DNA from: Candidatus Nitrospira kreftii
Lineage (GTDB): Bacteria; Nitrospirota; Nitrospiria; Nitrospirales; Nitrospiraceae
Length of the DNA: 64,000 bases
Assembly: GCA_014058405.1 (NCBI GenBank)
Contig: CP047423.1
Location: 3,456,501-3,520,500, forward strand
Reading direction: 5' to 3'
In this document: piece by piece, positions 1 through 64,000 of the stretch
Position numbering within the stretch: position 1 is the stretch's first letter
Layout: the number at the start of each line of letters is the position of its first letter
The notes under the pieces: model-generated
The model's input: only the letters and a program-made list of their open reading frames with translations
The model's database searches: none
What the model was told of the DNA's origin: nothing
Program-made: the position numbers and the translations under genes

Positions 1-270
1 TTGGGATGGCTGAAGAATGTGTATCGTGAACCTGGACATTCAAAACGCCCACTCCTCTCTCCTCAAGAGCAACGTTTATTACCGTTGGTCGCTCAAGGGC
101 TCACCAACAAGGAGATCGCTCAAGACTTGCATCTCAGCGAAAAGACCGTAAAGAACTACCTCGCCAATATCTACTCCAAATTGAATATTGGACGTCGATC
201 GCAGATTGCAGCTTTCTATGCAGGAAGCTTCAAAGGCTCCGGGCGCCATTTATCTATGGAAGCCGACTAG
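1..270 (+). CDS. LuxR-type HTH regulator, C-terminal part
   Basis: This is the C-terminal end of a LuxR/NarL-type transcriptional regulator that probably continues to the left of the window. The 89 visible residues hold a complete helix-turn-helix of the GerE family: an LSPQEQRLLPLVAQGLTNKE start (residues 19-38) followed by the recognition segment LSEKTVKNYLANIYSKL (about 46-62). In this family the HTH usually follows an N-terminal receiver domain and binds promoter DNA as a dimer. A TTG at base 1 can be read as a start, but a free-standing 89-residue protein is less likely than a truncated response regulator. The target genes cannot be told from the sequence. Confidence 0.85.
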   Translation: MGWLKNVYREPGHSKRPLLSPQEQRLLPLVAQGLTNKEIAQDLHLSEKTVKNYLANIYSKLNIGRRSQIAAFYAGSFKGSGRHLSMEAD

Positions 271-570
271 TCCAGAATAACCTTGGCACTTGGCATCAAT
301 GCTTATCTCTTCGTGTCGAGAACACGAACGCCGCAGAACACAACGCTCACCGCAGAGAATCCCATCGCGTAGATCCCCCGACACCCTCCTACACTCTCCG
401 CAGCTTCACCTTCGCTCCTTACTGATGCCCTACATAGCCTAAAGAGTTAAGAGTTGAAAGGATAATTCCGATAATAAAGAGGCAAGTCCGTTCTCAGGAT
501 CGGCGAATACCGGTTTTAGTCCCGTCAGATTGATGCTGAACCGCTCCACGTAGCGCAGTCAGGGATTCTT
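271..570. other. Intergenic region with no recognised gene
   Basis: These 300 bases separate the LuxR-type gene from the receiver-domain gene. I see no coding frame with a ribosome site and no clear terminator hairpin. The last part is A-rich (about 430-490) and probably holds the promoter of the next gene, but no well-spaced -35/-10 pair stands out. AGGGA lies just before the ATG at 571. Confidence 0.5.
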
Positions 571-1215
571 ATGTCCGCATCGGTGTCAAACTGCATCTCC
601 GTCCTTCTTATCGAGCCAAAGAAGGCTCTGGCTCAGAGGTTCCAAGATATTCTCTCAAAGTCTTTTTCTGCCGTTTCCTCTCCCCAAGTAGTGTCCTCTC
701 TTCAGGAAGGATTGAAGTGTCTCGCCAATCGTGAGGTCGCCGTGGTGCTTACGGACTTGGTGCTTCCTGACAGTAGTGGACCTGATGCTGTTCGTTTTCT
801 TTGTAGGACCGCCCCTTTTAGCGCTGTGGTTGCCTTTACAGAAAGAGGAGATATGGCCTTACTACTTGAGGCGGTTCAGGCCGGCGCCCACGAGGCACTA
901 CCCAACGTTCTACTCTCACCAGAGGAACTCACCCTAGCGATTCAAAGTGCCTTGATCAGAGTCAGTTCATCGAAAATACCCACTGAAGCCACGCGGTCTC
1001 ATTTCCCCCTCGCAGGTTCGCCCCCATCATTGCCAAAACTCGTGCACAACTTGAACAATGCACTTACTTCTATCAACGGATTCACCGACATCCTACTCGC
1101 CCGGTTGCCGGCTGACGAAGCCCCTCACCGTTGTGCGGAGCAGATCAAGGATGCCTGTGATCGCGCAGCCAGCTTGGCAAGAGATTTGGCAAGTTTGTCA
1201 GCAGACCCCTCGTAA
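571..1215 (+). CDS. Receiver domain plus DHp-like helix protein
   Basis: This 214-residue two-component-type protein has two parts. Residues 10-125 look like a CheY-type receiver with the phospho-acceptor candidate Asp62 (VVLTDLVLPDSSG). The Lys normally found after the GAxxxL turn is replaced: the sequence reads GAHEALPN. Residues 153-210 resemble the dimerisation/histidine-phosphotransfer helix of histidine kinases, with His159 in VHNLNNALTSINGF. No ATP-binding (HATPase) domain follows, and no frame downstream supplies one. It may accept or pass phosphate from a partner kinase, or be a degenerate remnant. AGGGA sits 5 bases before the ATG. The LuxR regulator upstream runs in the same direction and could be a partner. 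Confidence 0.75.
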   Translation: MSASVSNCISVLLIEPKKALAQRFQDILSKSFSAVSSPQVVSSLQEGLKCLANREVAVVLTDLVLPDSSGPDAVRFLCRTAPFSAVVAFTERGDMALLLEAVQAGAHEALPNVLLSPEELTLAIQSALIRVSSSKIPTEATRSHFPLAGSPPSLPKLVHNLNNALTSINGFTDILLARLPADEAPHRCAEQIKDACDRAASLARDLASLSADPS

Positions 1216-1270
1216 GCCCTCGGACGCGCCCACCCAACTCCTCCAAACCCCACGATTCTGGAATACGGAA

Positions 1271-1299
1271 TTGACAGGCTAGGCCTCACTGACTAGGAT
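1271..1299 (+). promoter_or_regulatory. Sigma-70 promoter for the UPF0114 gene
   Basis: A perfect TTGACA (1271-1276) is followed after 17 bases by TAGGAT (1294-1299), the expected spacing for a housekeeping promoter. An AGGAGG ribosome site (1316-1321) and the ATG at 1327 follow. Transcription would start near 1306. Confidence 0.6.
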
Positions 1300-1326
1300 A
1301 CACCGCGCTGCGGTCAGGAGGCCCGA

Positions 1327-1902
1327 ATGTCAGACTCTCGTGCACCTCACACCAAAGAGACACTATCTTCGCCTAAAACTTCCCACTCTGCCAGCAGTCA
1401 AGTCGAAGCCTTGTTTGAAAGCGTCGTCTTTGCCAGCCGATGGATTCAAGCCCCGCTCTATGCTGGTCTTATCGTTGCGGAGCTACTCTATGCATACAAG
1501 TTTCTCCACGAGCTTTGGGAGATGGTGACCCACATCAACAAGATGGAAGAAACGGTATTCATGCTCGGTGTCCTCGGGTTGATTGATGTGACGATGGTGG
1601 CCAATTTGTTGACCATGGTCATCATTGGGGGGTACGCCACTTTCGTCAGCAAACTAGATTTGGAGCACCATCCAGACCGACCTGACTGGCTCACCCACGT
1701 CGATCCCGGCACCATCAAGATAAAGCTTGCTGCTTCTTTGATCGGCATTTCCAGTATTCACTTACTTAAAGGGTTTGTGGATGTGGCCAATGAGAATCCG
1801 GAGCATCTGAAATGGAAGATCTTCATTCATATGACCTTCTTGGCTTCTGCCATTTTGCTGGCTTGGACCGATAAGATCATGCAAAAGGACAAGAGGCATT
1901 GA
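1327..1902 (+). CDS. UPF0114/YqhA-family inner membrane protein
   Basis: This is a 191-residue integral membrane protein of the UPF0114 (YqhA, TIGR00645) family, whose biochemical role is not established. Family features are a FESVVFASRWIQAPLYAGLI start (residues 30-49), a central DVTMVANLLTMVIIGGYATF helix, the SKLDLEHHPDRPDW loop and the helix around GISSIHLLKGFVDV. Four hydrophobic segments are visible, near residues 40-60, 78-105, 135-155 and 165-182. The first 25 residues are polar and Ser-rich. The start is supported by AGGAGG six bases upstream and by the promoter at 1271-1299. It is a single gene, convergent with the ATPase gene that follows. Confidence 0.88.
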   Translation: MSDSRAPHTKETLSSPKTSHSASSQVEALFESVVFASRWIQAPLYAGLIVAELLYAYKFLHELWEMVTHINKMEETVFMLGVLGLIDVTMVANLLTMVIIGGYATFVSKLDLEHHPDRPDWLTHVDPGTIKIKLAASLIGISSIHLLKGFVDVANENPEHLKWKIFIHMTFLASAILLAWTDKIMQKDKRH

Positions 1903-1968
1903 GCAAGAGCGTCCCGCGTCATTCGTCAAACGCTGGGCATGAACGTATTGGCGAATGATGGTACGTGG

Positions 1969-4521
1969 CTACTGCCAGGCTGCGGTAAGCTGCCCATTGC
2001 TGTCCCGCCAGTGAGGCGTCCAGACGAGAGCCACAAGCTTAACAGCAATGTTGGCCTTGGTGGGCTTGATCGAAATCGTTTCGAGTTTTTCATTCAATGG
2101 ATCGGTCGCCGAGGCCAGTACTTCACTTTCGGACTTGAATTGGACTTCGAGCGCTGTGAGCTGTTGTTGGAGAGCGGCGACGTTCTCTTCCGCGGCACCG
2201 ACATCTTTCGACTCCTTCAGGACTCGGCTGGCGCTCCGAATCGCAGTCGTCGCGCGGCCGATGTTCGAAGCACTGACCGTCTTCCGCCCCATAAAGGCTC
2301 CAAGGATGGACGCCCCGACTGAAATAGCAGCCTGCATTTGACTGGCGCGTGACTCGGTCTGCTGCTTTTCCTTCGCCAGTTCAGCCCGCCTGATTCGTTC
2401 TTGAAGTGCAGCGATCTTCGAGGCATATTTCTGGCGAAGCGCTTCTACAGCCTTATCCCGGGTTTCCCGTCCGGTTTGCTGCAACCGCACGCGAAAGTCC
2501 CGCTCAGATTCCCCGGCTTTGGACACCTCCTTGGTACTGGGGCTCTTGAACAACTCGACCTTTTGCGTTCGAAACAGCCAGCCACCGAAATCTTTACTCC
2601 AATCAGCGTAGCTCTTCACTTTTCCGGCACTCGCCTGCAGCGCTAGAAACTGAGCTCCCTCATCTGGATCTCGCTCGAGGTCGGCCACGGCCAATTCAGC
2701 CGCTATGGCCTTATCCCAATCGACGGCGACAGCCCCGTCTGCGATGGGAGCCAATACCGTCACATCTTGTGTACTATCCACGCCGCTCTTCGAGTCGGAG
2801 AAGCGGATTTGCGACGAGCCTAGGAGCATCGGGGCATACACCAATTCGTTCCGATCTGGTTTCGAACCACGCAGCGGCACAAAATGCTGCGGTACATCGG
2901 GAGGCAGCATGGGACGTGAAGAGTGAGACGTGAACCGTGAAGCGGCCGGAGTAGGAGCCGGTTTCTTCTCCTCACTCCTTACACTTGACGCTTCACGGTT
3001 CACGCTTAACGTTTCACGCCTGATAGGTTCCATCAACGCCTTGATTTGCGTCCTGGTAAGAGGCCCTCGGAGATACGAAAGACACCACCGCGTCTCAAAC
3101 ACGACCGGTTCGTCTTCATGCACGTTATTCATCAGAAATATGCGACTACCAAGACCAGCCAGCGTTTGCTCCATACGACCTCGGTCGAACTTCTTCCCGG
3201 CACTCGTGGAAGCGCCTTCTAATCCCTCCAGCACCCGAGCCTTGTCTCGTTCCGTCTGTAGTCGGCCGATGAACCAGGTGCCGGTGTTGGCCAGCCCTTT
3301 ATAGTCGAGATCGACGGGATTCTGCGTCGCCAGGACCACTCCGAGGCCGAAGGCACGCGCCTGCTTGAGCATGGTCATCAACGGCAACTTCGAGGGGGGG
3401 TTAGAGACCGGTGGGAAGTAGCCGAAGATCTCATCCATATAGAGCAGCGCACGCAGACTGGTTGTCCCTGATTGCGCCCTCATCCACCCGACTATTTGAC
3501 TGAGTAGCAGCGTCACGAAGAACATGCGCTCAGCATCGTTCAGATGGGCGATGGAGAAAATAGCCAAGCGCGGTTTGCCCGCCGAGGTATACATCAGCGA
3601 CTGAATATCGAGTGCTTCCCCCTCGAGCCAGGCTTGAAAACCTGGTGCGGCGAGCAGATTGTTCAGCTTCATGGCCAGCGCAAACCGATCTTTTGAGGGG
3701 AAGAACGACTCCACATCCATGACGCCGATCTTCGACACCGGTGGCGATTGAATCGCTTGGATCAATGACGCAAGATCAAGATCTTCTTCCTTCCTCCAAG
3801 TCTGATCGAGAATCGTAGACAAGAGTATGTGTTCGCGGCTCTGGATCGGATCGGCCTCGATGCCGAGCAAGCCGAGCAGACTCGTGACCGTTGTACTGAT
3901 GCGCTCACGCAGCAACTCGGTATCTTCCCGCACATCCGCGGCCGGTGCAGTGAACGATTTCAGGATAGAGACCGGCAACCCGGCGTTACTACCAGGCGTG
4001 TAGATCGCGACGTCGGCAGCGTCCCGCAGTCGTTGAATTCGCGCACCATCCTGTTGCCAGCTCGCCAAACCTTTGGCCCATAATTCCGCTTGGCCCTTGG
4101 CGTAGTCGGCTGGGGACAAGCCTTTCTTGCGCGCATCGTCTTCGTTAATCCAGGGTTGGAAATCCTCGCCGCTGAGACTTGGGAACGTCAGCATCAAATT
4201 GCCGAGGTCGCCTTTGGGATCGATGATAATGGCAGGGATGTTGTCGATCGCCGCTTCTTCCAACAGCGCCAGACAGAGACCCGTCTTACCGCTGCCCGTC
4301 ATGCCAACGCAGACCGCGTGCGTCACGAGATCTTTCGAGTCATAGAGAAGCCATCCAGGTTTGGCTTGCTTCGCGGCGAGATCGTACGGCCGGCCCATAT
4401 AAAAGACACCGAGCTTTTCGAAATCTTCTGCAAGAGATGAGGTAACTGGAGTTGATGCTGTAGATTTCTTCGAGGCACTCTCCGCCTTGGCACTGGAGTC
4501 AGTCTTCTTTGCTTTCGGCAT
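1969..4521 (-). CDS. HerA-like P-loop ATPase
   Basis: This 850-residue ATPase is of the HerA/FtsK-like type (ATP-binding protein with a DUF87/DUF853-like core). Walker A is GMTGSGKT at residues 73-80 and Walker B is LLYMDEIF with Asp363 and Glu364. Between them lie IIIDPKGDLGNL and long helical segments. After the ATPase core comes a linker (about 500-545), then a domain of about 100 residues, then a Lys/Glu/Ala-rich coiled coil (about 670-810) with a small Gly/Ala-rich patch. HerA-type enzymes drive DNA resection or translocation as hexamers, but no nurA-type nuclease is next to this one, so the role here is open. The linker is encoded by a palindromic repeat (2913-3020). The first 30 residues are Ser/Lys-rich and probably disordered. 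Confidence 0.8.
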   Translation of the reverse strand: MPKAKKTDSSAKAESASKKSTASTPVTSSLAEDFEKLGVFYMGRPYDLAAKQAKPGWLLYDSKDLVTHAVCVGMTGSGKTGLCLALLEEAAIDNIPAIIIDPKGDLGNLMLTFPSLSGEDFQPWINEDDARKKGLSPADYAKGQAELWAKGLASWQQDGARIQRLRDAADVAIYTPGSNAGLPVSILKSFTAPAADVREDTELLRERISTTVTSLLGLLGIEADPIQSREHILLSTILDQTWRKEEDLDLASLIQAIQSPPVSKIGVMDVESFFPSKDRFALAMKLNNLLAAPGFQAWLEGEALDIQSLMYTSAGKPRLAIFSIAHLNDAERMFFVTLLLSQIVGWMRAQSGTTSLRALLYMDEIFGYFPPVSNPPSKLPLMTMLKQARAFGLGVVLATQNPVDLDYKGLANTGTWFIGRLQTERDKARVLEGLEGASTSAGKKFDRGRMEQTLAGLGSRIFLMNNVHEDEPVVFETRWCLSYLRGPLTRTQIKALMEPIRRETLSVNREASSVRSEEKKPAPTPAASRFTSHSSRPMLPPDVPQHFVPLRGSKPDRNELVYAPMLLGSSQIRFSDSKSGVDSTQDVTVLAPIADGAVAVDWDKAIAAELAVADLERDPDEGAQFLALQASAGKVKSYADWSKDFGGWLFRTQKVELFKSPSTKEVSKAGESERDFRVRLQQTGRETRDKAVEALRQKYASKIAALQERIRRAELAKEKQQTESRASQMQAAISVGASILGAFMGRKTVSASNIGRATTAIRSASRVLKESKDVGAAEENVAALQQQLTALEVQFKSESEVLASATDPLNEKLETISIKPTKANIAVKLVALVWTPHWRDSNGQLTAAWQ
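2913..3020. repeat. Palindromic repeat inside the ATPase gene
   Basis: Two 31-base arms, 2913-2943 and 2990-3020, are inverted copies of each other with 25 of 31 positions matching. The inner 15 bases, CGTGAACCGTGAAGC on the plus strand, match perfectly. A loop of 46 bases lies between them. Each arm is built from short GTGAAnCGTGAA units. The element reads through in frame and encodes the Arg/Ser/Pro-rich linker (from about VNREASSVRSEE to FTSHSSR) between two domains of the ATPase. Such composition is typical of intergenic palindromic repeats and is unusual within a gene. Confidence 0.65.
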
Positions 4522-4657
4522 ACCGGTATCCCCCTTCGCTCAACGTTTGGGACGAGTTGCGCGGTATTGTAGTAAGCCAGAAGATGGGCTGCAAGCGGAA
4601 GAGCAATGATCTAACAACGGACGGCATGAAAGACAGGAGGTCGCGTAACCCTAACGA

Positions 4658-4987
4658 TCACCATTCTCTAAAGATCACGAATACCGCCACGACAATCAGC
4701 GCGAATCCTACCACGTAGTTCCACTTCAGCGCCTCCTTCAGATAGACGACCGAGAAAATCGAAAACACAACAAGGGTAATGACCTCCTGAATTGTCTTGA
4801 GCTGCGCCGCACTGAACTGTGCGTGGCCGATGCGATTCGCCGGCACTTGGAAGCAATACTCAATAAAGGCAATCCCCCAACTCGCTAGAATCACCGTGAA
4901 CAAGGGATACTCCTTGAACTTCAGATGGCCATACCAGGCGAATGTCATAAACACGTTCGAAATCGTCAACAACGCGACAGTCTGCAT
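4658..4987 (-). CDS. DUF486 small multidrug-type membrane protein
   Basis: This 109-residue membrane protein belongs to the DUF486 (DMT superfamily) group. Four hydrophobic helices are visible, with the family-typical FMTFAWYGHLKFKEYP loop after helix 1, the SWGIAFIEYCFQVPANRIG segment and the AQLKTIQEVITL stretch before helix 3. The reading frame is open 26 codons further upstream, but the ATG at 4987 has GGAGGAG at the right distance and begins with the family-like MQTVALLTISNVF. The substrate is unknown, and some DMT relatives are small-molecule exporters. It stands alone, between the ATPase and HEPN genes. Confidence 0.85.
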   Translation of the reverse strand: MQTVALLTISNVFMTFAWYGHLKFKEYPLFTVILASWGIAFIEYCFQVPANRIGHAQFSAAQLKTIQEVITLVVFSIFSVVYLKEALKWNYVVGFALIVVAVFVIFREW

Positions 4988-5061
4988 CGAGCGCACTCCT
5001 CCTTCTTGTAAACAATGTTGGCTTATTGTCCATTGAATCAGCGCGGCGGGAAAGCAAATGA

Positions 5062-6453
5062 TCAATTATCGGAAGGACCTATAGGGATAACTGGCGAGGC
5101 AGAGCTTGGCAAGCTGGCAAGAAATAGCCCGAGATCTGCTTTCTTTCGAACTGTGTCTCCAAACTCCTGATTAAGCAGAGCGGTGGGGAAATAACCCTGG
5201 ACGTCTGACAATTTCGTCTCACCATTAAGGTAGAAAGCGATAAAGGAAAGGATGGATCGTCGAGCGATCGAGGCTAATTTTATCAACGACTCCTCAGCTA
5301 TAAACGGCTCTGGATTTTCAGCCGAGACCGCATATTTTCCGTGAAATAATTTTCCTCTGAGCTTAAATATTTCGTTTAAGAACCGGAATATCTCCTCTCT
5401 TTCTTCGGGAGTCTTCCCCAACAATACTGCGCAACTTTGCCTAATACGATATGTCAGCTCTCCCTGATCCTCCGGCGTGTAAAGCGCCTCTAGTGCGATG
5501 ACTAGGCTGGCAAACTGTTCGACTCTTTTCCCTTTCGAATGAAAATCCTCGTAAAAGTTTCCTGCAGTCCCGATGGCGCGACGCAACTTGCTAGCAAAGT
5601 CTTCGATCTTGCCTTTATGTACCTTGTGGGCTTGGTATAGTCGCCCGATATAGCTGCAGTCAGCCTTGGCCAATTGGTATCGCATGAATGGAACGTCCTG
5701 TCTTGGAAAGCCCAAGAAATACAACCCTGCTCGATGGACGTCGTTAACCCAGGTTGGCGTGAAATACGGAACAACATAGTCGATATCCACAACTGAGTCC
5801 TTCGCATATTGCAAAATCTGCCTTGGTACGGCGGCTTCTTTCCATTTTTTCGCTAGCCAGTCATACATTGTTTCTTGGTCGAGCCCAACATTATCCTGGG
5901 CTACGAGAAAGAGCTTCCCCGTCTTGCTTGGACTGAGAAAACTGCTGAGCGTCCTTTCTCCAATCATGTTGGCTACGACGTCAGGAGGAAATTCTCGAAT
6001 CGCCCATTCAGGAAACAAATTCGCAAAGTCATGCACTTCGCCACTCACTTCAAGATTGAAGAGGTGGAAGCAACTGAACCGTTGAAATTCGTTCGTGTAA
6101 AGCTCCTTCTCTAATTCTCCCAAAGACTTGTCAAACTCACCGCTCGGATCACCAGGATTGTCTGCAGAGGATGGGAAATTGAACCGCGGCCAAAAAAGAA
6201 GGTCTAGCGCGTAAGCCATGTTGAGGGGACTAGCACAACAGGCTTTCAAGTGAAAATCGTCGGCGAGAATTGCGTTCAACTTCTCCTCAAGAGCTTTTTG
6301 GTCAAGACCCCGATCAGCTAGTTCTGCTGACACCTCCTCCGGAAGTTGCTGGGCAATCACAGCGGTTAATGGATACCGGTATTTGGGTAGATAGACACCG
6401 AATTGTGAGACAAAAGTCTTCAAGAGATCTTGCAGGAGTAAATTCTTGGCCAT
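5062..6453 (-). CDS. HEPN-domain protein, function unknown
   Basis: This 463-residue protein is not recognised over most of its length. The C-terminal third (about 300-430) looks like an Apea-type HEPN domain: a helical run EQFASLVIALEALYTPEDQG followed by FKLRGKLFHGKY, whose Arg366 and His371 give the R-x4-H motif of HEPN ribonucleases. The N-terminal 300 residues are mixed alpha/beta without a motif I can name. HEPN proteins often act in phage defence or RNA stress responses, and that is only inferred here. The chosen start (MAKNLLLQDLLKTF) follows an upstream in-frame stretch of 57 codons that looks non-coding and partly palindromic. The ribosome site is weak. Confidence 0.65.
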   Translation of the reverse strand: MAKNLLLQDLLKTFVSQFGVYLPKYRYPLTAVIAQQLPEEVSAELADRGLDQKALEEKLNAILADDFHLKACCASPLNMAYALDLLFWPRFNFPSSADNPGDPSGEFDKSLGELEKELYTNEFQRFSCFHLFNLEVSGEVHDFANLFPEWAIREFPPDVVANMIGERTLSSFLSPSKTGKLFLVAQDNVGLDQETMYDWLAKKWKEAAVPRQILQYAKDSVVDIDYVVPYFTPTWVNDVHRAGLYFLGFPRQDVPFMRYQLAKADCSYIGRLYQAHKVHKGKIEDFASKLRRAIGTAGNFYEDFHSKGKRVEQFASLVIALEALYTPEDQGELTYRIRQSCAVLLGKTPEEREEIFRFLNEIFKLRGKLFHGKYAVSAENPEPFIAEESLIKLASIARRSILSFIAFYLNGETKLSDVQGYFPTALLNQEFGDTVRKKADLGLFLASLPSSASPVIPIGPSDN

Positions 6454-6514
6454 TTTACTTGTTTTGTTCTCTGTGGGATTCACCTGATGTCTTATGAACT
6501 GGGAATTGTGATGA

Positions 6515-6541
6515 GGCTGATGGCCATGGGCGCCATCAGCC
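6515..6541. terminator. Hairpin downstream of uvrA
   Basis: GGCTGATGGC (6515-6524) and GCCATCAGCC (6532-6541) form a perfect 10-bp stem with a 7-base loop. There is no T-run on either strand, so it may be a processing or pausing structure rather than a classic terminator. It lies beyond the 3' end of uvrA and just upstream of the HEPN gene. Confidence 0.4.
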
Positions 6542-6582
6542 ACCACTTCTCCCAATCTCTCTCCCACCTTCGAGGCGGTCGG

Positions 6583-6752
6583 AAGGGATGAGCATGGGAG
6601 GTTCGCCGTAGCGTCACTTGTCATCCATGGGCATAAACGGTGCTGGGCGCCGATCTGTCTATTCGTCCGTTAAGGCGCACAGCCTGGAGTAGGTGGACAA
6701 GTTGCCGTCTATGTTCAGTCGCATTACGGCGAACCTGGAATGCTCACCCTTT
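6583..6752. repeat. Imperfect palindromic element, about 170 bp
   Basis: The ends are inverted copies: 6583-6616 pairs with 6719-6752 at roughly 25 of 34 positions, including a 12-base perfect core (AGGTTCGCCGTA at 6599-6610 against TACGGCGAACCT at 6725-6736). Weaker pairing continues inward, for example ACTTGTC near 6616 against GACAAG near 6695. No gene is present in the 307 bases between the uvrA stop and the HEPN start apart from this element and the hairpin at 6515. It could be a MITE-like or REP-like element, or a large terminator structure. Confidence 0.5.
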
Positions 6753-6760
6753 CGCCCGTC

Positions 6761-9268
6761 TCACCCCACCCCTGCTTCCTTTAGCACCTGCCCCGTATAC
6801 GACCGCTTCGACTTGGCAATCTCTTTCGGTGGTCCCTCCGCAACGATTTCTCCACCACGGTCTCCACCCTCAGGGCCCAAGTCAATGATCCAGTCGGCGT
6901 TCTTGATCACGTCCAAATTGTGTTCAATCACCAATACTGTATTTCCGGCCTCAACGAGTCGATCAAGCACATCTAATAACCTTTGCACGTCGGCGAAATG
7001 GAGGCCCGTCGTCGGCTCGTCGAGGATGTACATCGTGCGCCCTGTCGCACGTTTGGAAAGCTCGCGTGACAGTTTCACCCGCTGTGCTTCGCCGCCGGAG
7101 AGCGTCGTCGCGGATTGGCCGAGCTTCACATAGTGCAGGCCGACATCGTGCAGCGTCTGGAGCTTCGTCTTGATCAACGGAATGTGCTCAAAGAATTCCA
7201 ACGCATCGTCCACCGTCATGTTCAGCACATCGGCGATGCTCTTGCCCTTGTGGAGAATCTCCAGCGTTTCACGGTTGTAGCGCTGCCCTTTGCACACCTC
7301 GCACGTGACATAGACATCCGGGAGAAAATGCATCTCGATCTTGATGAGCCCGTCGCCTTGACAGGCTTCGCAGCGCCCACCTTTGACATTGAAACTGTAC
7401 CGTCCCGGCTTATAGCCACGAACACGCGATTCTGGAAGATTGGAATAGAGATCGCGGATGTAGCCGAACAGGCCCGTATAGGTCGCGGGATTGGAGCGTG
7501 GTGTCCGCCCAATCGGGGATTGATCGATGTCGATCACCTTGTCGAGGGCATCGACTCCTCTGAGCTCTTTGCACCCATCGATTTTCGGCTTTTTGTGGTA
7601 GAGCAGCTGCGAGAGCGAATGAAAGAGCACCTCCAATACCAACGTGCTCTTCCCCGATCCAGAGACCCCCGTGACACAGGTCAACAGACCCAGCGGAATA
7701 CGCGCCGTGACATTCTTCAGATTGTGCTTCTGGGCCCCGACCACAAACAGTGTTCCCCTCGCCTTCCGCTGTCGCTGCGGCACCGACACGGTCTGAATGC
7801 CACGCAGGTATTGGCCGGTCAGCGAATCGGGATCACCCATGATCTGCTGAGGCGTCCCCTGTGCGATGACATGCCCGCCCTGTGAACCGGCACCAGGCCC
7901 CATGTCGAGAATGTGGTCAGCGGCAACCATCGTCTCCGCATCATGCTCGACGACCACCACCGTGTTGCCGAGATCACGCAATCGCAATAATGTCTGGAGC
8001 AATCTCCGGTTATCCCGCTGATGGAGTCCAATAGAAGGTTCGTCCAGAATGTACAACACTCCGACCAGCCCTGACCCGATTTGCGTCGCCAAACGAATCC
8101 GTTGCCCCTCGCCGCCAGACAGCGTTGCCGCTGCCCGATCGAGCGTCAGGTAGTCCAGTCCGACATTGACGAGAAAACCGAGCCGCTCACGAATTTCTTT
8201 GAGAATCCGATGCGCGATCACGAGTTCACGGTCGCTGAACTTGAGCGAGAGAAAAAAGTCAGCCGCCGCCCTAACCGAAAGGCTAGTTACCTCGGCAATC
8301 GACTGTTTCGCCAGCTTGATGGAGAGACTCTCCGGCCTCAGCCTCGCTCCATGACAGACAGTGCAGGGTTCCAATAGGGAGAAGTCCTCCTCCGGACAAC
8401 TTGGAGGCATGACATAGCCGATCCCATCGCAAGCCGGACAGGCACCGTGGGGGCTATTGAACGAAAACACTCGCGGTGTGACTTCGGGGTAACTGACACC
8501 GCACCTGATGCAAGCGAGTCTGTCGCTGTACAACCTGGTCTTCCCGTCTTCGGTCAGCACCCCGACTAGCCCCCCAGTGAGCTTGACCGACGTTTCAACT
8601 GAATCGGCCAGTCGCCGCATGAGGGCATCACCGGATTTCATGACCAGCCGATCGACGATGATCTCAATCGTATGTTTTTTCTGTTTATCCAGCGAGATCT
8701 CCTCGCCGAGATCAACAATTTTTCCGTCGACGCGGGCGCGGACATAGCCCGCCTTGCGCATCTCCAAGAGCTCTTTGCGGTATTCGCCCTTTCGCCCACG
8801 CACGATCGGCGCCAAAACCTGAAACTTCACGCCTTCCGGCAGTGAGGCAATCGCATCGACCATCTGCTGGACGGTTTGCGCGGCAATCTCTTCCCCACAT
8901 TGAAAACAGTACGGATGCCCGACCCGGGCGAAAAGGAGCCGGAGATAGTCATAGATCTCCGTAACGGTGCCGACGGTGGAACGAGGATTGTGGCTGGTGC
9001 TCTTCTGCTCAATGGAGATGGCGGGGGACAGACCTTCAATCGAATCGACATCCGGCTTCCCCATCTGTTCGAGAAACTGTCGCGCATACGCCGATAACGA
9101 TTCGACATACCTCCGCTGCCCTTCCGCATAGATGGTATCGAAGGCCAACGACGACTTGCCGGACCCGCTCAAACCGGTGATCACGACCAGCTTGTCGCGT
9201 GGGATCTCCACGTCGATGTTCTTGAGATTGTGCTCCCGCGCACCTTTGATGACGATGGAATTTCCCAT
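6761..9268 (-). CDS. uvrA: UvrA-type excinuclease ATPase, shortened form
   Basis: This is the damage-recognition ATPase of nucleotide excision repair (UvrA), which loads UvrB at lesions. Both ABC modules are present: Walker [10 protein letters not shown] (residues 32-40) and GVSGSGKST (second half), signatures [12 protein letters not shown] and [12 protein letters not shown], and Walker [12 protein letters not shown] and [11 protein letters not shown]. The zinc modules CIRCG...CPACDG and CEACQGDG...CEVCKG are visible. The protein has 835 residues against about 940 in E. coli. The missing stretch lies between CPACDGIGY and [11 protein letters not shown] (near residue 277), where the usual roughly 100 residues are cut to about 20. 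The frame is intact. AGGAGG does not precede the ATG well; GGAG lies close to it on the coding strand. A decayed copy of its 5' end lies at 10940-11130. Confidence 0.88.
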
Positions 9269-9310
9269 AGGAGGCGGGATTATACCACGCGATAAAATCA
9301 GATCGTGGAC

Positions 9311-10909
9311 TTACGATCGCTGGCGGGGTCTGCTGCGAGTCCCATCGAGGGCTTCGCCCCAGCGAATCAGAAATGCTGTTACGAACTCATGTTCCTCCGC
9401 AGGCGGAACCGCCAGACGAGCCAAGGCAAACGCGACTGCCAATGCGATATGATAGCCCTCCGAACGTGACGCGACAGCGCGGCGATAGGCAGGATGCGTG
9501 TCGTTGATGACGACGGTGGACTCGATCAGGCGCCCGAGGTCCGGATCTCCCTCGTGTGACTCGAACCGGATGGTAAGCCCGTAACGACCCGGCCGGGACC
9601 GTCCTTTGCCTCCAGGCACAACGGCGACACCGGGTGAGGATTCCGGTTGAGATTGCGGCTCTCCTGGCGACTCTTCAGGCGGCAGTTGGACTTCGACTGG
9701 GTCTTGTATCGCTTCCGGGGGAATGCCTGCCTCCTCAGCGACCTCCGCGTCGGTCATCACAGACATCGCAAAGACCGCGTGCCCGTCCTCGGCCGCCGAC
9801 GTGGCTTGCCCCAGGGGCAAACGCTTCTGCCCGCCGGCTCGCCGCTCAACCAGCGAAGCCAACAGCGGAAACTCTTCAGCCAGATCCACCAAAACCGTTT
9901 CCAGATCACGCTCCATCGGCCGCACTGCCCGACGACCGGCTCTGTCTCCGGATTCCCGAATATCTCCCCAACGGGCCAGCTGCTGCGAGACCGCTTCTTG
10001 GATGGCCTTGCGATACCCAAGGTACAACCCGCCCCTTGTGCCGACTCGGACGAAGTCTCCCTTGTTCAGCGTCAGCGCCTCAGCCAGCGCCGGAGCTTCA
10101 ATCATTCCGGTCATTCTGTCCGGTGCTGTCGGCGTGATCCCCAGCCAGTCCCATCCACGTTTGATGACCTTGCCGAATGTGCTGATCGCCAAGCCTCGCT
10201 GGTCCTCCGGAAACGGAACCTCACTTCGCAACAAGTAGCCAACTGCCGCCGGCTTGCGCTTTCGCGCCAGGCAGACAGCAAGTTTCGACACCTCCGCGCC
10301 CTGAGCCTGTCGGCGCTCCAGTATTCGACCATTGACTTCGAACCGGAATCCCTTCGGGTAATACGCCGCAAGCATCTCGTCGAATTCCGGCTCCAACAGC
10401 GGCTGATACTGTCGTCGCAACGATCCTTCGATATAGCCTTTGTCCAACAGCGGCGAGAGCGCGTTGTGCAGCTTCAGTTGCACCGCCGTGCCATGTTCGG
10501 CCACCAAACCCAACGGCGGAACCCACTTCCACGGTGCCTTGTGGCGCCCGGCCAGATGCCAACGGCTCGCCACATATTCCTTCCCACGCCGCGTTTCTGT
10601 GACGACGTCTTCACAGACCAGTAATCCAAGTTTGATCCCGACCCCGGCGAATCCGATACCGTGCCCTCGCGTCTTCGTGCTGGCAGCCAAATCGTGGTAC
10701 CGCACTAAATCCCGCCGTCTCATGCCCGACCCGTCATCCACAATAGTGAGCGTCGACGAAGCAGGGTCGGCCGTGAGCCGGAGACAGGTGGCGCCGGAAT
10801 CCAGCGAATTGGCGACCACTTCGGTCAAGATAGTTTCTTCGAGCGCCCCGGGATAGGCGTCGCGGAGGTCTTCGAGCAAATGCTGCAGGTCAACGCGAGT
10901 TTCGCCCAT
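9311..10909 (-). CDS. GHKL-family ATPase (MutL/Hsp90/MORC-like fold)
   Basis: This 532-residue protein has an N-terminal GHKL ATP-binding domain. The N-box is [12 protein letters not shown] (about residues 25-36), the G1 box TIVDDGSGM (about 54-62) and the G2 box [15 protein letters not shown] (about 78-92). The middle region (about 130-340) resembles a transducer domain. Residues 370-450 are a Pro/Glu/Ser-rich linker, followed by a conserved-looking tail of about 80 residues. Unlike MutL there is no recognisable endonuclease motif. The family includes DNA-repair, chaperone and anti-phage ATPases, and I cannot choose between them. The gene sits exactly between uvrA and a decayed second copy of the uvrA 5' region, which suggests acquisition or rearrangement. 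Confidence 0.8.
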
Positions 10910-10939
10910 AGGTTTCCCTATTTCATCCTAACTCGTTTT

Positions 10940-11130
10940 AGCATCAGAATGGATCGCCTGATGCCGGATATCGTGCGCTCAATTAGGCTCGTGATACCAA
11001 TGACTGTATCGGATGGTATTGAGGCATCGAAGCTCTTGGGATTGTGCTTCATCGCGCCCTTAATGACGATGGAGTTTCGCATAAGGGGCGGGAGTATAGC
11101 ATGCGATGAAATCAGATCGTGACTTTGCGG
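10940..11130 (-). pseudogene. Decayed copy of the uvrA 5' end and leader
   Basis: On the minus strand this stretch translates to [17 protein letters not shown] and ASIPSDTVIGIT, matching UvrA residues 3-31 ([29 protein letters not shown]). The start region and leader also match: GGCGGGAGTATAGCATGCGA here against GGCGGGATTATACCACGCGA at 9273-9292, followed by AAATCAGATCGTG in both. The match fades before the Walker A motif, and the frame continues only to about codon 70 with unrelated residues. It is a relic of a duplication, in the same orientation as uvrA. The rest of the 10910-11382 gap shows nothing I can name beyond being the upstream region of ubiE. Confidence 0.75.
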
Positions 11131-11382
11131 CACCGTCAAGGCTTAGGACAGATTCTTTGGCCCTCTCGGCCCATGCCTCATCCATCGTTCTCAATGCGGC
11201 ACAGTGACGTAAAACCAGGCCCGACACCATACCCATGCCCTTTAGCCGACGATCGAAGACACATCGCTTTCCTATCTTTCCTTGATCCCGTTTTCGCCAC
11301 GCGCAATATTTCTCGAAGCGAGATTTTATCATCCGCTCTCCCCGCCTTGACAAAGCAAGAAACCGGGTGCTACCACGATCGA

Positions 11383-12159
11383 ATGGTGAAAACTGAACGC
11401 CCTCATGTAGCCCGGGACTCTCAAGCCCCGGCGAAGGTGGTTTCCACGTGGTCCGGGCAAGCGCGTGAAGATGCCGTTCAGCGGATGTTCACCTCCATTG
11501 CCAGTACCTACGACCTCAACAATACCCTTTTGAGTTTCGGCCTTCATTACTATTGGAAAAAAATTACGGCATCGTTTATCGCCCCTGTCGGACGGGGAAC
11601 CGCCCTGGATGTCGGAGCCGGTACCGCCGATCTCGCTCTGCTCGTGGAATCTCGGATGGGACCCAAGGGACGTGTGATTGCGTCGGATTTGAATCATGCG
11701 ATGCTCGCGAAGGGCCTCAAGAAAGTCGGGAGGAAAGGTCTTTCGGAGAAGATCACCTGCCTCCAGGCCAGCGCCGAACATTTAGGATTCGGCGATAATA
11801 CGTTTGATGCGGTCACGACCGGGTTTTGCATGCGCAATGTCGGGGATTTACCCCAAGCTGTACAGGAGATCCGCCGCGTCATGAAGCCCGGCGGCCGGTT
11901 TGTGTGCCTGGAGTTTTCGCGCCCGGTGTTCGGCTGGTTGCGGACACTGTATGATTGGTACTCGTTTAAACTGTTACCATGGATCGGCACAATTGTCGCC
12001 CGTGATCGCACCGGCGTCTATGAATACCTCCCTGCTTCGATTCGAACCTTTCCTGATCAAGAGCGGTTGTGCCAAGTCTTACGCGATGCAGGATTTCGTC
12101 AGGTGTCTTACAAGAATCTCAGCGGTGGGATCGTCGCGATCCATGTCGCAACGAAATAA
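11383..12159 (+). CDS. ubiE: Demethylmenaquinone methyltransferase UbiE/MenG
   Basis: This 258-residue SAM-dependent C-methyltransferase makes the last step of menaquinone synthesis (and of ubiquinone synthesis where that is made). Family landmarks are VQRMFTSIASTYDLNNTLLS near the N terminus, the SAM-binding ALDVGAGTADLALL, the DLNHAMLAKG loop, TTGFCMRNVGDLPQAVQEI and the C-terminal FRQVSYKNLSGGIVAIHVA. The frame is open 88 codons upstream, but homology begins only at about residue 25 of the chosen start, so the ATG at 11383 is taken. The ribosome site is weak. A short hairpin (CCTGAAA/TTTCAGG, 12195-12217) separates it from the radical SAM gene. Confidence 0.9.
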   Translation: MVKTERPHVARDSQAPAKVVSTWSGQAREDAVQRMFTSIASTYDLNNTLLSFGLHYYWKKITASFIAPVGRGTALDVGAGTADLALLVESRMGPKGRVIASDLNHAMLAKGLKKVGRKGLSEKITCLQASAEHLGFGDNTFDAVTTGFCMRNVGDLPQAVQEIRRVMKPGGRFVCLEFSRPVFGWLRTLYDWYSFKLLPWIGTIVARDRTGVYEYLPASIRTFPDQERLCQVLRDAGFRQVSYKNLSGGIVAIHVATK

Positions 12160-12235
12160 CCATCGCGATGTCTATACGATCGAGCGTCTTTACGCCTGAA
12201 ATCCGTCGACTTTCAGGGGTGACGACTTTAAGACG

Positions 12236-13861
12236 ATGAATTCGATTCTCTACATTTTTCTTCCCTGCAAGAAAGTCTATCCTATCGGAGTCACCTATAT
12301 CGCCGACTTTATTCATCGGCGGAAACCGGACGTTCGCCAGCGGATTCTCGACCTGTCTCTATTCCCTGTTGCACAACGAAAGCAGGCCATTCTCGACGCG
12401 GCCACTGAGTGCATGCCGAATCTGGTGTGTTTCTCTTGGCGTGACATTCAGATCTTTTCGCCGCATGAAGGCGACTCGTCGTTGGAGCATGCCTTCAATT
12501 TCTACTTTGCCAGCAACCCGTTCAAGCGGATCACCGCGTCATTCGCCGGCGTCAAGCAGCTTTATCGCTACTACAATCACATCAATACCATCCTGTCGTA
12601 CCCTGCGTTGGTCCGCAAGGAGTTCCCTAGGGTTCAGATGATGATCGGCGGTGGAGCGTTTACGGCCTTTGCCGATCAATTGATCGAAAAGCTTCCTGAA
12701 GGGACCATCGGGATCCTCGGCGAGGGGGAGGACGCTATCCTCAAGATCATTGAAAGTCGCTCGATCGAGGACGAACGCTACATTATCAAAGAAGGAAATC
12801 AAATCCGGAAAGGCCGGCAGGCATCTCCGGCACTTCTTGAATCATCGCCGGTGGATCTTCCCTATCTCACATCGATTTTCCCCCAATATAAGGAATATGC
12901 AGACGAATCCATCGGCGTACAATCCAAACGAGGATGCCCCTATGACTGCTCTTTTTGCCTTTACCCTTACATAGAAGGCAAGCGAGTGCGCTACCGGCCA
13001 CCTGAAACAGTCGTGAAAGACATCGCTCAGCATTATCATCAATGGGGTACCCGTCGATTCTGGTTCACAGATGCGCAATTCATCACCGGGAAGGAAGCCT
13101 ACCCGCAATGTACTGAAATTCTTGAGCGGATCGTCGCGGAGAAACTTGATATCGAGTGGTCCGGCTATATCCGCACGTCATTAATTACCTCAGAGCTCGC
13201 CAAGTTGATGGTGCGGTCGGGCGTCGGCGATCTGGAGGTGGCCATCACGTCCGGTTCGCAAGAAGTACTGAACAATTTGCACATGGGGTTCAAACTTGAA
13301 CGGCTCTATGACGGCTGTCGCTATCTGGCAGAGGCCGGCTTTAAAGGCAAGGTCATTCTGAACTACTCCCTGAATAGCCCCAAGGAAACGGAAGAGAGCC
13401 TGCTGCAAAGCGTCGAATCGTACAAGATGGTGGCGTCGATTCTTGGAGAAGAGCGTGTCTTCCCGTTGATGTTCTTTCTGGGCATCCAGCCCAATACCGA
13501 TCTGGAGCAGCGACTGCTAGAAGAAGGTTATTTATCCGCGGGTTATAATCCCCTGATGCTGACACCGACCAGTATCAGGAAATTACTCTATAACCCTGCC
13601 CCACTGAATAAGATTATCGCTAAGGCCTGTCTTCGGGCATGGGAACGAAAGCAGGGCAGCAGTGATCCTCGTCGATGGACAGGCTCACTCTCGCAATCGA
13701 CCACCCCATCATCGACCTATGCCGACCAGAACCTCAGTCGAGGAATGGAAGGCAACTCGGGTCGAGATGCTCTTTTATCGTTGGAAGAGATCCTTGCTTC
13801 GCGGCGACGAGCTTCATCCCCTTCGCAGGCGACAGAGCCAAGAACAAGCTCAGCCGGGTGA
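12236..13861 (+). CDS. B12-binding radical SAM protein
   Basis: This 541-residue protein combines an N-terminal cobalamin-binding-like domain (about residues 1-200, starting with YIFLPCKKVYPIGVTYIADF) with a radical SAM core. The cluster motif is C234-PYD-C238-SF-C241 after SKRG, followed by RYRPPETVVKDIAQ and the barrel segments RFWFTDAQF and EWSGYIR. The last 90 residues are Ser/Arg-rich and probably disordered. B12 radical SAM enzymes methylate unactivated carbons or rearrange substrates, and the substrate cannot be read from sequence. It follows ubiE by 76 bases and may be cotranscribed, so a lipid or quinone substrate is possible. That is inference. No clear ribosome site precedes the ATG, and the next gene starts 198 bases on. 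Confidence 0.82.
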   Translation: MNSILYIFLPCKKVYPIGVTYIADFIHRRKPDVRQRILDLSLFPVAQRKQAILDAATECMPNLVCFSWRDIQIFSPHEGDSSLEHAFNFYFASNPFKRITASFAGVKQLYRYYNHINTILSYPALVRKEFPRVQMMIGGGAFTAFADQLIEKLPEGTIGILGEGEDAILKIIESRSIEDERYIIKEGNQIRKGRQASPALLESSPVDLPYLTSIFPQYKEYADESIGVQSKRGCPYDCSFCLYPYIEGKRVRYRPPETVVKDIAQHYHQWGTRRFWFTDAQFITGKEAYPQCTEILERIVAEKLDIEWSGYIRTSLITSELAKLMVRSGVGDLEVAITSGSQEVLNNLHMGFKLERLYDGCRYLAEAGFKGKVILNYSLNSPKETEESLLQSVESYKMVASILGEERVFPLMFFLGIQPNTDLEQRLLEEGYLSAGYNPLMLTPTSIRKLLYNPAPLNKIIAKACLRAWERKQGSSDPRRWTGSLSQSTTPSSTYADQNLSRGMEGNSGRDALLSLEEILASRRRASSPSQATEPRTSSAG

Positions 13862-14038
13862 TGGCCCTTCGACCGTCTCGTGCCTGAATTCTTGTGGTTG
13901 TTGCCTCGCTTAACACGCTGCGACGCCTTGCATTCCAGTTTCGGCCAGTGCTATCATTCATTCTCTTTTGGTGCTGATTTCATACGTCAATCGTTTGGTT
14001 TTTCATATAATTACGGGCATTAGCCCGTTATCTGGTTC

Positions 14039-14055
14039 GCGCCTTAAGGAGGCGC
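14039..14055 (+). promoter_or_regulatory. Hairpin enclosing the ribosome site of the USP fusion gene
   Basis: GCGCC (14039-14043) can pair with GGCGC (14051-14055). The AAGGAGG ribosome site (14046-14052) lies partly in the 7-base loop and partly in the 3' stem, four bases before the ATG. A second perfect hairpin (ACGGGC-ATTA-GCCCGT, 14013-14028) stands just upstream. Together they could limit translation initiation. The effect is inferred. Confidence 0.4.
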
Positions 14056-14059
14056 CCTG

Positions 14060-16132
14060 ATGTATAAGACTATCTACATTCCGGTCGATAATTCCGACCA
14101 TTCCAATACAGCGGTAGACGTCGGTGTCCACTTGGCAAAGACCTTCGGCTCGAAGATCGTGGGAAGCCATGTCTATGCCGCCAAGATGCATGACAAGCGG
14201 TTTAAGCAGATGGAAGCCGGCTTGCCCGAGGAATACCACGATGAAAAGGAACTTGATCGCCAGCGTCAGATTCACGACTCCCTGATCACCCGCGGGTTAC
14301 AAATCATCACCGACTCCTATCTCGACTACGTCGATAAAAAATGCACGGAGTCCAATCTTCCGATAGAGCGACGATCGCTTGAGGGGCGAAATTGGAAAGT
14401 GCTGGCTGAAGACATCAACACCAACGGGTATGACCTGGTCATCATGGGAGCTTTGGGAGTCGGCGCGGTCAAAGACAGCGTGATCGGCAGCAATACCGAA
14501 CGTGTTGTCCGACGAGTCCGTAACTCCGACATGTTGATTATCAAGAATATTCAACCGCTGACGGGTGGCAAGATCGTGGTGGCGGTCGACGGAAGCCCTT
14601 ATTCGTTCGGCGGGCTGATGACCGGGCTTGCCCTCGGCAAAGCCTTCAATATGCCGGTGGAGGCGATCTCAGCCTTTGATCCGTATTTCCATTATGCCGC
14701 CTTCCACAGTATTTCCGGAGTGCTCAACGAAGAGGCCGGCAAGGTGTTCCGATTTAAAGAGCAGGAAAAGCTTCACGAAGAAATTATCGATAGCGGCTTG
14801 GCAAAAATCTACCAATCTCACTTAGACATCTCCCGAGAAATTGCGCAAGCCGAACAAACCGACGTGAAAACGACTTTGCTCGACGGAAAAGCGTTCGAGA
14901 AAATCATTCAATATGTCCGCAAGGACGTCCCTGCCTTGTTGATCGTGGGACGCATCGGCGTCCATAGCGATGAGGACATGGACGTCGGCAGCAACACCGA
15001 AAATCTACTCAGGAGTGCGCCCTGCAACGTCCTGGTCTCCAACCGCAAGTATGTCCCGCCGATCGATACCCAAGCGGAATACACGATTGCCTGGACGGAA
15101 GAGGCGCTGAGACGGATGGAAAAGATCCCTGTTTTTGCGAGAGGAGTCGCCAAAACAGCGATTCATCGATATGCCATTGAAAAAGGACATACGATCATCA
15201 GCAACACGGTCGTAGACGCCGCAGTCGGACATATTTTGCCGAAAGGCGCGATGGACGCCATGCGGGCGCTTGGCGGGAATCTCGATGCAGCCGGTATCAA
15301 CCGAGACCAAATGCAGGCCGACGAGGCCGTGACCAAAGATCTCATGGGACCGACGTTGAGCGGGATCATGACCCAGATCGTGGAGGAAAAACCGAAACAG
15401 ATCGATGCGGGCACTCAGGCCTATCTGGACCGCATGGGTCAAACATATTTCGTCTGCGATGGCTGCGGCTACATCGGCAAGGGTGACACCCCGGTCCGAT
15501 GTCCGGTGTGTAGTGCCGACGGGACAAAGTTTAAACAAGTCGACAAGAAGATTTTTGAAGTGGCGGCGACATCCGAAGGCGAACTGGAGACCGATGTCGC
15601 CTACGATGACGTGCCGATGCAATGGACCAAGGATGCCAAAGAAGCGATCCGTGCCGTTCCGGCGGGCTTCCAACGAAGACGGGCGAAAGCGAGAATTGAA
15701 AAAAGCGCGCGTAAGTTGGGCATGACAACCATCACGCTCGAATATGCCGCCCCGATGATTACGGAAGCCGCGGCGGAAGACTATACCCCTATTTTCTCCA
15801 ATAAAGGCACCGGCACACCAGCGGTGGTGGAAGCCGCGTCTGAATCTCCGAACACTGGTGGCAATGGCTCAAACGGACCGGCTGAAACCGATTCAGCGTA
15901 TCGTTGGACGGATGAAGCACAAGCCAGATTGGATCGAGCTCCTGAAGGCTTCATGCGAGATTGCACGAAAGCGCTGATTCTCAAGCACGCTGAAAAGATT
16001 GGAGCGACCATGATCACGATCGAGGTCGCCAATGAGGGCATCGAGCAGGCCAAAGGTTACATGGCAGAAGCTATGAAGACCGGCAATCTCAAAGATATGA
16101 TCGCTGACCTCACAGGTAAAATCAGCACATAG
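14060..16132 (+). CDS. Two-domain universal stress protein fused to PCP_red and rubredoxin-like modules
   Basis: This 690-residue fusion has six modules. Two universal stress protein domains lie at about 1-165 and 170-325; each ends in a nucleotide-site pattern (GALGVGAVKDSVIGSNTERV; VGRIGVHSDEDMDVGSNTEN). Three PCP_red-like domains start at Trp345 (WTEEALRRMEKIP), Trp522 (WTKDAKEAIRAVP) and Trp616 (WTDEAQARLDRAP). Between the first two is a rubredoxin-like zinc/iron ribbon with Cys466, Cys469, Cys481 and Cys484. In BchB/ChlB the PCP_red domain closes over the substrate near an iron-sulfur cluster; its role outside chlorophyll synthesis is unknown. The combination suggests a redox or stress sensor. 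The ribosome site AAGGAGG is enclosed in a hairpin. The radical SAM/PCP_red gene follows after 92 bases. Confidence 0.88.
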   Translation: MYKTIYIPVDNSDHSNTAVDVGVHLAKTFGSKIVGSHVYAAKMHDKRFKQMEAGLPEEYHDEKELDRQRQIHDSLITRGLQIITDSYLDYVDKKCTESNLPIERRSLEGRNWKVLAEDINTNGYDLVIMGALGVGAVKDSVIGSNTERVVRRVRNSDMLIIKNIQPLTGGKIVVAVDGSPYSFGGLMTGLALGKAFNMPVEAISAFDPYFHYAAFHSISGVLNEEAGKVFRFKEQEKLHEEIIDSGLAKIYQSHLDISREIAQAEQTDVKTTLLDGKAFEKIIQYVRKDVPALLIVGRIGVHSDEDMDVGSNTENLLRSAPCNVLVSNRKYVPPIDTQAEYTIAWTEEALRRMEKIPVFARGVAKTAIHRYAIEKGHTIISNTVVDAAVGHILPKGAMDAMRALGGNLDAAGINRDQMQADEAVTKDLMGPTLSGIMTQIVEEKPKQIDAGTQAYLDRMGQTYFVCDGCGYIGKGDTPVRCPVCSADGTKFKQVDKKIFEVAATSEGELETDVAYDDVPMQWTKDAKEAIRAVPAGFQRRRAKARIEKSARKLGMTTITLEYAAPMITEAAAEDYTPIFSNKGTGTPAVVEAASESPNTGGNGSNGPAETDSAYRWTDEAQARLDRAPEGFMRDCTKALILKHAEKIGATMITIEVANEGIEQAKGYMAEAMKTGNLKDMIADLTGKIST

Positions 16133-16224
16133 TCGCCCCATCTGGGTGATCATCAACACCATACAGGCATCATCGATAGGCTGACAACTCAGAACTCAAT
16201 GCCTTACCCTGGCTCCTAGACCTC

Positions 16225-17619
16225 ATGAGCAAATCCCTACCCATTTTCAACGGCTCTGCACTCCCTGGCACACTGGGAGCATTTCAACAACACATTACGC
16301 AGTTCCTGACTCCCACTCCGAAATCGGATGGCCCTTTCGACGGACGAACCGTCGATGACTTCAAGCCTTACCTCGTCGCGCTGAACCTAACGAAGCGTTG
16401 CAACCTTAAATGTGACCACTGTTATCTCGATGCGACAACGAAAGCAGCCGGTGGAGATGACGAGCTCAACACGGACGAATGCTATCGTCTGATCGACCAG
16501 ATCGCCGAAGTCAACAAAGGCTGTCTGTTGGTCATCACTGGTGGCGAACCGCTAGTCCGGCCAGACATTCTCGATATTGCTCGTTATGCCGTCAAACTAG
16601 GCTTTATGGTGGTCTTTGGTACCAACGGCATGTTGATCAACGATCAATTGGCCAAGACCCTTGTGGAAATCGGTGTGATGGGTGTCGGCATCAGCATCGA
16701 TTCTTTGGAGGCTGTCAAACATGATGCCTTCAGAGGGGTACCAGGAGCCTGGGAAGCGGCGATAGCCGGCATCGAAGCAAGCAAACGAAATGGGCTCCAG
16801 TTTCAAATACACTTCAGCGCTCAGCCGATGAACTACCAGGAACTCCCGGATGTTATCGAGTGGGCACATCAGCTCGGCGCTCGTGTCTTGAACGTCTTTT
16901 TCATGGTGTGCACGGGACGAGGAGAAGAGTTGACCGACATTACACCTGCCCAATACGAAGAAGTGTTGGGCTACCTGGTTGAATGCCAAGACAATTACAA
17001 AGGCATGCTGGTTCGTGCTCGCTGTGCCCCACACTTCAAGCGACTGGCCTATGAGAAAGACCCCAACTCTCCAATCACCAAGGCCACTGGATACATGGGG
17101 GGAGGTTGCCTTGCAGGTACGAACTACGCCCGCGTGACACCTAATGGAGAATTGACCCCCTGCCCCTATATGCCGCTCTCTGCAGGGAACGTGCGCCAAC
17201 ATAGCTTCGTTGATCTCTGGGAACAGTCGGACGTTTTCAATTCTTTCCGGTATCCCCAGCTCAAAGGGAAATGCGGCGACTGCGAATACACTGATATCTG
17301 TGGCGGCTGCCGCGCTCGTCCCTATGTCGACCATGGGGACTGGTTGGATGAGGATCAGTGGTGCCTCTATACTCCCAAAGGTGGTGAAAAGATCAAAGTC
17401 GCTTTCAACGTCGCGGAAGAATCAGAAATGTCCTGGGATGAGGCATCTGCGCTCCGACTGAGTCGGATCCCCTATTTCCTGCGCGCAATGGTGAAAAAGG
17501 GTGTGGAGAAACATGCCCGTGAAAATAACATCCCTCTTATTACCATAGAATTGATGGACGAGCTGCGCAAGAAACGCTTTGGCAACGACATACCCATCTT
17601 CAAGCCTCGTACGGAGTAA
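16225..17619 (+). CDS. Radical SAM/SPASM protein with a C-terminal PCP_red domain
   Basis: This 464-residue protein has a radical SAM core with the cluster motif Cys59-xxx-Cys63-xx-Cys66 (KRCNLKCDHCYLDA), the GGEPLVRPD motif and the GISIDSL strand. A SPASM-type auxiliary cluster region follows: GGGCLAGTNYARVTPNGE, LTPCPYMP and GKCGDCEYTDICGGCRARP. The last 60 residues are a PCP_red domain starting at Trp404 (WDEASALRLSRIPYFLRAM). The core resembles the haem-pathway enzymes NirJ/AhbC/AhbD and peptide-modifying SPASM enzymes. A tetrapyrrole substrate would fit the PCP_red fusion, but this is inference. The gene follows the USP fusion gene and precedes a CopD-like protein, all on the plus strand. 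The ribosome site is weak. Confidence 0.88.
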   Translation: MSKSLPIFNGSALPGTLGAFQQHITQFLTPTPKSDGPFDGRTVDDFKPYLVALNLTKRCNLKCDHCYLDATTKAAGGDDELNTDECYRLIDQIAEVNKGCLLVITGGEPLVRPDILDIARYAVKLGFMVVFGTNGMLINDQLAKTLVEIGVMGVGISIDSLEAVKHDAFRGVPGAWEAAIAGIEASKRNGLQFQIHFSAQPMNYQELPDVIEWAHQLGARVLNVFFMVCTGRGEELTDITPAQYEEVLGYLVECQDNYKGMLVRARCAPHFKRLAYEKDPNSPITKATGYMGGGCLAGTNYARVTPNGELTPCPYMPLSAGNVRQHSFVDLWEQSDVFNSFRYPQLKGKCGDCEYTDICGGCRARPYVDHGDWLDEDQWCLYTPKGGEKIKVAFNVAEESEMSWDEASALRLSRIPYFLRAMVKKGVEKHARENNIPLITIELMDELRKKRFGNDIPIFKPRTE

Positions 17620-17688
17620 TCCCGATCGGAAACCGAATGTCCTTGTCGACCATCCAGCATTTCTCCTACAGCGTTCGGTATTAACGCC

Positions 17689-18198
17689 ATGGATACTTTC
17701 CAGAGCATTTCCACGGATCTCAATATCCTCATTCCGATCATCAACCACTGGCTTCACCTCCTCTCAGCAGTCATTTGGATTGGAGGCTTAGCATTTCTTG
17801 TCATGGCAGTCGCTCCAGGACTGCAGAAAGCCGTTCCAAAGGATCAGATCAAGCCCATCACAGACATTTTTTATCAGCACTACAAAAAGGTTGCTGGTAT
17901 TCTCCTGCTCGTGCTGTTGTTCACCGGAGGTGTGAATCTTCACTACGTCAATCAGGTCATCGTTTCACAAACTGGGAACGGGGTCCAGCACCACGCCAAA
18001 TACCTCATGGTCTTTATGATCAAGCTGCTTCTCGTGCTCGGCCTCCTCACGTTATTTCTTTACACCGTCATCTTTAGATCCGAAGACGAAGCCGACGAAG
18101 GAGAGACCTACGAGGTTATCCCATTCCAGAGAGCCGCGCTTTGGATGGGTTTTTTCATCATTCTCTGCGCAGCCGGTATGAAACACCTGCACCAATAA
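17689..18198 (+). CDS. CopD-like four-helix membrane protein
   Basis: This 169-residue membrane protein has four predicted helices: about 22-45 (HWLHLLSAVIWIGGLAFLVM), 65-85, 100-125 and 146-163. His residues at the helix ends (HWLH, QHY, HHAKY, KHLHQ) could bind haem or copper, as in CopD-type and cytochrome b561-like proteins. It lacks the long CopD N-terminal helices, so it is a minimal version. It lies 69 bases after the radical SAM/PCP_red gene and in the same direction, so a shared operon with the two PCP_red fusions is likely. The ribosome site before the ATG is poor. The function is unproven. Confidence 0.7.
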   Translation: MDTFQSISTDLNILIPIINHWLHLLSAVIWIGGLAFLVMAVAPGLQKAVPKDQIKPITDIFYQHYKKVAGILLLVLLFTGGVNLHYVNQVIVSQTGNGVQHHAKYLMVFMIKLLLVLGLLTLFLYTVIFRSEDEADEGETYEVIPFQRAALWMGFFIILCAAGMKHLHQ

Positions 18199-18313
18199 TG
18201 AAGGAAACGCTGCTGCGCACAGCACTACCTACGCCCACTCGTTATGACATGACCGTTGGTCTTGGTTGAACCCGGAAGCCTGCAGGTTCGCTGACGTGGG
18301 TTACTGACGTGGG

Positions 18314-19084
18314 TTACTTGGAGCGATTCAAACCGAGAGCCCGCTTGAAGACCGTGGCGAATCCAAAATAGCCGAAAGAATCTTTGAGGTTTGAGTAGAG
18401 CCGCTTCACCGTTCCCATCTCTGGATTGGTGACATACTCCATCGTCAGCGCAATCCGCTCCTCGCCCTCGCCGAGAGGCGTGACGGCATGCCAAAGCTTG
18501 TCACCGTTGAAAATCACCATGTCTCCCGGCTCAGTCACCAGTTCAAGATGGCGTGGCTGTTTCGTCGGGTGGTCCTTAAATAGTTCGCACACTAGCTTGC
18601 ACTGAGTCGATCGATCAACGAGCCCCATGAGAATCGTATAACGAGCGCCTTTGTAGTACGACGTATCGTAGTGAAAGCCGATGTGGTCACCCGGTTCCGT
18701 ATAATAATAGAGTGCGCACGAATGGGGATCGTTATCCGGGCAGAACATCAGCTTGGCTTCGACCAGACGGTTCAAGAACTCCCTGAATGATTGCGAACGG
18801 TAGAGTTCGAGAAAGAGCGGAGCCTTCTCCTGAACCGTGTAATAGCTGACACTTCCGCCTTTTTTATGCCCTGGAATGTAATTGCGATTCAGCTCTGCTT
18901 TGGCGCTCTGGGCCTGTGGAACAAGCATGTCCTCCACAAATGAGCGCGGCAAGAACTGTTTGATGACCAAAAACTCATTTTGTTCCCAATACTCGGTATG
19001 GAGCCGTTCGAACTCCAATCCAGCCACGGCCCGATTCACAGCTTCCGTGACCGTACCCGCATGACTCGCTACCGCTGTACTCAT
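18314..19084 (-). CDS. 2OG-Fe(II) oxygenase family protein
   Basis: This 256-residue protein is of the 2-oxoglutarate/Fe(II) dioxygenase (phytanoyl-CoA hydroxylase/2OG-FeII) fold. The iron ligands are His138 and Asp140 (GFHYDTSYY) and His199 (DKLWHAVTPLG), and Arg210 (EERIALTMEY) probably holds 2-oxoglutarate. It shares the fold with hydroxylases of lipids, small molecules and proteins; the substrate is unknown. The ATG at 19084 is preferred over an in-frame upstream codon because AAAGGA precedes it. It starts 45 bases downstream of lolA and may be cotranscribed. A 13-base tandem duplication (TGACGTGGGTTAC, 18292-18317) overlaps its stop codon. Confidence 0.8.
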   Translation of the reverse strand: MSTAVASHAGTVTEAVNRAVAGLEFERLHTEYWEQNEFLVIKQFLPRSFVEDMLVPQAQSAKAELNRNYIPGHKKGGSVSYYTVQEKAPLFLELYRSQSFREFLNRLVEAKLMFCPDNDPHSCALYYYTEPGDHIGFHYDTSYYKGARYTILMGLVDRSTQCKLVCELFKDHPTKQPRHLELVTEPGDMVIFNGDKLWHAVTPLGEGEERIALTMEYVTNPEMGTVKRLYSNLKDSFGYFGFATVFKRALGLNRSK

Positions 19085-19129
19085 TCTCTGTCCTTTACCG
19101 GCCGACGACCTGGAATCTGCGACCACTCT

Positions 19130-19834
19130 CTACGGTCCGTTCAATACAGGAGCTCGGACCACTTCCGTATCCGGTGGTGTGTTAAAGTCAAACACCTCAT
19201 TACCTAATCCAAGATTTGGTTTCAAGTTTGAAAATTCAAAAAGAGCCACATTGCCGCTGATTTCATGGAGCGACACGCTGCGGATGAAATACGTCTTCGG
19301 GAACACCTCGACCACAATCTTCTGAAGATTCTGGTTTGCCTCATGCTCCTTATTTTTGGGAGTCAGGGTGATAAGCGGAATGCCACCGGCTCCACGTATG
19401 GTCCCCGTGGTAGGTTCGACTTCAAACGACTCATCTAATTTGGCGGCTCCCTGTAGCAATTCTAACGGCGCTTTGGAAGCGGCCATCTGCGTCAGTTTCC
19501 CCACCAACACTTGTTTATGTTCTGGCACGTACACCTTGACGTCATCCTGGTTCACGTAGATCTGCTCGTTCGCTGGATCAATGTAATCCCATCGCAAGCG
19601 GCCAGGCTTCTTAATGTACACCTTTCCGGACGACATGACAGGCCGCTCAAAACCCTCAATCTTCGTCTTTTGCGAAAAGTCGGCTTGGAGGTCCTTCGTC
19701 TTCTCGTACCGCGCTTGCAGCTGCTTCACGACCTCGCGAACCTCACGAGTCTGCTTCTCATCGACCGGAGCATCCCCTGCCCAAACCGGCGCACCCACAA
19801 GAATCCACAACGCGATCACGCCCCAACGTCTCAT
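19130..19834 (-). CDS. lolA: Outer-membrane lipoprotein carrier LolA
   Basis: This 234-residue periplasmic chaperone carries lipoproteins from the LolCDE complex to the outer membrane. The signal peptide is residues 1-19 (MRRWGVIALWILVGAPVWA). Family landmarks follow: the YEKTKDLQADFSQKTKIEGF helix and strand, the GKVYIKKPGRLRWDY motif, the YVNQDDVKVYVPEHKQVLVG strand pair and the ELLQGAAKL segment. It overlaps the end of ftsK by four bases, so the two are translationally coupled, an arrangement known from many Gram-negative genomes. Its start is ATG at 19834. Confidence 0.93.
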   Translation of the reverse strand: MRRWGVIALWILVGAPVWAGDAPVDEKQTREVREVVKQLQARYEKTKDLQADFSQKTKIEGFERPVMSSGKVYIKKPGRLRWDYIDPANEQIYVNQDDVKVYVPEHKQVLVGKLTQMAASKAPLELLQGAAKLDESFEVEPTTGTIRGAGGIPLITLTPKNKEHEANQNLQKIVVEVFPKTYFIRSVSLHEISGNVALFEFSNLKPNLGLGNEVFDFNTPPDTEVVRAPVLNGP

Positions 19835-22254
19835 GCTTCCGCCGCGCCTACCGGTCCCCGCCGGCCAAGAACTTCCCGACGCCCGTCTCGTCCCGCCGCT
19901 CCCACGATTCCCTCCGATTCCATCTGTTCGATCATCCGCGCCGCCCGAGGATACCCGACCCGGAGTCGACGTTGAATCAACGAAGCCGACGCTTGCCCGG
20001 TTGACAACACCAGTTCTTTGGCCTGTTCATACACTTCATCCTTGGCCTCTTCTTCGGCCGCTTCTTCCAGTTTGAGTGACTGAAGCTCCTGATTGTAGAC
20101 GGGCATGGCCTGCTTCTTCACAAACTCCACGACCGAGCGGACATCGTCGTCCGACACAAAGGATCCATGCAAGCGGGTGAGACGACCGGTGCCGGAAGCA
20201 AGATACAGCATGTCCCCTCGGCCAAGCAAAGCCTCAGCGCCGTTGGCGTCCAGAATGGTTCTCGAGTCGGTTTTGGAAGATACCTGGAAGGCGATGCGGG
20301 CGGGAAAATTCGCCTTGATCAAGCCGGTCAACACGTCAACGGACGGACGTTGTGTGGCCAAAACCAAATGGATGCCGGAAGCCCGAGCCATCTGTGCGAG
20401 ACGGGCAATCTTATCTTCCACATCTTTCGGGGCGACCATCATGAGATCCGCCAGCTCATCGATCATCACGACGATAAACGGCAGAGGTTCAGGCGGTGTC
20501 GGATTCGGCTGCATGCATCCGCGCTCGCCCTCAGGGATCGAGCTTTCCCCGGCGGCCAGACGCTCCTCTTCCGAGAGAAACTGAATCGGGAGCTCAGCTT
20601 GTTCGACTCCCGATGTGCTGTTTTCGGCGAAGGCCTCATGTAGCCCGCCAACCATACGGTTGTACGCATCGATGTTCCTCACACCCGCCTCTGCCAACAA
20701 CTTGTATCGCCGTTCCATTTCAGCCACGACCCATCCAAGGCCCCTCGCCGCAGATTTGGGGTCCGTAATGACTGGTCGGAGTAGGTGTGGGATTCCCTCA
20801 TACGATTGAAACTCCAGCATCTTCGGATCGATGAGCAGAAGCTTCACTTCATTGGGTTTGGAGGAGAACAGGATACTCAGCAACATGGTATTCAAACTGA
20901 CGCTCTTGCCGGCCCCCGTTGCACCGGCGACCAGCAGATGCGGCATGGTCTTCAGGTCGGCGGTGATCGGGGCACCGAAAATATCCTTGCCCAACGCCAG
21001 CGTCAGTCTGGACTTGGCCCGACGAAAGGCTTCGCTCATGACGACTTCTTTGAGGGAGACGGTCTCTCGCGACCTGTTCGGCACCTCAATCCCCACGACT
21101 GATTTGCCAGGGATCGGCGCGACAATACGAATACTCGTGGCTTTGAGCGCCAAGGCAAGGTCATCGGCCAGATTGACAATACGGGCCACCTTGGTACCGG
21201 GTGCTGGTTCGAACTCATACATCGTCACGACCGGTCCGGGTCTGACTTCTGTCACCGTTCCTTCAATGCTGAAACTTGCCAAGGCGCGAGATAGGACTTC
21301 GGATTGGGCTTTCAGCTCTTCATCCGACATTCGGTCCAATGGCCCAGATGGTTCACATAACAAGAGTTCTGGGTCAGGTAAACGATAGTCCTCGGAATCC
21401 GCCAGTGAGGCGACGACTTCAGGCTCAGTCTCCTCCGGTTCAACCGCGGGTAGATAATTGGAGAATGGTTGAATGATCGGAGCAGGAGGAGCTGTGAACG
21501 GCTCAAACTCCTGACTTTTCTCAGCAAGGCGTTCGTCGTCCGTGATGGCCTGACCAAGCTTGGATGTTTTCGTCTTTACCCTTCGATTGACGGTCTCCTT
21601 TTGAACCGCCATCGATCGCTCGGGTCTCATCGCTGAAACTCCTTCACGGAAAGCGGTCCAACGTTCCGGCATCCGACGAACAGCTTCTGCCAATGAGAGC
21701 GGTGTGGTTAGCAGGAGAGACACAAGGAATCCGGCAATAATCAGAATATGGGCTCCAGTTCCCGCGAAGACCGCGCGAAGCCCTTCGGCAATCGCCTGCC
21801 CAACAGCTCCACCAGCTATCCCACGGGAAATCATCCCACTGGTCAGGGTCGGAACCCCCGTGGTTTCCAGATGGAGAAACGCGCTCAGGAAGACGACTGC
21901 GGCGAGAGAGCTTGCTGCCGTTCGAAACCGGACGCTGACCGGCGTCAGAGAAAAACAGCGAACCCCTAATCGGCCCAAAAGAAGCGGAAAGAGGTAGGCT
22001 GCGCCACCGATGGCGTAGAAGAAGCCACCAGCCAACAATGCTCCAAATGAACCAATGAGATTGCGCGGCGGATTCGCTGTCGAAGCTCCACTCGCTACCA
22101 TTTCTGCTTCTCCGGGCACGAACGACAAGAGGCTCAAGAGCATGAGCAGGCTCAGCGCGATTAATATCACACCGATGACTTCACGCTGAATGTGAGAAGG
22201 CGGAGAGGGGGCTCGACGGGCTTCTCCCCGCCTAGCCGAGGTGGTAGCACCCAT
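19831..22254 (-). CDS. ftsK: DNA translocase FtsK
   Basis: This 807-residue septal DNA translocase pumps chromosome arms apart at division and activates dimer resolution. The N-terminal membrane part has about four helices (near residues 25-48, 68-95, 110-130 and 155-185). A linker (about 205-300) follows, then the motor: Walker A GATGAGKS (about 437-444), LLLIDPKMLEFQSYEGIPHL, Walker B FIVVMIDELADLMM and the LATQRPSVDVLTG motif. The C-terminal gamma winged helix (about 730-790) reads ASASLIQRRLRVGYPRAAR and would bind KOPS sites. A short insertion rich in Glu/Pro (about 560-595) sits in the motor. It is shorter than E. coli FtsK because the linker is short. Confidence 0.94.
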   Translation of the reverse strand: MGATTSARRGEARRAPSPPSHIQREVIGVILIALSLLMLLSLLSFVPGEAEMVASGASTANPPRNLIGSFGALLAGGFFYAIGGAAYLFPLLLGRLGVRCFSLTPVSVRFRTAASSLAAVVFLSAFLHLETTGVPTLTSGMISRGIAGGAVGQAIAEGLRAVFAGTGAHILIIAGFLVSLLLTTPLSLAEAVRRMPERWTAFREGVSAMRPERSMAVQKETVNRRVKTKTSKLGQAITDDERLAEKSQEFEPFTAPPAPIIQPFSNYLPAVEPEETEPEVVASLADSEDYRLPDPELLLCEPSGPLDRMSDEELKAQSEVLSRALASFSIEGTVTEVRPGPVVTMYEFEPAPGTKVARIVNLADDLALALKATSIRIVAPIPGKSVVGIEVPNRSRETVSLKEVVMSEAFRRAKSRLTLALGKDIFGAPITADLKTMPHLLVAGATGAGKSVSLNTMLLSILFSSKPNEVKLLLIDPKMLEFQSYEGIPHLLRPVITDPKSAARGLGWVVAEMERRYKLLAEAGVRNIDAYNRMVGGLHEAFAENSTSGVEQAELPIQFLSEEERLAAGESSIPEGERGCMQPNPTPPEPLPFIVVMIDELADLMMVAPKDVEDKIARLAQMARASGIHLVLATQRPSVDVLTGLIKANFPARIAFQVSSKTDSRTILDANGAEALLGRGDMLYLASGTGRLTRLHGSFVSDDDVRSVVEFVKKQAMPVYNQELQSLKLEEAAEEEAKDEVYEQAKELVLSTGQASASLIQRRLRVGYPRAARMIEQMESEGIVGAAGRDGRREVLGRRGPVGAAEA

Positions 22255-22346
22255 ATCGCGAATGCTAACACAGGGTGAGGGTCATTTCAAACGAACACAC
22301 ATACCGATCATCTCCGTGGCTGCTGGACGAATCGTGTTTCGGAGTT

Positions 22347-23021
22347 TCAAGGCTGAGCAGCTGGTGATGTATGGCGAATGATCTTGCCTTCCACTAAATA
22401 GACTACCAGTTCTGCGATATTGGTGGCATGATCCGCCACTCGTTCGAGCGACTTGGCGATAAAGCTCAATCGAATGGCGCGGGAAATCGTGTGTGGATTT
22501 TCCATCATGAACGAGAGAAGTTCACGAAATAACTGTTCCATGAGATCATCGACGAAGTCATCATCACCGATCACTTTCCTAGCCAGCGTGGCATCTTCCT
22601 TGACGAAGGCGTCGATACTTTCCTTCACCATCACCCGTGCAAGGCTTCCCATCCGTGGGATATCGATGTAGGGCTTGAGTTGAGGCTCTTCATTCAGTTC
22701 AATGGCCCGCTCACAAATACTCTCCGCCAGGTCGCTGATACGTTCCAGCTCGGTCGATAGTTTCATAGCCGTCGTCACCAACCGCAGATCTCGCGCTGCT
22801 GGTTGATGGAGCGCCAACAACTCGATGCAGGATTCGTCGATCTCTACATCCATCGCATTCACTTTGTGGTCTCGTTCGATCACTTCGCAAGCCAGAGCCG
22901 CGTCCCGCGTGACCAGGGCGGTCAGTGCCTTGTCGATCTGATCTTCGGCCAGACAGGCCATCCGAGCCAACTTCGTCTTTAATTCCGCAAGTTCTTCGTC
23001 AAAGTGTCGTTGTTGGACCAT
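22347..23021 (-). CDS. phoU: Phosphate signalling protein PhoU
   Basis: This 224-residue cytoplasmic protein makes two three-helix bundles and passes the phosphate-sufficient signal from the Pst transporter to the PhoR kinase. Family motifs are the N-terminal HFDEELAELKTKLARMACLA, DIEIDESCIELLALHQPAARDLR-type metal-ligand segment (here MDVEIDESCIELLALHQP) and the C-terminal IAKSLERVADHATNIAE. The ATG at 23021 has GGGTGA ahead of it and starts five bases after pstB. A TTG four codons upstream overlaps pstB and is less likely. It is the last gene of the pst group. Confidence 0.93.
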   Translation of the reverse strand: MVQQRHFDEELAELKTKLARMACLAEDQIDKALTALVTRDAALACEVIERDHKVNAMDVEIDESCIELLALHQPAARDLRLVTTAMKLSTELERISDLAESICERAIELNEEPQLKPYIDIPRMGSLARVMVKESIDAFVKEDATLARKVIGDDDFVDDLMEQLFRELLSFMMENPHTISRAIRLSFIAKSLERVADHATNIAELVVYLVEGKIIRHTSPAAQP

Positions 23022-23025
23022 AGTG

Positions 23026-23904
23026 TCACCCAAATCGTCCGGTGATGTAGTCTTCCGTCTGCTTCTTCGACGGGTTCGTGAACAGTTGCTTCGTCAGACC
23101 GAACTCGATCAATTGGCCGAGGTACATGAATGCCGTCTGATCCGACACTCGTGCAGCTTGTTGCATATTGTGAGTCACAATGACGACCGTCAACTCTTTC
23201 TTCAAGGAAAACAACAATTCTTCGATGACTCCGGTGGCGATTGGGTCAAGCGCAGAGCAGGGCTCATCCATGAGAAGGACGTCCGGCTTCACGGCAAGAG
23301 CCCGTGCGATACAGAGTCGTTGCTGCTGACCGCCGGACAAACCAAGGGCGCTCTTGTGCAATCGGTCCTTCACTTCTTCCCATAAACCAGCCCCTTTGAG
23401 ACTTCGTTCGACGATCTCTTCCAACACCGCCCGGTTCTTTAACCCTTGCAATCGTGGACCGTAGGCAACATTTTCATGGATCGATTTGGGGAACGGATTG
23501 GATTTTTGAAAGACCATCCCGACCCGTTTCCGTAGGTCCGTGATATCGATCAGTGGGTTAAAAATATCGAAGTCGTCAAGGAGAATATTCCCTTCATGCC
23601 GCGCGCCCTCGATGAGATCGTTTAGACGATTCATGCAGCGAAGCAGCGTAGATTTTCCACATCCGGATGGCCCAATGAACGCGGTCACCTGATGCTCTGG
23701 AATCTCCAGATCGATTTTGAAGAGCGATTGGACTGGACCGTAGTAAAAATTGAAGCCCTGCACCCGAAGCTTGGGGTTCACATGCGCACTGGGTTGAGGC
23801 AATACCTTTGAATCGCTCGATTCCATACTCTTTACCTTCGGCGAAGAAGAAGCTGGTGCCGGGGGAGGCACGCGGGGCAGTACTTCATACTGTTGATCCA
23901 GCAT
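23026..23904 (-). CDS. pstB: Phosphate ABC transporter ATPase PstB
   Basis: This 292-residue ATPase powers high-affinity phosphate import. The first 45 residues are a Pro/Ser-rich extension absent from E. coli PstB. Then come Walker [10 protein letters not shown], the [10 protein letters not shown] segment, the Q-loop in [21 protein letters not shown], signature [15 protein letters not shown], Walker [14 protein letters not shown] and the switch His in [15 protein letters not shown]. The ATG at 23904 overlaps pstA by 20 bases and has AGGAGG seven bases upstream, so it is preferred to an internal ATG at 23826. The Pro-rich tail before the core is odd but belongs to the frame. Confidence 0.95.
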
Positions 23905-25300
23905 ATTTCCTCCTCATTCGATTTCGCAAGACAATTCCTGTCAGATTAAGCGTCACCACGACAAGAATCAGTACCAACGTTGTCACATAGACCATGGGCT
24001 TGGCAGCCTCGACGTTCGGCGATTGGAACCCCACATCATAAATATGAAACCCTAAATGCATGAACTTCCGATCCAGGTGAATAAACGGCCATGTCCAGTC
24101 GATCGGCATGGCCGGTGCCAGTTTGACGACTCCGGTCAACATCAAGGGCGCCACTTCCCCCGCCGCGCGAGCCATGGCCAGGATCAGCCCGGTCAAAATG
24201 CCAGGGAGTGCCGTGGGAAGCACGACTTTCCATATGGTCTCCCATTTGGTCGCGCCCAAGCCAATCGACCCTTCTCGATACTCCCTCGGCACGGCCGCCA
24301 ACCCCTCTTCAGTTGCGACAATCACGACTGGAACGGTCAAGAGCGCCAGCGTGAGTGACGCCCAGAGAATTCCACCTGTGCCGAATGTCGGGGTGGGCAG
24401 TCGGTCGGAGAACCACAACGCATCGATTGTACCGCCAACGCCATAGACGAAAAACCCCAACCCAAATACGCCGAATACGATCGAGGGAACTCCGGCAAGA
24501 TTGTTGACGGCAATGCGAACCGTGCGCACGATGACTCCTTGACGAGCATACTCTCTGAGATACAGGGCCCCGATGACACCAAAGGGGGTCACGACGAAGC
24601 TCATAATCATCACCATCATGACCGTGCCGAAAATCGCCGGGAAGATTCCACCCTCCGTGTTGGCCTCTCGTGGCTCCGTCGTCAGCACCATCCAGAGGTT
24701 TCCCGCATAGACCCACACCTTCTCCATTTTCGAAAGGTCGTTCGGGCGCAAGACTCGGATGACTTGGTTGAGTGCAATCGACTTTTCTCTGCCATTGGCA
24801 TCGGCAAGAAGCACCATGTACGAGCTCTCTGCCTCGTTTGATTCCACCTGTCGAAGCAGGGTCTGGACGGACTGCCATACCGCCTCCGAGCCTTCAGCCA
24901 CAGTTTGGTCTTCCTTAGCCAGCGTCCGGAGCCAGCCATAGAAGTTCCCCCACTCGCGCCGCTCCACCATCACGAGATCAGCCGGCGTGGCTCGTTCGAC
25001 GATCTGATCGGTATTGATCCACCGATAGTCCAGCCCGTATAGATCGCGATTGCCGATTTTTACTCGAATTCGCGGAACCCCTTTCGGACTGACTTCTTCG
25101 CCTGCCAACTGACCGATCACATGCTTTCCGTCTTTCAGCGTTAACTCGACAAGATCAGCCGGCCAGAAATACCCGAACCCGTTGAGGAGGATGAGCACCA
25201 AGAGGCCGGCGATCATGAGCAGCGATAGGGAAAGCCCCGCCCCACAGCCCCAAATGAAGAGCTCTCCGCTCGCCATGAAATGCTTAAGCCACAGTTTCAT
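23885..25300 (-). CDS. pstA: Phosphate ABC transporter permease PstA
   Basis: This 471-residue inner-membrane permease is longer than E. coli PstA (about 296). One helix near residues 15-40 is followed by a large extracytoplasmic insertion (about 45-205). The permease core of five to six helices (about 215-465) comes next, with the coupling motif [32 protein letters not shown], which contacts PstB. The insertion begins [19 protein letters not shown] and contains [10 protein letters not shown] before the core. Similar long PstA proteins occur in Pseudomonas. It is followed by overlapping pstB, and pstC lies 93 bases upstream. Confidence 0.92.
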
Positions 25301-25393
25301 TGAATCACTCGTGCCTCAAAATCTTCAGACTTGCGTCCAACAACTGAGCGCTACCTCCTAGCCTGGAATGTCGCCTTGCGTAAATCATATCGA

Positions 25394-27715
25394 TTAGAAT
25401 TGGCTGTATTTCTCCCTGAGCCGCTGTCGAATCAGCTCCGCGACCGTGTTGAGCAGAAAAGTTGCGACAAAGAGGAGCAACCCCGCCAAAAAAAGTGTGC
25501 GATACAAGGTCCCGCCATGCGGCGCTTCGGGAATCTCGACTGCGATATTCGCAGACAGAGTTCGAAACCCATTAAACAGACTCCAATCCATGATCGGCGT
25601 ATTGCCGGTTGCCATTAGCACGATCATGGTCTCTCCCACAGCCCGACCGAAGCCGATCATCAACGCCGAGAAGATGCCTGGACTGGCCGAGATCAGGACG
25701 AGATAGGTGAGCGTTTGCCACCGCGTAGCGCCGAGAGCCAAGGAACCGGCGATCAAATTTTTCGGAACATTGGAGAGCGCTTCTTCGGAAATACTGTAGA
25801 TGATAGGAATGATGGCAAATCCCATGGCCACACCGACGACGATGGCGTTGCGCTGGTCATAATTTAGACCGAGATGCGTCTGGATCCACTGTTTAAAATG
25901 GCCATCGAACAAGAAGGACTCCCACCATGCGTTGGTCTCAAGGCACCCCCAGACCACGGCGACGATGATGGGCATCATGAGCAGCGCCTCAACACCAGGC
26001 CGCACACGATGCTTGAGGGAGGCTGGGAGCAAGATGAAGAGTCCGCTGGATAGGGCAATGACCACGGGCATCAGCAAGACCATCCCCGTCATGGCAGGAA
26101 AGTTCCGCTCCAGGACCGGGGCAAACCAGAGGCCGGCCAGAAAGCCCAGCACCACGGTGGGCAATGCCGCCATAATTTCAATCGTGGGCTTGATCTTGGC
26201 CCGGAGATCCGGATGCATGAACATGGCGGTGTAGATTGCGCCCAATACCGCTAACGGCACTGCCAAGAGCACGGCATAGATGGTCCCTTTAATGGTTCCA
26301 AAGATCAGCGGGGTCAAGCTGAACTTGGCCTCAAAGTCGTCCGACCCACTCGAAGATTGCCAGACAAGCTCAGGTCGATCATACCCCTCGTACATCACCG
26401 GGGAGAACAGAGTAGTTAACGTGATTTCTGGGAAGGGATTCGCAATGTGGTAATGCACCAGCTTATTATTTTCAGCTAGACCGACCAGGCCATCCGCCTT
26501 TGGAGAAAAATACGTACTGAGAAGGCTCCCTTGGTGCGGAGCGAATGTCAACAACGTTTGTTCGGACGTCGAGTGGTGCAACCGAATTTCTCCCCCGGCA
26601 TCGGTTGTAATGAATCCCTTATCGCGTTGGGAAATCGTGATGTCGGTGATCGCACGCTGTTGAGGGGTAAACCGATGAATCCGCGTCATATGGGTCGCGT
26701 TGGTCGTCGCATGTTCTCGCACGGGCATCCACACGGCAATCTGCCCGGATGAATCGCCGACCACAAGACTCCGGTCACCCATCAAATAGGCCAGCGCGGT
26801 AATCGCCTCGTTTCGTTCGGAAGCCTGAGTTATCTCAACAAGACCAGGCTTTGCCGGTTCCTGAAGGTCAAAATTAAATATCTTGCCGTCTTCCGTGCCA
26901 ACAGCGAGAAGCTCTGCCTGACTTGCGAGCGTGAGCGCCGTCACTCGACTAGGGATAGTCGGCGTGAGATCGACCTGTGTAATGGAAGCCGTGGTGGTTC
27001 CGTCGGGACGAGATATATTCCGGCTCGTGGTTAGCCAGAGATGCTCGTCTTCAAGCAGCGCGGCAATCCGAGCCTCGGAGTCCGTACTCTGATATGCTAT
27101 CTTGATGATCGGTTGCGGAGTCGGTGCGGCACTCATCGGAGTCCCGACCATGACGGACGGGGCAATCGAACGTTCGTTCCCTTGGAAGTCCTGAGTGAAT
27201 TCAATCGCCACCGGGATGACGCGGCCATCTTCCGTACCCATGGCGAGAGAATGCCCTTTCCCGAGCGCTCGCGCGAGCGCTGTGACCGAGCCATCGGGCA
27301 GCAAGCCTCGCGACGGAATCTTTGTGATGGCTGACGTGGTTTCCCCTAAGAAGACAAACTCCAATGAGTCTCCGCGGAGGACATAAGCCAACTCTTGATG
27401 CTCGTCGATGCCGATGAGGGCTGAGGGTGAAGGACGCTCAAGCGGGGAGAGCGCAATTTGCTCGGCCGGGGTGGCGTGGGGCGGTTGAAAGAGTGGGATG
27501 ACTTCTTTCACCAGAAAGATACACATCCCGAGGATGCACAGGATAATGCTGATCCCACCGGTCTTGATGATGACCTTGGTCAGCCCATCCGTGATTGACC
27601 TGATCTGGCGACGACTGATTACTCCGCCGACCAGGACCGGGGCTTGGAAAGAGCCTCGGTCTGGTGAGGGTTCTCCTTGAAGTACCGGGCTCGGAGCAAG
27701 TGGCGGCATGCTCAT
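25394..27715 (-). CDS. pstC: Phosphate ABC transporter permease PstC with a beta-propeller-like domain
   Basis: This 773-residue permease is more than twice the length of E. coli PstC. After a cytoplasmic tail and one helix (about 48-70, IIKTGGISIILCILGMCIFL), residues about 80-420 form a periplasmic domain with repeated strand motifs such as LAVGTEDGKIFNFDL, SLVVGDSSGQIAVWM and GFITTDAGGEIRLHH, typical of a WD40-like propeller. The permease core (about 455-770) includes the coupling loop EEALSNVPKNLIAGSLALGATRWQTLTYL. Large PstC proteins with such a domain are known from Pseudomonas and relatives. The propeller may receive phosphate from PstS or sense it, which is inference. No strong ribosome site precedes the ATG. 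Confidence 0.9.
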   Translation of the reverse strand: MSMPPLAPSPVLQGEPSPDRGSFQAPVLVGGVISRRQIRSITDGLTKVIIKTGGISIILCILGMCIFLVKEVIPLFQPPHATPAEQIALSPLERPSPSALIGIDEHQELAYVLRGDSLEFVFLGETTSAITKIPSRGLLPDGSVTALARALGKGHSLAMGTEDGRVIPVAIEFTQDFQGNERSIAPSVMVGTPMSAAPTPQPIIKIAYQSTDSEARIAALLEDEHLWLTTSRNISRPDGTTTASITQVDLTPTIPSRVTALTLASQAELLAVGTEDGKIFNFDLQEPAKPGLVEITQASERNEAITALAYLMGDRSLVVGDSSGQIAVWMPVREHATTNATHMTRIHRFTPQQRAITDITISQRDKGFITTDAGGEIRLHHSTSEQTLLTFAPHQGSLLSTYFSPKADGLVGLAENNKLVHYHIANPFPEITLTTLFSPVMYEGYDRPELVWQSSSGSDDFEAKFSLTPLIFGTIKGTIYAVLLAVPLAVLGAIYTAMFMHPDLRAKIKPTIEIMAALPTVVLGFLAGLWFAPVLERNFPAMTGMVLLMPVVIALSSGLFILLPASLKHRVRPGVEALLMMPIIVAVVWGCLETNAWWESFLFDGHFKQWIQTHLGLNYDQRNAIVVGVAMGFAIIPIIYSISEEALSNVPKNLIAGSLALGATRWQTLTYLVLISASPGIFSALMIGFGRAVGETMIVLMATGNTPIMDWSLFNGFRTLSANIAVEIPEAPHGGTLYRTLFLAGLLLFVATFLLNTVAELIRQRLREKYSQF

Positions 27716-27824
27716 GCGGTGACTTTCGACATCGATTCCAACGTCCCAGCTTTACACTCCTCACATATCGTGAGTCGCCATGAGCTTTTTATGGTTTACC
27801 CACTCCAGACATCCGATTTTGCAG

Positions 27825-28832
27825 CTATTCGACCTTTGCCAGTTCCTTTTCCATCAAAGTCTGCGGGAGTGGGAAAAAGCCATCCTTGATGACGATGGCT
27901 TGCCCTTCCTTGCTGTAGATGAACTTGATGAATTCTTTCACGAGCGGATCGAGCGGCTTGTTCGGTGCTTTATTGACATAGACCAACAGATGTCGCCAGA
28001 GCGGGTAGGAGCCGTTCATCGCATTTTCCTGTGTAGGAGGTGCGAAGGTTCCACCTTCCTTCTCCGCCAGAGGAAGGGCTCGAATGCCGGAGGTTAAATA
28101 CCCAATTCCGCTATATCCAATTCCGGAGGGATCTTCCGTCACTCCCTGCACCACAGACGCAGAGCCTGGCTGTTCTTTGACTTCATCTTTATAGTCGCCG
28201 TTTTTCAGCGCATGTTCCTTGAAGAATCCGTAGGTCCCGGATGCGGAGTTACGGCCATAGAGACTGATTGGAGAGGTAGCCAATTCATCGGTGACGCCCA
28301 GCTGGCCCCATCGGTCGATATTCTCTCTGGCACCCCATCGACGGCTCTTTGAGAAAACCGCATCGACCTGAGCCATGGTCATTCCTGGAATGGGATTATC
28401 CTTGTGCACGTAGACCGCCAACGCATCGATGGCAACCGGAAACGCCGTTGGCTTGTACTTATACTTGCGTTCAAACGAATCGATCTCCGTTGATTTCATC
28501 GGGCGCGACATCGGACCCAGTTGTGCGGTCCCCTCAATGAGCGCAGGTGGAGCCGTGCTGGAGCCCTTGCCTTCAATTTGAATTTTCACATTCGGGTACT
28601 GTTTGCGAAACCCCTCAGCCCACAGCGTCATAAGGTTGTTTAATGTATCGGAGCCGATACTGTTGACGTTCCCAGAAATTCCGGCAACCTTGACATACCC
28701 CTTGATATTAGGATCCAGCTGAGCGACCTCATCGGCTATCGCATTCGTCGTCACGAACATGCCGGTCATGACCAGCATGAGAGCAGAAGCAAAGCCTATC
28801 CGTTCCTGGGTCCTATTCGTACGATTATTCAT
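27825..28832 (-). CDS. pstS: Phosphate-binding protein PstS
   Basis: This 335-residue periplasmic phosphate-binding protein delivers phosphate to PstCA. The signal peptide ends about residue 33 (MFVTTNAIA, then DEVAQ). Phosphate-site segments are GSDTLNNLMTLWAEGF, GKGSSTAPPALIEG, LGPMSRPMK and GRNSASGTYGFFKEH. The chosen ATG at 28832 has AAGGGA seven bases upstream; two further in-frame ATG codons lie just before it. It heads the pst cluster, 109 bases before pstC. Three 11-bp-spaced repeats (28896-28923) upstream indicate PhoB/PhoP-type control. Confidence 0.95.
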   Translation of the reverse strand: MNNRTNRTQERIGFASALMLVMTGMFVTTNAIADEVAQLDPNIKGYVKVAGISGNVNSIGSDTLNNLMTLWAEGFRKQYPNVKIQIEGKGSSTAPPALIEGTAQLGPMSRPMKSTEIDSFERKYKYKPTAFPVAIDALAVYVHKDNPIPGMTMAQVDAVFSKSRRWGARENIDRWGQLGVTDELATSPISLYGRNSASGTYGFFKEHALKNGDYKDEVKEQPGSASVVQGVTEDPSGIGYSGIGYLTSGIRALPLAEKEGGTFAPPTQENAMNGSYPLWRHLLVYVNKAPNKPLDPLVKEFIKFIYSKEGQAIVIKDGFFPLPQTLMEKELAKVE

Positions 28833-28895
28833 GTGCAGTCCCTTCATGTAAGTCATTACTCAGCCGTATGATCTATCATGACGCTATTCGGCCCA

Positions 28896-28923
28896 TGTTA
28901 CCGTCATGTTACATCTGTGTTAA
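28896..28923 (-). promoter_or_regulatory. Pho-box-like repeats upstream of pstS
   Basis: Read on the minus strand, TTAACA (28918-28923), GTAACA (28907-28912) and GTAACA (28896-28901) follow each other at exactly 11 bases. This matches the direct-repeat design of PhoB/PhoP operators (TTAACA-type half-sites with 5-base spacers). The block ends 63 bases before the pstS ATG. The same design stands upstream of the porin gene (30325-30363), which strengthens the call. Confidence 0.7.
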
Positions 28924-28977
28924 CTTCCTGAGACAGGTCCTTGCCTCATGTTGCACTTGCCTATTGCTCGACAACTC

Positions 28978-30267
28978 TTAAAAGGACACATCCCACTGGA
29001 GCCTCACCCGATCTTCCGGCGTGAATCCAGGCTGTGTCAGATGAGAATAGTCCAGCGTGAGTTTGTTTCGATGCATTGCAAAGAACCAGTTGGCTGCCAC
29101 GGTATGCTCCCTGAGCACGTCGCTGCGAAGCGCGTCATTCGGATCGACAAATGCGTAGCGGTATGCAAACTCGAGCTCCTTCGGAATCATATCAATCAGA
29201 GCATGCGGGAGATAGCCGACTTGGGCATAAGCCCCGTAACTCGTAGTCTTAGTCTGCGTGGTTGTATTGGTGACTTCCTTGACATGGAATTCTTCCTGAA
29301 TAGAGAGCCCGTTCCACTTGAACGCGAACTCTTGAACTCCCTGATCGACTTCGAATTGCCCATCGACTACGGTACCCCCTCTGGTGCCAGGGAAGACAAT
29401 TCGATCGGTTCGGTTGTGGGCACCAGCAAAAGCAATACTAGCAATTGGCAACGGCGTGTATCCAGGATCAGATTGTGAGAACGGCACGTCGCGTCCGAGA
29501 AAGTTCCACTGAATTCTCCCCATGTAGAGCATTTTCTTATCATCATTGCGGGCATTGTTGATTCCGGTGCCCGTAAATACCCCGATGTTGTACACTAAGT
29601 AGGCGTAGGTCCCTTCGAAGAGGTGCCCTCCCAACCTAGCCCCGATCTGTCGATCGAGTGTGAACGGTTGATTGACAATCGACCGTTCGACAAACTGTTG
29701 ATTGCCTGACGAATCCACTCGCTCCCGGTTGTACTCAACTTTCCATTGGCCTACACGTAGGGTGGCCCACTTGAACTTGGCAACATCCAGTCGGTAATCG
29801 AGCATGGTATTGCTCACCCAGTCGTATTCCACGAAGTACTTCAACCAGGGTACGAAGCCGTGGCCTCCGACTTTGATACGAGCTCGTCGCACACGAAACG
29901 AGCTCGTGTTCTTGTCATCCGCAGCGGAAGCATCGGCGGGCGCCAGAGAGTCCCCCTCCTGGGGATAGAAATAGCGGAACTGAAGGCGATTTTGTATCAG
30001 CATCTCGAACTTTCCGTCCCGACTTTGTAGATCGAACCCATCCTTGTACCGTATGGAAATCGGAAATTCCTGATCCCGCGTTTTTTTCTGCTCCGCCTCT
30101 AATTTTTCTTCATCAGCTTTGGCTCTCAACCACTCTTCCTTTGTGATCTGACCTTTTTCATACAGAATGTCCGCCAGGTCATGCCCAGCCTGAGCATTAG
30201 GAACATTCCAGACGAGCCCAATGCCCATCACGCACATGATCATCGCCAACCACAGTCGTCTCATCAA
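28978..30267 (-). CDS. Phosphate-selective porin, OprO/OprP family
   Basis: This 429-residue outer-membrane porin would let phosphate or polyphosphate into the periplasm. The signal peptide ends near residue 27 (VWNVPNAQA, then GHDLADI). A short coiled coil (about 30-65, LYEKGQITKEEWLRAKADEE) precedes the barrel. Barrel landmarks are FEMLIQNRLQFRYFYP, SSFRVRRARIKVGGHGF and the closing strand RVRLQWDVSF with terminal Phe, as needed for BAM assembly. It lies upstream of pstS in the same direction with 145 bases between, and it has its own four-repeat Pho-box-like site, so it is probably expressed with the pst genes when phosphate is low. Confidence 0.9.
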   Translation of the reverse strand: MMRRLWLAMIMCVMGIGLVWNVPNAQAGHDLADILYEKGQITKEEWLRAKADEEKLEAEQKKTRDQEFPISIRYKDGFDLQSRDGKFEMLIQNRLQFRYFYPQEGDSLAPADASAADDKNTSSFRVRRARIKVGGHGFVPWLKYFVEYDWVSNTMLDYRLDVAKFKWATLRVGQWKVEYNRERVDSSGNQQFVERSIVNQPFTLDRQIGARLGGHLFEGTYAYLVYNIGVFTGTGINNARNDDKKMLYMGRIQWNFLGRDVPFSQSDPGYTPLPIASIAFAGAHNRTDRIVFPGTRGGTVVDGQFEVDQGVQEFAFKWNGLSIQEEFHVKEVTNTTTQTKTTSYGAYAQVGYLPHALIDMIPKELEFAYRYAFVDPNDALRSDVLREHTVAANWFFAMHRNKLTLDYSHLTQPGFTPEDRVRLQWDVSF

Positions 30268-30324
30268 AATACCTCCATCCAGTTGGTCATATCTCTAAAC
30301 TGCGGGGATGGTGTAAATGACAGG

Positions 30325-30363
30325 CGTTAAGGTTGTGCTACGGTGTTGTTACTGACGTGTTAA
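30325..30363 (-). promoter_or_regulatory. Pho-box-like repeats upstream of the porin
   Basis: On the minus strand, TTAACA (30358-30363), GTAACA (30347-30352), GTAGCA (30336-30341) and TTAACG (30325-30330) stand at a constant 11-base period. The first two are identical to the first two repeats upstream of pstS. The block ends about 57 bases before the porin ATG. It also lies about 90 bases upstream of the divergent lipoprotein gene at 30456 and could affect that gene too. Confidence 0.7.
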
Positions 30364-30455
30364 ATCATTAGTCGGTGGCTGAGAACTACAAGCTGGTCGT
30401 TGAACATGGCTCATCCGGATAAACTTTACTGTTATAACATCAGAGAGGTAATCTG

Positions 30456-31172
30456 ATGGCCACACCACTAACTACAGGTCGTAGCATGAAGAACTCTGCT
30501 CTGGTCGTTCTTTTTGGGATTGCGCTATTATATGGGTTTACTGCCTGTCAGAACCGACCATTCCTCACCGAAACCATTTATGAGGATCAATCGCTGTTCG
30601 TTCGACTCGCAGTAGACCAGACCGTAGACGGAGGCCATTCTCACCCTGTCAGCATGACGACTGAAGAGATGACCACAGTTCTATCCGGTATCATGGTCGA
30701 AGAGCCCGGTAGCTTCATGCCCTCCGTGCCTTTCCCTGGCAAAGACAGAGAGTTTCCACTGCATCCGGCATTCCGTACGGAAGAGATCGCCTTGTTGGCG
30801 CCGTTATTGGCAAAAGGGTTGAATACGGCGAGACCCGAGGAGGTCGTGACGTTTTATTGGATTACCCAACAACCTGCGCCCATCGAACGAGTGACGTCAG
30901 GTGGGGTTTTCATCGACGGTGACCACCTGCACTTCCTATTGAGCAACTATCGCTCGCCTACTCGCTATCCACCGGATGCCGAAACCATGCAATCCCTGGA
31001 TGGCCGTTCCACTCCGTTACAGCCGCTTGTCCCTCAGGACACTCTGCTGACTTTCAATCCAATCACCGCACTTGTGCCACGAGAACAAGGCTTCTTAAAG
31101 AATCCGTTCAGGTCAAAACGCCAAGAGCTCGTCATACCATTTAAAAAACTTGCAGGGGACACAGTTCGCTGA
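30456..31172 (+). CDS. Hypothetical lipoprotein
   Basis: This 238-residue protein has a signal sequence whose hydrophobic part (about 13-30, ALVVLFGIALLYGFTAC) ends in a lipobox-like YGFTAC, so Cys31 is probably lipidated. The mature part has no motif I recognise; it contains the phrase FYWITQQPAPIERVTSGGVF, and the last third is rich in Pro, Leu and Thr. AGAGG lies nine bases before the ATG. A second ATG ten codons in would also leave a complete signal. It is divergent from the phosphate porin and may share its regulatory region, but a link to phosphate is only positional. Confidence 0.65.
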   Translation: MATPLTTGRSMKNSALVVLFGIALLYGFTACQNRPFLTETIYEDQSLFVRLAVDQTVDGGHSHPVSMTTEEMTTVLSGIMVEEPGSFMPSVPFPGKDREFPLHPAFRTEEIALLAPLLAKGLNTARPEEVVTFYWITQQPAPIERVTSGGVFIDGDHLHFLLSNYRSPTRYPPDAETMQSLDGRSTPLQPLVPQDTLLTFNPITALVPREQGFLKNPFRSKRQELVIPFKKLAGDTVR

Positions 31173-31184
31173 TCACACTAACGG

Positions 31185-31610
31185 ATGTCTGCCACTCCAG
31201 ACCCCAATCAGACCGAACCTCCACTGTGGTCAATCGGTATTGTAGTAGCCATCATTCTAACTGCCCCTCTCGTCTTGTACTCACTTGCGCCGACTGGGCC
31301 GCTGCGCGAGGGTGACACGGTATTTTCAGCCGGACAACAGCGAGTCCGCATTGGGCACACGACCGCAGACAAACCAAATGAAGTTGAGGAAACCTGCTTG
31401 CTCGATCCGGATAGTCCCCTCATCGTCATTCACGCACCGCATAGCGACGTGGACCGTTCAATCATCGCCGAAGTCCAAGGCAATCCGGCCGATGAATGGC
31501 CGTTTTGCCCTGTTCATGCCGAGGTGAGTCTACAACACTACCAAATATTTCAGAAGCCGGCGGTATTCGAGAGTGTTCGAGAGCTATTGGCAGGGATTTT
31601 TAACCGATGA
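31185..31610 (+). CDS. Hypothetical single-helix membrane protein
   Basis: This 141-residue protein has one membrane helix (about 16-36, LWSIGIVVAIILTAPLVLYSLA) and a polar domain of about 100 residues with VFSAGQQRVRIGH, a Cys in EETCLLDPDSPLIVIHAP and a second in EWPFCPVHAEVSL. The two Cys could form a disulfide if the domain is periplasmic. I do not recognise the family. It starts 12 bases after the lipoprotein gene, which indicates one operon. It ends 13 bases before the convergent msrA stop. Confidence 0.6.
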   Translation: MSATPDPNQTEPPLWSIGIVVAIILTAPLVLYSLAPTGPLREGDTVFSAGQQRVRIGHTTADKPNEVEETCLLDPDSPLIVIHAPHSDVDRSIIAEVQGNPADEWPFCPVHAEVSLQHYQIFQKPAVFESVRELLAGIFNR

Positions 31611-31623
31611 TGAGAGAGACTTT

Positions 31624-32187
31624 CTACGACTTCAACCTTGCAGCGAATTGTTTGCGGAACTTCGCCACCTTTGGGCCGACGACGACTTGGCAATACCCTT
31701 GGAGTGGATTCCGCGCAAAGTACTCCTGATGATAGGACTCCGCCTCATACCATTTCGTAGCCGGCACGACTTGCGTGACGATAGGTGCGTCATACAATTG
31801 TTCGTCGGATAAAGTTTTGATCACGGTTTCTGCTGCATGGCGCTGTGCCGACGTGCAGTAGAAGATCGCGGAACGATATTGGGTGCCTCTGTCGTTTCCC
31901 TGTCGATTGAGCGTCGTAGGATCATGGATGACGAAAAAAATATCCAGGAGCTCTTTGTAGGAAATTATCGTTGGATCAAAGGTGATCCGCACGGCCTCAG
32001 CGTGCTCAGTCTGCCCTCCACAGACCGCCTCGTATGTGGGATTGTCTACCGTACCACCGATGTACCCGGATTCGACTGAGTCCACACCGCCGACCTGGTC
32101 GTATACCGCTTCGAGACACCAAAAGCAGCCACCTGCAAGAATGGCGACTTCTTTCTCAGCTGAGGTCCTTGGTAACTCCTCTCCCAT
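31624..32187 (-). CDS. msrA: Peptide methionine sulfoxide reductase MsrA
   Basis: This 187-residue enzyme reduces methionine-S-sulfoxide in proteins. The active site is GGCFWCLEAVYDQVGGVDSV with nucleophile Cys21 and Cys24. It is followed by ESGYIGGTVDNPTYEAVC, GQTEHAEAVRITFDP and YRSAIFYCTSAQ. The Tyr/Glu pair expected around the sulfoxide pocket is present. The C terminus FRKQFAARLKS is complete. The N-terminal ten residues are poorly conserved, so the start may differ slightly. It lies between convergent plus-strand genes and a small acidic gene upstream. Confidence 0.93.
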   Translation of the reverse strand: MGEELPRTSAEKEVAILAGGCFWCLEAVYDQVGGVDSVESGYIGGTVDNPTYEAVCGGQTEHAEAVRITFDPTIISYKELLDIFFVIHDPTTLNRQGNDRGTQYRSAIFYCTSAQRHAAETVIKTLSDEQLYDAPIVTQVVPATKWYEAESYHQEYFARNPLQGYCQVVVGPKVAKFRKQFAARLKS

Positions 32188-32237
32188 CGTGCGGTGTGTC
32201 GAGTAAACGGTAGGGTTCCGTCACTGAACGGAGCCCA

Positions 32238-32405
32238 CTACTCGTCTTCTTCCTCCTCAATGTCTTCAATTCCTTCGTAACTCATCTCCGGGAATGACGC
32301 CGACGCCTTTTCACAGGCCGTCTCCACCATCTCTTCCGCATCTTCCGCAGAATCAGCATCAACCAAAAACTTCACGGTAATTGCGTACCTCTGTTCCACC
32401 CCCAT
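32238..32405 (-). CDS. Small acidic protein, 55 residues
   Basis: This short frame starts at ATG 32405 with AAGGAG just upstream (spacing short, 2 bases) and ends TAG at 32238. The protein reads MGVEQRYAITVKFLVDADS at the start, then an Ala/Glu-rich helix, SFPEMSYEGIEDIE and a run of Glu/Asp at the end. The first 20 residues look like a beta strand and turn of a small alpha/beta fold. The strong acidic bias and the complete frame with a ribosome site support a real gene. No family is recognised. It lies 50 bases upstream of msrA on the same strand. Confidence 0.55.
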   Translation of the reverse strand: MGVEQRYAITVKFLVDADSAEDAEEMVETACEKASASFPEMSYEGIEDIEEEEDE

Positions 32406-32621
32406 GACTCCTTTCTCTCTCGTCCTTCACGATTCCGAATTTGAGTGATCACCGAGCCCGTACTTTGTGACAGTTGTGGTAGCCGTGTCAACCTTGTTCG
32501 AAGCAACGTCGGGGATCATCGATAACAAGACGAAGAGGAGAGTTCGTTCAGAATCAAAAGACTTTAGAGCGGCACAGTTTGGAGAGAGAAGCACTTGAGG
32601 GAGATTGAGGTTGAGAAAATG

Positions 32622-33008
32622 CTACTCATCCCCTTCGAGATCGGAGAGCACTGTTTTGAGCTTCGCAACCTCTTCCTGAGCGATGCGGGAAAAAGCGATT
32701 CCGAAGCTATGACCATCGACCCAGCGCACGGTAGCTTCGTCAATTCGCAGCGGCCAATCCAGGCCAGGAACATGGAGCCTGCATTCTAACTTTGATCCCG
32801 GCTCAACCTTCATATCACTTTCGATCTTACAACCGCCGGCAGATATATCCAGAGTTCGCCCCTGCCCCTCCTGCTTGTTCCCAGAAAAGGTACTGCGAAA
32901 TTGCGTCGTAAATCTCGGTTGGATTCGCCGCTCATCCGACTGAGGCTTGGCCGGAATCTCCTTGGCAGGTTCGGGCCTAAAGAGAGAACTGAGTCTTTTC
33001 AAGGCCAA
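32622..33008 (-). CDS. PilZ-domain protein
   Basis: This 128-residue protein is one PilZ domain, which binds cyclic di-GMP and controls motility, secretion or polysaccharide export. The motif ERRIQPRF (about 26-33) supplies the RxxxR part, and TLDISAGGCKIE (about 53-64) gives the D/NxSxxG part. The strands LECRLHVPGLDWPLRIDEATVRWVDG and HSFGIAFSRIAQEE complete the barrel and final helix. No effector domain is attached. Its neighbours are pal and the msrA region; no operon partner is evident. The frame starts with ATG at 33008, 60 bases from the pal stop. Confidence 0.88.
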   Translation of the reverse strand: MALKRLSSLFRPEPAKEIPAKPQSDERRIQPRFTTQFRSTFSGNKQEGQGRTLDISAGGCKIESDMKVEPGSKLECRLHVPGLDWPLRIDEATVRWVDGHSFGIAFSRIAQEEVAKLKTVLSDLEGDE

Positions 33009-33067
33009 ACTCCTTACCTAAGCCTGCCCATCTCCATCGAAATACTGATTCGTCACAATAGCCTCTT

Positions 33068-33700
33068 CTACCGAGTTGACAGGAGCATATGATCTCGACG
33101 GTTTTGCTGGTAACAAGATTCATCGCGATCGAAGCAGAACGGACGCTCTTTGCCATACGACACGATGACGACCTGTTTGGAATTCACCCCAACTTCCGTA
33201 AGATAATTTCGAGCGGCCTTGGCGCGTTTATCGCCCAGCACCATATTGTAGTCACTGGTGCCTCGCTCGTCGCAATGTCCTTCAATTTTCAACACTGTTC
33301 CCGGATGATCCTTCAGGTACGCGGCGTCGTGATTGAGCGCTTCCATCCCCTCGTCAGACAACGTCCATTGGTCATAGCCAAAGAAGACGTCATGTAGGCC
33401 CGCCTCCACCGCAGCTTTCTCTTCCTTTGTGAGTTCAGCTCGTTGGCGAGGACCAGTCCCCGATGGGTTCAGAGCTGTGGCATATCCGTCCTGCGCAAGA
33501 CGCTCCTCAGATGGATTGCGAGAAAACCCGCTCAATTCCTTGTTTGAACTCCCACCTGATATATTCGGCAGCTTCGCACTCGCGCTCCCTGACCCGCTTT
33601 CCCTGTCAGACTGAACCCATTTCTTGTTGCATCCCTGACTCAAAAGCGCCATTACGGCTATGCCCATCACAACACCAGACATCGCGATCACTCTGTTCAT
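33068..33700 (-). CDS. pal: Peptidoglycan-associated lipoprotein Pal
   Basis: This 210-residue outer-membrane lipoprotein links the outer membrane to peptidoglycan. The signal ends in the lipobox LLSQGC with Cys24 as the lipid anchor. A Ser/Gly-rich spacer (about 30-75) follows. The OmpA-like domain (about 95-205) holds VFFGYDQWTLSDEGMEALN, the peptidoglycan contact KIEGHCDERGTSDYNMVLGD and KAARNYLTEVGV. The ATG at 33700 has GGAGG about ten bases upstream and leaves a clean signal sequence; a second ATG lies five codons earlier. The tol genes are not in this window. Confidence 0.9.
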   Translation of the reverse strand: MNRVIAMSGVVMGIAVMALLSQGCNKKWVQSDRESGSGSASAKLPNISGGSSNKELSGFSRNPSEERLAQDGYATALNPSGTGPRQRAELTKEEKAAVEAGLHDVFFGYDQWTLSDEGMEALNHDAAYLKDHPGTVLKIEGHCDERGTSDYNMVLGDKRAKAARNYLTEVGVNSKQVVIVSYGKERPFCFDRDESCYQQNRRDHMLLSTR

Positions 33701-33715
33701 AACTCTTTCCTCCAT

Positions 33716-34024
33716 ATGTCATCCAGATTGAGTGACTCAGCGGTTCAGAGCAGCAAGGCAGCGAAGGGCACGGCCCGACGCTCGCTATTCCTCTCTCCGA
33801 ATAAAATATAGCACTGACGTCGCAACCTGTTGCTTCAACAGGATGTTACCGGATCAATGGAAGGATGCCTAATAATTTTGAATATTTGGCGTGGCGACAG
33901 AGAAAGGGAAAACCCTGATCAAGCAGCAGCCTGGGAAAGGGCTCAAGGAGAAATAGTAATGCTCAATGTTAAGACAAAACTCAGTCAACGTGTTGCGAGT
34001 CTATACGAGGAAATCCGCCCTGGC
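33716..34024. other. Intergenic region upstream of pal
   Basis: This region of 309 bases is the likely promoter area of pal, with an AT-rich stretch near 33800-33812. A plus-strand frame of 39 codons (33959-34078, AAGGAG ahead of ATG) lies at its right edge. It runs antisense to the small membrane gene 34025-34165, and I do not call it. Nothing else is recognised. Confidence 0.4.
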
Positions 34025-34165
34025 TCAGCGATAGTCTTTTCGCTCAGCCCAACGAACCGGTCGCAACACGGTTCCTAGGCCAGCTAGCGCACAGATCATC
34101 AGGAGCATGGCTAGCGCAATTGCAAGGAAAAATGCGGCTCGTACGTCGTGCAAAACGGGGATCAT
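34025..34165 (-). CDS. Small single-helix membrane protein, 46 residues
   Basis: This short frame is preceded by GAGGAGGG at a good distance (about 8 bases) from the ATG at 34165 and ends TGA at 34025. It begins MIPVLHDVRAAFFLAIALAM, continues with a hydrophobic run to about residue 33, and has a basic tail ending RWAERKDYR. One transmembrane helix spans about 10-33, with positive charges on the C-terminal side. This shape is typical of small subunits or regulators of membrane complexes. No family is recognised and no partner lies next to it. Confidence 0.6.
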   Translation of the reverse strand: MIPVLHDVRAAFFLAIALAMLLMICALAGLGTVLRPVRWAERKDYR

Positions 34166-34502
34166 GGTACCACCCTCCTCTTGCTCGATTGATTAGCTGT
34201 GCCATCCGCATTCACAGACCCAGGGACTCATCGAATCAGTTGCTCCAGCAGTGACTGCAGCAAGCCATCGTTTAGTCCGGAGAGTTCGGTTTTGACTTTT
34301 ACAGTATACACCCCGGATACACCCCGGTTCTTCGCCTGTGCTCTATATCGGCAGAACCATCGCACGAAATGACCTCTTTCAGGTTAGGTTCATGGCCTAG
34401 ACGAATTTTTTTGAGCGGGGTACCAGGCTTAAGTGCGAAATTATTGACAGCACCGTAGTGCTAAGACATTGGAAACGCATGAGAAGTTCTGACTTGGTCG
34501 TA
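34166..34502. other. Intergenic region left of tRNA-Arg
   Basis: No gene is seen in these 337 bases. They contain an 11-base direct repeat (TACACCCCGGA/TACACCCCGGT, near 34306-34328) and a small hairpin AGCAC-CGTA-GTGCT (34450-34463) that may terminate the tRNA transcript, which runs toward it. There is no clear T-run. Confidence 0.4.
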
Positions 34503-34579
<77 letters not shown>

Positions 34580-34642
34580 AACTGAGTACATGAATCATGT
34601 TACGGGAAGCGTTGTCAAGGTTGGGAAGGTCGTCTCGCAATC

Positions 34643-35143
34643 TTATAGTCGTGCCAGAATTTCATCGGCAACTTGCCTGAGGGATTTGCCATCTGTTTCA
34701 ATGACATGGTCAGCGGCAGTCTGATACTTCGGTAGACGCTCGCGCAGAACCTCTTGAATTTCATCAATGAACGACTTGACCCCGGTCAGGGAAGGACGCT
34801 GTGTGCCACCACCGATGCGCCTCGCAATCGTTTCAACTGAGGCTGTCAGCCAAAATAGTGTCCCTAGTTGCTTCAATACCGCTACATTCTGTGGTCTGAG
34901 AATGACTCCTCCCCCGGTATCGATGATAAGTCCCTGCCTCCCCGCTAACTGTTGACAAATCTGTGATTCAAGATTACGGAAGTGTTCCCACCCATGTTGC
35001 TCAACGATTTCAGGGATAGTGTGTCCAGCCAACCTCACTATCTCTGCGTCAGTCGACAAGAGCGTGCAGTCGAGACGAGAGGCCAGCATCTTACCGACGG
35101 TACTCTTACCCGTCCCTCGATACCCAATCAGCACTATATTCAT
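34643..35143 (-). CDS. aroK: Shikimate kinase AroK
   Basis: This 166-residue kinase phosphorylates shikimate at the 3-OH, the fifth step to chorismate. Walker A is GYRGTGKST (residues 7-15). The shikimate-binding DAEI (LSTDAEIVRLAG) and WEHFRNLESQICQQL segments follow, with GGGVILRPQN and the lid region RIGGGTQRPSL. The length is typical. It overlaps the end of aroE by four bases, so the two are translationally coupled, and both belong to a minus-strand run with the SDR and trmI genes. Confidence 0.93.
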   Translation of the reverse strand: MNIVLIGYRGTGKSTVGKMLASRLDCTLLSTDAEIVRLAGHTIPEIVEQHGWEHFRNLESQICQQLAGRQGLIIDTGGGVILRPQNVAVLKQLGTLFWLTASVETIARRIGGGTQRPSLTGVKSFIDEIQEVLRERLPKYQTAADHVIETDGKSLRQVADEILARL

Positions 35144-35994
35144 CGGAAATGAGATTCCAGCACTCCGCGCATGACATCAACCGGGGCCGTCTGGTTGGTC
35201 CAAAGTTCAAATTGAGCGACCGCTTGATTGAGGAACATCTCCAACCCTGGAATGGTTTGACATCCGGCATGCTTGGCGTCCTTCAGCAATTGAGTCTCGC
35301 GCGGGTTGTAGACAATGTCCATCACTGTGAGATCGGTGTGAAGGAGCGAAGCAGGAACACAGCTGGCATCAGTTTTCGGAGACATCCCGACAGGCGTGCA
35401 ATGAATCAACACACGCGCGTCAGGCAGAACATTACGAAGTGAGGACTCATCAAGATGAAAATCCTCGACCGTCGAACCTGTCTGGCGACGAAGATCCTCA
35501 GCTAATGTCGTTCGTTCACGATCGTCAATTCCTAATAAGGTCAGCTTCGCCAAGCATGACTCAGCCATGAGTGCACATGCGATCGCGCGCGCCGCCCCGC
35601 CAGTTCCTAACAGCACAACGCGTTGCCCCACAAGGTTCACTCCACTCTCTCTTAAAGCCCGTACTGCACCGGTGGCGTCCGTGTTGTATCCTGTGAGCGT
35701 ACCTTTCTCGCAGACAATGGTGTTGATCGCCCCAATTCGTTGAGCCGTTTGCTCCACATGGTCAAGAAATGGTAGAGCGGCCACTTTGTGGGGTATGGTG
35801 ACACTCGCTCCGCGAAAGTTCCCGAGCGCACGGAGTCCCTTCAGCGCATCACCGATCGCTTCCACCTGCCACGCCAAATAGACATAATCAAGACCCAATT
35901 CACGGAACGCGGCGTTATGAATGGCAGGGGAAAGAGAATGCCCGATCGGATTTCCAATCACCCCGCAAAATTTCGTCTGTGTGTCGATATGCAT
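35140..35994 (-). CDS. aroE: Shikimate dehydrogenase AroE
   Basis: This 284-residue NADP-dependent enzyme reduces 3-dehydroshikimate to shikimate. The substrate domain shows GVIGNPIGHSLSPAIHN (about 11-27) with SLS contacting the substrate, and GASVTIPHKVAALPFLD with the catalytic Lys. The NADP domain has LLGTGGAARAIACALM, and the C-terminal segment has GLEMFLNQAVAQFELW. NTDATGAVRALRE supplies the Asp. The start is ATG at 35994; it lies 38 bases after the SDR stop and is followed by overlapping aroK. Confidence 0.95.
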   Translation of the reverse strand: MHIDTQTKFCGVIGNPIGHSLSPAIHNAAFRELGLDYVYLAWQVEAIGDALKGLRALGNFRGASVTIPHKVAALPFLDHVEQTAQRIGAINTIVCEKGTLTGYNTDATGAVRALRESGVNLVGQRVVLLGTGGAARAIACALMAESCLAKLTLLGIDDRERTTLAEDLRRQTGSTVEDFHLDESSLRNVLPDARVLIHCTPVGMSPKTDASCVPASLLHTDLTVMDIVYNPRETQLLKDAKHAGCQTIPGLEMFLNQAVAQFELWTNQTAPVDVMRGVLESHFR

Positions 35995-36032
35995 TCTTTT
36001 ATGCAGGCCGTACGATCGATCAGATTCAATCG

Positions 36033-36794
36033 CTACCCCTTGTGGACGGTCATGCCCCCATCAATGGGGAACGTCGCCCCGGTGACCCAGGCCGCTTCAT
36101 CCGACGCGAGATAGAGAATCATATTCGCCACTTCTTCTGGTTTCCCAGGACGACGGATCGCGTATTGCGCGAGAATAGACTGGAGCATGTCCGGATTTGT
36201 CATCAGCGAGGCTGCCATGGGCGTATCGATGAGGCCGGGATTCACAACATTACATCGAATCCCATCCTGCGCATATTCGACCGCCACCGCCCGTGTGAGG
36301 GCATCCAGAGCTCCCTTCGATGCTGTGTACGCAGCCAAACCAGAGAGGCCCACCAAACTGGCAATGGACGAAATATTGATAATGGAACCTCGGCCCTGCT
36401 TCAGCATCTGGGGGATCACAGCTCGCGTCATGCGGAACACCCCGGTGACGTTGACGTCGAGCACATTCGCCCAGGTGGCATCATCGGTTTCATGGAGACG
36501 CTTTCCAAAGGCGCCGATCCCGGCATTGTTGACGAGCACATCAATTCTTCCAAAACTATCGAGCGTGCGACGCACAACATCCTGCACATGCCCCTCGTCT
36601 GTCACAGAGCCGGCAACCCCAAGCACGGTTCCCTTGTGGAGCCGAACAACATTGACAACGTGATCCAATTCCGGCTGCCGACGCCCCGTAATCACCACCG
36701 ATGCCCCTTCATCGGCAAAACGCTTTGCGATCGCTTCGCCGATTCCCGCATTTCCCCCCGTTACGACTGTAACTTTGCCCTCCAACCTTTTCAT
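36033..36794 (-). CDS. Short-chain dehydrogenase/reductase
   Basis: This 253-residue classical SDR has cofactor motif TGGNAGIGEAIAKRF (about 12-26), the NNAG strand (VLVNNAGIGAFGKRL), and active-site Ser, Tyr and Lys in ISSIASLVGLSGLAAYTASKGALD. PGLIDTPMAASL and the tail ATFPIDGGMTVHKG are standard. The Arg after the first beta strand (VVITGRRQPELD) favours NADP(H). Family members include FabG-like reductases and many catabolic enzymes, and the substrate cannot be told. It overlaps trmI by four bases and precedes aroE by 38 bases, so it is in an operon with them, although no pathway link is obvious. Confidence 0.9.
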   Translation of the reverse strand: MKRLEGKVTVVTGGNAGIGEAIAKRFADEGASVVITGRRQPELDHVVNVVRLHKGTVLGVAGSVTDEGHVQDVVRRTLDSFGRIDVLVNNAGIGAFGKRLHETDDATWANVLDVNVTGVFRMTRAVIPQMLKQGRGSIINISSIASLVGLSGLAAYTASKGALDALTRAVAVEYAQDGIRCNVVNPGLIDTPMAASLMTNPDMLQSILAQYAIRRPGKPEEVANMILYLASDEAAWVTGATFPIDGGMTVHKG

Positions 36795-37672
36795 GAGCGC
36801 TGTTCCTCTTCTCTTTCATTAATCTTGTCATGGATTCCATCATCAAGTTCCTCTGACTTAGGCAATGGGCCAAGAACCCCTGGCTCCACCTTCCGAGCAA
36901 CCGTGATGAAGCCGGAATGCGCCACCATGCGATGATCGGGGCGGACGCTCCGGCCCTGCACCGACCACGTTCGCAGCAAGGTCTCGAATGTCTCAATCAT
37001 TCCGAACACGGTTGTTCGCTCGAGTGCCTCCACTGTGCGCATGACTTGAGGCACCGTGGGTACGAAGCTCAAATAGATACCGCCTGAACGAAGCACCTGG
37101 GCCGCATGAGGAACCACCTGCCACGGTTCCGGGAGATCAAGCACCACGCGGTCGAAAGGGATTTTGTCATCCAGGAGATCAATGCCCTCATAGGCGTTTT
37201 TTCTGATGGCCACGAGATTGACCGGATTCATGTACCGTGAAATATTTGCTGCCGCCGTGAGTGCAAAGTCATCCCTGATTTCATAGGTCACCACCACGCC
37301 GTCTGGACCCACCGCGCGCAATAACGCCATGGTCAACGCACCTGATCCAGTACCGGCCTCGAAGACTCGAGCCCCCGGATGAATATCGGCCCACATGGGC
37401 ATGATCGCGAGATCTTTGGGATAAAGGACCTGTGCCCCTCGAGGCATTTTGAGCACATAGTCGCCAAACGTCGGTCGAAGCGCCAACATCTTCTTGCCGC
37501 CAGAGAGTGTGACAATGGACCCATCAGGACGACCGATGAGGGTATCGTGTGCGATCTTTTGACCACTAAACTGGTAGGTCTCTCCGGCTTTGAGCGTGAG
37601 GGCGTATTGTCGCCTTTTTTGATCAACGAGATGAATCCGGTCACCACTGGACAATCTGGACATGGCTGGCAT
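36791..37672 (-). CDS. trmI: tRNA (adenine-58-N1) methyltransferase TrmI
   Basis: This SAM-dependent methyltransferase of about 294 residues makes m1A58 in the T loop of tRNAs. The N-terminal beta domain has GDRIHLVDQKRRQYALTL and GQKIAHDTLIGRPDGSIV. The SAM site is GARVFEAGTGSGALTMALLRAVG, followed by VTYEIRDDFALTAAANI and FDRVVLDLPEPWQVVPHAAQVL. The frame is open to a GTG at 37726, but the family start is near MSRLSSGDRIHLVD, so the ATG at 37672 (or 37663) is more likely; neither has a good ribosome site. It is the first gene of a minus-strand run, and nfeD diverges from it. Confidence 0.88.
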   Translation of the reverse strand: MPAMSRLSSGDRIHLVDQKRRQYALTLKAGETYQFSGQKIAHDTLIGRPDGSIVTLSGGKKMLALRPTFGDYVLKMPRGAQVLYPKDLAIMPMWADIHPGARVFEAGTGSGALTMALLRAVGPDGVVVTYEIRDDFALTAAANISRYMNPVNLVAIRKNAYEGIDLLDDKIPFDRVVLDLPEPWQVVPHAAQVLRSGGIYLSFVPTVPQVMRTVEALERTTVFGMIETFETLLRTWSVQGRSVRPDHRMVAHSGFITVARKVEPGVLGPLPKSEELDDGIHDKINEREEEQRS

Positions 37673-37714
37673 TCTAGGAGGTTCGTTCCTGAGTTTGCAA
37701 CCAAGTGCGGTTCC

Positions 37715-37743
37715 TTGACAGAGCACTGAGTGGGTCGTAAGAT
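37715..37743 (+). promoter_or_regulatory. Sigma-70 promoter for nfeD
   Basis: TTGACA (37715-37720) and TAAGAT (37738-37743) are 17 bases apart, so transcription would begin near 37750. This rules out the GTG at 37730 as the nfeD start and supports the ATG at 37769. It lies in the divergent region before trmI. Confidence 0.55.
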
Positions 37744-37768
37744 CTTTTCATCATTGATATTTTTCACG

Positions 37769-39103
37769 ATGGCCTTTGATGATCGAAACACCAGAATTTC
37801 GTTAGTCCCTCTCCTCTTCAAGGCGGTCGTAGGACTGACCTTAGCTGTTTGCCCGGCGTTCCTCAGTCACTCCGTTCATGCGAAAGAGATCGTCATTGCG
37901 AACTATGAGGGGGTCATTAACCCTGTCGCGGCGGAATACCTGCATGATGCACTTGATTTCGCGCAATCTACCGGAGCCGAAACATTGATCTTGAAGCTCG
38001 ACACCCCCGGAGGGTTGGATACTTCCATGCGTCTGATGATCAAAGATATTACAGGTTCGCCTCTGCCGGTGATTGTATTCGTCTCTCCCTCGGGGGGACG
38101 GGCCGCTTCAGCGGGCGTGTTTATCACCATGGCGGCCCATGTCGCTGCTATGGCACCGGGCACCAACATTGGAGCAGCGCATCCGGTTGCCATGGGTGGC
38201 GGCGAGATGGACAACACGATGAAAGAAAAGGTAGAAAATGACTCTGTTGCTTATATCAAAAGCATCGCGGAACAGCGCGGCCGAAATGTGTCATGGGCCG
38301 AAGATGCGGTCCGTAAGAGCGTGTCTGTGACGGAGCAGGAGGCCTTGAAACTCAAAATCATCGATTTGGTGGCTGAAGATATTCCCAGCCTGCTGAAGTA
38401 TCTTCAGGGGAGGAAGGTTGTTCTCCCACATGGATCAGTCACGTTATCAAGCGAACCTCCGACCCTCAGAGAATTTCCGATGGGTACGCGTCTGGAGTTG
38501 CTCAAAACTCTGAGTGATCCAAATATTGCCTACCTTCTGATGTCCATCGGAACGATCGGGATTATGGCCGAGCTCTACAGCCCCGGAGCAATCCTACCCG
38601 GCATCATCGGAGCTATCAGCTTGATTCTGGCGTTCTATTCCCTCCAATCTCTCCCCGTAAATTATGCGGGCGCCCTTCTTGTGATACTCGGCGTCGTGTT
38701 TCTTCTGCTTGAAATCTCCGTCACGAGCTATGGATTGCTTGCATTGGGAGGCTTAACCGCCATGACGCTGGGGGGTCTGTTCCTCATCAAGAGTGACGCA
38801 CCGTTTCTACAAGTGTCGCTGTCGTTCCTGTTGCCCACCGTCATGGCGATCGGAGCCCTGGCCGGGGTCCTTGCATGGACGGCAGTCAAGGGAACCCACG
38901 GAAAGCCGATCACCGGAGCCGAGGGAATGATCGGATCGATCGGAATCGCGAAGACAGATCTGAACCCAAGCGGTCTGATTACCATACAAGGAGAGACCTG
39001 GGAGGCAGTCAGCCAAGCTCCCTTGCGTCAAGGCGAGGCTGCAGAGGTGCTGTCGATCGAGGGGCTGACACTTACGGTGGCCCCCACTCACAAATTGAGC
39101 TGA
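37769..39103 (+). CDS. nfeD: NfeD-type membrane-bound ClpP-class protease
   Basis: This 444-residue membrane protease has an N-terminal signal helix (about 12-35), then a ClpP-like Ser protease domain (about 40-215): [53 protein letters not shown], with Ser in AASAG as nucleophile. Four to five helices (about 255-370) follow, and a C-terminal OB-fold (about 385-444, [19 protein letters not shown]). NfeD proteins cut the hydrophobic C termini of slipins (stomatin-like proteins), and a slipin gene follows after 19 bases, the classic pairing. Its own promoter is at 37715-37743. Confidence 0.9.
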
Positions 39104-39122
39104 CCAAAGAGAAGGAGCCATC

Positions 39123-39869
39123 ATGTCATTCCTGTTGCCATTAATTCTGTTAGGAGCGCTGCTTTATGCCAGTTTTAAGCGCGTGATGGAATACGAACGG
39201 CTTGTGGTGTTTGCTCTCGGCAAGTTTCAAACAGTGAAAGGGCCTGGGATCAGATTGGTGATCCCGGTCCTTCAGCAGATGGTCCGCGTGAATCTCCAGA
39301 CCGTTACGATGGAAGTCCCGTCGCAAGATGTTATTACGCGAGATAATATTTCCGTAAAGGTCAACGCCGTCATTTTCCTTCGAGTGGTCGATCCCCAACG
39401 CGCAGTGCTCGCCGTACAAGATTATCTGTACTCCACTTCACAGGTGGCCCAAACGACTCTTCGCAGTGTCCTAGGTCAAAGCCAACTCGATGACTTGCTG
39501 GCGAAACGCGACGATATCAATGCTGAATTGCAACGGATCATCGATCAACAGACCGAGCCATGGGGGGTCAAGGTCGCCGCCGTCGAGGTAAAAAATGTGG
39601 ATATCCCGCAAGACATGCAACGAGCTATCGCGCGACAAGCCGAAGCTGAACGAGAACGGCGCGCCAAAATCATTCATGCCGAAGGTGAGTTCCAGGCCGC
39701 CCAGAAACTGGCTGAAGCCGCTGACGTCATCAGTCGAAATCCTGCGGCACTTCAACTACGATATCTCCAAACACTCGTTGAGATTGCCGGGGAGAAGAAC
39801 TCGACTACCATTTTCCCCATCCCGGTTGACACACTTGGGCCTTTCATAAAAGGACTGCTCTCGAAATAG
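39123..39869 (+). CDS. Slipin (stomatin/SPFH family)
   Basis: This 248-residue protein has one N-terminal membrane hairpin (residues 2-18) and a band 7/SPFH domain: [74 protein letters not shown] and the coiled coil [32 protein letters not shown]. Slipins organise membrane microdomains and are substrates of the NfeD protease. AAGGAG lies seven bases before the ATG. It forms an operon with nfeD (19-base gap). The remaining 262 bases to the sigma gene carry nothing I recognise. Confidence 0.93.
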
Positions 39870-40131
39870 TGTGGCATTTCCGTCAACAGCTGGCATCAAT
39901 CCCACAGCGCTGCCGCATAAGTGCGACAGTTTTTGATAAAGCTCCTCATTAGCCCAGTCTAATCTTTGTGATTTTTCGAGACGATCTCTCGTTCCCCGTC
40001 TCATCTTCGCTCCAGCATCCCTTTTGCTTCATAGCAATCACCACAAACGTGCGTATTGAGTCGAATCTTCTCAGCCCAATTTGGCTCTAACGTAACGAAG
40101 GTTATTTAACTAAACCACAAAGGGTGACACG

Positions 40132-41388
40132 ATGAAGAAAGAGCTTCGGGTCGCTGAGGAAATAGACATACGGAAAACATTCGTCCCTGATGTCGATGCC
40201 GATGATGCCAAAGCAAGCGGTATGCTCGGAATGATCGGCCGTGAGGAGATTGAAGAATCGACAGCCGACGAGAAAAATCAGGCAACCATACGGACGAGCC
40301 AGGGAACGAGCCCGTTCCTGTTGGAGAGTCTCTATTTTCGTTCGTTTGGTGAGCGTGGACTGTTGACTCGAGAAGAAGAGACGGCCATCGCGAAACGTGT
40401 CGACCTTGGAACCCGCCGTATCCGCACCGCATTGCGTCAGGCTGTGCGGATTATTCTCAGGTCCAAACGGACGTCTCCTCTTGCAGAGACAGTAAGAGAA
40501 CTCCAAATCGTGAGGCGATTAAGTGGACTGTCAGCCACCGCACTAGACAATGCAGAAAAACTACTGGTAGCGAGCGTAGGCTCATCAGAGCCGGATGCCA
40601 AACTTACAGTGGGTGCAGCCAAGCAATTGAAGGCGGTACTGAATGAAATCCGATCCGCCAGAATTGTCCTGGAAGAAGGAAAGGACGAACTCGTACGGTG
40701 CAATCTGCGCTTAGTGGTCGATGTTGCGAAGCACTACACGGGAAGGGGGTTGACCTTACTGGATCTGGTACAAGAGGGCAATATCGGGCTCATGAAAGCT
40801 GCGGAGCGATATCAGTATCGGAAAGGATTTAAATTTAGTACGTATGCCACGTGGTGGATACGACAAGGCATCACTCGGGCCCTGGCGGATCAAGCGAGAA
40901 CGATTCGTATTCCGGTCCACCAAACCGAAGCCTCGCATCGAATTCTCCGTGTGACACGGCGACTGGGACAGCGGTTTGGACGGCCTGCCAGATTAGACGA
41001 AGTGGCTCATGTATTACGCATGAGGCCGGAACGCCTCCGTGAAACCGTGCAAGCGTTTCAGGAACCGGTGGCATTGGAGAGTCCGATCGGTGATGGAGAT
41101 ACTCAGTTCGGAGATATGATTCCGGACCAACAGGCCGTGTCACCCGACGCCCATGTGCACCGAGGTGAGCTGACGCAACAACTAGACCGGATCCTTAGCA
41201 CCCTGACACCTCGAGAGCAAACCGTGATCAGGCTCCGATTCGGGATTGGTTACGACGAAGCCAGTACCCTTGAGCAGGTTGGCCAAAGCTTATCCGTCAC
41301 ACGCGAGCGGATCCGCCAGATTGAAGCGAAGGCTCTCAAAAAGCTCAAGACCCCGGGGGTCAAAGAACTCTTCGCCTCTATCAAATAG
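40132..41388 (+). CDS. Sigma-70 family RNA polymerase sigma factor
   Basis: This 418-residue sigma factor has region 1.2 (LYFRSFGERGLLTREEETAIAKRV, about 65-88), a linker with a helical insertion (about 110-180), region 2 (NLRLVVDVAKHYTGRGLTLLDLVQEGNIGLMKAAERYQYRKGFKFSTYATWWIRQGITRAL, with the -10 recognition helix), region 3 (SHRILRVTRRLGQRFGRPARLDEVA) and region 4 (LTPREQTVIRLRFGIG...TLEQVGQSLSVTRERIRQIEAKALKKLK). It lacks the long region 1.1 of RpoD and may be a RpoS- or group-2-type factor. AAGGGTG precedes the ATG. The 40 N-terminal residues are acidic. It stands alone. Confidence 0.9.
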   Translation: MKKELRVAEEIDIRKTFVPDVDADDAKASGMLGMIGREEIEESTADEKNQATIRTSQGTSPFLLESLYFRSFGERGLLTREEETAIAKRVDLGTRRIRTALRQAVRIILRSKRTSPLAETVRELQIVRRLSGLSATALDNAEKLLVASVGSSEPDAKLTVGAAKQLKAVLNEIRSARIVLEEGKDELVRCNLRLVVDVAKHYTGRGLTLLDLVQEGNIGLMKAAERYQYRKGFKFSTYATWWIRQGITRALADQARTIRIPVHQTEASHRILRVTRRLGQRFGRPARLDEVAHVLRMRPERLRETVQAFQEPVALESPIGDGDTQFGDMIPDQQAVSPDAHVHRGELTQQLDRILSTLTPREQTVIRLRFGIGYDEASTLEQVGQSLSVTRERIRQIEAKALKKLKTPGVKELFASIK

Positions 41389-41407
41389 GACTCCGGGCTC
41401 TATCAGG

Positions 41408-41434
41408 TCCGAGGGCGACTTCCTCGCTCTCGGA
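41408..41434 (+). terminator. Terminator-like hairpin after the sigma factor
   Basis: TCCGAGGGCGA (41408-41418) and TCGCTCTCGGA (41424-41434) form an 11-bp stem with one G-T pair and a 5-base loop, 19 bases after the sigma factor stop. The following bases (GCTTGACTTCCC) contain no T-run, so the termination is weaker than classic. Confidence 0.5.
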
Positions 41435-41555
41435 GCTTGACTTCCCTCTATCCAACCAGTTGTGTAACAATGACACCCGCTGAGGGGAACCCACGGCCCC
41501 TTAGCGTCCCCACGATCAATACCGGTAGACGTGCACCGACGGGTCGGATCTCTTT

Positions 41556-42353
41556 ATGAAAGAACCTGTTCCTGTAAGCCACCTCATTGGCCCAGATATC
41601 ACCACCTCATCCTGTAACTCTCTTCGATATCGGGATACCCTTGTTCACACCTTTCCAAATCCTATTCCCTATCTTACAGCGTGGGAACTACAGTTGCGCT
41701 TACATAAGGAACGACTCCTCAATTGCCAACCGGACACTCTGTTGATTCTTGAACACTTGCCCGTCTATACGCTAGGACGCAGGACACGACCATCAGACTG
41801 GGGTGGGAGTCAGGCAGTTTTATGCGAGAACGGAGCGGAATTCCACCATGTGAACCGTGGTGGATCCGTGACCTTTCATGGCCCCGGCCAAGTAGTCCTC
41901 TATCCAATCCTGAAACTTAATCGGTACGCCACAGGGGCCAGGCAGTTAGTGTGGTTACTTGAGGAGGTTGTCATTCGCGTACTTGCGTTCTGGAATATCG
42001 CCGGTGTTCGTATCGTCGACAAACCTGGCGTGTGGGTCATGCTGCCGGAGATGAAGAAGATCTGTTTTGTCGGGATACGAATTCAACAAGGAGTGACACT
42101 ACATGGAGTGTCCCTAAATGTTGATCTAGACTTGGCCCCGTTTCGCCGAATTCACCCATGTGGATTCCCGGATTGTTCTGTGACCTCCATGGCGGCTGTT
42201 TCTCAAAGAGCCGTGCCGGTCGAGACAATTAAGCAGCAACTCGCTGAGACCTTCACCATGGTATTTCCCTCAAGCGCCCCCCAACCGGTATCCCCGCGAG
42301 GACAAGAGCGCGCCCATACTGATCCGGAAGGAGCTCCATGCAGGAATTTTTGA
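41556..42353 (+). CDS. lipB: Octanoyltransferase LipB
   Basis: This 265-residue enzyme moves octanoyl from acyl carrier protein to lipoyl domains, the first step of lipoate attachment. The signature RGGSVTFHGPGQVVLYPIL (about 106-124) is present, along with KKICFVGIRIQQGVTLHGVSLNV, with the conserved Lys, and FRRIHPCGFPDCSVTSM with the catalytic Cys. The N-terminal 25 residues are less conserved, and an internal start is possible. The C terminus (about 235-265) is Pro/Arg-rich and overlaps gdh by 16 bases. No lipA is in the window. Confidence 0.93.
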   Translation: MKEPVPVSHLIGPDITTSSCNSLRYRDTLVHTFPNPIPYLTAWELQLRLHKERLLNCQPDTLLILEHLPVYTLGRRTRPSDWGGSQAVLCENGAEFHHVNRGGSVTFHGPGQVVLYPILKLNRYATGARQLVWLLEEVVIRVLAFWNIAGVRIVDKPGVWVMLPEMKKICFVGIRIQQGVTLHGVSLNVDLDLAPFRRIHPCGFPDCSVTSMAAVSQRAVPVETIKQQLAETFTMVFPSSAPQPVSPRGQERAHTDPEGAPCRNF

Positions 42354-43588
42354 CACCAACTTTTCGCTTGGCCGTCTCGCAATTCGATCAGGCTGCTGAG
42401 GCTATGCACCTGGACTCCAACCTCCGCGAACGCCTGAAGCTCCCACAGCGCTCACTCGTCGTTAGTCTCCCCGTTCTCATGGACGATGGGCATGTCGAGG
42501 TCTTTACCGGTTATCGCGTACAGCACGATTCGTCACGCGGACCCTCCAAGGGTGGAGTGCGGTACCACCCCGATGTAAATCTTGGCGAAGTGGCCGCTCT
42601 GGCCATGTGGATGACATGGAAATGTGCCTTGGCCGGCTTGCCATACGGTGGAGCCAAAGGCGGGGTTCAAGTCGCACCCAAGAGCCTGTCCTCTCCTGAA
42701 TTACAGCGACTGACCAGGCGCTATGCGGCGGAAATATTCCCCTTGATCGGGCCGGATAAGGACGTGCCTGCCCCTGACGTGGGGACTGATGCTCAGATCA
42801 TGGCGTGGATAATGGACACCTACAGCCAGCAGGTCGGATATGCTGTACCTGGAGTTGTCACTGGAAAACCGCTGGCGCTCGGTGGCAGCTTGGGTCGAGA
42901 AGAAGCAACCGGGCGAGGCGTTGTATACGTGACGCAAGAAGCACTACGTCATGTGAAGCTGCCGTTGGAGAACGCGACGGTGGCCATTCAAGGGTTCGGG
43001 AACGTCGGCTCGCATACGGCTCGCATCATGCAACAGCAAGGGGCACGTGTGATTGCCGTCAGTGATGTCAGTGGCGGCATCTACAACGACAAGGGGTTAG
43101 ACATCGCACATCTTCTCCGCCGCGATTCCAGCCAACCACTCCGTGAAACGAAGCAGGGAGACGCGATCACGAATGAGGAATTGCTCCAATTGGAATGCAC
43201 TGTGCTCGTTCCCGCGGCATTATCCGAACAGATTACGCAGCGCAATGCGAATTCCCTGAAGTGTCGCATTCTCTCCGAAGGAGCCAACGGACCGACGACA
43301 CTAGAAGCCGATCGTATTCTAGAGGACAAAGGAATATTTGTGATTCCTGATATTCTAGCAAATTCCGGTGGAGTGATCGTCTCATACTTCGAGTGGGTTC
43401 AGGATCTTCAGCGCTTCTTCTGGAGCGCAGCCGACATTCAGAATCGTCTACAGAATATCATCACATCCGCCTTTCATCGCACATTACACTTTTCAACGGA
43501 ACATCGAGTTTCAATGCGCATGGCGGCGCTCATGAGCGGGATTGACCAGGTCGCTCAAGCCCACCTCCAGCGTGGACTGTACCCCTAA
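42338..43588 (+). CDS. gdhA: Glu/Leu/Phe/Val dehydrogenase (glutamate dehydrogenase)
   Basis: This 416-residue enzyme interconverts glutamate and 2-oxoglutarate plus ammonia, using NAD(P). The catalytic segment is GGAKGGVQVAPKSLS with Lys in the LPYGGAKGG motif; the substrate site is GYRVQHDSSRGPSKGGVRYHPDVNLGEV. The Rossmann domain has VAIQGFGNVGSHTARIM and SDVSGGIYNDKGLD. C-terminal helix FVIPDILANSGGVIVSYFEWVQDLQRFFW is typical. AAGGAG lies six bases before the ATG, and the gene overlaps lipB. Several Nitrospira enzymes assimilate ammonia this way or through glutamine synthetase, and the pathway direction is inferred. Confidence 0.93.
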   Translation: MQEFLTPTFRLAVSQFDQAAEAMHLDSNLRERLKLPQRSLVVSLPVLMDDGHVEVFTGYRVQHDSSRGPSKGGVRYHPDVNLGEVAALAMWMTWKCALAGLPYGGAKGGVQVAPKSLSSPELQRLTRRYAAEIFPLIGPDKDVPAPDVGTDAQIMAWIMDTYSQQVGYAVPGVVTGKPLALGGSLGREEATGRGVVYVTQEALRHVKLPLENATVAIQGFGNVGSHTARIMQQQGARVIAVSDVSGGIYNDKGLDIAHLLRRDSSQPLRETKQGDAITNEELLQLECTVLVPAALSEQITQRNANSLKCRILSEGANGPTTLEADRILEDKGIFVIPDILANSGGVIVSYFEWVQDLQRFFWSAADIQNRLQNIITSAFHRTLHFSTEHRVSMRMAALMSGIDQVAQAHLQRGLYP

Positions 43589-43693
43589 TCGCTCACCGTT
43601 CGGTTCCGGTCTCAATTGTTGGCTCTGGTGCTTGCCTCACGGCTGAGATGTACGCTAGGGTGATGCTCGGCAGGAGGAGGAAATGGGCACCTC

Positions 43694-43987
43694 ATGACGC
43701 GACACACGATCGCAGCAGCGTGGGAACAGCACTGCGCTAACGGTTGGCCTCGATTTTCAAGCCCGCACGAGGGACAATTAATGACCCTCGATACGGTCAT
43801 CAGTGGTTGCGTGGTCTACTACCTAGATAGCTCCGATAGTCTCGACGCCCAACGAATTGCCATCGTAAAGGATTGTCTGAGCGATCTAGACGATCTGACG
43901 ACAGAGCTGGAGGTTGATTGTCAGTCATATTTTCTACGGCTTCGCGAGCTAGGCGAAATGTTACTACACGTACAGTCGTCGCCGTGA
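43694..43987 (+). CDS. Hypothetical 97-residue protein
   Basis: This short protein has no family I recognise. It is acidic in its second half (ALDVDCQSYF-like composition with LDDLTTELEVDCQ) and ends in a helix-like RLRELGEMLLHVQ. The N-terminal 30 residues contain several aromatic residues and two His. AGGAGGAGG lies 16-20 bases before the ATG at 43694, better placed for a four-codon frame (ATG at 43682) that ends in an overlapping TGA; translation could be coupled to it. The gene follows gdhA by 105 bases in the same direction. It could be a regulatory or structural small protein; function unknown. Confidence 0.45.
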   Translation: MTRHTIAAAWEQHCANGWPRFSSPHEGQLMTLDTVISGCVVYYLDSSDSLDAQRIAIVKDCLSDLDDLTTELEVDCQSYFLRLRELGEMLLHVQSSP

Positions 43988-44176
43988 TTGCTGGACTTGG
44001 TGGAACTGCGTCTTCTCATAGGCATCGGACATCGTTCCTTCAGCCATTGATCTGAGTTTCTTGCAGCTTCGATCCCGGATTGGCTAGAATGATTTAGAGT
44101 AAGCGGTTCACGTCTGTCTCTCTAGCGGTGCCTCGGATATGTCATTGATCCCATCATAGGAAAAAGCGATTGTCTT

Positions 44177-44704
44177 ATGGAAACGAATCTCACTTGGATT
44201 GCCACCGTGGTTTTTATTGGTCTCCTCACTGCATGTCCCTTGGTTTACGCCGAGCCGTATGAATTGAGTCAGACCGATGTCATAGAACCAAAAACCATCT
44301 CAAGCGTGGATATCTCGCTCTTTGGTGTCAAGCTCGGTGACTCAGAAAACAAAGCGGTCGAAAACCTGGTAACCGAACACATTTCTGGGATTAAGGCGGA
44401 ACAAGAGGCGACCTTCATCTTCCTTCTCGACCAGCGCAAACCAACCGGGCCGATGGCTGGAGTCCGAATTCAGGACGGCAAGGTTGATTTGCTTTTCATC
44501 AATAATAGGTTTGCCTTCAAGACCAGAGGTGTTTTCCGAAATGTCCTCAATAGCGAAAGCCCCGAAGAGATTCGTAAGTTGCTGGGCCAGGAAGAGTACG
44601 GCGACGAAAATGTTATGGGTGCGATACTTGCCTATGACAAACAAGGCTTCCAGGTGAACTACCTTGGCAAGGACATCAACATTGAGTTTGCCCAACCTCA
44701 CTAA
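44177..44704 (+). CDS. Hypothetical exported protein
   Basis: This 175-residue protein has an N-terminal signal sequence (about 1-24, TWIATVVFIGLLTACPLVYA, probable cleavage before EPYEL). The mature part has the pattern VDISLFGVKLGDSENKAVENLV and a repeated strand layout (GVRIQDGKVDLLFINN, QGFQVNYLGKDINIEFA) but no motif I can name. It is likely periplasmic. A SD-like AGGAAAAAG lies before the ATG at a loose spacing. The D,D-carboxypeptidase on the other strand converges on it, with about 130 bases between the stop codons. No known pathway is suggested. Confidence 0.6.
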   Translation: METNLTWIATVVFIGLLTACPLVYAEPYELSQTDVIEPKTISSVDISLFGVKLGDSENKAVENLVTEHISGIKAEQEATFIFLLDQRKPTGPMAGVRIQDGKVDLLFINNRFAFKTRGVFRNVLNSESPEEIRKLLGQEEYGDENVMGAILAYDKQGFQVNYLGKDINIEFAQPH

Positions 44705-44836
44705 TCCTCCCTTATAGTCTCCCAATATCTCGCATCGGCTAGTGGCTCTAACTTCGCGACCAACCGGACAAATCAGCCTCACACAGCTGTGGATAACGGA
44801 ATATTTTCCTGATTGAAAGAGATGGACCAAGCTCGA

Positions 44837-45775
44837 TTATTGAATCGTATTGGTGAGACGGAAGCCGTAATCGATCAAGCTCCTTGCGGTGTTCCACCTA
44901 CGGTTGGAGTTCAGGATGACGAGCAGCAAGTCCTTATCGTTTTGAGAGACTTTGGCAATCAAACATCGGCCGGCTTTTGAAGTGAATCCCGTCTTCACCC
45001 CTTCCACGCCGGGAATCCGACCAAGAAGGCGATTAGTATTATACAGGACATATGCGCGGTAGCCACTCACGGGTGTGATGATTTCACGTTCTTCTTTCAC
45101 AAGCGCTCGAAATACCCCATTCAGCATCGCGACTTCGCTTAGCTTGGCAAGATCTTCAGCGGTCGAATAGTGATCGGGCCCATCAAAACCACAGCCGTTA
45201 CTAAAATGAGTCCCGTGTAAGCCTAACGACGTCGCCTTCTTGTTCATCAACTCGACGAACTGTTCTTCATTTCCGCCAACGTGTTCGACCGCTGCTAGGC
45301 AGGCATCATTAGCAGACACCATCATCATGGCTTTCAGCAAATCCTTCACGCGAAAGACCTCCCCGACTTTCAATCGCAGGTGAGTCTTAGGAGCTCGTGC
45401 CGCATTTTTGCTCACCGTTGCCAGATCCTCGAGCCGGCCATTTTCAAGAATGATCAGCGCCGACATGATCTTGGTCAGACTGGCCGGCGATAAACGCTTG
45501 TCCGCTTGGTGTTGATAAAGCACACGTCCGGATCTTAGCTCCTTCAGCAGAATGCTATGTGCAGGAATCCGTTTCCAGGGAAGCGGTTTCTGTGCATAGG
45601 TGACCGTACGGATCGTCGGAGTCTTGGGTTGTATTTCCAACCCTGAGGCAGGAGGGCTCGATAGAAGAATCAGTGGGATCGAGAAGGTTGTAATGAGAGC
45701 TAACAGTACAACAAACCGGCACGGTCGCAGCGGTCGCTGATCAGGCCAGGAGCAGTCTTTCCGTCTCAAAGCCAC
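44837..45775 (-). CDS. dacA: D-alanyl-D-alanine carboxypeptidase (PBP5-like)
   Basis: This 312-residue serine peptidase trims the terminal D-Ala of peptidoglycan stem peptides. The catalytic motif SLTK is at residues 99-102 (SPASLTKIMSALIILENG). The SxN motif is VSANDACLAAVEHVGG, and KTG is in GVKTGFTSKAGRC. A hydrophobic N-terminal segment (about 21-40) serves as signal or anchor. It lacks the C-terminal amphipathic anchor domain of E. coli PBP5, so it is a shorter form. The start could be a few codons later. It precedes a small zinc-ribbon gene in the reverse direction by eight bases. Confidence 0.88.
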   Translation of the reverse strand: MALRRKDCSWPDQRPLRPCRFVVLLALITTFSIPLILLSSPPASGLEIQPKTPTIRTVTYAQKPLPWKRIPAHSILLKELRSGRVLYQHQADKRLSPASLTKIMSALIILENGRLEDLATVSKNAARAPKTHLRLKVGEVFRVKDLLKAMMMVSANDACLAAVEHVGGNEEQFVELMNKKATSLGLHGTHFSNGCGFDGPDHYSTAEDLAKLSEVAMLNGVFRALVKEEREIITPVSGYRAYVLYNTNRLLGRIPGVEGVKTGFTSKAGRCLIAKVSQNDKDLLLVILNSNRRWNTARSLIDYGFRLTNTIQ

Positions 45776-45783
45776 CCATCTAT

Positions 45784-45972
45784 CTAGAAGGTGAACGACT
45801 CCCGCACCTTATCACCCTTCCGGCCACTATCGATAACCTTATGAAAAAACCTGAGTAGATCGGCTAAATCAATCCAAAATCCACAATTGAGGCATCGCGC
45901 GTAAATTCGGCGGTTGATGAGGGTGTAGTGCCGCTCCACCATCATGAATCCTCTGCACTTCAAGCACTGCAT
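45784..45972 (-). CDS. Small CxxC zinc-ribbon protein
   Basis: This 62-residue protein has two CxxC pairs, Cys3-LK-Cys6 near the N terminus (MQCLKCRGFMMVERHY) and Cys27-LN-Cys30 (RIYARCLNCGFWIDL), typical of a zinc ribbon. The rest is a basic tail, including GRKGDKVRESF. Proteins of this size and layout bind nucleic acids or act as small accessory subunits; no specific role can be named. GGAGAG stands 12-14 bases before the ATG. It lies between the carboxypeptidase and a small membrane protein, all on the minus strand. Confidence 0.65.
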   Translation of the reverse strand: MQCLKCRGFMMVERHYTLINRRIYARCLNCGFWIDLADLLRFFHKVIDSGRKGDKVRESFTF

Positions 45973-45993
45973 ACATGTCTCACTCTCTCCGAA

Positions 45994-46200
45994 CTACCGC
46001 AGTCGATTCATGACTAATGCAACACATCCGGCAAGTAAGCCTCCACCAATGAGTGTCGTGCCGAAATACACAAACACATTGGTGCCTCCAGCCGGTTGCG
46101 TTCCTTCCCATAAATCCCGTACCCCACCCTGGACCATCAGGACCGAGAGGGTCATAAGTGCCCCAATCATGAACCACCATGCAAAGGATCGAAGCGCCAT
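45994..46200 (-). CDS. Small two-helix membrane protein
   Basis: This 68-residue protein has two hydrophobic helices (about 8-26, WWFMIGALMTLSVLMV, and 43-64, VFVYFGTTLIGGGLLAGCVALV) joined by a short loop with GTQPAGG. The ATG at 46200 is preferred to a TTG five codons upstream. It ends 21 bases before the zinc-ribbon start. The Cys in helix 2 is single. No family is recognised; it may accompany the neighbouring zinc-ribbon protein. Confidence 0.55.
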   Translation of the reverse strand: MALRSFAWWFMIGALMTLSVLMVQGGVRDLWEGTQPAGGTNVFVYFGTTLIGGGLLAGCVALVMNRLR

Positions 46201-46291
46201 TGGTATGCCTATCAACTTACCCCGGTAAACCCAACAGCAACTCTAGCGAAGGCCCCCTGGGCTGTCAAGAATAGATAGTGAACCTTCGCCG

Positions 46292-47476
46292 CTATTCGTG
46301 TGACTGCGAAATTGCTGGCGGTTTGAGCCCTTTATGCAGAAAAATTGAAACGCTCCCGCTTCCGTTGTCGGCAATGGCCAGGCCTGGTTCCTCGACCCCG
46401 ACATTGGTTACGCGAAAGGAGGACAGAGCGAATGGGCCAGACTTGGTGCGGTAGTTTCTTGGCGGATAGTGAAAGGTGCCATCTCCCTTCCCGAACAAGA
46501 TCGAGAGATCATTTGACTGGAGATTCACAATGGCAACATCCACGAGACGATCTCCATTAAAGTCCTTCGCCAGTCCGAAATTTGGACCGGCATCGGCACC
46601 TGAATCTTTACCAGGTCGAAACGTGGCATTGCCATTGCCAAGAAAGGTAGTAAAGCAGTCTTTTTCCCCATTAATGACCAAAAGATCGTTGTGATGATCG
46701 TTGTTGAAGTCCGCAAAACTCACTCCTAAGGGACGATGGCCGGTTGAATAGTCTTTGGGATCGCGAAAGGAACCATCTCCGTTGCCGAGCCAAATGGAGA
46801 CGGCGTTCGACATGGGTCCACCATTTGTCACGACCAAGTCCAGCTTCCCATCGGCATTGAGATCAGAGAGTGCGACTGATGTCGGTGTATCGCCGTGTTC
46901 ATACTGCACACCGTGGCGAAATTCTCCAGTTCCGTTTCCGAGAAACACTTTAACCTTGTCGTTCCGCAATGCCACTACGAGATCGGCATGCCCGTCACGA
47001 TTGATATCATCGGTCGCCAGAGCGATCGGCGTTCGATGGACCGGATATCGCTGACCCTCTTCAAATCTTCCGTTGCCGTGACCCAAGAGCAATGCGATTT
47101 CATCACCGCCGGAGCACGCCAAGGCGATATCCGAGTGGCCATCTTCATTAAAATCACCCATCGCGAGAGCACGCGGTTCTTGACAGACATGCAGCTGGAT
47201 TTGATCTCGAAATGTACCGTCCCCGTTGCCCAATAGTATCGAAATCGTATTGCTTGAGATGTTTGTGGTGATCAGATCTGTGAACGAGTCTTGATTGAGA
47301 TCTACGGTTGTAATTGCAGTAGGATTCTTGCCTACCTTGTAACTGGCAAAATAATAAAAAGGATCAGGTGGATTGTACGGTTCGGCCTTGGAACAGGCCA
47401 GGAAACCGTTACCGACAATGAGACACAGTGAAACTACGCTGATAATGACCTCAGCCGAACGGGACGTTCTTTTCAT
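46292..47476 (-). CDS. FG-GAP/VCBS repeat lipoprotein
   Basis: This protein of about 394 residues is an exported beta-propeller-like repeat protein. The signal ends in GFLAC with Cys28 as probable lipid site. The rest consists of about seven FG-GAP/VCBS-type repeats of about 50 residues, each with a Ca-binding-like DLNxDxxxDL and a closing LLGNGDGTFR: for example DLNQDSFTDLITTN, DFNEDGHSDIALAC, DINRDGHADLVVA, DLNADGKLDLVVTNGG, DFNNDHHNDLLVI and DFNGDRLVDVAIV. Such proteins sit at the cell surface and often bind ligands or polysaccharides; the function here is unknown. The ATG at 47476 is chosen; a GTG four codons upstream is possible. It has no obvious partner. Confidence 0.82.
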   Translation of the reverse strand: MKRTSRSAEVIISVVSLCLIVGNGFLACSKAEPYNPPDPFYYFASYKVGKNPTAITTVDLNQDSFTDLITTNISSNTISILLGNGDGTFRDQIQLHVCQEPRALAMGDFNEDGHSDIALACSGGDEIALLLGHGNGRFEEGQRYPVHRTPIALATDDINRDGHADLVVALRNDKVKVFLGNGTGEFRHGVQYEHGDTPTSVALSDLNADGKLDLVVTNGGPMSNAVSIWLGNGDGSFRDPKDYSTGHRPLGVSFADFNNDHHNDLLVINGEKDCFTTFLGNGNATFRPGKDSGADAGPNFGLAKDFNGDRLVDVAIVNLQSNDLSILFGKGDGTFHYPPRNYRTKSGPFALSSFRVTNVGVEEPGLAIADNGSGSVSIFLHKGLKPPAISQSHE

Positions 47477-47604
47477 GAAGACCGGCACCTATCTCTTCAA
47501 TCCTCAGCATTAAGACAAATGGGCCGAGCGCCAATTACGCTGTAAGGGCAGTATACAAAGGCAATCTTCCGCCTCGCAACATACCAGGTGGTGAGTATCA
47601 CCCT

Positions 47605-47634
47605 TTGAATTTCGCTCATAGGTTGCGTTATGAT
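47605..47634 (+). promoter_or_regulatory. Possible sigma-70 promoter
   Basis: TTGAAT (47605-47610) and TATGAT (47629-47634) are 18 bases apart, upstream of the hypothetical gene at 47661, which has AGGAGGAA before its ATG. The -10 box is near consensus (five of six). Confidence 0.45.
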
Positions 47635-47660
47635 GCTCCGTTATTTCTAGGAGGAAGACA

Positions 47661-47981
47661 ATGAGTAATATTGTGAACGTCGACATTACTATGTACGGGA
47701 TCGCTGAAGTACTGAACTGGTGTCTTGATCGAAACAAGGGACGCGTGCCAGGCGTTGATACTCCAGGCTTCAAGAAGATGCAGGAGCTGCTGGCTGAAAA
47801 GCCACAATCAGGCGACTACTTTATACTGGATCAGTTCTGGAAGAAAAAAGTGACGTTACCCTTGACTGACGAGGAAGTCGCGACGATTGATCGTTGCCTC
47901 TATGATATCCCTAACTTTGACAACGAGCCGCTTCCTCAGATTCGGCACAAATTCTGGCCCCAGCAGGTCGCGAGCCATTAG
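47661..47981 (+). CDS. Hypothetical 106-residue protein
   Basis: This soluble protein of 106 residues has no motif I recognise. It has two regions: residues 1-55 (MSNIVNVDITMYGIAEVLNW, then CLDRNKGRVPGVD) and 56-106 (YFILDQFWKKKVTLPLTDEEVATIDRCLYDIPN). AGGAGGAAGACA precedes the ATG at a good distance, and a promoter-like pair stands upstream, so it is a well-supported expressed gene. It is isolated between divergent and convergent neighbours. The Trp/Phe residues and helical middle suggest a small globular domain. Confidence 0.6.
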   Translation: MSNIVNVDITMYGIAEVLNWCLDRNKGRVPGVDTPGFKKMQELLAEKPQSGDYFILDQFWKKKVTLPLTDEEVATIDRCLYDIPNFDNEPLPQIRHKFWPQQVASH

Positions 47982-48058
47982 TACGAGGTTCGTGTCTTGA
48001 GTGGTTGCAGCGTTGACGATATAAGAGCAGAACAAAACGGTGAAGAATCGTTACACGA

Positions 48059-49054
48059 TCACAGACTTCCTTCACCCTTGAGGTACTTGCGGAAACGACC
48101 CATCAGTTCAGCGCCTAGGGTCCCCCCTTCAGGTTTCTTCGTCGAAGGATCGGCAAAATGTCCTCGAATTTCCTGGAGCCGTTTCTCAGCCTGATCGTTG
48201 CCCTGTAAGCGCTTTGTTTTCTGCAGAGCAGTGTCAAAAGCCTCAAACGTCAATTCCTGATACCCAAAAGAGCGGATACGTTTAACCGCTTTCATCATAG
48301 CCTGATTTCGAAACGTCGTCAGATGGTCGGAGTCGATCTCTTTAAGCCCCAGCTTACGAGCGCGCCGCTCAGCTGCTTTTCTGATCCCACTTCGCACGAA
48401 ATCGGGAGACGTCTGGAGCCGCTTCCATGCTTCATCGGACCACGCGACTCGTGCCTGAGGGGCATCCCACAAGTCGAGTAAGGTTGATTCGTCAATACGA
48501 GTCAGTTGCCGCTCCCTTGCAAGATCTTCGGTATCTCGCCTCAACATATCAGTGACAAAATCCAGTGCAATGGGCGGCGATTGCTTTACTTTTTCCTCGA
48601 GCCGCGCAAGCGCCCCCTCAGTCCATACCATAGGAGGCCCAATGTCCTCGTGAAGGTCGCCAAGCGCTTCAACCTTTTCGAACAGCTCAACATTGACCTC
48701 GAGATGTCCTCGCTCTTTTGCGATCTCCTCCGCAATCTGCTTGATCATCGCGCGCATAAATTCGGGAACCGTGGCCAAGCGTTCTTTCGCCGCCGCGGTC
48801 CATGGGAGACGACCTTCTACCATCTCTTCAACGGCAGATGCCATTCCAGCTTCACCCCCCATACGCCCCATCATTTGGCCTTTAAACTGCTCGAGAATTT
48901 CTTCCGTAATCTCCTCATATCCTAATTCCCTTGCTTTCTTTTCAGCCAAACGACGAACCATGCCGCGCAAGAAGAGAGGAGCGCGCTCCATACGTTTGAG
49001 CGCACCATCAGTCCAGCGAATTTCGGTAGCAGCGGAAGGCAAAGAATCCGACAT
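48059..49054 (-). CDS. Four-repeat PCP_red-domain protein
   Basis: This 331-residue protein is built almost only from PCP_red-like repeats. They start at WTDGALKRMERAPLFLRGM (about 13), WTAAAKERLATVPEFMRAM (about 87), WTEGALARLEE (about 143, longest and most divergent) and WSDEAWKRLQTSPDFVRSG (about 208). Each has Trp-Ser/Thr, an Ala, a Pro-x-Phe turn, Arg/Lys clusters and a closing ITxE/IDS. The N- and C-terminal ends add a helix (about 260-310, AMMKAVKRIRSFGYQELTFEAFD). No Cys cluster or catalytic domain is attached. The start is ATG at 49054; a TTG lies one codon upstream. It is next to ihfB, 30 bases downstream of it. Confidence 0.85.
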   Translation of the reverse strand: MSDSLPSAATEIRWTDGALKRMERAPLFLRGMVRRLAEKKARELGYEEITEEILEQFKGQMMGRMGGEAGMASAVEEMVEGRLPWTAAAKERLATVPEFMRAMIKQIAEEIAKERGHLEVNVELFEKVEALGDLHEDIGPPMVWTEGALARLEEKVKQSPPIALDFVTDMLRRDTEDLARERQLTRIDESTLLDLWDAPQARVAWSDEAWKRLQTSPDFVRSGIRKAAERRARKLGLKEIDSDHLTTFRNQAMMKAVKRIRSFGYQELTFEAFDTALQKTKRLQGNDQAEKRLQEIRGHFADPSTKKPEGGTLGAELMGRFRKYLKGEGSL

Positions 49055-49086
49055 CAACCTAGGCCTTTTCCAGGAATTTCAAATCT

Positions 49087-49365
49087 TTATTGATTGAGTA
49101 ATTCTTTCAACTCTTTGCCAGCCTTGAAAAATGGGACGCGCTTGGCCGGCACCGCTACGGTTTCTCCGGTCTTTGGGTTCCGGCCTTCTTTCATGCGACG
49201 AGCCCGTAGACGAAAGCTCCCGAACCCACGAATCTCGGTCTTGTCTCCGTTTTTCAGTGAGTCCCGCACACAATCAAAAATCGTGTTCACGACCACTTCC
49301 GCCTGCCGCTTGGTTAAAGTGGTGACTTGCTCAGAGACTCGCTCGATGATCTGCGCCTTGGTCAT
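49087..49365 (-). CDS. ihfB: HU/IHF-family DNA-binding protein, IHF beta type
   Basis: This 92-residue histone-like protein bends DNA. The HU/IHF fold is complete: helices (ERVSEQVTTLTKRQAEVVVNTIFDCV), the GDKTEIRGFGSFRLRARR segment, the NPKTGETVAVPAK arm tip with the intercalating Pro and the tail VPFFKAGKELKELLN. The position next to sppA and rpsA supports IHF beta. The ATG at 49365 has GGAGGGA eight bases upstream, better than a GTG two codons earlier. It is the last gene of the rpsA-sppA-ihfB block. Confidence 0.93.
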   Translation of the reverse strand: MTKAQIIERVSEQVTTLTKRQAEVVVNTIFDCVRDSLKNGDKTEIRGFGSFRLRARRMKEGRNPKTGETVAVPAKRVPFFKAGKELKELLNQ

Positions 49366-49414
49366 ATCCACTCTCCCTCCACTTCGATGATAACTGCACT
49401 TACCTCAGATGCGA

Positions 49415-50320
49415 CTAAAAGGCCATCAGGTATTTCAAGCTGACACCCGGTTGTACGTCCAACTTGGGAAACATCATGCTGAGCTTGGAGTCGAGAAGCT
49501 CTCGCAGGGAAAACCGCCGGCGCGGCTCGACGACTTTTGGCTCTCCCTCGATCCCGACGACTTCTGCTGCCAACTGAATGGCATCCTCGAGATCTCCCAG
49601 TTCGTCGACCAGCTTCGCCTCCTTAGCCTGGCGTCCGGTGAAGACGCGGCCATCCGCCAACATTTGAGCTGCCCGGATTTCCATCGACCGGCCTTCTGCC
49701 ACGGCCTCGATAAACTGCTTGTGTACGTCGTCCATCACGGCTTGCAGCAAACCACGCTCTTCCGCGCTCATCTTTCGGAGAGGAGAGCCTACATCCTTAT
49801 ATTTTCCACTCTTAATGACGACCCCTTCCACACCTATCTTCTGCAACAAGCCTTCTATGTTTGCCGTTTCCATAATGACACCGATACTCCCGGTAAGCGT
49901 CCCCGGATTCGCCACAATTCGATCCGTGGCGGCCGCAATATAATATCCACCCGAGGCCGCAACGCTCCCCATGGAGGCAATGACTGCTTTATTGTTCTTA
50001 TTTCGAACCCGCTTGATCGCATCATAGATCTCCTGCGATGGCACCACGCCACCTCCGGGAGTATCGATACGAAGCACGATCGCCTTGACCGAGGGGTTCT
50101 CGCTGAACCGCTTGAGTTCCCCGACGGTCGCCTGTGAATCCATAATGACCCCTTCAACCCGAATCAAGGCAATACGATCCTCTGTGGAGAAATCGAGATC
50201 TGGGAAGAAGAGATTCATTAGGATCAGGGTCCCTATCCCCGCCGCAAACAGCCAAAATATTTTGCGGAACAGGTGGCGCTTTTGAGGACGCTCGGTTTCT
50301 GTTGTGTCATCCACGATCAC
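49415..50320 (-). CDS. sppA: Signal peptide peptidase SppA
   Basis: This 301-residue inner-membrane protease degrades cleaved signal peptides. An N-terminal helix (about 23-43, IFWLFAAGIGTLILMNLF) anchors it. The ClpP-like domain has RVEGVIMDSQATVGELKRF, VLRIDTPGGGVVPSQEIYDAI, and the catalytic Ser in ASMGSVAASGGYYIAAATDRIVANPGTLTGSIGVI. The catalytic Lys lies in VVIKSGKYKDVGSP. It is the short form with one protease domain. It lies 29 bases after rpsA and shortly before ihfB. Confidence 0.93.
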   Translation of the reverse strand: MIVDDTTETERPQKRHLFRKIFWLFAAGIGTLILMNLFFPDLDFSTEDRIALIRVEGVIMDSQATVGELKRFSENPSVKAIVLRIDTPGGGVVPSQEIYDAIKRVRNKNNKAVIASMGSVAASGGYYIAAATDRIVANPGTLTGSIGVIMETANIEGLLQKIGVEGVVIKSGKYKDVGSPLRKMSAEERGLLQAVMDDVHKQFIEAVAEGRSMEIRAAQMLADGRVFTGRQAKEAKLVDELGDLEDAIQLAAEVVGIEGEPKVVEPRRRFSLRELLDSKLSMMFPKLDVQPGVSLKYLMAF

Positions 50321-50349
50321 ACCAACCTATTCCAGCAGGCCCGGCCACC

Positions 50350-52065
50350 CTAGCTTTGATCGTCCGATTGCGCACGTTTCCGGCTTTGCTTGGCCGCTCG
50401 GCCGAGACTTTGATCCAACTCCCCTTGAGATGAGTGGTAGTCATCAACCTGCTTCCGATCCCAATCAAGCTGATGATCCCGAAGGCTGAGCGCGATCTTG
50501 CGCTCTTCTTGATCGACTTTGATTATCTTCGCCGTGACGTCGTCTTGCAACTTAAACTTTTCTTCCAGCTTCGCAGAGGGTTCCAAACCTGATTCACTCA
50601 CATGGATCAACCCCTCCACACCGCCGTCAAGTTCGATAAAGATCCCAAAATCGGCGACCTTCGTCACTTTACCGGCCACCGAGTCACCAACATGGTATCG
50701 CGAGGGGATCGTGTCCTCCCAGGGATCGCGAGCCAATTGCTTGTACCCAAGTGAAAGTCGTTCTTTTTCTTTGTCGATCCGTAACACCACCGCTTCCACT
50801 TTTTGCGCTTTCTTGAACAGTTCCGAAGGATGCTTGATGTGCTTTGTCCATGACATATCGGAAATATGGATGAGCCCATCGATGCCTTCTTCGAGTCCAA
50901 CAAAGGCGCCGAAATCCGTCAGGCTCTTGACCTTGCCCTCTATCCGCGTCCCGATCGGATATTTGCTCTCGATCATGTCCCACGGATTGGGAGCGGTCTG
51001 TTTCATGCCCAATGAAATCTTACGGCTGGCCGGATCGACATTCAGCACTGCAGCTTCAACCTGATCACCGACCGCTACGACTCTCGACGGATGTCGGACT
51101 TCGTGCGTCCACGACATCTCAGACACGTGCACCAATCCCTCCACACCCGGCTCGAGTTCCACAAATGCTCCGTAATCGGTCAAACTGACCACCCGACCTC
51201 GAACTCTGGTGCCGATAGGGTATTTCCCAGCGACATTGGTCCAAGGATCCGCGGTTTTTTGTTTGAGGCCGAGAGAGATGCGACCCGTCTCACGATCATA
51301 TTTCAAGACCGTCACTTCCGCCTTATCTCCCACCGTAAACAGCTCTGAGGGGTGGCCCACTCGCCCCCAAGACATGTCGGTGATATGCAACAATCCATCG
51401 ATCCCACCGAGGTCAATGAATGATCCGTAGTCGGTAATGTTCTTGACCGTCCCTTGAATCAGTTGACCTTCCTTGAGCGTGGCCAGCGTCGTCTGCCGTT
51501 TTTTATCCCGTGTTTCTTCGAGCAGTACGCGACGGGAGACGACGACGTTTCCCCGGCGATGATTGATCTTGATGATCTTCAGGGGAAAGGTCTTTCCAAC
51601 AAGCCCATCCAAATCACGAACAGGGTGCAAATCAATCTGGGAGCCTGGCAGGAACGCTTTGACGCCGATATCGACCATCATTCCGCCTTTGATGCGTGAC
51701 ACAATTTTGCCTTCAATACTCTTTTCTTCGTTGTAGAGCTTCTCGAGTTCTTCCCAAATCTTCATCTTATCGGCTTTTTCCTTGGAAAGAACGAGATTGC
51801 CATCCGCATCTTCACATTCTTCGATGTAGACCTGGAGCCGGTCACCGACCTTGAGATTTTGAAGTTCCTCGGACGAAAAATGATCGCGGGGAATCATACC
51901 CTCAGACTTGTAACCGATATCGACGATGACCTTATCTTTGGTCTGGGCCACCACGCGGCCTTCGGTAATCGTGCCTTCCTCGAGGTTGCGAAACGTCTCT
52001 TCGTACAATGCGGCCAAGGCGTTGCGGTCTAGCTGAGCATCACTGCTGTTGGATACCGTACCCAT
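50350..52065 (-). CDS. rpsA: 30S ribosomal protein S1
   Basis: This 571-residue protein has six S1/OB repeats and loads mRNA onto the 30S subunit. The repeats begin near GTITEGRVVAQTKDKVIVDIG (about 32), GKIVSRIKGGMMVDIGVKAFLPGSQID (about 117), GTVKNITDYGSFIDLGGIDGLLHITDMSW (about 202), GRVVSLTDYGAFVELEPGVEGLVHVSEMSW (about 288), GKVKSLTDFGAFVGLEEGIDGLIHISDMSW (about 375) and GKVTKVADFGIFIELDGGVEGLIHVSE (about 462). The tail is basic. It is the centre of the aroA-cmk-plsC-rpsA-sppA block and starts at ATG 52065, 57 bases after the plsC end. Confidence 0.96.
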   Translation of the reverse strand: MGTVSNSSDAQLDRNALAALYEETFRNLEEGTITEGRVVAQTKDKVIVDIGYKSEGMIPRDHFSSEELQNLKVGDRLQVYIEECEDADGNLVLSKEKADKMKIWEELEKLYNEEKSIEGKIVSRIKGGMMVDIGVKAFLPGSQIDLHPVRDLDGLVGKTFPLKIIKINHRRGNVVVSRRVLLEETRDKKRQTTLATLKEGQLIQGTVKNITDYGSFIDLGGIDGLLHITDMSWGRVGHPSELFTVGDKAEVTVLKYDRETGRISLGLKQKTADPWTNVAGKYPIGTRVRGRVVSLTDYGAFVELEPGVEGLVHVSEMSWTHEVRHPSRVVAVGDQVEAAVLNVDPASRKISLGMKQTAPNPWDMIESKYPIGTRIEGKVKSLTDFGAFVGLEEGIDGLIHISDMSWTKHIKHPSELFKKAQKVEAVVLRIDKEKERLSLGYKQLARDPWEDTIPSRYHVGDSVAGKVTKVADFGIFIELDGGVEGLIHVSESGLEPSAKLEEKFKLQDDVTAKIIKVDQEERKIALSLRDHQLDWDRKQVDDYHSSQGELDQSLGRAAKQSRKRAQSDDQS

Positions 52066-52121
52066 ATGAAGGTCCTACTCTTTCCGACTGATGTCGGGTG
52101 CTGATGGTGAAATCGCCGACC

Positions 52122-52814
52122 TCACTCAGCATTGTGAGCATCGGCGGTCTGCCTGTTCGACGTGCCTACATCCAGACTGTCCTTGCCTTGGGGAGCGGGA
52201 ACTTGACCTAAGGCTGCAATCTGTTCGATCACCGTCCGGCTGACATGTTGATAAAACTGTTTGGTGGCTGCCCTCTCTTGTTGTTTCTCGGTTTCGAACT
52301 GAATAGGATCCCCGAATCGTACCGTCACCGGACACAACCGCGGCCAGGAAGCACCAGGCGGGAGGACGTCAAAGGTCCCTTTCAGATACGCCGGTACGAC
52401 CGAGCAGCCTGTCTGCGATACAATCACTCCAATACCGGCTTTTGGTTCCCGCAGGTGGCCATCGTGACTGCGCCTGCCTTCAGGGAAAATAACCACGACT
52501 TTCCCCGCTCGAATGAGGTTAATCGCCTTGCCAAACGCCTCGCGATCAAGACGACCAAGCCTCACTGGGATCCAGCCCAATGCCTGTAATATGCCGTTCA
52601 ACACAGGGATCGGGAACAAATCATTCCGTCCCAGATACCAAGCCCTTCGCGTCAACCCGCAGCCAAGCAGGGGTATATCAAGATAACTGGCGTGATTCGC
52701 GGCAATGAGAAAGCCTCCGGTGCGTGGGATCTGTCCCTCCACTCGATACCGGAAGCACACCTTTCCCACGACCCTGGCCAGCACCCACAAAACTCCATAG
52801 ACAATCCTGCTCAC
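52122..52814 (-). CDS. plsC: 1-acyl-glycerol-3-phosphate acyltransferase PlsC
   Basis: This 230-residue acyltransferase adds the second acyl chain to make phosphatidic acid. The H-x4-D motif is ANHASYLDIPLLG (about 38-50), and FPEGRRSHDGHL is the substrate motif. The N-terminal hydrophobic segment and internal LGRNDLFPIPVLNGIL fit the family. It overlaps cmk by four bases, so the two are coupled. The C-terminal 35 residues are variable. No promoter is needed because it lies within the operon. Confidence 0.92.
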   Translation of the reverse strand: MSRIVYGVLWVLARVVGKVCFRYRVEGQIPRTGGFLIAANHASYLDIPLLGCGLTRRAWYLGRNDLFPIPVLNGILQALGWIPVRLGRLDREAFGKAINLIRAGKVVVIFPEGRRSHDGHLREPKAGIGVIVSQTGCSVVPAYLKGTFDVLPPGASWPRLCPVTVRFGDPIQFETEKQQERAATKQFYQHVSRTVIEQIAALGQVPAPQGKDSLDVGTSNRQTADAHNAE

Positions 52815-53470
52815 AACCCAGTCGACATGGTTGAGATCATTAACTCCACCACTTGCTCCGGGCTGAGCGTTGAGGTATCAATCGATCGTGCGTCAGGTGC
52901 TGGAACCAGTGGGTCAATCGGTCTGGTCCGATCTCGCAAATCTCGATCCGATAGATCCTGATGCGTCACTTCAATCGTCTCTCCACGACCTGCAGCCACA
53001 AGTTCACGGTGCCGTCTCTCAACACGAATGTTTGCATCTGCGTCGAGGAAAAATTTGTACGGCGCGGCAGGAAATACCCTTGTCCCGATATCACGTCCCT
53101 CCGCAACCACCGAACCGCGCTGGCCGATTTGGCGCTGGATCGGCAGCAACCATTCGCGAACTCCCGGAATGGCAGATACCACGGAAGCAGCCGTGGTCAC
53201 ATCCGGTGCACGGAGTTCTCCAGTCACATCGATGCCATCCACCAAGACTTGCACCGCGCCGTTTTGAAATTGCATATGTAGCGAAGTCGAGGGCAATAAT
53301 CTGACGACCTGCTCACGGTCAGTCGGAAGGATGTTCGACTGTAACGTCTTCCATGCGACAGCTCGGTATAACGCCCCTGTATCAAGATATAGCCATCCCA
53401 AACGAGCCGCCAATAACTTGGCTACCGTACTCTTCCCCACTCCGGCTGGCCCATCGATCGCGATAATCAC
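52811..53470 (-). CDS. cmk: Cytidylate kinase
   Basis: This 219-residue kinase makes CDP and dCDP. Walker A is IDGPAGVGKSTVAKLLA (residues 5-21). The CMP site shows YLDTGALYRAVAWK, and VVAEGRDIGTRVFP gives the conserved DIGT. The lid region is ADANIRVERRHRELVAAGRGE. It is followed by plsC with a four-base overlap and preceded by aroA with 37 bases between. The pairing aroA-cmk-rpsA is common in bacteria. Confidence 0.95.
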   Translation of the reverse strand: MIIAIDGPAGVGKSTVAKLLAARLGWLYLDTGALYRAVAWKTLQSNILPTDREQVVRLLPSTSLHMQFQNGAVQVLVDGIDVTGELRAPDVTTAASVVSAIPGVREWLLPIQRQIGQRGSVVAEGRDIGTRVFPAAPYKFFLDADANIRVERRHRELVAAGRGETIEVTHQDLSDRDLRDRTRPIDPLVPAPDARSIDTSTLSPEQVVELMISTMSTGL

Positions 53471-53507
53471 CCAGCACCTGTTCTAGTGATGTCACACGAG
53501 CACGTCA

Positions 53508-54824
53508 TCAAGCGTTCACGAGTTGAGCGAGCGATTCTTCAAAATTGGGGAACGAGGTGTCCACACAATTTGTGTCGGCAATCGTCATGCTTTGTTTCGC
53601 GGTAAGACCTGCAATGGCAAGAGACATGGCCACCCGGTGGTCTCCGTGGCTCTGCGCCGAGCTCGAGGCTTTGAGGCGCCCATTCTCTCCACCTTGCCCT
53701 AATCCCCGGATGACCATTCCGTCCGTCCGCTCCTCCACGAGGGCCCCCATCGCACGCAGTTCGCCGCTCATGGTCGTAATCCGATCACTTTCTTTGACTC
53801 TCAGCTCTTCGGCTCCAGCAATCACCGTCTCTCCATCCGCCACAGCCGCGGCCACGCACAGGACAGGAAATTCATCGATCGTTTTTGGGATGAGGTCAGA
53901 ACCAATAGTGACGCCTTTTAGTGAAGCAGACCTTACACGAAGATCGCCGACCGGTTCGCCGGCCTCTTCTCGCTGATTCAGCACTTCGATTTCAGCGCCC
54001 ATCTTTCTCATGACATCCAGCAGGCCGGTTCTCGTCGGATTCATCCCCACCTGACGAAGGGTCACGTCAGATCCCGGCACGATCGTCGCCCCAACGATAA
54101 AGAACGCGGCGGCAGAGAAATCTCCAGGGATCGCAATATGAACACCATGCCATCCGAGAGACGGTCGCCCTTGTAGAACCAGAGTACCTTGTTCTCTCGT
54201 GAGAGGAATTCCGAAGAATTGGAACATCCGCTCAGTATGATCTCGCGACAGACTCGGCTCCTTGTAACGAGTCTTGCCTTGAGCATAAAGACCGGCGAGA
54301 AGGAGAGACGACTTGATTTGCGCACTCGCGACCGGCGACGTATAGTTGATAGCCTGAAGGCCGGACCCCGTAATGGCTAATGGGGCCAATTCTCCTCCCT
54401 TACGCCCTCCAATGACCGCTCCCATTTCACGCAACGGCTTGACCACTCGTCCCATCGGACGCCGTCTGATCGACTCGTCACCAGTGAGGACCGTGAAAAA
54501 GTCCTGACCGGCCAAGAGGCCGGTCAGCAAGCGAATACCGGTTCCTGAATTTCCGCAATCAATCGGGGCATTGGGTTCTGTTAACCCCCAAAATCCCTTC
54601 CCGCAAATCGTTAATTCGGCCGGGGTGTGTGTGATAGGAATCCCGAGACTCTGAAACGCCCTCATTGTATTGAGGCAATCTTCACCCTGGCAATAGTCCA
54701 AGATTGTACTCGGACCCTCGGCAAGCGCAGTGAGGATAATGGCTCGATGGGTGAGGGACTTGTCGCCAGGAACCGTGATCGTTCCTTTGAGCGGTCGGCC
54801 TGGCGTAATCCTCAACGATGTCAT
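53508..54824 (-). CDS. aroA: EPSP synthase AroA
   Basis: This 438-residue enzyme joins shikimate-3-phosphate and PEP to give EPSP. Key segments are VPGDKSLTHRAIILTALAEG (about 18-37), GNSGTGIRLLTGLLAGQDF, VTGDESIRRRPMGRVVKPL and the C-terminal SAQSHGDHRVAMSLAIAG. The PEP contacts Lys and Arg are in place. It starts with ATG at 54824 and overlaps tyrA by four bases. The pattern GNSGTGIR rather than GNAGTAMR is typical of glyphosate-tolerant class II enzymes, but that is not tested. Confidence 0.95.
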   Translation of the reverse strand: MTSLRITPGRPLKGTITVPGDKSLTHRAIILTALAEGPSTILDYCQGEDCLNTMRAFQSLGIPITHTPAELTICGKGFWGLTEPNAPIDCGNSGTGIRLLTGLLAGQDFFTVLTGDESIRRRPMGRVVKPLREMGAVIGGRKGGELAPLAITGSGLQAINYTSPVASAQIKSSLLLAGLYAQGKTRYKEPSLSRDHTERMFQFFGIPLTREQGTLVLQGRPSLGWHGVHIAIPGDFSAAAFFIVGATIVPGSDVTLRQVGMNPTRTGLLDVMRKMGAEIEVLNQREEAGEPVGDLRVRSASLKGVTIGSDLIPKTIDEFPVLCVAAAVADGETVIAGAEELRVKESDRITTMSGELRAMGALVEERTDGMVIRGLGQGGENGRLKASSSAQSHGDHRVAMSLAIAGLTAKQSMTIADTNCVDTSFPNFEESLAQLVNA

Positions 54825-55714
54825 GAGTGACTCGGAGCGGAGCTATTCAATTTTTCACGCTCACCTTTTGCCCGTTCAAGCGACTTCTCGATACCAGCTG
54901 CATCTCCTGCCTTGATCAGTTGTTTCAATTCGCCCAAGGCCTTCGTGTATCGGTCGATATAGGACACCACATTGTCTCGATTCCACAGAAAAATGTCCCG
55001 CCACATTTCTGGCGAACTTGCAGCTATCCTCGTGGTGTCCCGTAATCCTCCACCGGAATGCCCGGCCAAATCGAGGGACGGAACCTGTTGATCACGAAGG
55101 TCCGCTAAAGCATTCATGAGCGCAAATGCCGCCACATGCGGCAAGTGACTGACCGCTCCAAGAATTTGGTCGTGCACATGCGGATCCATCGTCAAGACGA
55201 TTGAGCCAGTCTCTTGCCACAACTGTCTCACTCGATCCAGGGCAGTGGAATCGGATTGTTTCGTGGGCGTCAGAATACAGCGCGCACCGTTGAACAATCG
55301 ATCTGACCCGGCTGCGACCCCGGTTTTTTCCTTCCCTGCGATAGGGTGGGCACCGACAAAATGCACGCCGGAAGGCATCACTGACTCCGACCGCTCGACT
55401 AGCGTTCCTTTCACACTCCCGACATCACTGACGATCGCACCAATGCTCAGGCAATGAGCCCATTCCTGGAGATGACGCTCATAGGTATCGACGGGTGTCG
55501 CCAATACGACCAAATCCGCCCCACGCACCGCCTCTTGAGGATCGGCCACGTATCGATCGATAGCGCCCAAGGCAACGGCCGCCTTGAGATTCTCGACACG
55601 CCGACCGACACCGATCACCTTATCGGCTAACGCCTTTCTTCGGATCACCATGCCGAGCGATCCACCGATCAACCCCACGCCAATGATCACGACTTGTTTG
55701 AAATGAACCGCCAT
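54821..55714 (-). CDS. tyrA: Prephenate dehydrogenase TyrA
   Basis: This 297-residue enzyme oxidises prephenate (or arogenate) to 4-hydroxyphenylpyruvate (or Tyr). The NAD site is VVIIGVGLIGGSLGMVIRRK (about 8-27). Prephenate contacts are in GAHPIAGKEKTGVAAGSDRLFNGARC and the helix GAVSHLPHVAAFALMNAL. There is no fused chorismate mutase or ACT domain. It overlaps aroA by four bases and starts six bases after aroF. Which of the two substrates it prefers cannot be told. Confidence 0.93.
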   Translation of the reverse strand: MAVHFKQVVIIGVGLIGGSLGMVIRRKALADKVIGVGRRVENLKAAVALGAIDRYVADPQEAVRGADLVVLATPVDTYERHLQEWAHCLSIGAIVSDVGSVKGTLVERSESVMPSGVHFVGAHPIAGKEKTGVAAGSDRLFNGARCILTPTKQSDSTALDRVRQLWQETGSIVLTMDPHVHDQILGAVSHLPHVAAFALMNALADLRDQQVPSLDLAGHSGGGLRDTTRIAASSPEMWRDIFLWNRDNVVSYIDRYTKALGELKQLIKAGDAAGIEKSLERAKGEREKLNSSAPSHS

Positions 55715-55720
55715 TGTCCG

Positions 55721-56734
55721 TCAGAGCTCCCTCCCCACAGCCTTAGCAATATTGCTGAGGTCGCCCATGAGCGCTTTGAACTTGGAAGGCTTAATCGACT
55801 CCTCACCATCGCACAATGCACACTCTGGATTCGAATGCACCTCAATCAAGAGACCATCGGCCCCGGCCGCCACGGCAGCTTTGGACATCGGAGCGACAAG
55901 ATCCCACTTCCCAGTGGCATGACTCGGGTCGACAATGACGGGCAGGTGCGAGAGGCTTTTCAGGGTGGGAATGGCCGCCAGATCAAGCGTGTTGCGATAC
56001 TGCGTTTCAAAGGTACGTATCCCTCGTTCACACAACATGACGTTCTGGTTGCCGCGCGACATGATGTACTCAGCGGACAAGAGAAACTCCTTGATGGTTG
56101 CCGACAGACCTCGCTTCAAGAGAACCGGCTTGTCATATGCCCCGACCTCCTTCAGAAGTTCGAAGTTCTGCATATTCCGGGCGCCGACCTGAATGATGTC
56201 CGCCTTCTCGAGAAAGAGCTCGATATCCCGAGTGTCCAAAATCTCGCTCACCACCGGCAATCCGGTCTGTTTCCTTGCTTCGACCAAATAATCAAGTCCT
56301 TCGCGACCCAAGCCTTGGAAGGAATACGGTGATGTTCGGGGCTTGTACGCTCCGCCTCGAAGAATCGTGGCTCCAGCGGCTTTCACTTCGTGGGCAATCC
56401 CCACCGTCAGCTCAAGACGCTCGACCGCGCAAGGCCCCGCCATGATGGCTAGTTTCTTACCTCCGATCTTGACTCCACCGACATCAATGATCGTCACATC
56501 TTTTTTAAACTCACGACTCACCAGTTTCCAGGGAGCGAGAATCGGCAGGACGCTTTCAACACCTGGAAGTGCCGTCAACGGTTGGTTATGCAGCACTCGA
56601 TCGTCGCCGATGACACCAATGATGGTTCGTTCTTGACCAGTGGAGATTTGAGATTTCAAGCCCAAATCGCGCAGCCGATCAATGATGTGATCGACCTCAC
56701 TTTCTGACGCTTCCGGTTTCAACACAATGATCAT
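55721..56734 (-). CDS. aroF: DAHP synthase AroF (type I beta)
   Basis: This 337-residue enzyme condenses PEP and erythrose-4-phosphate, the first step of the shikimate pathway. The N-terminal 75 residues form a ferredoxin-like regulatory domain (MIIVLKPEASESEVDHIIDR). The barrel has MAGPCAVERLELTVGIAHEVKAAGATILRGGAYKPRTSPYSFQGLG, with the Lys of GGAYKPRTSPYSF, and PVIVDPSHATGKWDLVAPMSKAAVAAGADGLLIEVH. The metal ligands Cys, His, Glu and Asp fit. The N-terminal domain suggests Tyr or Phe feedback control. It lies 18 bases after hisC. Confidence 0.95.
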   Translation of the reverse strand: MIIVLKPEASESEVDHIIDRLRDLGLKSQISTGQERTIIGVIGDDRVLHNQPLTALPGVESVLPILAPWKLVSREFKKDVTIIDVGGVKIGGKKLAIMAGPCAVERLELTVGIAHEVKAAGATILRGGAYKPRTSPYSFQGLGREGLDYLVEARKQTGLPVVSEILDTRDIELFLEKADIIQVGARNMQNFELLKEVGAYDKPVLLKRGLSATIKEFLLSAEYIMSRGNQNVMLCERGIRTFETQYRNTLDLAAIPTLKSLSHLPVIVDPSHATGKWDLVAPMSKAAVAAGADGLLIEVHSNPECALCDGEESIKPSKFKALMGDLSNIAKAVGREL

Positions 56735-56752
56735 AATTCCCTCACTATAGGC

Positions 56753-57838
56753 CTACCTTGCTCCATCTAAGACTCTCTTGAATGCCTGGAGGAAGGCGGT
56801 GTTTTCGTCGGACTGACCGATGGTGACGCGGATCATAGTTCCCTCGATATGCCGCACAATAATTCCCTCTCGCAACAGCGCGTCGAATACCGATCGACCA
56901 TCCCGCTTGGCATCAAAATAGAGAAAATTCGTCTCGCTCGGGATCGGAGTCATTCCCAATGCACGCAGTCCCTGTCCCAGCTGCTCCATGCCAGCTGCGT
57001 TGACCATCCGGCTCTTGGCCACATGATCATCATCCTCTAACGCCGCGAAAGCGGCTTTCTGGGCCACACTATTGGCGTTAAACGGAGGTCGGACTCGGTT
57101 TAGGAAGCCGATGATCTCCGAGGTGCTGACTCCATACCCAATTCGCAATCCTGCAAGTCCATAGATCTTGGAGAACGTTCGTAACACAATCGCGTTCCGC
57201 CCTTGCTTCACATATGCCATCGCATCGGGGAATTGAGGATTGCGAACATATTCAAAGTAGGCTTCATCGAATACGACAATGACATCCTCAGGCACTTGAG
57301 CCATAAGCCGATCGACGGCTTCTGCCGATACCATTGTTCCGGTGGGGTTATTGGGGTTACAGAGGAACAGCAATCGGGTTCGAGACGTAATAGCCCGTGC
57401 CATCGACTCAAGATCATGGGTCCAATTGACCAGGGGCACGACTATCGGCTTGCCATGGACGGCGGTCACTTCCATCTTGTAGATCACGAAGGTGTGATCG
57501 GCCATGATGGCTTCATCACCTGGAGTCAAGAACGTTTTGGCCAATAGGCCAAGAATCTCATCGGAACCATTTCCCAATATGACTTGGTCGCTAGTCACCT
57601 TCCATCGATCGGCAATCGCCTGACGTAGCTGAGTCGCCCCGCCGTCGGGATATCGATGCAATGTCGCTTGCACCCCACTTAGGGCGGCGATCGCTTTCGG
57701 TGAAGGTCCCAGCGGATTCTCATTGGATGCCAGCTTGATGACACGAGTGAGACTAAGTTCCCGTTGGAGTTCTTCGACGGGTTTACCGGGAACATACGGA
57801 CTGAGTGAACGGATATCTGGGTGGACGTGTAATCCCAT
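56753..57838 (-). CDS. hisC: Histidinol-phosphate/aromatic aminotransferase
   Basis: This 361-residue PLP enzyme belongs to aminotransferase fold I, HisC type. The N terminus shows VIKLASNENPLGPSPKA, then NPTGTMVSAEAVDR with the Asn for the cofactor, VVFDEAYFEYV, and the PLP-Lys in LRTFSKIYGLAGLRIGYGV. The name HisC follows sequence, but the position between pheA and aroF suggests that it also, or mainly, transaminates phenylpyruvate or 4-hydroxyphenylpyruvate. Many bacteria use HisC in both pathways. It starts two bases after pheA. Confidence 0.9.
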   Translation of the reverse strand: MGLHVHPDIRSLSPYVPGKPVEELQRELSLTRVIKLASNENPLGPSPKAIAALSGVQATLHRYPDGGATQLRQAIADRWKVTSDQVILGNGSDEILGLLAKTFLTPGDEAIMADHTFVIYKMEVTAVHGKPIVVPLVNWTHDLESMARAITSRTRLLFLCNPNNPTGTMVSAEAVDRLMAQVPEDVIVVFDEAYFEYVRNPQFPDAMAYVKQGRNAIVLRTFSKIYGLAGLRIGYGVSTSEIIGFLNRVRPPFNANSVAQKAAFAALEDDDHVAKSRMVNAAGMEQLGQGLRALGMTPIPSETNFLYFDAKRDGRSVFDALLREGIIVRHIEGTMIRVTIGQSDENTAFLQAFKRVLDGAR

Positions 57839-57840
57839 GG

Positions 57841-58917
57841 TCAGCTGTGAATGGCGTACGATCCTAAAATTTTCATGAAGAGACAGCGGCCCTTCACTTC
57901 TTCCACAGCTCTGCTGACCCGTTCTTCATTGATGTGGCCTTCGACATCAACAAAAAAGATATACTCCCACGCTTTTCGCTGGGAGGGCCGGGATTCAATT
58001 TTGGTCATGTTCAGTCCATGGGACGCAAAGGGGCGGAGTAGGTCATACAGGGCCCCCACTTTATCTTTCACGGATAACATCAACGATGTCTTATCCCTAC
58101 CAGTCCGCTCCGATGGCTTCTGCGACAAAATGAGGAAACGAGTAAAATTATTGGGATTATCTTCGATGCGGGACTTGATGACCTTGAGCCCATAGAGTTG
58201 ACCAGCTAATTCCGATGCTATGGCTGCCGACGCGGGTTCCTCGATACAAACCTCGGCCGCCCGGGCTGTACTGGCCACCTCAACAGCCGGAACATGCAGA
58301 AGATTTGTTTCAAGCCAGTTCCGACATTGCGCAAGGGCATGCGGATGGGAATAGATTTTCTTGACGTCTTCGATCAGGCCGGACTTTGACAAGAGATGAT
58401 GCGAAACTTCCTGAAGAATTTCCCCATAGATCAACAAGTTGGAATCGATAAACATGTCGAGCGTGTGATTTACTACGCCTTCCGTCGTGTTTTCAATCGG
58501 CACCACCCCAAAGTTGGCTCGCCCTCTCTCAACCTCGCTGAACACCTCTTTGATGCTGTGGACTGACACATATTGAACGGAAGATCCGAATTTCTGCATA
58601 CTGGCCATATGGGTAAAGGTCGCCCGCGGTCCCAAATAGGCCACCTTCTGTGGCGACTCCAGCGACAGAGACGCCGACATGATTTCTCGATACACGGACC
58701 GAATAGCCTCACTGGGAAACGGCCCAGTATTGTGCTTCGTCAATCGGTCGACGATTTCAGCCTCACGCCCCGCGGTGTGGAGATTAGCATCGGCATCTTT
58801 TTCTTTTTTAATCCTTCCAATCTCAATAACACTCTTCGACCGCTCGTTGAGTAGGCGAAGGATTTCATCATCGATCCTATCGATTTCCTTACGGTATTCC
58901 AGCATGTCTCCTGGCAT
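57841..58917 (-). CDS. pheA: Chorismate mutase/prephenate dehydratase PheA
   Basis: This fusion enzyme of about 358 residues converts chorismate to prephenate and then to phenylpyruvate. The chorismate mutase part is residues 5-90 (YRKEIDRIDDEILRLLNERSKSVIEIG, SEAIRSVYREIMSASLSLE). The dehydratase part (about 95-270) shows VAYLGPRATFTHMASM and VVPIENTTEGVVNHTLDMF. A C-terminal ACT domain (about 280-358, TSLMLSVKDKVGALYDLLRPF) with ESRPSQRKAWEYIFFVD binds Phe for feedback. The frame opens upstream at 58992, but the mutase homology and the promoter at 59000-59029 favour the ATG at 58917 or 58905. It begins the aromatic operon. Confidence 0.93.
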   Translation of the reverse strand: MPGDMLEYRKEIDRIDDEILRLLNERSKSVIEIGRIKKEKDADANLHTAGREAEIVDRLTKHNTGPFPSEAIRSVYREIMSASLSLESPQKVAYLGPRATFTHMASMQKFGSSVQYVSVHSIKEVFSEVERGRANFGVVPIENTTEGVVNHTLDMFIDSNLLIYGEILQEVSHHLLSKSGLIEDVKKIYSHPHALAQCRNWLETNLLHVPAVEVASTARAAEVCIEEPASAAIASELAGQLYGLKVIKSRIEDNPNNFTRFLILSQKPSERTGRDKTSLMLSVKDKVGALYDLLRPFASHGLNMTKIESRPSQRKAWEYIFFVDVEGHINEERVSRAVEEVKGRCLFMKILGSYAIHS

Positions 58918-58999
58918 GGTGAGCCTAGCCTCAGGAATTTTATCCGGGAGGACGACCTCACACCCGTGCGGGAATGGGGCCTGCGCAGACAAGTGGAGA

Positions 59000-59029
59000 A
59001 TTCTACAGGAACGATAGAAACTATTGCAA
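59000..59029 (-). promoter_or_regulatory. Possible promoter of the aromatic operon
   Basis: On the minus strand, TTGCAA (59024-59029) and TAGAAT (59000-59005) are 18 bases apart. The -10 box matches the consensus at five of six positions. The start of transcription would be near 58993, next to the first in-frame codon at 58992, so translation would begin at one of the internal ATG codons. No leader peptide rich in Phe or Tyr was seen, so attenuation is not supported. Confidence 0.4.
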
Positions 59030-59077
59030 GGATGACGCTGGAATATCAGGAGTTTTCCAAAGGCTGGAAATCTTCGT

Positions 59078-60082
59078 TTACATGAGAAATGGTGAGGACC
59101 GTTTGAAATGGTCGTATGCTAATCGGGTGACTTGGCGACCTCGACCAGTGCGATCCAGGAAGCCGGCCTGAATGAGATAGGGTTCGTATACATCTTCGAT
59201 CGTACCCTTATCTTCCTGAACCGCTGCTGCTAGGGATTCAACACCGACCGGTCCCCCGTTGAACTTCTCGATGATAGTCAGAAGAATCTTGCGATCCATG
59301 TCGTCAAACCCGGCTTCATCGATTCCTAACCAGGCCAACCCTTCTCGTGCAACCTGTTGAGTGATATGTCCGTCCGCCTTGATTTGGGCATAGTCTCTGA
59401 TGCGCTTGATAAGTCGATTGACAATCCGTGGTGTACCTCGTGCGCGGTGCGCGATTTCCGCTGCCCCGTCCCGGTCGATTCCGATACCGAGGACTCCGGC
59501 AGATCTGGTCACAATCACTTCCAACTCGGACGGCCCATAGAATTCAAGCCGATACACCAATCCAAATCGATCTCGCAGCGGAGAGGTAAGCGACCCAGCC
59601 CGCGTCGTGGCCCCCACCAGCGTAAACGGCGGAAGATCGAGCTTCACAGTCCTCGCGGCAGGACCTTGCCCGATGACCAGATCCAACTGAAAATCCTCCA
59701 TCGCTGGATACAGCGCTTCTTCCACGGAGGCGGGTAAACGATGAATCTCATCGATAAAGAGCACATCATGCGCTTGAAGATTGGTCAGAATCGCCGCGAC
59801 GTCGCCTGCATGAGCGAGAACCAACCCCGAGGTCGATCGCAGCGCCGCTCCCATCTCTTTGGCAATAATGTGGGCAATGGTCGTCTTTCCAAGGCCGGGT
59901 GGACCGTAAAAGATAGCGTGGTCGAGTGCTTCACGCCGTTGCTGAGCCGCTTCGATACAAATCCGGAGCGACTCCTTCATCTTCTCTTGGCCGACGTATT
60001 CGTCCAGCGTCTGAGGCCTGAGCACATTCTCCAGGCCTCGCTCTTCGTCCGTGGCGCGGCTGGTCACCAAACGGTCGGTCAT
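59078..60082 (-). CDS. ruvB: Holliday junction helicase RuvB
   Basis: This 334-residue hexameric ATPase drives branch migration with RuvA. Walker A is [17 protein letters not shown] (about 58-74), Walker [25 protein letters not shown], and sensor [26 protein letters not shown]. The C-terminal winged helix is [40 protein letters not shown]. It starts at ATG 60082, 16 bases after the Cys-rich gene that separates it from ruvA. ruvC is not in the window. Confidence 0.96.
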
Positions 60083-60098
60083 GATGCTATTCCCACGC

Positions 60099-60590
60099 TC
60101 ACTTGTTCTCCGGCGCCTGTTGATATTTGGGGGGAGGTGGCAGAGCCCCCTGGCCCGGTCTAGCCGTACTCCCGCAATCCGGAGGACAGGTTTTGTACCC
60201 TTGGGTCGGATCGGGTAAGTTCATTTCCATCTTGCGCAACTGACACTGACTCATCCGGCCTCCGTCGCTGCTTCCACAGCGCGCTGGAACCGAGGAATTG
60301 CCGATTTCGATATAGCCGTCTGGACACGTTCCACACACCCCCAGCATGTTTGCTCCTAGCGGTACACATTGTACGAGCGTTGGATCCTCGTCTTTGCAGA
60401 TCTCAGGGGACTGGGTCACACCGGTTGTCGCATACCCATCCGGGCACTTCCCACAGGTCATCCTGATGCTCTTGGGCTGCGGAGCTTCCTCTGCAATGCT
60501 GACTTGTGGACACGTGACAATGACCGTCGCTCCGATGGCCACAACGCACATGAAGCGCTTTGCCGCATTCCGGATATCGATTGGCATCAT
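60099..60590 (-). CDS. Cys-rich exported protein between ruvA and ruvB
   Basis: This 163-residue protein has an N-terminal signal (about 10-33, [21 protein letters not shown]) and a mature part rich in Cys, about 10 in 130 residues. Two similar units are seen, [12 protein letters not shown] and [12 protein letters not shown], each followed by a long loop with one or two further Cys, and a last [12 protein letters not shown]. The Cys probably form disulfides in the periplasm. The tail is Pro/Gly/Gln-rich. I recognise no family. The ATG at 60590 has GGGGGTGA ahead of it; a GTG at 60596 would overlap the ruvA stop. An exported protein inside the ruv group is unexpected and may be an insertion. 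Confidence 0.65.
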
Positions 60591-60592
60591 GC

Positions 60593-61201
60593 TCACCCCC
60601 TTGCAAGTTCCTTGAGGCCTTCCCGAATGAGCTCTTTCAAAGCCAGGGAGCCTGTCGCGGCCTTCATCACTCGCTTCAAGGCTTCCTTGGCGTCCTGAGC
60701 GCGATAACCTAAGTTTATCAGAGCGGAAAGCGCATCCTCATAAGGCCCCTCCGCGTCAGACGTTTCCGCAGCGGAGGACCGGGGGTTCGTACCGTGAATT
60801 TTCTGAACCTTATCTTTCAGTTCCAGTGTAATGCGTCCAGCTGATTTCTTCCCGATACCAGGAACTGTGGCTAGCTTCTCGACGTCTTCCGTCTGGATGG
60901 CATGAACCAGGTCTATAATCGACAAGCTGGAGAGCACACTCAAGGCGAGCTTCGGACCGATGCCCGATACGCTGGTCAGCAACAAAAACGACTCCTTTTC
61001 ACTTTGCGAGAGAAAACCGAACAGCTGGATCGCATCTTCCCGGAGATGCGTATGAATATTCAGCGCGGTGACTTCGTCTACATTGGGTAGGGCGTAATAG
61101 GTGCTGAGGGGAATATGAACTTCGTACCCGACCCCCTGTACATCAAGCGTTAGGTGGGTGGGTGCCTTGAATGCCAACCGCCCCGTGAGAAAGGCGATCA
61201 T
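60593..61201 (-). CDS. ruvA: Holliday junction DNA-binding protein RuvA
   Basis: This 202-residue protein binds four-way junctions and positions RuvB. Domain I (OB) is MIAFLTGRLAFKAPTHLTLDVQGVGYEVHIPLSTY (residues 1-35). Domain II has two helix-hairpin-helix motifs (LLTSVSGIGPKLALSVLS and LATVPGIGKKSAGRITLELKD). Domain III (about 150-202) is EDALSALINLGYRAQDAKEALKRVM, which contacts RuvB. The start is ATG at 61201. It lies 48 bases after yebC and overlaps the Cys-rich gene's alternative start. Confidence 0.95.
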   Translation of the reverse strand: MIAFLTGRLAFKAPTHLTLDVQGVGYEVHIPLSTYYALPNVDEVTALNIHTHLREDAIQLFGFLSQSEKESFLLLTSVSGIGPKLALSVLSSLSIIDLVHAIQTEDVEKLATVPGIGKKSAGRITLELKDKVQKIHGTNPRSSAAETSDAEGPYEDALSALINLGYRAQDAKEALKRVMKAATGSLALKELIREGLKELARG

Positions 61202-61249
61202 GTCGTCTGGTTATCCGAGTGACATGACGATGTTCGTTGGCCGACCTCG

Positions 61250-62008
61250 CTATCCTGCTGCCGTCGCGGCCACTTTCTCCATGACTTCATCCGGAATATC
61301 GAAATTCGCATGAACCTTCTGCACATCGTCGTGCTCATCTAAGATTTCCATCAGCTTGAGCATTTGTTCAGCGGACTTTTCGTCCAGGCGGATCGTGTTC
61401 TGCGGAATGAAGGTGATCTCGGCCAGAGTTGTGTCGATATTGGCATCCACCAACGCTTTCTTGACCGCCTCAAAATCTTGTGGAGTCGTGAGGACCTCAT
61501 AACTTTTTTCACCGACCTTCACGTCCTCCGCCCCGGCATCGAGGGCCAACGAGAGAAGAGCATCTTCATCGACCTTCCCCTTTTCAATCGCGACAAGGCC
61601 CTTCTTCTGGAACTGCCAGGCGACGGCACCCGCTTCAGACATATTGCCGTGATTTTTCGTAAGGAGGCTGCGAATCTCCGCGACGGTCCGGTTCCGGTTA
61701 TCACTCGTAATCTCGAGAAGTACCGCAGTTCCTCCAGGACCATAGCCTTCCAAAGAAAATTCTTCATAGTTCACGCCAGGAAGCTCGCCCGTCCCACGCT
61801 GGACAGCTTTCTTCATCGTATCGCCCGGCATATTGGCTTCTTTGGCCTTAGCGATCGCAAGACGCAATCGGGGATTCCCATCGGGATCACCACCAGACCG
61901 AGCCGCGATGGTGAGCTCTCGGATGATTCGCGTGAAGATTTTCCCGCGCTTCGCGTCCTGGGCCCCTTTGTGCCGTTTGATCGTGGCCCAGTGACTATGT
62001 CCACCCAT
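61250..62008 (-). CDS. yebC: YebC/PmpR-family translation or transcription regulator
   Basis: This 252-residue protein starts with MGGHSHWATIKRHKGAQDAKRGK, the family signature. The middle has RLRLAIAKAKEANMPGDTMKKAVQRGTG, the acidic second domain GPGGTAVLLEITSDNRNRTVAEIRSLLTKNHG and the C-terminal FIPQNTIRLDEKSAEQMLKLMEILDEHDDVQKVHANFDI. YebC-type proteins bind DNA or relieve ribosome stalling, and recent work favours a role in translation of Pro-rich stretches. The yebC-ruvA-ruvB order is widely conserved, although ruvC is often between. It is the first gene of this minus-strand group. Confidence 0.95.
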   Translation of the reverse strand: MGGHSHWATIKRHKGAQDAKRGKIFTRIIRELTIAARSGGDPDGNPRLRLAIAKAKEANMPGDTMKKAVQRGTGELPGVNYEEFSLEGYGPGGTAVLLEITSDNRNRTVAEIRSLLTKNHGNMSEAGAVAWQFQKKGLVAIEKGKVDEDALLSLALDAGAEDVKVGEKSYEVLTTPQDFEAVKKALVDANIDTTLAEITFIPQNTIRLDEKSAEQMLKLMEILDEHDDVQKVHANFDIPDEVMEKVAATAAG

Positions 62009-62147
62009 GAGTTCCTCCTCTACCCCGCCGGAATTTCTAGGCTGGTTAGAGCTTTCTAGGCAAATAACGATAGCTGCAAGGGGTTAGAGGTAGCATAGGC
62101 TTCAGAAAGGTGTCAAATGAGATCCGGGCGTGGCTACGGACCATTTA

Positions 62148-62915
62148 TTATTCGGAATAGACGAGCAGGAGAAGTCCGAAGAGAATCACGGAACCAGCCC
62201 ATGCCACTTCGGCCCATTTCACCAATTGCTGTGACGCGCCGGGCATCCATGATGCCACTGCTTTTGAAAGGGCCGCACAGACCCCCACCGTTCCCAACAG
62301 TGCATGATGAAGTTCGATCTTCGCCATGGCAGGATGGTTCCCATGCGAGTGCACGAATAAGAGAAGGCTTCCGATGAGAACTAAGAAAACCAAAGGTGCT
62401 GCCCACACCGGGTGTCGAACTCGACCGGTTCGGCGAAGCGTCTCACATACGGAGATAGCCAACGCGAGAAGGCTATAGAGTTTGTGCTCAATGATTTCTA
62501 GATCATCTCCCCCAAATGTTTCCGCAAAGCTGAGCGAGCCGATCGGCCATGCGTCATGGTCGCTCCAGACAAACAGATAGACCCCTGTGATACCAAGCGC
62601 ACCAGGCAACAGGAAACGGGCCCAGATGAGTTGCGGGTACTGCAATGCAGTCGCTAATTCGGCAAGGCCAAATAGCAGGTCGCTGAGACCAGTGACGTGA
62701 TGGTTAAACTCTGAGTAGGCTATCCCTTCGGCTGATCCTTCCCAGCCTCCACTCCCCTCCATCCCATGCGCTTTATGCTTCATATCCGTCGGAAGAGAGG
62801 CTTGTTGATGGTCAGGGGCTGGTTCTGCACAAACAGCTGCAGGCCAGGCAAGGAGTACGCCCACAAGCAACAGAACAGACAGCAGAAGATTCCCCCACTT
62901 CATACTGGAACCCAT
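62148..62915 (-). CDS. Hypothetical His-rich membrane protein
   Basis: This 255-residue protein has a signal-like helix at residues 6-29 and a His-rich exported stretch (about 30-75, with DHQQAS, MKHKAHGM and EFNHHVTGL). About five helices follow (near 78-92, 97-117, 140-160, 167-188 and 205-250). His residues recur at helix ends (HDAWPIG, EHKLYSL, FVHSHGNHPAMAKIELHHALLG), which suggests metal or haem binding, as in CopD-like or cytochrome-like membrane proteins. The family is not certain. It stands alone between yebC and the PCP_red gene, both on the same strand, and is followed by a spacer. The terminator 62937-62974 isolates it from the upstream gene. Confidence 0.6.
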   Translation of the reverse strand: MGSSMKWGNLLLSVLLLVGVLLAWPAAVCAEPAPDHQQASLPTDMKHKAHGMEGSGGWEGSAEGIAYSEFNHHVTGLSDLLFGLAELATALQYPQLIWARFLLPGALGITGVYLFVWSDHDAWPIGSLSFAETFGGDDLEIIEHKLYSLLALAISVCETLRRTGRVRHPVWAAPLVFLVLIGSLLLFVHSHGNHPAMAKIELHHALLGTVGVCAALSKAVASWMPGASQQLVKWAEVAWAGSVILFGLLLLVYSE

Positions 62916-62936
62916 TTGCAGGACTACCTCAGATAG

Positions 62937-62974
62937 AAAAAAGGCCCATCCAGAAGGCCGGATGGGCCTTTTCC
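62937..62974 (-). terminator. Rho-independent terminator after the PCP_red gene
   Basis: The minus strand reads AAAAGGCCCATCC, an 8-base loop, then GGATGGGCC followed by TTTTTT. The stem of at least 11 bp (AAGGCCCATCC/GGATGGGCCTT, 62941-62971) with a T-run is a classic terminator for the gene ending at 63000. On the plus strand there is only a short TTTT. Confidence 0.85.
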
Positions 62975-62999
62975 AATTGTCGACGCTATAACCGTTCGC

Positions 63000-63728
63000 T
63001 TACATGAACTTCATGAACTTGTCTTTGGCCTCATCCATGACTTGCGCCGTGATGGTCGACACCCCACGTTCCTTGGCCATCCGCTCCACCTCTTTGCGAG
63101 CCATCGGGCGGATGAAATCAGGGATATTTTCAAGCCGTTGTTCTGCCTCCCGCGACCACGTCATACCCTCGGGCGAATAGTTCTTGGAATCGTCCATTAC
63201 TTGCAGCGTGATCGTGTTGAATCCGCTATTACGCGCATAGGTTTCCACACTGCTTTGGACCATCGGTTTCACGAAAACCGGAAGGCGATCGAGTTTTTCC
63301 TTCGCGTCAGGCGTCCAGGTGAATTCCGATGCAGCAGAGCCACCGTTCGCGGGCTTACCGCTCGCCGTCAACCCCATCTCAGCGACCATGGCAGAGAATG
63401 GACACCCACTTGCTTTCTCGGGAGCCTTGGCAGGCGACACCGCCGTGGCAGCCACCGTTGGTGTAGGAGAACTCGGTTTCGGCGAGGCGGCAACTTGGCC
63501 ATTCTCCCCGAGTGCGCGCAACCCTTCCATGGACGTTTCCGGCGCGGACTTCGGGCTCAGCTTCAGCCCCAAGGAATTCATCATGTTGGTTTCGCCGGCA
63601 TTGGTCACCATCGAGAATTTCGCGCTACAGGACGGGCAGGCGAAAAAGACTCCAAGCGAACCTTCCTCCGGCTTCTCTACTTTCTCGAGGCTCATATATG
63701 TTTCGCAGTTCAAACAGACAAATTTCAT
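63000..63728 (-). CDS. Zinc-ribbon protein with two PCP_red domains
   Basis: This 242-residue protein has an N-terminal zinc ribbon with two CxxC pairs, Cys5-LN-Cys8 and, about 20 residues later, ACPSC, in the frame MKFVCLNCETYMSLEKVEKP...FFACPSCSAKF. A Pro/Ala/Ser-rich linker (about 60-120) follows; it contains KASGCPFSAMVAEMGL. Two PCP_red-like repeats then begin at WTPDAKEKLDRLPVFVKPM (about 139) and WSREAEQRLENIPDFIRPM (about 194), ending ITAQVMDEAKDKFMKFM. The ATG at 63728 has GAGGAG about six bases ahead, preferred to upstream codons. It is followed by a strong terminator, so it is monocistronic. Confidence 0.88.
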   Translation of the reverse strand: MKFVCLNCETYMSLEKVEKPEEGSLGVFFACPSCSAKFSMVTNAGETNMMNSLGLKLSPKSAPETSMEGLRALGENGQVAASPKPSSPTPTVAATAVSPAKAPEKASGCPFSAMVAEMGLTASGKPANGGSAASEFTWTPDAKEKLDRLPVFVKPMVQSSVETYARNSGFNTITLQVMDDSKNYSPEGMTWSREAEQRLENIPDFIRPMARKEVERMAKERGVSTITAQVMDEAKDKFMKFM

Positions 63729-64000
63729 AAAGACTCCTCTAGCAGTCACTCCGCAAGGGTTGGACGAAAGACTACGCTATCATATGGATTTTCAAGGAGT
63801 CAAACCGCTGGGAAGGCAAAAGGCACTGATGCCCCCTTATTCAAGTCCAGTGCTCACTGACCTCTCCCACACTTGCATCTGGGCCTTGCGGTGAGGCCTA
63901 ACGGTCCGCTATGCATCATCGAACCAATGCGATTACACTACATAATCTCGCGATGAATAGAATATGTTTTGCCCTTAAGTATGAGCGATGAGATCCTTCC
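63729..64000. other. Right end of the window, upstream region
   Basis: These 272 bases hold no gene that I can support. They are the upstream region of the zinc-ribbon/PCP_red gene. Several plus-strand frames run through but look like shadows of that gene or of nothing. The sequence after 63890 is AT-rich and could be a promoter region of a gene outside the window. Confidence 0.4.

Follow-up and report, generated by a model that had tools for sequence, protein, structure and literature searches.

What might a protein do that joins a pair of USP domains to a four-Cys ribbon and to three copies of PCP_red, a domain known from chlorophyll synthesis? The question is raised by a gene in the window analyzed here, that is, the whole 64,000-nucleotide stretch of DNA corresponding to positions 3,456,501–3,520,500 of a one-contig genome of 4.13 Mb. 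The new point of the analysis is a conserved partnership of the encoded fusion protein with a radical-SAM enzyme of the heme branch. USP and PCP_red are both widespread domains whose function is poorly known, and their pairing with one radical-SAM branch provides a testable handle on them.

Domain architecture and conservation of the fusion protein

The gene occupies positions 14060..16132 of the + strand (all features described below lie on the same strand), starts with ATG, ends with TAG, and encodes 690 aa. Direct reading also revealed a Shine-Dalgarno-like AAGGAGG (14046..14052), which ends 7 bases 5' of the ATG. The Pfam search of the product bore out the domain order Usp-Usp-PCP_red-ribbon-PCP_red-PCP_red proposed by the sequence-only reading, and orthologs were consistent with the same ORF. 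Usp matched over two stretches (2.4e-32, 112.8 bits against a cut-off of 24), namely residues 1–165 (14060..14554) and 168–330 (14561..15049), and PCP_red (PF08369) over three (2.7e-32, 111 bits against a cut-off of 32.5), with 54.3, 41.6, and 36.0 bits for the single copies. The ribbon, residues 464–492 (15449..15535), separates the first PCP_red copy (residues 345–388, or about 344–386 in the locus comparison; 15092..15223) from the second (521–564; 15620..15751), just as that reading had described, and the third copy is located at residues 615–658 (15902..16033). All three copies were delimited with Pfam.

Strong orthologs of the fusion were present in 57 of 59 order-level relatives and some match in all 59; G053 and G054 had weak matches only, and G038, which is counted among the 57, contributed only a contig-edge piece. 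Most of the strong orthologs were full length, with identities of 70–97%; the values were 86–97% within the genus and about 66–82% over the whole order when longer matches are considered. A chance or mis-assembled ORF was ruled out by this conservation across relatives, and a phage origin was rejected after the phage collection gave no match. Among 295 Nitrospirota genomes, 139 matched the fusion at E ≤ 1e-25.

Comparison of 40 Nitrospirota loci (L055–L094) demonstrated a graded series of architectures, which extends from Usp-Usp alone (330–389 aa) through Usp-Usp-PCP_red (401 aa) and Usp-Usp-PCP_red-PCP_red (463–562 aa) to the form found in the window (614–701 aa) and to one of 873–919 aa, in which the four-Cys ribbon is present three times and PCP_red five times. 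The ribbon was present in all 20 loci of the class (L055–L074) and in L076–L077, and absent from L075 and L078–L094; L084 was scored without PCP_red but ends at a contig end. Distant homologs with USP only, used as queries against the genome collection, led to 56 loci, in which 24 of the 56 USP proteins carry PCP_red. These loci are labeled Nitrospirota/Nitrospirae, Nitrospinota, Aquificaceae, Deltaproteobacteria, Thermodesulfobacteriota, Chloroflexi, Rokubacteria, and Planctomycetota, with one “Clostridia” MAG.

Alignment of the tandem-USP core showed that D10, H37, H44, F48, E52, R69, and H72 of the first domain and D207, H211, F215, Q235, H239, and H302 of the second are kept in 127–129 of 129 distinct homologs, the six histidines among them (H37, H44, H72, H211, H239, and H302) in 128–129 of 129. 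The ATP-binding motif of USP domains is Gx2Gx9G(S/T). Its glycines in the first domain (G130, G133, and G143) and G300 and G310 of the second (G297/G300/G310) were found in all 129 homologs, and the serines S144 and S311 in 117 and 120 of the 129, respectively. The AF2 model of the fusion, built from 35 sequences, had a pLDDT of 77.6 overall and mostly above 90 in residues 1–335; the low-confidence stretches were 403–453, 495–515, and 576–611. Residues 3–328 of the model were superimposed on ATP-bound TTHA0350 (3ab8) with a Z of 28.2 and an rmsd of 2.5 over 255 aligned residues, and the match with Rv2623 (Z 28.3) likewise corresponded to the tandem-USP fold. The motif in both domains, Gx2Gx9G(S), and the modeled fold are thus consistent with the suggestion made from the sequence that the USP pair binds nucleotides. 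The structure-match list of the full model was filled by USP domains and is uninformative on the PCP_red and ribbon parts.

The fusion shares with the tandem-type USPs TTHA0350, Rv2623, and UspE two Usp domains per chain, the nucleotide motif, and the fold (Z 24–28 over residues 1–333). However, it is only 14–19% identical to them in structure alignments, has two long inserts with family-invariant histidines, and adds the C-terminal PCP_red/ribbon extension as well as a near-constant partner enzyme. Four PDB sequence alignments cover mainly the nucleotide-motif halves and mostly bypass the inserts with H44–H72 and H211–H239; therefore, the two long His-bearing inserts look specific to the family.

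With regard to the PCP_red module, its profile matched 2L09, 2KRU, and the C-termini of BchB/ChlB in the PDB with E-values between about 1e-8 and 1e-11; no other entry was matched at E ≤ 0.01. The fusion has this module in common with protochlorophyllide reductase subunit B, but contains three copies of it, whereas the nitrogenase-like catalytic domain (PF00148) had no match in the fusion in the Pfam search. The NCBIfam BchB models reached 62–70 bits in the tail only, against cut-offs of 490–509. A role as a protochlorophyllide reductase subunit was ruled out, since the fusion has no catalytic domain. In the source genome, 12 PCP_red matches were detected in five genes (the fusion, its partner, two others within the window, and a fifth at 995 kb). 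In the same genome, a PCP_red gene other than the fusion is located just upstream of a bd-like oxidase. PF08369 is counted among the photosynthesis-related families in a phototrophy screening of genomes (PMC12815261). The presence of five PF08369 genes in the source genome suggests that this family alone is not a marker of phototrophy. The passages on BchB in PMC7948495 contained no statement about what the PCP_red domain does.

The order of the domains had been described as one without a textbook precedent. It is indeed unusual; however, the junction of USP with PCP_red has been published for Methanomicrobiaceae, in which a USP domain joined to LI-POR_suB-like_C, the same C-terminal domain, is called an unusual automatic annotation in the part of PMC12159084 that deals with it. 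The likeness is one of description, and the ribbon, the multiple PCP_red copies, and a partner enzyme are unmentioned there. Among titles, abstracts, and selected passages of the literature, with subscription papers outside this scope, no description of the fusion protein or of its pair with a radical-SAM enzyme was found.

The ribbon has the pattern CxxC-x12-CxxC, formed by C466, C469, C482, and C485. The four cysteines, which the sequence-only reading had singled out, were invariant in 18 of 18 aligned copies, and the complete set was counted in 69 of 88 cases, among which the protein of the window is repeated and a fragment (L005) is included. A profile of the 18 family copies matched rubrerythrins in the PDB at 2e-6, as well as nigerythrin, other rubredoxins, and some zinc fingers; its single best E-value belonged to the zinc-finger protein 2i13, which was discounted as the match was made through a short repeated motif. 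A single-sequence model of the ribbon (53 residues, mean pLDDT 72.8) had rubrerythrin 1nnq as its best match (Foldseek E 0.12, prob 1.00), with LapB and Zn-ribbon proteins close behind and no Foldseek match at E ≤ 0.001. The pattern and the profile matches thus liken the ribbon to the C-terminal rubredoxin-like domain of rubrerythrin and to rubredoxin-type ribbons, although the diiron rubrerythrin domain is missing from the fusion according to Pfam. Because RUBY_RBDX scored 24.1 bits at residues 464–492, just below its cut-off of 26.5, we call the ribbon “rubredoxin-like” and do not file it as a member of that family. From the sequence, a direct coupling of energy state to metal or redox state had been suggested for the fusion. 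Many of its relatives have the composition Usp-Usp-PCP_red(n) and no ribbon; therefore, if such coupling exists, one mediated by the ribbon cannot be what the family as a whole primarily does.

A PCP_red-tailed radical-SAM enzyme as the partner

The gene that follows the fusion (16225..17619) encodes a radical-SAM/SPASM protein of 464 aa from the AhbD/NirJ2 branch, which ends in a PCP_red domain of its own (residues 404–448; 17434..17568; Pfam). This tail was present in 112 of 112 partner homologs with more than 200 bits and more than 350 aa. The next gene (17689..18198) encodes a small membrane protein, CopD/DUF4149-like in Pfam with both matches below the cut-offs; in many loci of the class it lies 3' of the two genes, and it is therefore likely a third member.

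In the 295 Nitrospirota genomes, the USP protein and the tailed enzyme occurred together in 134, the USP protein only in 5, the enzyme only in 2, and neither in 154; the table was compiled by hand, and the genomes are related rather than independent. The tailed enzyme was scored from loci in nine genomes (G188, G205, G218, G225, G227, G285, G316, G271, and G088); in G271 and G088 its gene is cut by the contig end, which leaves the tail out of view, and G079, G236, and G249 are also partial. Outside the order, a PCP_red-tailed radical-SAM gene was located within 1.6 kb in 38 of 50 loci from several phyla, the 50 being those of the 56 loci with at least 1.3 kb downstream. The 12 loci without an adjacent partner were L108, L124, L126, L132, L133, L135, L137, L138, L143, L147, L149, and L150. 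The near-constant presence of an AhbD/NirJ2-type neighbor with a PCP_red tail, which the sequence-only reading had missed, points to tetrapyrrole chemistry.

AhbD converts coproheme to heme b, and in the synthesis of heme d1, propionate side chains are removed by NirJ, as described in the relevant parts of PMC7242693 and PMC10548856. The best NCBIfam scores of the partner were obtained with NirJ2 (324 bits) and AhbD (320 bits), which both have cut-offs of 500, and the partner stayed below every NCBIfam cut-off shown. In the alignment of 67 partners, the cysteines of the CX3CX2C motif were kept in 66 and eight further cysteines in all 67. All 11 of these positions are also Cys in four AhbD-like proteins from Nitrospirota, whereas a NirJ deviates at four. 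The four proteins themselves reached only 443–452 bits with the AhbD model, with matches ending before the PCP_red tail; thus, the cut-off of 500 is strict for Nitrospirota. Compared with AhbD and NirJ2, the partner has the radical-SAM and SPASM parts and the Cys set of the AhbD-like proteins in common, but scores below the cut-offs of both, adds the PCP_red tail, and forms a separate branch. On the phylogenetic tree, the enzyme of the window was positioned apart from the AhbD-like sequences, and three Nitrospinota partners (455–459 bits with the AhbD model) grouped with the latter (support 0.996). Genomes G164 and G261 contain both an AhbD-like enzyme (444–445 bits) and the tailed one; therefore, the tailed enzyme is not simply AhbD but a paralog, probably with a job of its own.

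Analysis of the gene neighborhoods revealed respiratory and heme-related genes near the pair in many lineages. In L090 the pair is located beside a cytochrome bd-like subunit I, c-type cytochromes, and a molybdopterin oxidoreductase, and in L087 and L088 beside an ethylbenzene-dehydrogenase-type subunit with cytochrome c. In Magnetobacterium (L094/L100) it is followed by cytochrome cd1, a NirJ-type protein, and siroheme decarboxylase, a NosZ-type protein is encoded near it in L101, and HemY lies directly 3' of it in L078 (304 bits, cut-off 97.85). A bd-like gene was found in 17 of the 56 loci (636 kb in total), where about 1 would be expected from the density in the source genome (7 PF01654 matches in 4.13 Mb), a figure that serves as a guide only, as the loci are related and densities vary between genomes. 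In the window, the immediate neighbors besides the partner and the CopD/DUF4149-like protein are not heme or respiratory genes. According to a transcriptome study (PMC6606698), the genes for a bd-like oxidase, for two cytochromes c, and for an alternative NxrC are clustered, an arrangement that is conserved among Nitrospira, Nitrospina, and the anammox bacteria, and the neighborhoods of the pair in the deeper lineages resemble that cluster.

Heme synthesis and the possible role of the pair

In the source genome, the HemY and HemH genes are adjacent to each other, and a protein of PF06778 (HemQ/ChdC/chlorite dismutase) was detected in 59 of 59 relatives; the one such protein that was typed (L169) reached 129.7 bits with HemQ_actino, below the cut-off of 235. 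As for coproporphyrinogen oxidase, HemF was not found in any of 12 relatives; HemN_C proteins were present in all 12, and the two that were typed are HemW. On paper, heme b can thus be made without the partner, most likely via coproheme, because HemY, HemH, and a HemQ/ChdC-type protein are present, and the possibility that the partner provides the only route to heme b was rejected on account of the PF06778 protein in all 59 relatives. AhbA, the siroheme decarboxylase that accompanies AhbD, was found in none of the 12 relatives searched, including the source genome; the coproheme route would not need it. This absence, along with the score below the cut-off, led us to discard the partner as an AhbD of the siroheme pathway.

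We give an even chance to the reading that the fusion is a dedicated non-catalytic partner of the adjacent radical-SAM enzyme and that the pair handles a tetrapyrrole, probably heme or a precursor of it, for respiratory heme proteins such as the bd-like oxidases. The evidence observed is that of association, that is, two near-obligatorily paired genes with a common PCP_red module in their products, an AhbD-type Cys set in the enzyme, and respiratory or heme neighbors in many lineages. By analogy with AhbD and NirJ, the enzyme may have an iron porphyrin as its substrate and act on its side chains; the class of its substrate is suggested by its branch and its neighbors. The co-occurrence of 134 against 5 and 2, the tail in 112 of 112 homologs, the 38 of 50 loci, the AhbD-type cysteines, the AhbD scores of the Nitrospinota partners, the heme and bd-like neighbors, the other PCP_red gene beside a bd-like oxidase in the source genome, the six histidines, and the predicted fold with Z 28 would all agree with a helper in tetrapyrrole handling. 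Counted against it are the partner's scores below the cut-offs, the heme b route that does without the partner, the two genomes with both enzymes (G164 and G261), the non-heme neighbors in the window, the 12 of 50 loci without the partner, and the five USP-positive genomes without the tailed enzyme.

In such a helper, the tandem-USP core would bind ATP, the inserts with the invariant histidines might hold a porphyrin or metal ligand, and the PCP_red modules may either dock the two proteins together or hold the tetrapyrrole, by comparison with protochlorophyllide reductase subunit B. The partner would perform a radical-SAM reaction on iron porphyrin, and the product would be used in respiratory heme proteins; ATP binding to the USP part could gate delivery or assembly, with the ribbon as an added structural or electron-transfer module. 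A more detailed version, which we regard as rather unlikely, is a tetrapyrrole-supply system in which the USP/PCP_red protein would be an ATP-gated carrier that holds heme or coproheme through the invariant histidines and hands it over to the AhbD-like enzyme through the matching PCP_red domains. The product, possibly a modified heme, would then reach the bd-like oxidases and the alternative nitrite-oxidoreductase complexes of Nitrospira and its relatives. If this were true, USPs would gain a defined part in the handling of cofactors, and PCP_red would have a function beyond photosynthesis.

The same USP and ribbon features might instead belong to a regulatory sensor, in which USP would respond to ATP or to the energy state, and PCP_red and the ribbon to the redox state or to metal, so that the partner enzyme or a respiratory complex would be switched on or off. 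This is the coupling suggested by the sequence-only reading, transferred to the adjacent enzyme. The ATP-site motif in both USP domains and the four invariant ribbon cysteines are consistent with this explanation, as is the CRP/FNR-type regulator that adjoins the pair in some loci. In addition, several UspA-family proteins of Nitrospira marina whose genes adjoin electron-transport operons increase at low O2 (PMC8115632, in a section that does not identify the fusion protein). However, the ribbon is missing from many members of the family, and pairing with one enzyme across phyla suits a pathway component at least equally; we therefore consider a sensor doubtful.

Since all 11 conserved cysteines are common to the AhbD-like proteins, the pair might also represent an oxygen-independent coproheme decarboxylase, equivalent to AhbD, with its carrier, which would back up HemQ/ChdC, the peroxide-dependent enzyme of the coproporphyrin pathway, at low oxygen. 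The lack of HemF in the 12 relatives and the typing of HemN_C as HemW suggest that the last steps of heme synthesis probably run through HemY and HemH and then coproheme, and HemY lies directly 3' of the pair in L078. This recalls the location of ahbD with hemY/hemH/hemQ or with ahbABC, reported in the corresponding part of PMC10548856, and the Nitrospinota partners score well with the AhbD model. However, the enzyme of the window reaches only 320 of the required 500 bits and is set apart from the AhbD-like sequences by the tree, and G164 and G261 possess an AhbD-like enzyme in addition to the tailed one, so an equivalent of AhbD appears improbable.

Many SPASM enzymes modify peptides or proteins, and PqqE and SkfB are among the PDB sequence matches of the partner; however, a peptide- or protein-modifying enzyme that has no link to tetrapyrroles and is served by the USP/PCP_red protein as a substrate-presenting adaptor is very improbable, given that NirJ2 and AhbD top the NCBIfam ranking well above the peptide maturases and that cd1/NirJ/AhbA and HemY genes occur in the neighborhood. 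The paired arrangement of a non-catalytic helper and a tetrapyrrole-handling enzyme is the reading that we favor.

An additional observation concerns proteins with similarity to PNPOx_N. In L144, a Chloroflexi locus, Usp-Usp-PCP_red is preceded within the same chain by a weak match to PNPOx_N; L119 resembles it in length and layout, but gave no match to PNPOx. Among the neighbor gene clusters, which come from a greedy ORF caller rather than from annotation, a family with a weak PNPOx_N match (cluster “c4”) was a frequent neighbor.

PCP_red multiplication and variant forms in other genomes

Multiplication of PCP_red was observed on both proteins, the partner enzyme as well as the USP protein. 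In L078, one of the loci of other genomes with homologs of the fusion, the partner enzyme was 730 aa long and had three PCP_red stretches according to Pfam (L078:5714-7906), with HemY encoded directly 3' of its gene. In class-level relatives, a multi-PCP_red gene was located directly after the radical-SAM partner, for example at L069:4988-6034. In Nitrospinota, the partner was followed by a gene weakly similar to the partner itself (L123:6377-7612 and L134:9775-11256); the L134 copy matched nothing in NCBIfam at E <= 1e-40.

Two Chloroflexi forms, of about 640 aa, had an additional N-terminal part ahead of Usp-Usp-PCP_red (L144:1824-3758 and L119:6281-8194). That of L144 matched PNPOx_N weakly, with 23.2 bits against a cut-off of 28.1, and PNPOx_N was also weakly matched by a gene family that is frequent among the neighbours of the USP and partner loci.

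Further PCP_red genes of Ca. Nitrospira kreftii

Two other PCP_red genes were located on the reverse strand of the window. The product of the first (48059-49057) was 332 aa long and carried PCP_red four times; Pfam detected no further domain in it. The second (63000-63749) was close to the YebC and RuvA genes; its 249-aa product carried PCP_red twice and had a CxxC...CxxC stretch in its N-terminal part. Elsewhere in the genome, a Cys-rich gene with two PCP_red copies (L154:2278-2778, corresponding to about 995.3-995.8 kb of contig G000:C1) adjoined a DUF420 membrane protein gene, and a cytochrome bd-like oxidase gene was found ~1.2 kb downstream.

Other enzyme genes around the fusion

Upstream of the fusion, the window encoded a radical-SAM protein (12236-13861, forward strand) that weakly matched a B12-binding domain. 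Its nearest family was slr0320 "photosystem II high light acclimation", with a score of 442 bits, below the cut-off of 775. The same protein type was likewise encoded upstream of the fusion in L058 and L074. A 2OG-Fe(II)-type enzyme encoded on the reverse strand at 18314-19126 matched Halogenase D of Pfam with 36.4 bits, above the cut-off of 26.

Follow-up and report, generated by a model that had tools for sequence, protein, structure and literature searches.

A radical SAM/SPASM enzyme fused to a PCP_red domain in Candidatus Nitrospira kreftii, and its gene linkage to bd-like oxidases and NXR in Nitrospirota

Genes at the locus

The window, meaning the whole stretch of DNA analysed, is 64,000 nucleotides of the Candidatus Nitrospira kreftii genome (GCA_014058405.1, contig CP047423.1, positions 3,456,501 to 3,520,500). 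It encodes a radical SAM/SPASM enzyme with a C-terminal PCP_red domain in a single reading frame, here called the fusion or rSAM (Table 1). A USP gene lies upstream across a gap of 92 bases, and a CopD-like gene lies downstream across a gap of 69 bases. The original prediction, made from the letters alone, had the reading frame, its strand, the three domains, Cys59, Cys63, Cys66, Trp404 and both gaps exactly right.

Most genomes of the window's class have an orthologue of the fusion, as do many lineages elsewhere in the phylum, a conservation that argues against a chance arrangement. An alignment of 28 fusions from many families showed Cys59, Cys63, Cys66 and Trp404 to be invariant, and the PCP_red residues R411, P416, F418, E428 and T440 are likewise kept in 28/28. 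In families f6, f9 and f10 (L225-L230, L232-L238) about 25 extra residues are inserted near position 256 of the window protein. These families appeared as counterexamples and were rejected as such, being an artefact of split alignments; their fusion is a single open reading frame of about 455–485 aa. More PCP_red genes flank the fusion at several of these loci. Structures predicted by AF2 for the fusion and for the CopD-like protein had low confidence (mean pLDDT 49 and 57), and no tetrapyrrole pocket could be read from them.

Table 1. Features of the window (positions are those of the window)
Feature	Position	Strand	Evidence
MpqE, methyl-plastoquinone biosynthesis methyltransferase	11476..12159	+	NF052510, 400 bits, cut-off 335
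slr0320-like B12-binding/radical SAM protein	12236..13861	+	NF045585, 441.9 bits, cut-off 775
USP partner: two Usp, three PCP_red, rubredoxin-like CX2C...CX2C	14060..16132	+	Pfam
Radical SAM/SPASM-PCP_red fusion (rSAM)	16225..17619	+	464 aa, ATG at 16225, stop at 17619
Radical_SAM domain, aa 54-213, C59-X3-C63-X2-C66	16384..16863	+	PF04055, 1.1e-21
SPASM region, aa 295-380: C295, C313, C350, C353, C359, C362, C380	17107..17364	+	PF13186, match at aa 295-354, 3.9e-10
PCP_red domain of fusion, aa 404-448	17434..17568	+	PF08369, 2.4e-12, 47.1 bits, above the gathering cut-off of 32.5
CopD/DUF4149-like four-helix membrane protein	17689..18198	+	Weak Pfam matches, conserved His
Four-repeat PCP_red protein	48059..49057	-	Homologue fused to or near rSAM in other lineages
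Two-repeat PCP_red protein, N-terminal CX2C...CX2C, uncertain member of the system	63000..63731	-	

The rubredoxin-like match of the USP protein is weak, at 24.1 bits and below the Pfam cut-off of 26.5. The CopD-like protein scores below the cut-offs of both CopD (PF05425, 21.1 vs 32.1 bits) and DUF4149 (24.4 vs 24.6); it has invariant His23, His85 and His168.

Gene order in near relatives is almost fixed as MpqE, slr0320-like, USP, rSAM, CopD-like. Among near loci with enough flanking sequence, the USP gene is directly upstream of rSAM in 70/70, the CopD-like gene is downstream in 104/105, the slr0320-like gene is present in 63/64 and MpqE in 60/62. The fixed upstream position of MpqE and the slr0320-like gene makes a tie of USP-rSAM to quinone synthesis possible. 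A 2OG-Fe(II) oxygenase is encoded at 18314-19126 on the minus strand and matches the HalD halogenase family (36.4 bits, Pfam cut-off 26). The 49–62 kb part of the window was considered as a complex I operon and rejected; it encodes SppA, ribosomal protein S1, AroA, prephenate enzymes and YebC.

At distant loci the USP gene is directly upstream of rSAM in 23 of 27, and at L149 it follows rSAM instead. The CopD-like neighbour was found only inside the window's class. USP-rSAM is an ancient pair, and the three genes together are not one ancient unit. The proposed three-gene maturation or sensing module therefore survives as a gene order of near relatives, with its CopD-like member restricted to the class, while the proposed comparison with other Nitrospirota found the USP and rSAM genes still neighbours. 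No support was found for a sensing role.

Type of enzyme

The top three NCBIfam models for the fusion core are NirJ2 (323.9 bits), AhbD (319.9) and TIGR04053 (271.7). Lower scores were obtained with NirJ1 (181), NirJ (177.6), AhbC (174.4), PqqE (111), MoaA (90) and StsB (90). The fusion misses every equivalog cut-off among AhbD (TIGR04545, 500), NirJ2 (TIGR04055, 500), NirJ (TIGR04051, 515.45), AhbC (TIGR04546, 650), TIGR04053 (395) and PqqE (381). True AhbD proteins of Nitrospirota themselves score about 430–534 against the TIGR04545 cut-off. Judged by these models the core is AhbD/NirJ2-like rather than AhbC-like. The NirJ/AhbC-like label first given to it was right about heme-type radical SAM kinship and wrong about AhbC.

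A tree was built on the core alone, with PCP_red removed, from the 28 fusions and Nitrospirota AhbD, NirJ, TIGR04053 and PqqE. MoaA, TIGR04133 and other distant rows were left out because they gave long-branch joins when included. The 28 fusions fall together on the same side of a branch (92/88), which recurs in 90% of bootstrap trees; the branching among groups is not firm. They stand in a clade of their own, apart from AhbD, NirJ, TIGR04053 and PqqE, so the core does not group with PqqE in the phylogeny that had been proposed as a check. With the gene order kept in close relatives as well, neither outcome named beforehand as refuting the prediction occurred. A separate PqqE is encoded in the same genome (491.9 bits).

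AhbD is characterized by CX3CX2C and a C-terminal CX2CX5CX20C (PMC3942049). Both motifs are present in the fusion, as C59/C63/C66 and C350/C353/C359/C380, and all are invariant. C267 and the seven cysteines of the SPASM region make up the full AhbD-type auxiliary set, and these eight (C267, C295, C313, C350, C353, C359, C362, C380) are kept in 28/28 fusions and 10/10 AhbD. The fusion core is 35–39% identical to Nitrospirota AhbD. It differs in having N54, Y67, S160 and R303 where AhbD has E, R, G and L or F, in its added PCP_red domain, in its separate clade and in its score. Many genomes outside the class also hold a true AhbD alongside the fusion.

NirJ2, the best model, and NirJ belong to heme d1 biosynthesis, and N54 and Y67 are shared with NirJ; however, NirJ rows do not have C267, C295, C313 and C362. 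The same four cysteines are absent from TIGR04053, which also has no PCP_red domain. In Thermus a TIGR04053 gene adjoins a gene annotated as nitrite reductase. PqqE rows do not have C267 and C359. Because all AhbD cysteines are kept and N54 and Y67 are as in NirJ, the fusion is predicted to combine the cluster layout of AhbD with a changed set of pocket residues. It would then work as AhbD does, while score and tree both place it outside the AhbD family. On the scores, tree and cysteines, the fusions are classed as an unnamed separate clade of AhbD-type radical SAM/SPASM enzymes.

Heme-type macrocycles are the substrates of both AhbD and NirJ: the former converts coproheme propionates to vinyls, and the latter removes propionates (PMC7242693, PMC10548856, PMC3942049). 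Since the closest family models are all tetrapyrrole enzymes, with PqqE and MoaA far behind, a tetrapyrrole-type substrate is favoured. The substrate of the fusion is probably some tetrapyrrole.

PCP_red domains

The genome encodes 12 PCP_red copies in five proteins, four of which lie in the window. The rSAM proteins of L135 and L137 end in a homologue of the four-repeat protein (about 40% across 335 aa); in L132 such a homologue lies 2–3 kb downstream of rSAM, and L226 has a four-repeat PCP_red gene immediately 3′ of rSAM. These fusions and neighbours place the four-repeat protein in the same system as the window's fusion.

The PCP_red domain of the fusion matches structures 2kru, 2xdq_B and 2l09. 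Its match to the BchB/ChlB domain (PF08369) covers the full domain and retains W, P, F, R and E, but the rest of BchB is missing and the domain is joined to a radical SAM enzyme. Structures of PCP_red exist for the domain alone (2kru) and for a chain of 62 residues (2l09). Its solution as an isolated domain and its 12 copies in this genome, including the four-repeat protein, suggest that it is better explained as a docking or interaction module than as the tetrapyrrole lid first proposed from BchB. Among the accessible texts and structures, none was found in which PCP_red closes over a tetrapyrrole. A search of the accessible literature found no paper on PCP_red in a setting like this fusion system.

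Linkage and co-occurrence with bd-like oxidase and NXR

Outside the class, the USP-rSAM pair is linked to bd-like, c-type cytochrome and NXR genes in several families. In three families (L145, L149, L150) the pair is next to a run of bd-like oxidase, two cytochromes c, NarJ and NxrA, in which the NarJ-type delta protein is shown by a Pfam match in L145. NxrA of L145 aligns at 1.1e-293 with the chain for subunit A of nitrite oxidoreductase in 7b04, and NxrB (DMSO-reductase type II iron-sulfur subunit) lies beyond it, with a homologue in L150. The order in L137 is bd-like, cytochrome c, NxrC-like, USP, rSAM, protoporphyrinogen oxidase; in L146, bd-like, cytochromes c, NxrC-like, USP, rSAM; in L143 and L154, cytochrome c, NxrC-like, USP, rSAM; in L140, bd-like, cytochrome c, USP, rSAM; and in L148, USP, rSAM, bd-like, cytochromes c, heme b subunit.

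The protoporphyrinogen oxidase gene is directly after rSAM in L135 (TIGR00562, 290.7 bits, cut-off 97.85) as well as L137; it adjoins rSAM only in these two, and respiratory genes are the neighbours elsewhere. In distant Nitrospirota, true AhbD genes (L162:11267-12526 and L163:11317-12657) have a protoporphyrinogen oxidase homologue some 2 kb away. In most of eleven distant loci, a gene directly or closely 3′ of the fusion encodes a soluble PNPOx-like protein, about 220–255 aa long. This conserved family (L140:7376-8026, L143, L146, L147, L152, L153, L154, L156) resembles PNPOx weakly, and no relative of it was found in the PDB.

Nitrospira itself has neither bd-like nor NXR genes next to the pair. 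The 'bd-like_3' cluster of Nitrospira, with alt_NxrC_2 and two cytochromes c, has the gene types of the USP-rSAM runs found elsewhere, but neither a radical SAM nor a USP gene is named among its members in the accessible part of its description (PMC6606698). Nitrospinota and anammox Planctomycetes have the NXR and bd-like/alt_NxrC cluster in common with Nitrospira (PMC6606698).

Co-occurrence was counted in 182 sampled genomes outside the class, of which 27 have the fusion and 24 a bd-like oxidase. Both are present in 23, the fusion alone in 4 and the bd-like oxidase alone in 1. A bd-like oxidase is thus found in 23/27 genomes with the fusion and 1/155 without it (Fisher 5e-24, a value that ignores the relatedness of the genomes). 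In f27 it is present in 7/7 carriers of the fusion and absent in 2/2 non-carriers. In f28, f29, f32 and f35 it is carried only where the fusion is present, with single carriers in f29, f32 and f35. Heme-copper oxidase served as a control for aerobic lifestyle and is found in 27/27 fusion genomes and in 33/53 others. Among these 60 genomes a bd-like oxidase accompanies the fusion in 23/27 and occurs in 0/33 that lack it, which argues that the co-occurrence reflects more than aerobic lifestyle.

Inside the class every genome has the bd-like oxidase (113/113) and the fusion is present in 108/113, so co-occurrence there is uninformative. Across all 295 genomes the exceptions, with some fragmented assemblies among them, are four genomes with the fusion and no bd-like oxidase (G002, G008, G228, G279) and six with the reverse (G018, G185, G230, G238, G262, G069). 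In Nitrospira and Ca. Manganitrophaceae these bd-like proteins are regarded as putative terminal oxidases (PMC6606698, PMC9040806, PMC12342949).

Heme b routes

The genome encodes HemE, ferrochelatase (hemH) and protoporphyrinogen/coproporphyrinogen oxidase (hemY) together, as hemE-hemH-hemY. In the window's order no HemF was found, and no HemN above cut-off. Two PF06778 proteins of the genome (L246:4574-5293 and L247:171-965) are a HemQ/ChdC-like protein and a chlorite dismutase. The chlorite dismutase has a signal-peptide-like start and is close to structure 3nn1. The HemQ/ChdC-like protein is cytosolic, 240 aa long and nearest to solved coproheme decarboxylases. It scores 130 against a HemQ equivalog cut-off of 235, so its role as a coproheme decarboxylase is likely and not proven.

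The fusion occurs alongside HemN and/or HemF in families f4, f5 and f19 and alongside true AhbD in most other lineages outside the class. A role as the missing heme b step was considered and dropped, given the HemQ/ChdC-like protein here and the true AhbD, HemN or HemF resident with the fusion elsewhere. Being found with every known route of heme b decarboxylation, the fusion is not simply a missing heme synthase. It is therefore a further paralogue, and its presence is independent of the organism's heme b route.

One possibility is that the fusion is an AhbD isoenzyme, an O2-independent coproheme decarboxylase that would make ordinary heme b as a low-oxygen alternative to HemQ/ChdC in Nitrospira. 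The complete AhbD cysteine set would fit such an enzyme, as would the hemE-hemH-hemY genome with neither HemF nor a HemN above cut-off, the HemQ-like score under its cut-off, the protoporphyrinogen oxidase genes adjoining rSAM in L135 and L137, and the documented working of AhbD with hemY/hemH (PMC10548856). It is nevertheless doubtful: many fusion genomes outside the class hold a true AhbD (about 430–534 bits) and others HemN and/or HemF, the HemQ-like protein has coproheme decarboxylases as its nearest solved relatives, and AhbD has E and R in place of N54 and Y67. Moreover, the fusion follows bd-like and NXR genes and not the absence of another decarboxylase. The coexistence of other heme b routes with the fusion argues for a product other than heme b.

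Proposed role

SPASM enzymes are mostly peptide modifiers. The fusion could accordingly be a maturase that modifies a residue of the bd-like oxidase, the NxrC-like protein or a cytochrome, a reading compatible with its linkage to respiratory subunit genes and with a PCP_red domain docking a protein partner. Such a role is rather improbable, as the peptide-enzyme models score far lower (PqqE 111, StsB 90 bits), the core is apart from PqqE in the tree, and a non-systematic look recognised no small precursor peptide gene beside the fusion. A lack of any specific link, with USP-rSAM and bd-like/NXR genes both marking a chemolithotrophic lifestyle and inherited together, would suit the near-universal fusion of nitrifying Nitrospirales, where everything co-occurs, and clusters that may have travelled as blocks, but it is very improbable given that three families whose surroundings differ greatly keep these genes in one run, that both were repeatedly gained or lost together in at least 5 families, and that both are present even when unlinked (516 kb apart in G083).

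Some function of the USP-rSAM pair for the NXR/bd-like chain is likely. The best explanation as a whole is that the fusion is an AhbD-type enzyme for heme maturation of the NXR/bd-like respiratory chain of Nitrospirota, at a probability of about 0.4. Its partner may be any of the bd-like oxidase, NXR or an NxrC-like heme protein.

The chemistry and substrate put forward for the heme maturation enzyme are inferred. The SAM cluster would generate a 5′-deoxyadenosyl radical, and the auxiliary cluster or clusters of the SPASM region would take an electron from the substrate, as proposed for AhbD-type decarboxylation. The substrate may be an iron tetrapyrrole with a side chain altered, probably a propionate. 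The product would be a heme unlike heme b that is passed on to the bd-like/NxrC section of the chain. The USP-PCP_red-rubredoxin protein may contribute ATP binding and/or electron transfer. Docking could proceed via the PCP_red domains common to the enzyme, the USP partner and the four-repeat protein. A bolder version, in which the enzyme supplies the bd-like oxidase or NxrC-like heme protein with an undescribed heme derivative as its special cofactor and PCP_red is a docking tag for the system's maturation proteins, seems unlikely.

The Nitrospira genomes analysed have no canonical heme-copper oxidase (PMC6606698). Their bd-like oxidases are proposed from genome and transcript data and poorly characterised. 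Nitrospira is responsible for a key step of nitrification. If the heme maturation role is true, rSAM would be a dedicated maturation factor for the NXR/bd-like chain, and PCP_red would have a role outside chlorophyll synthesis. The hemes of the chain and their synthesis would become a directly testable question.
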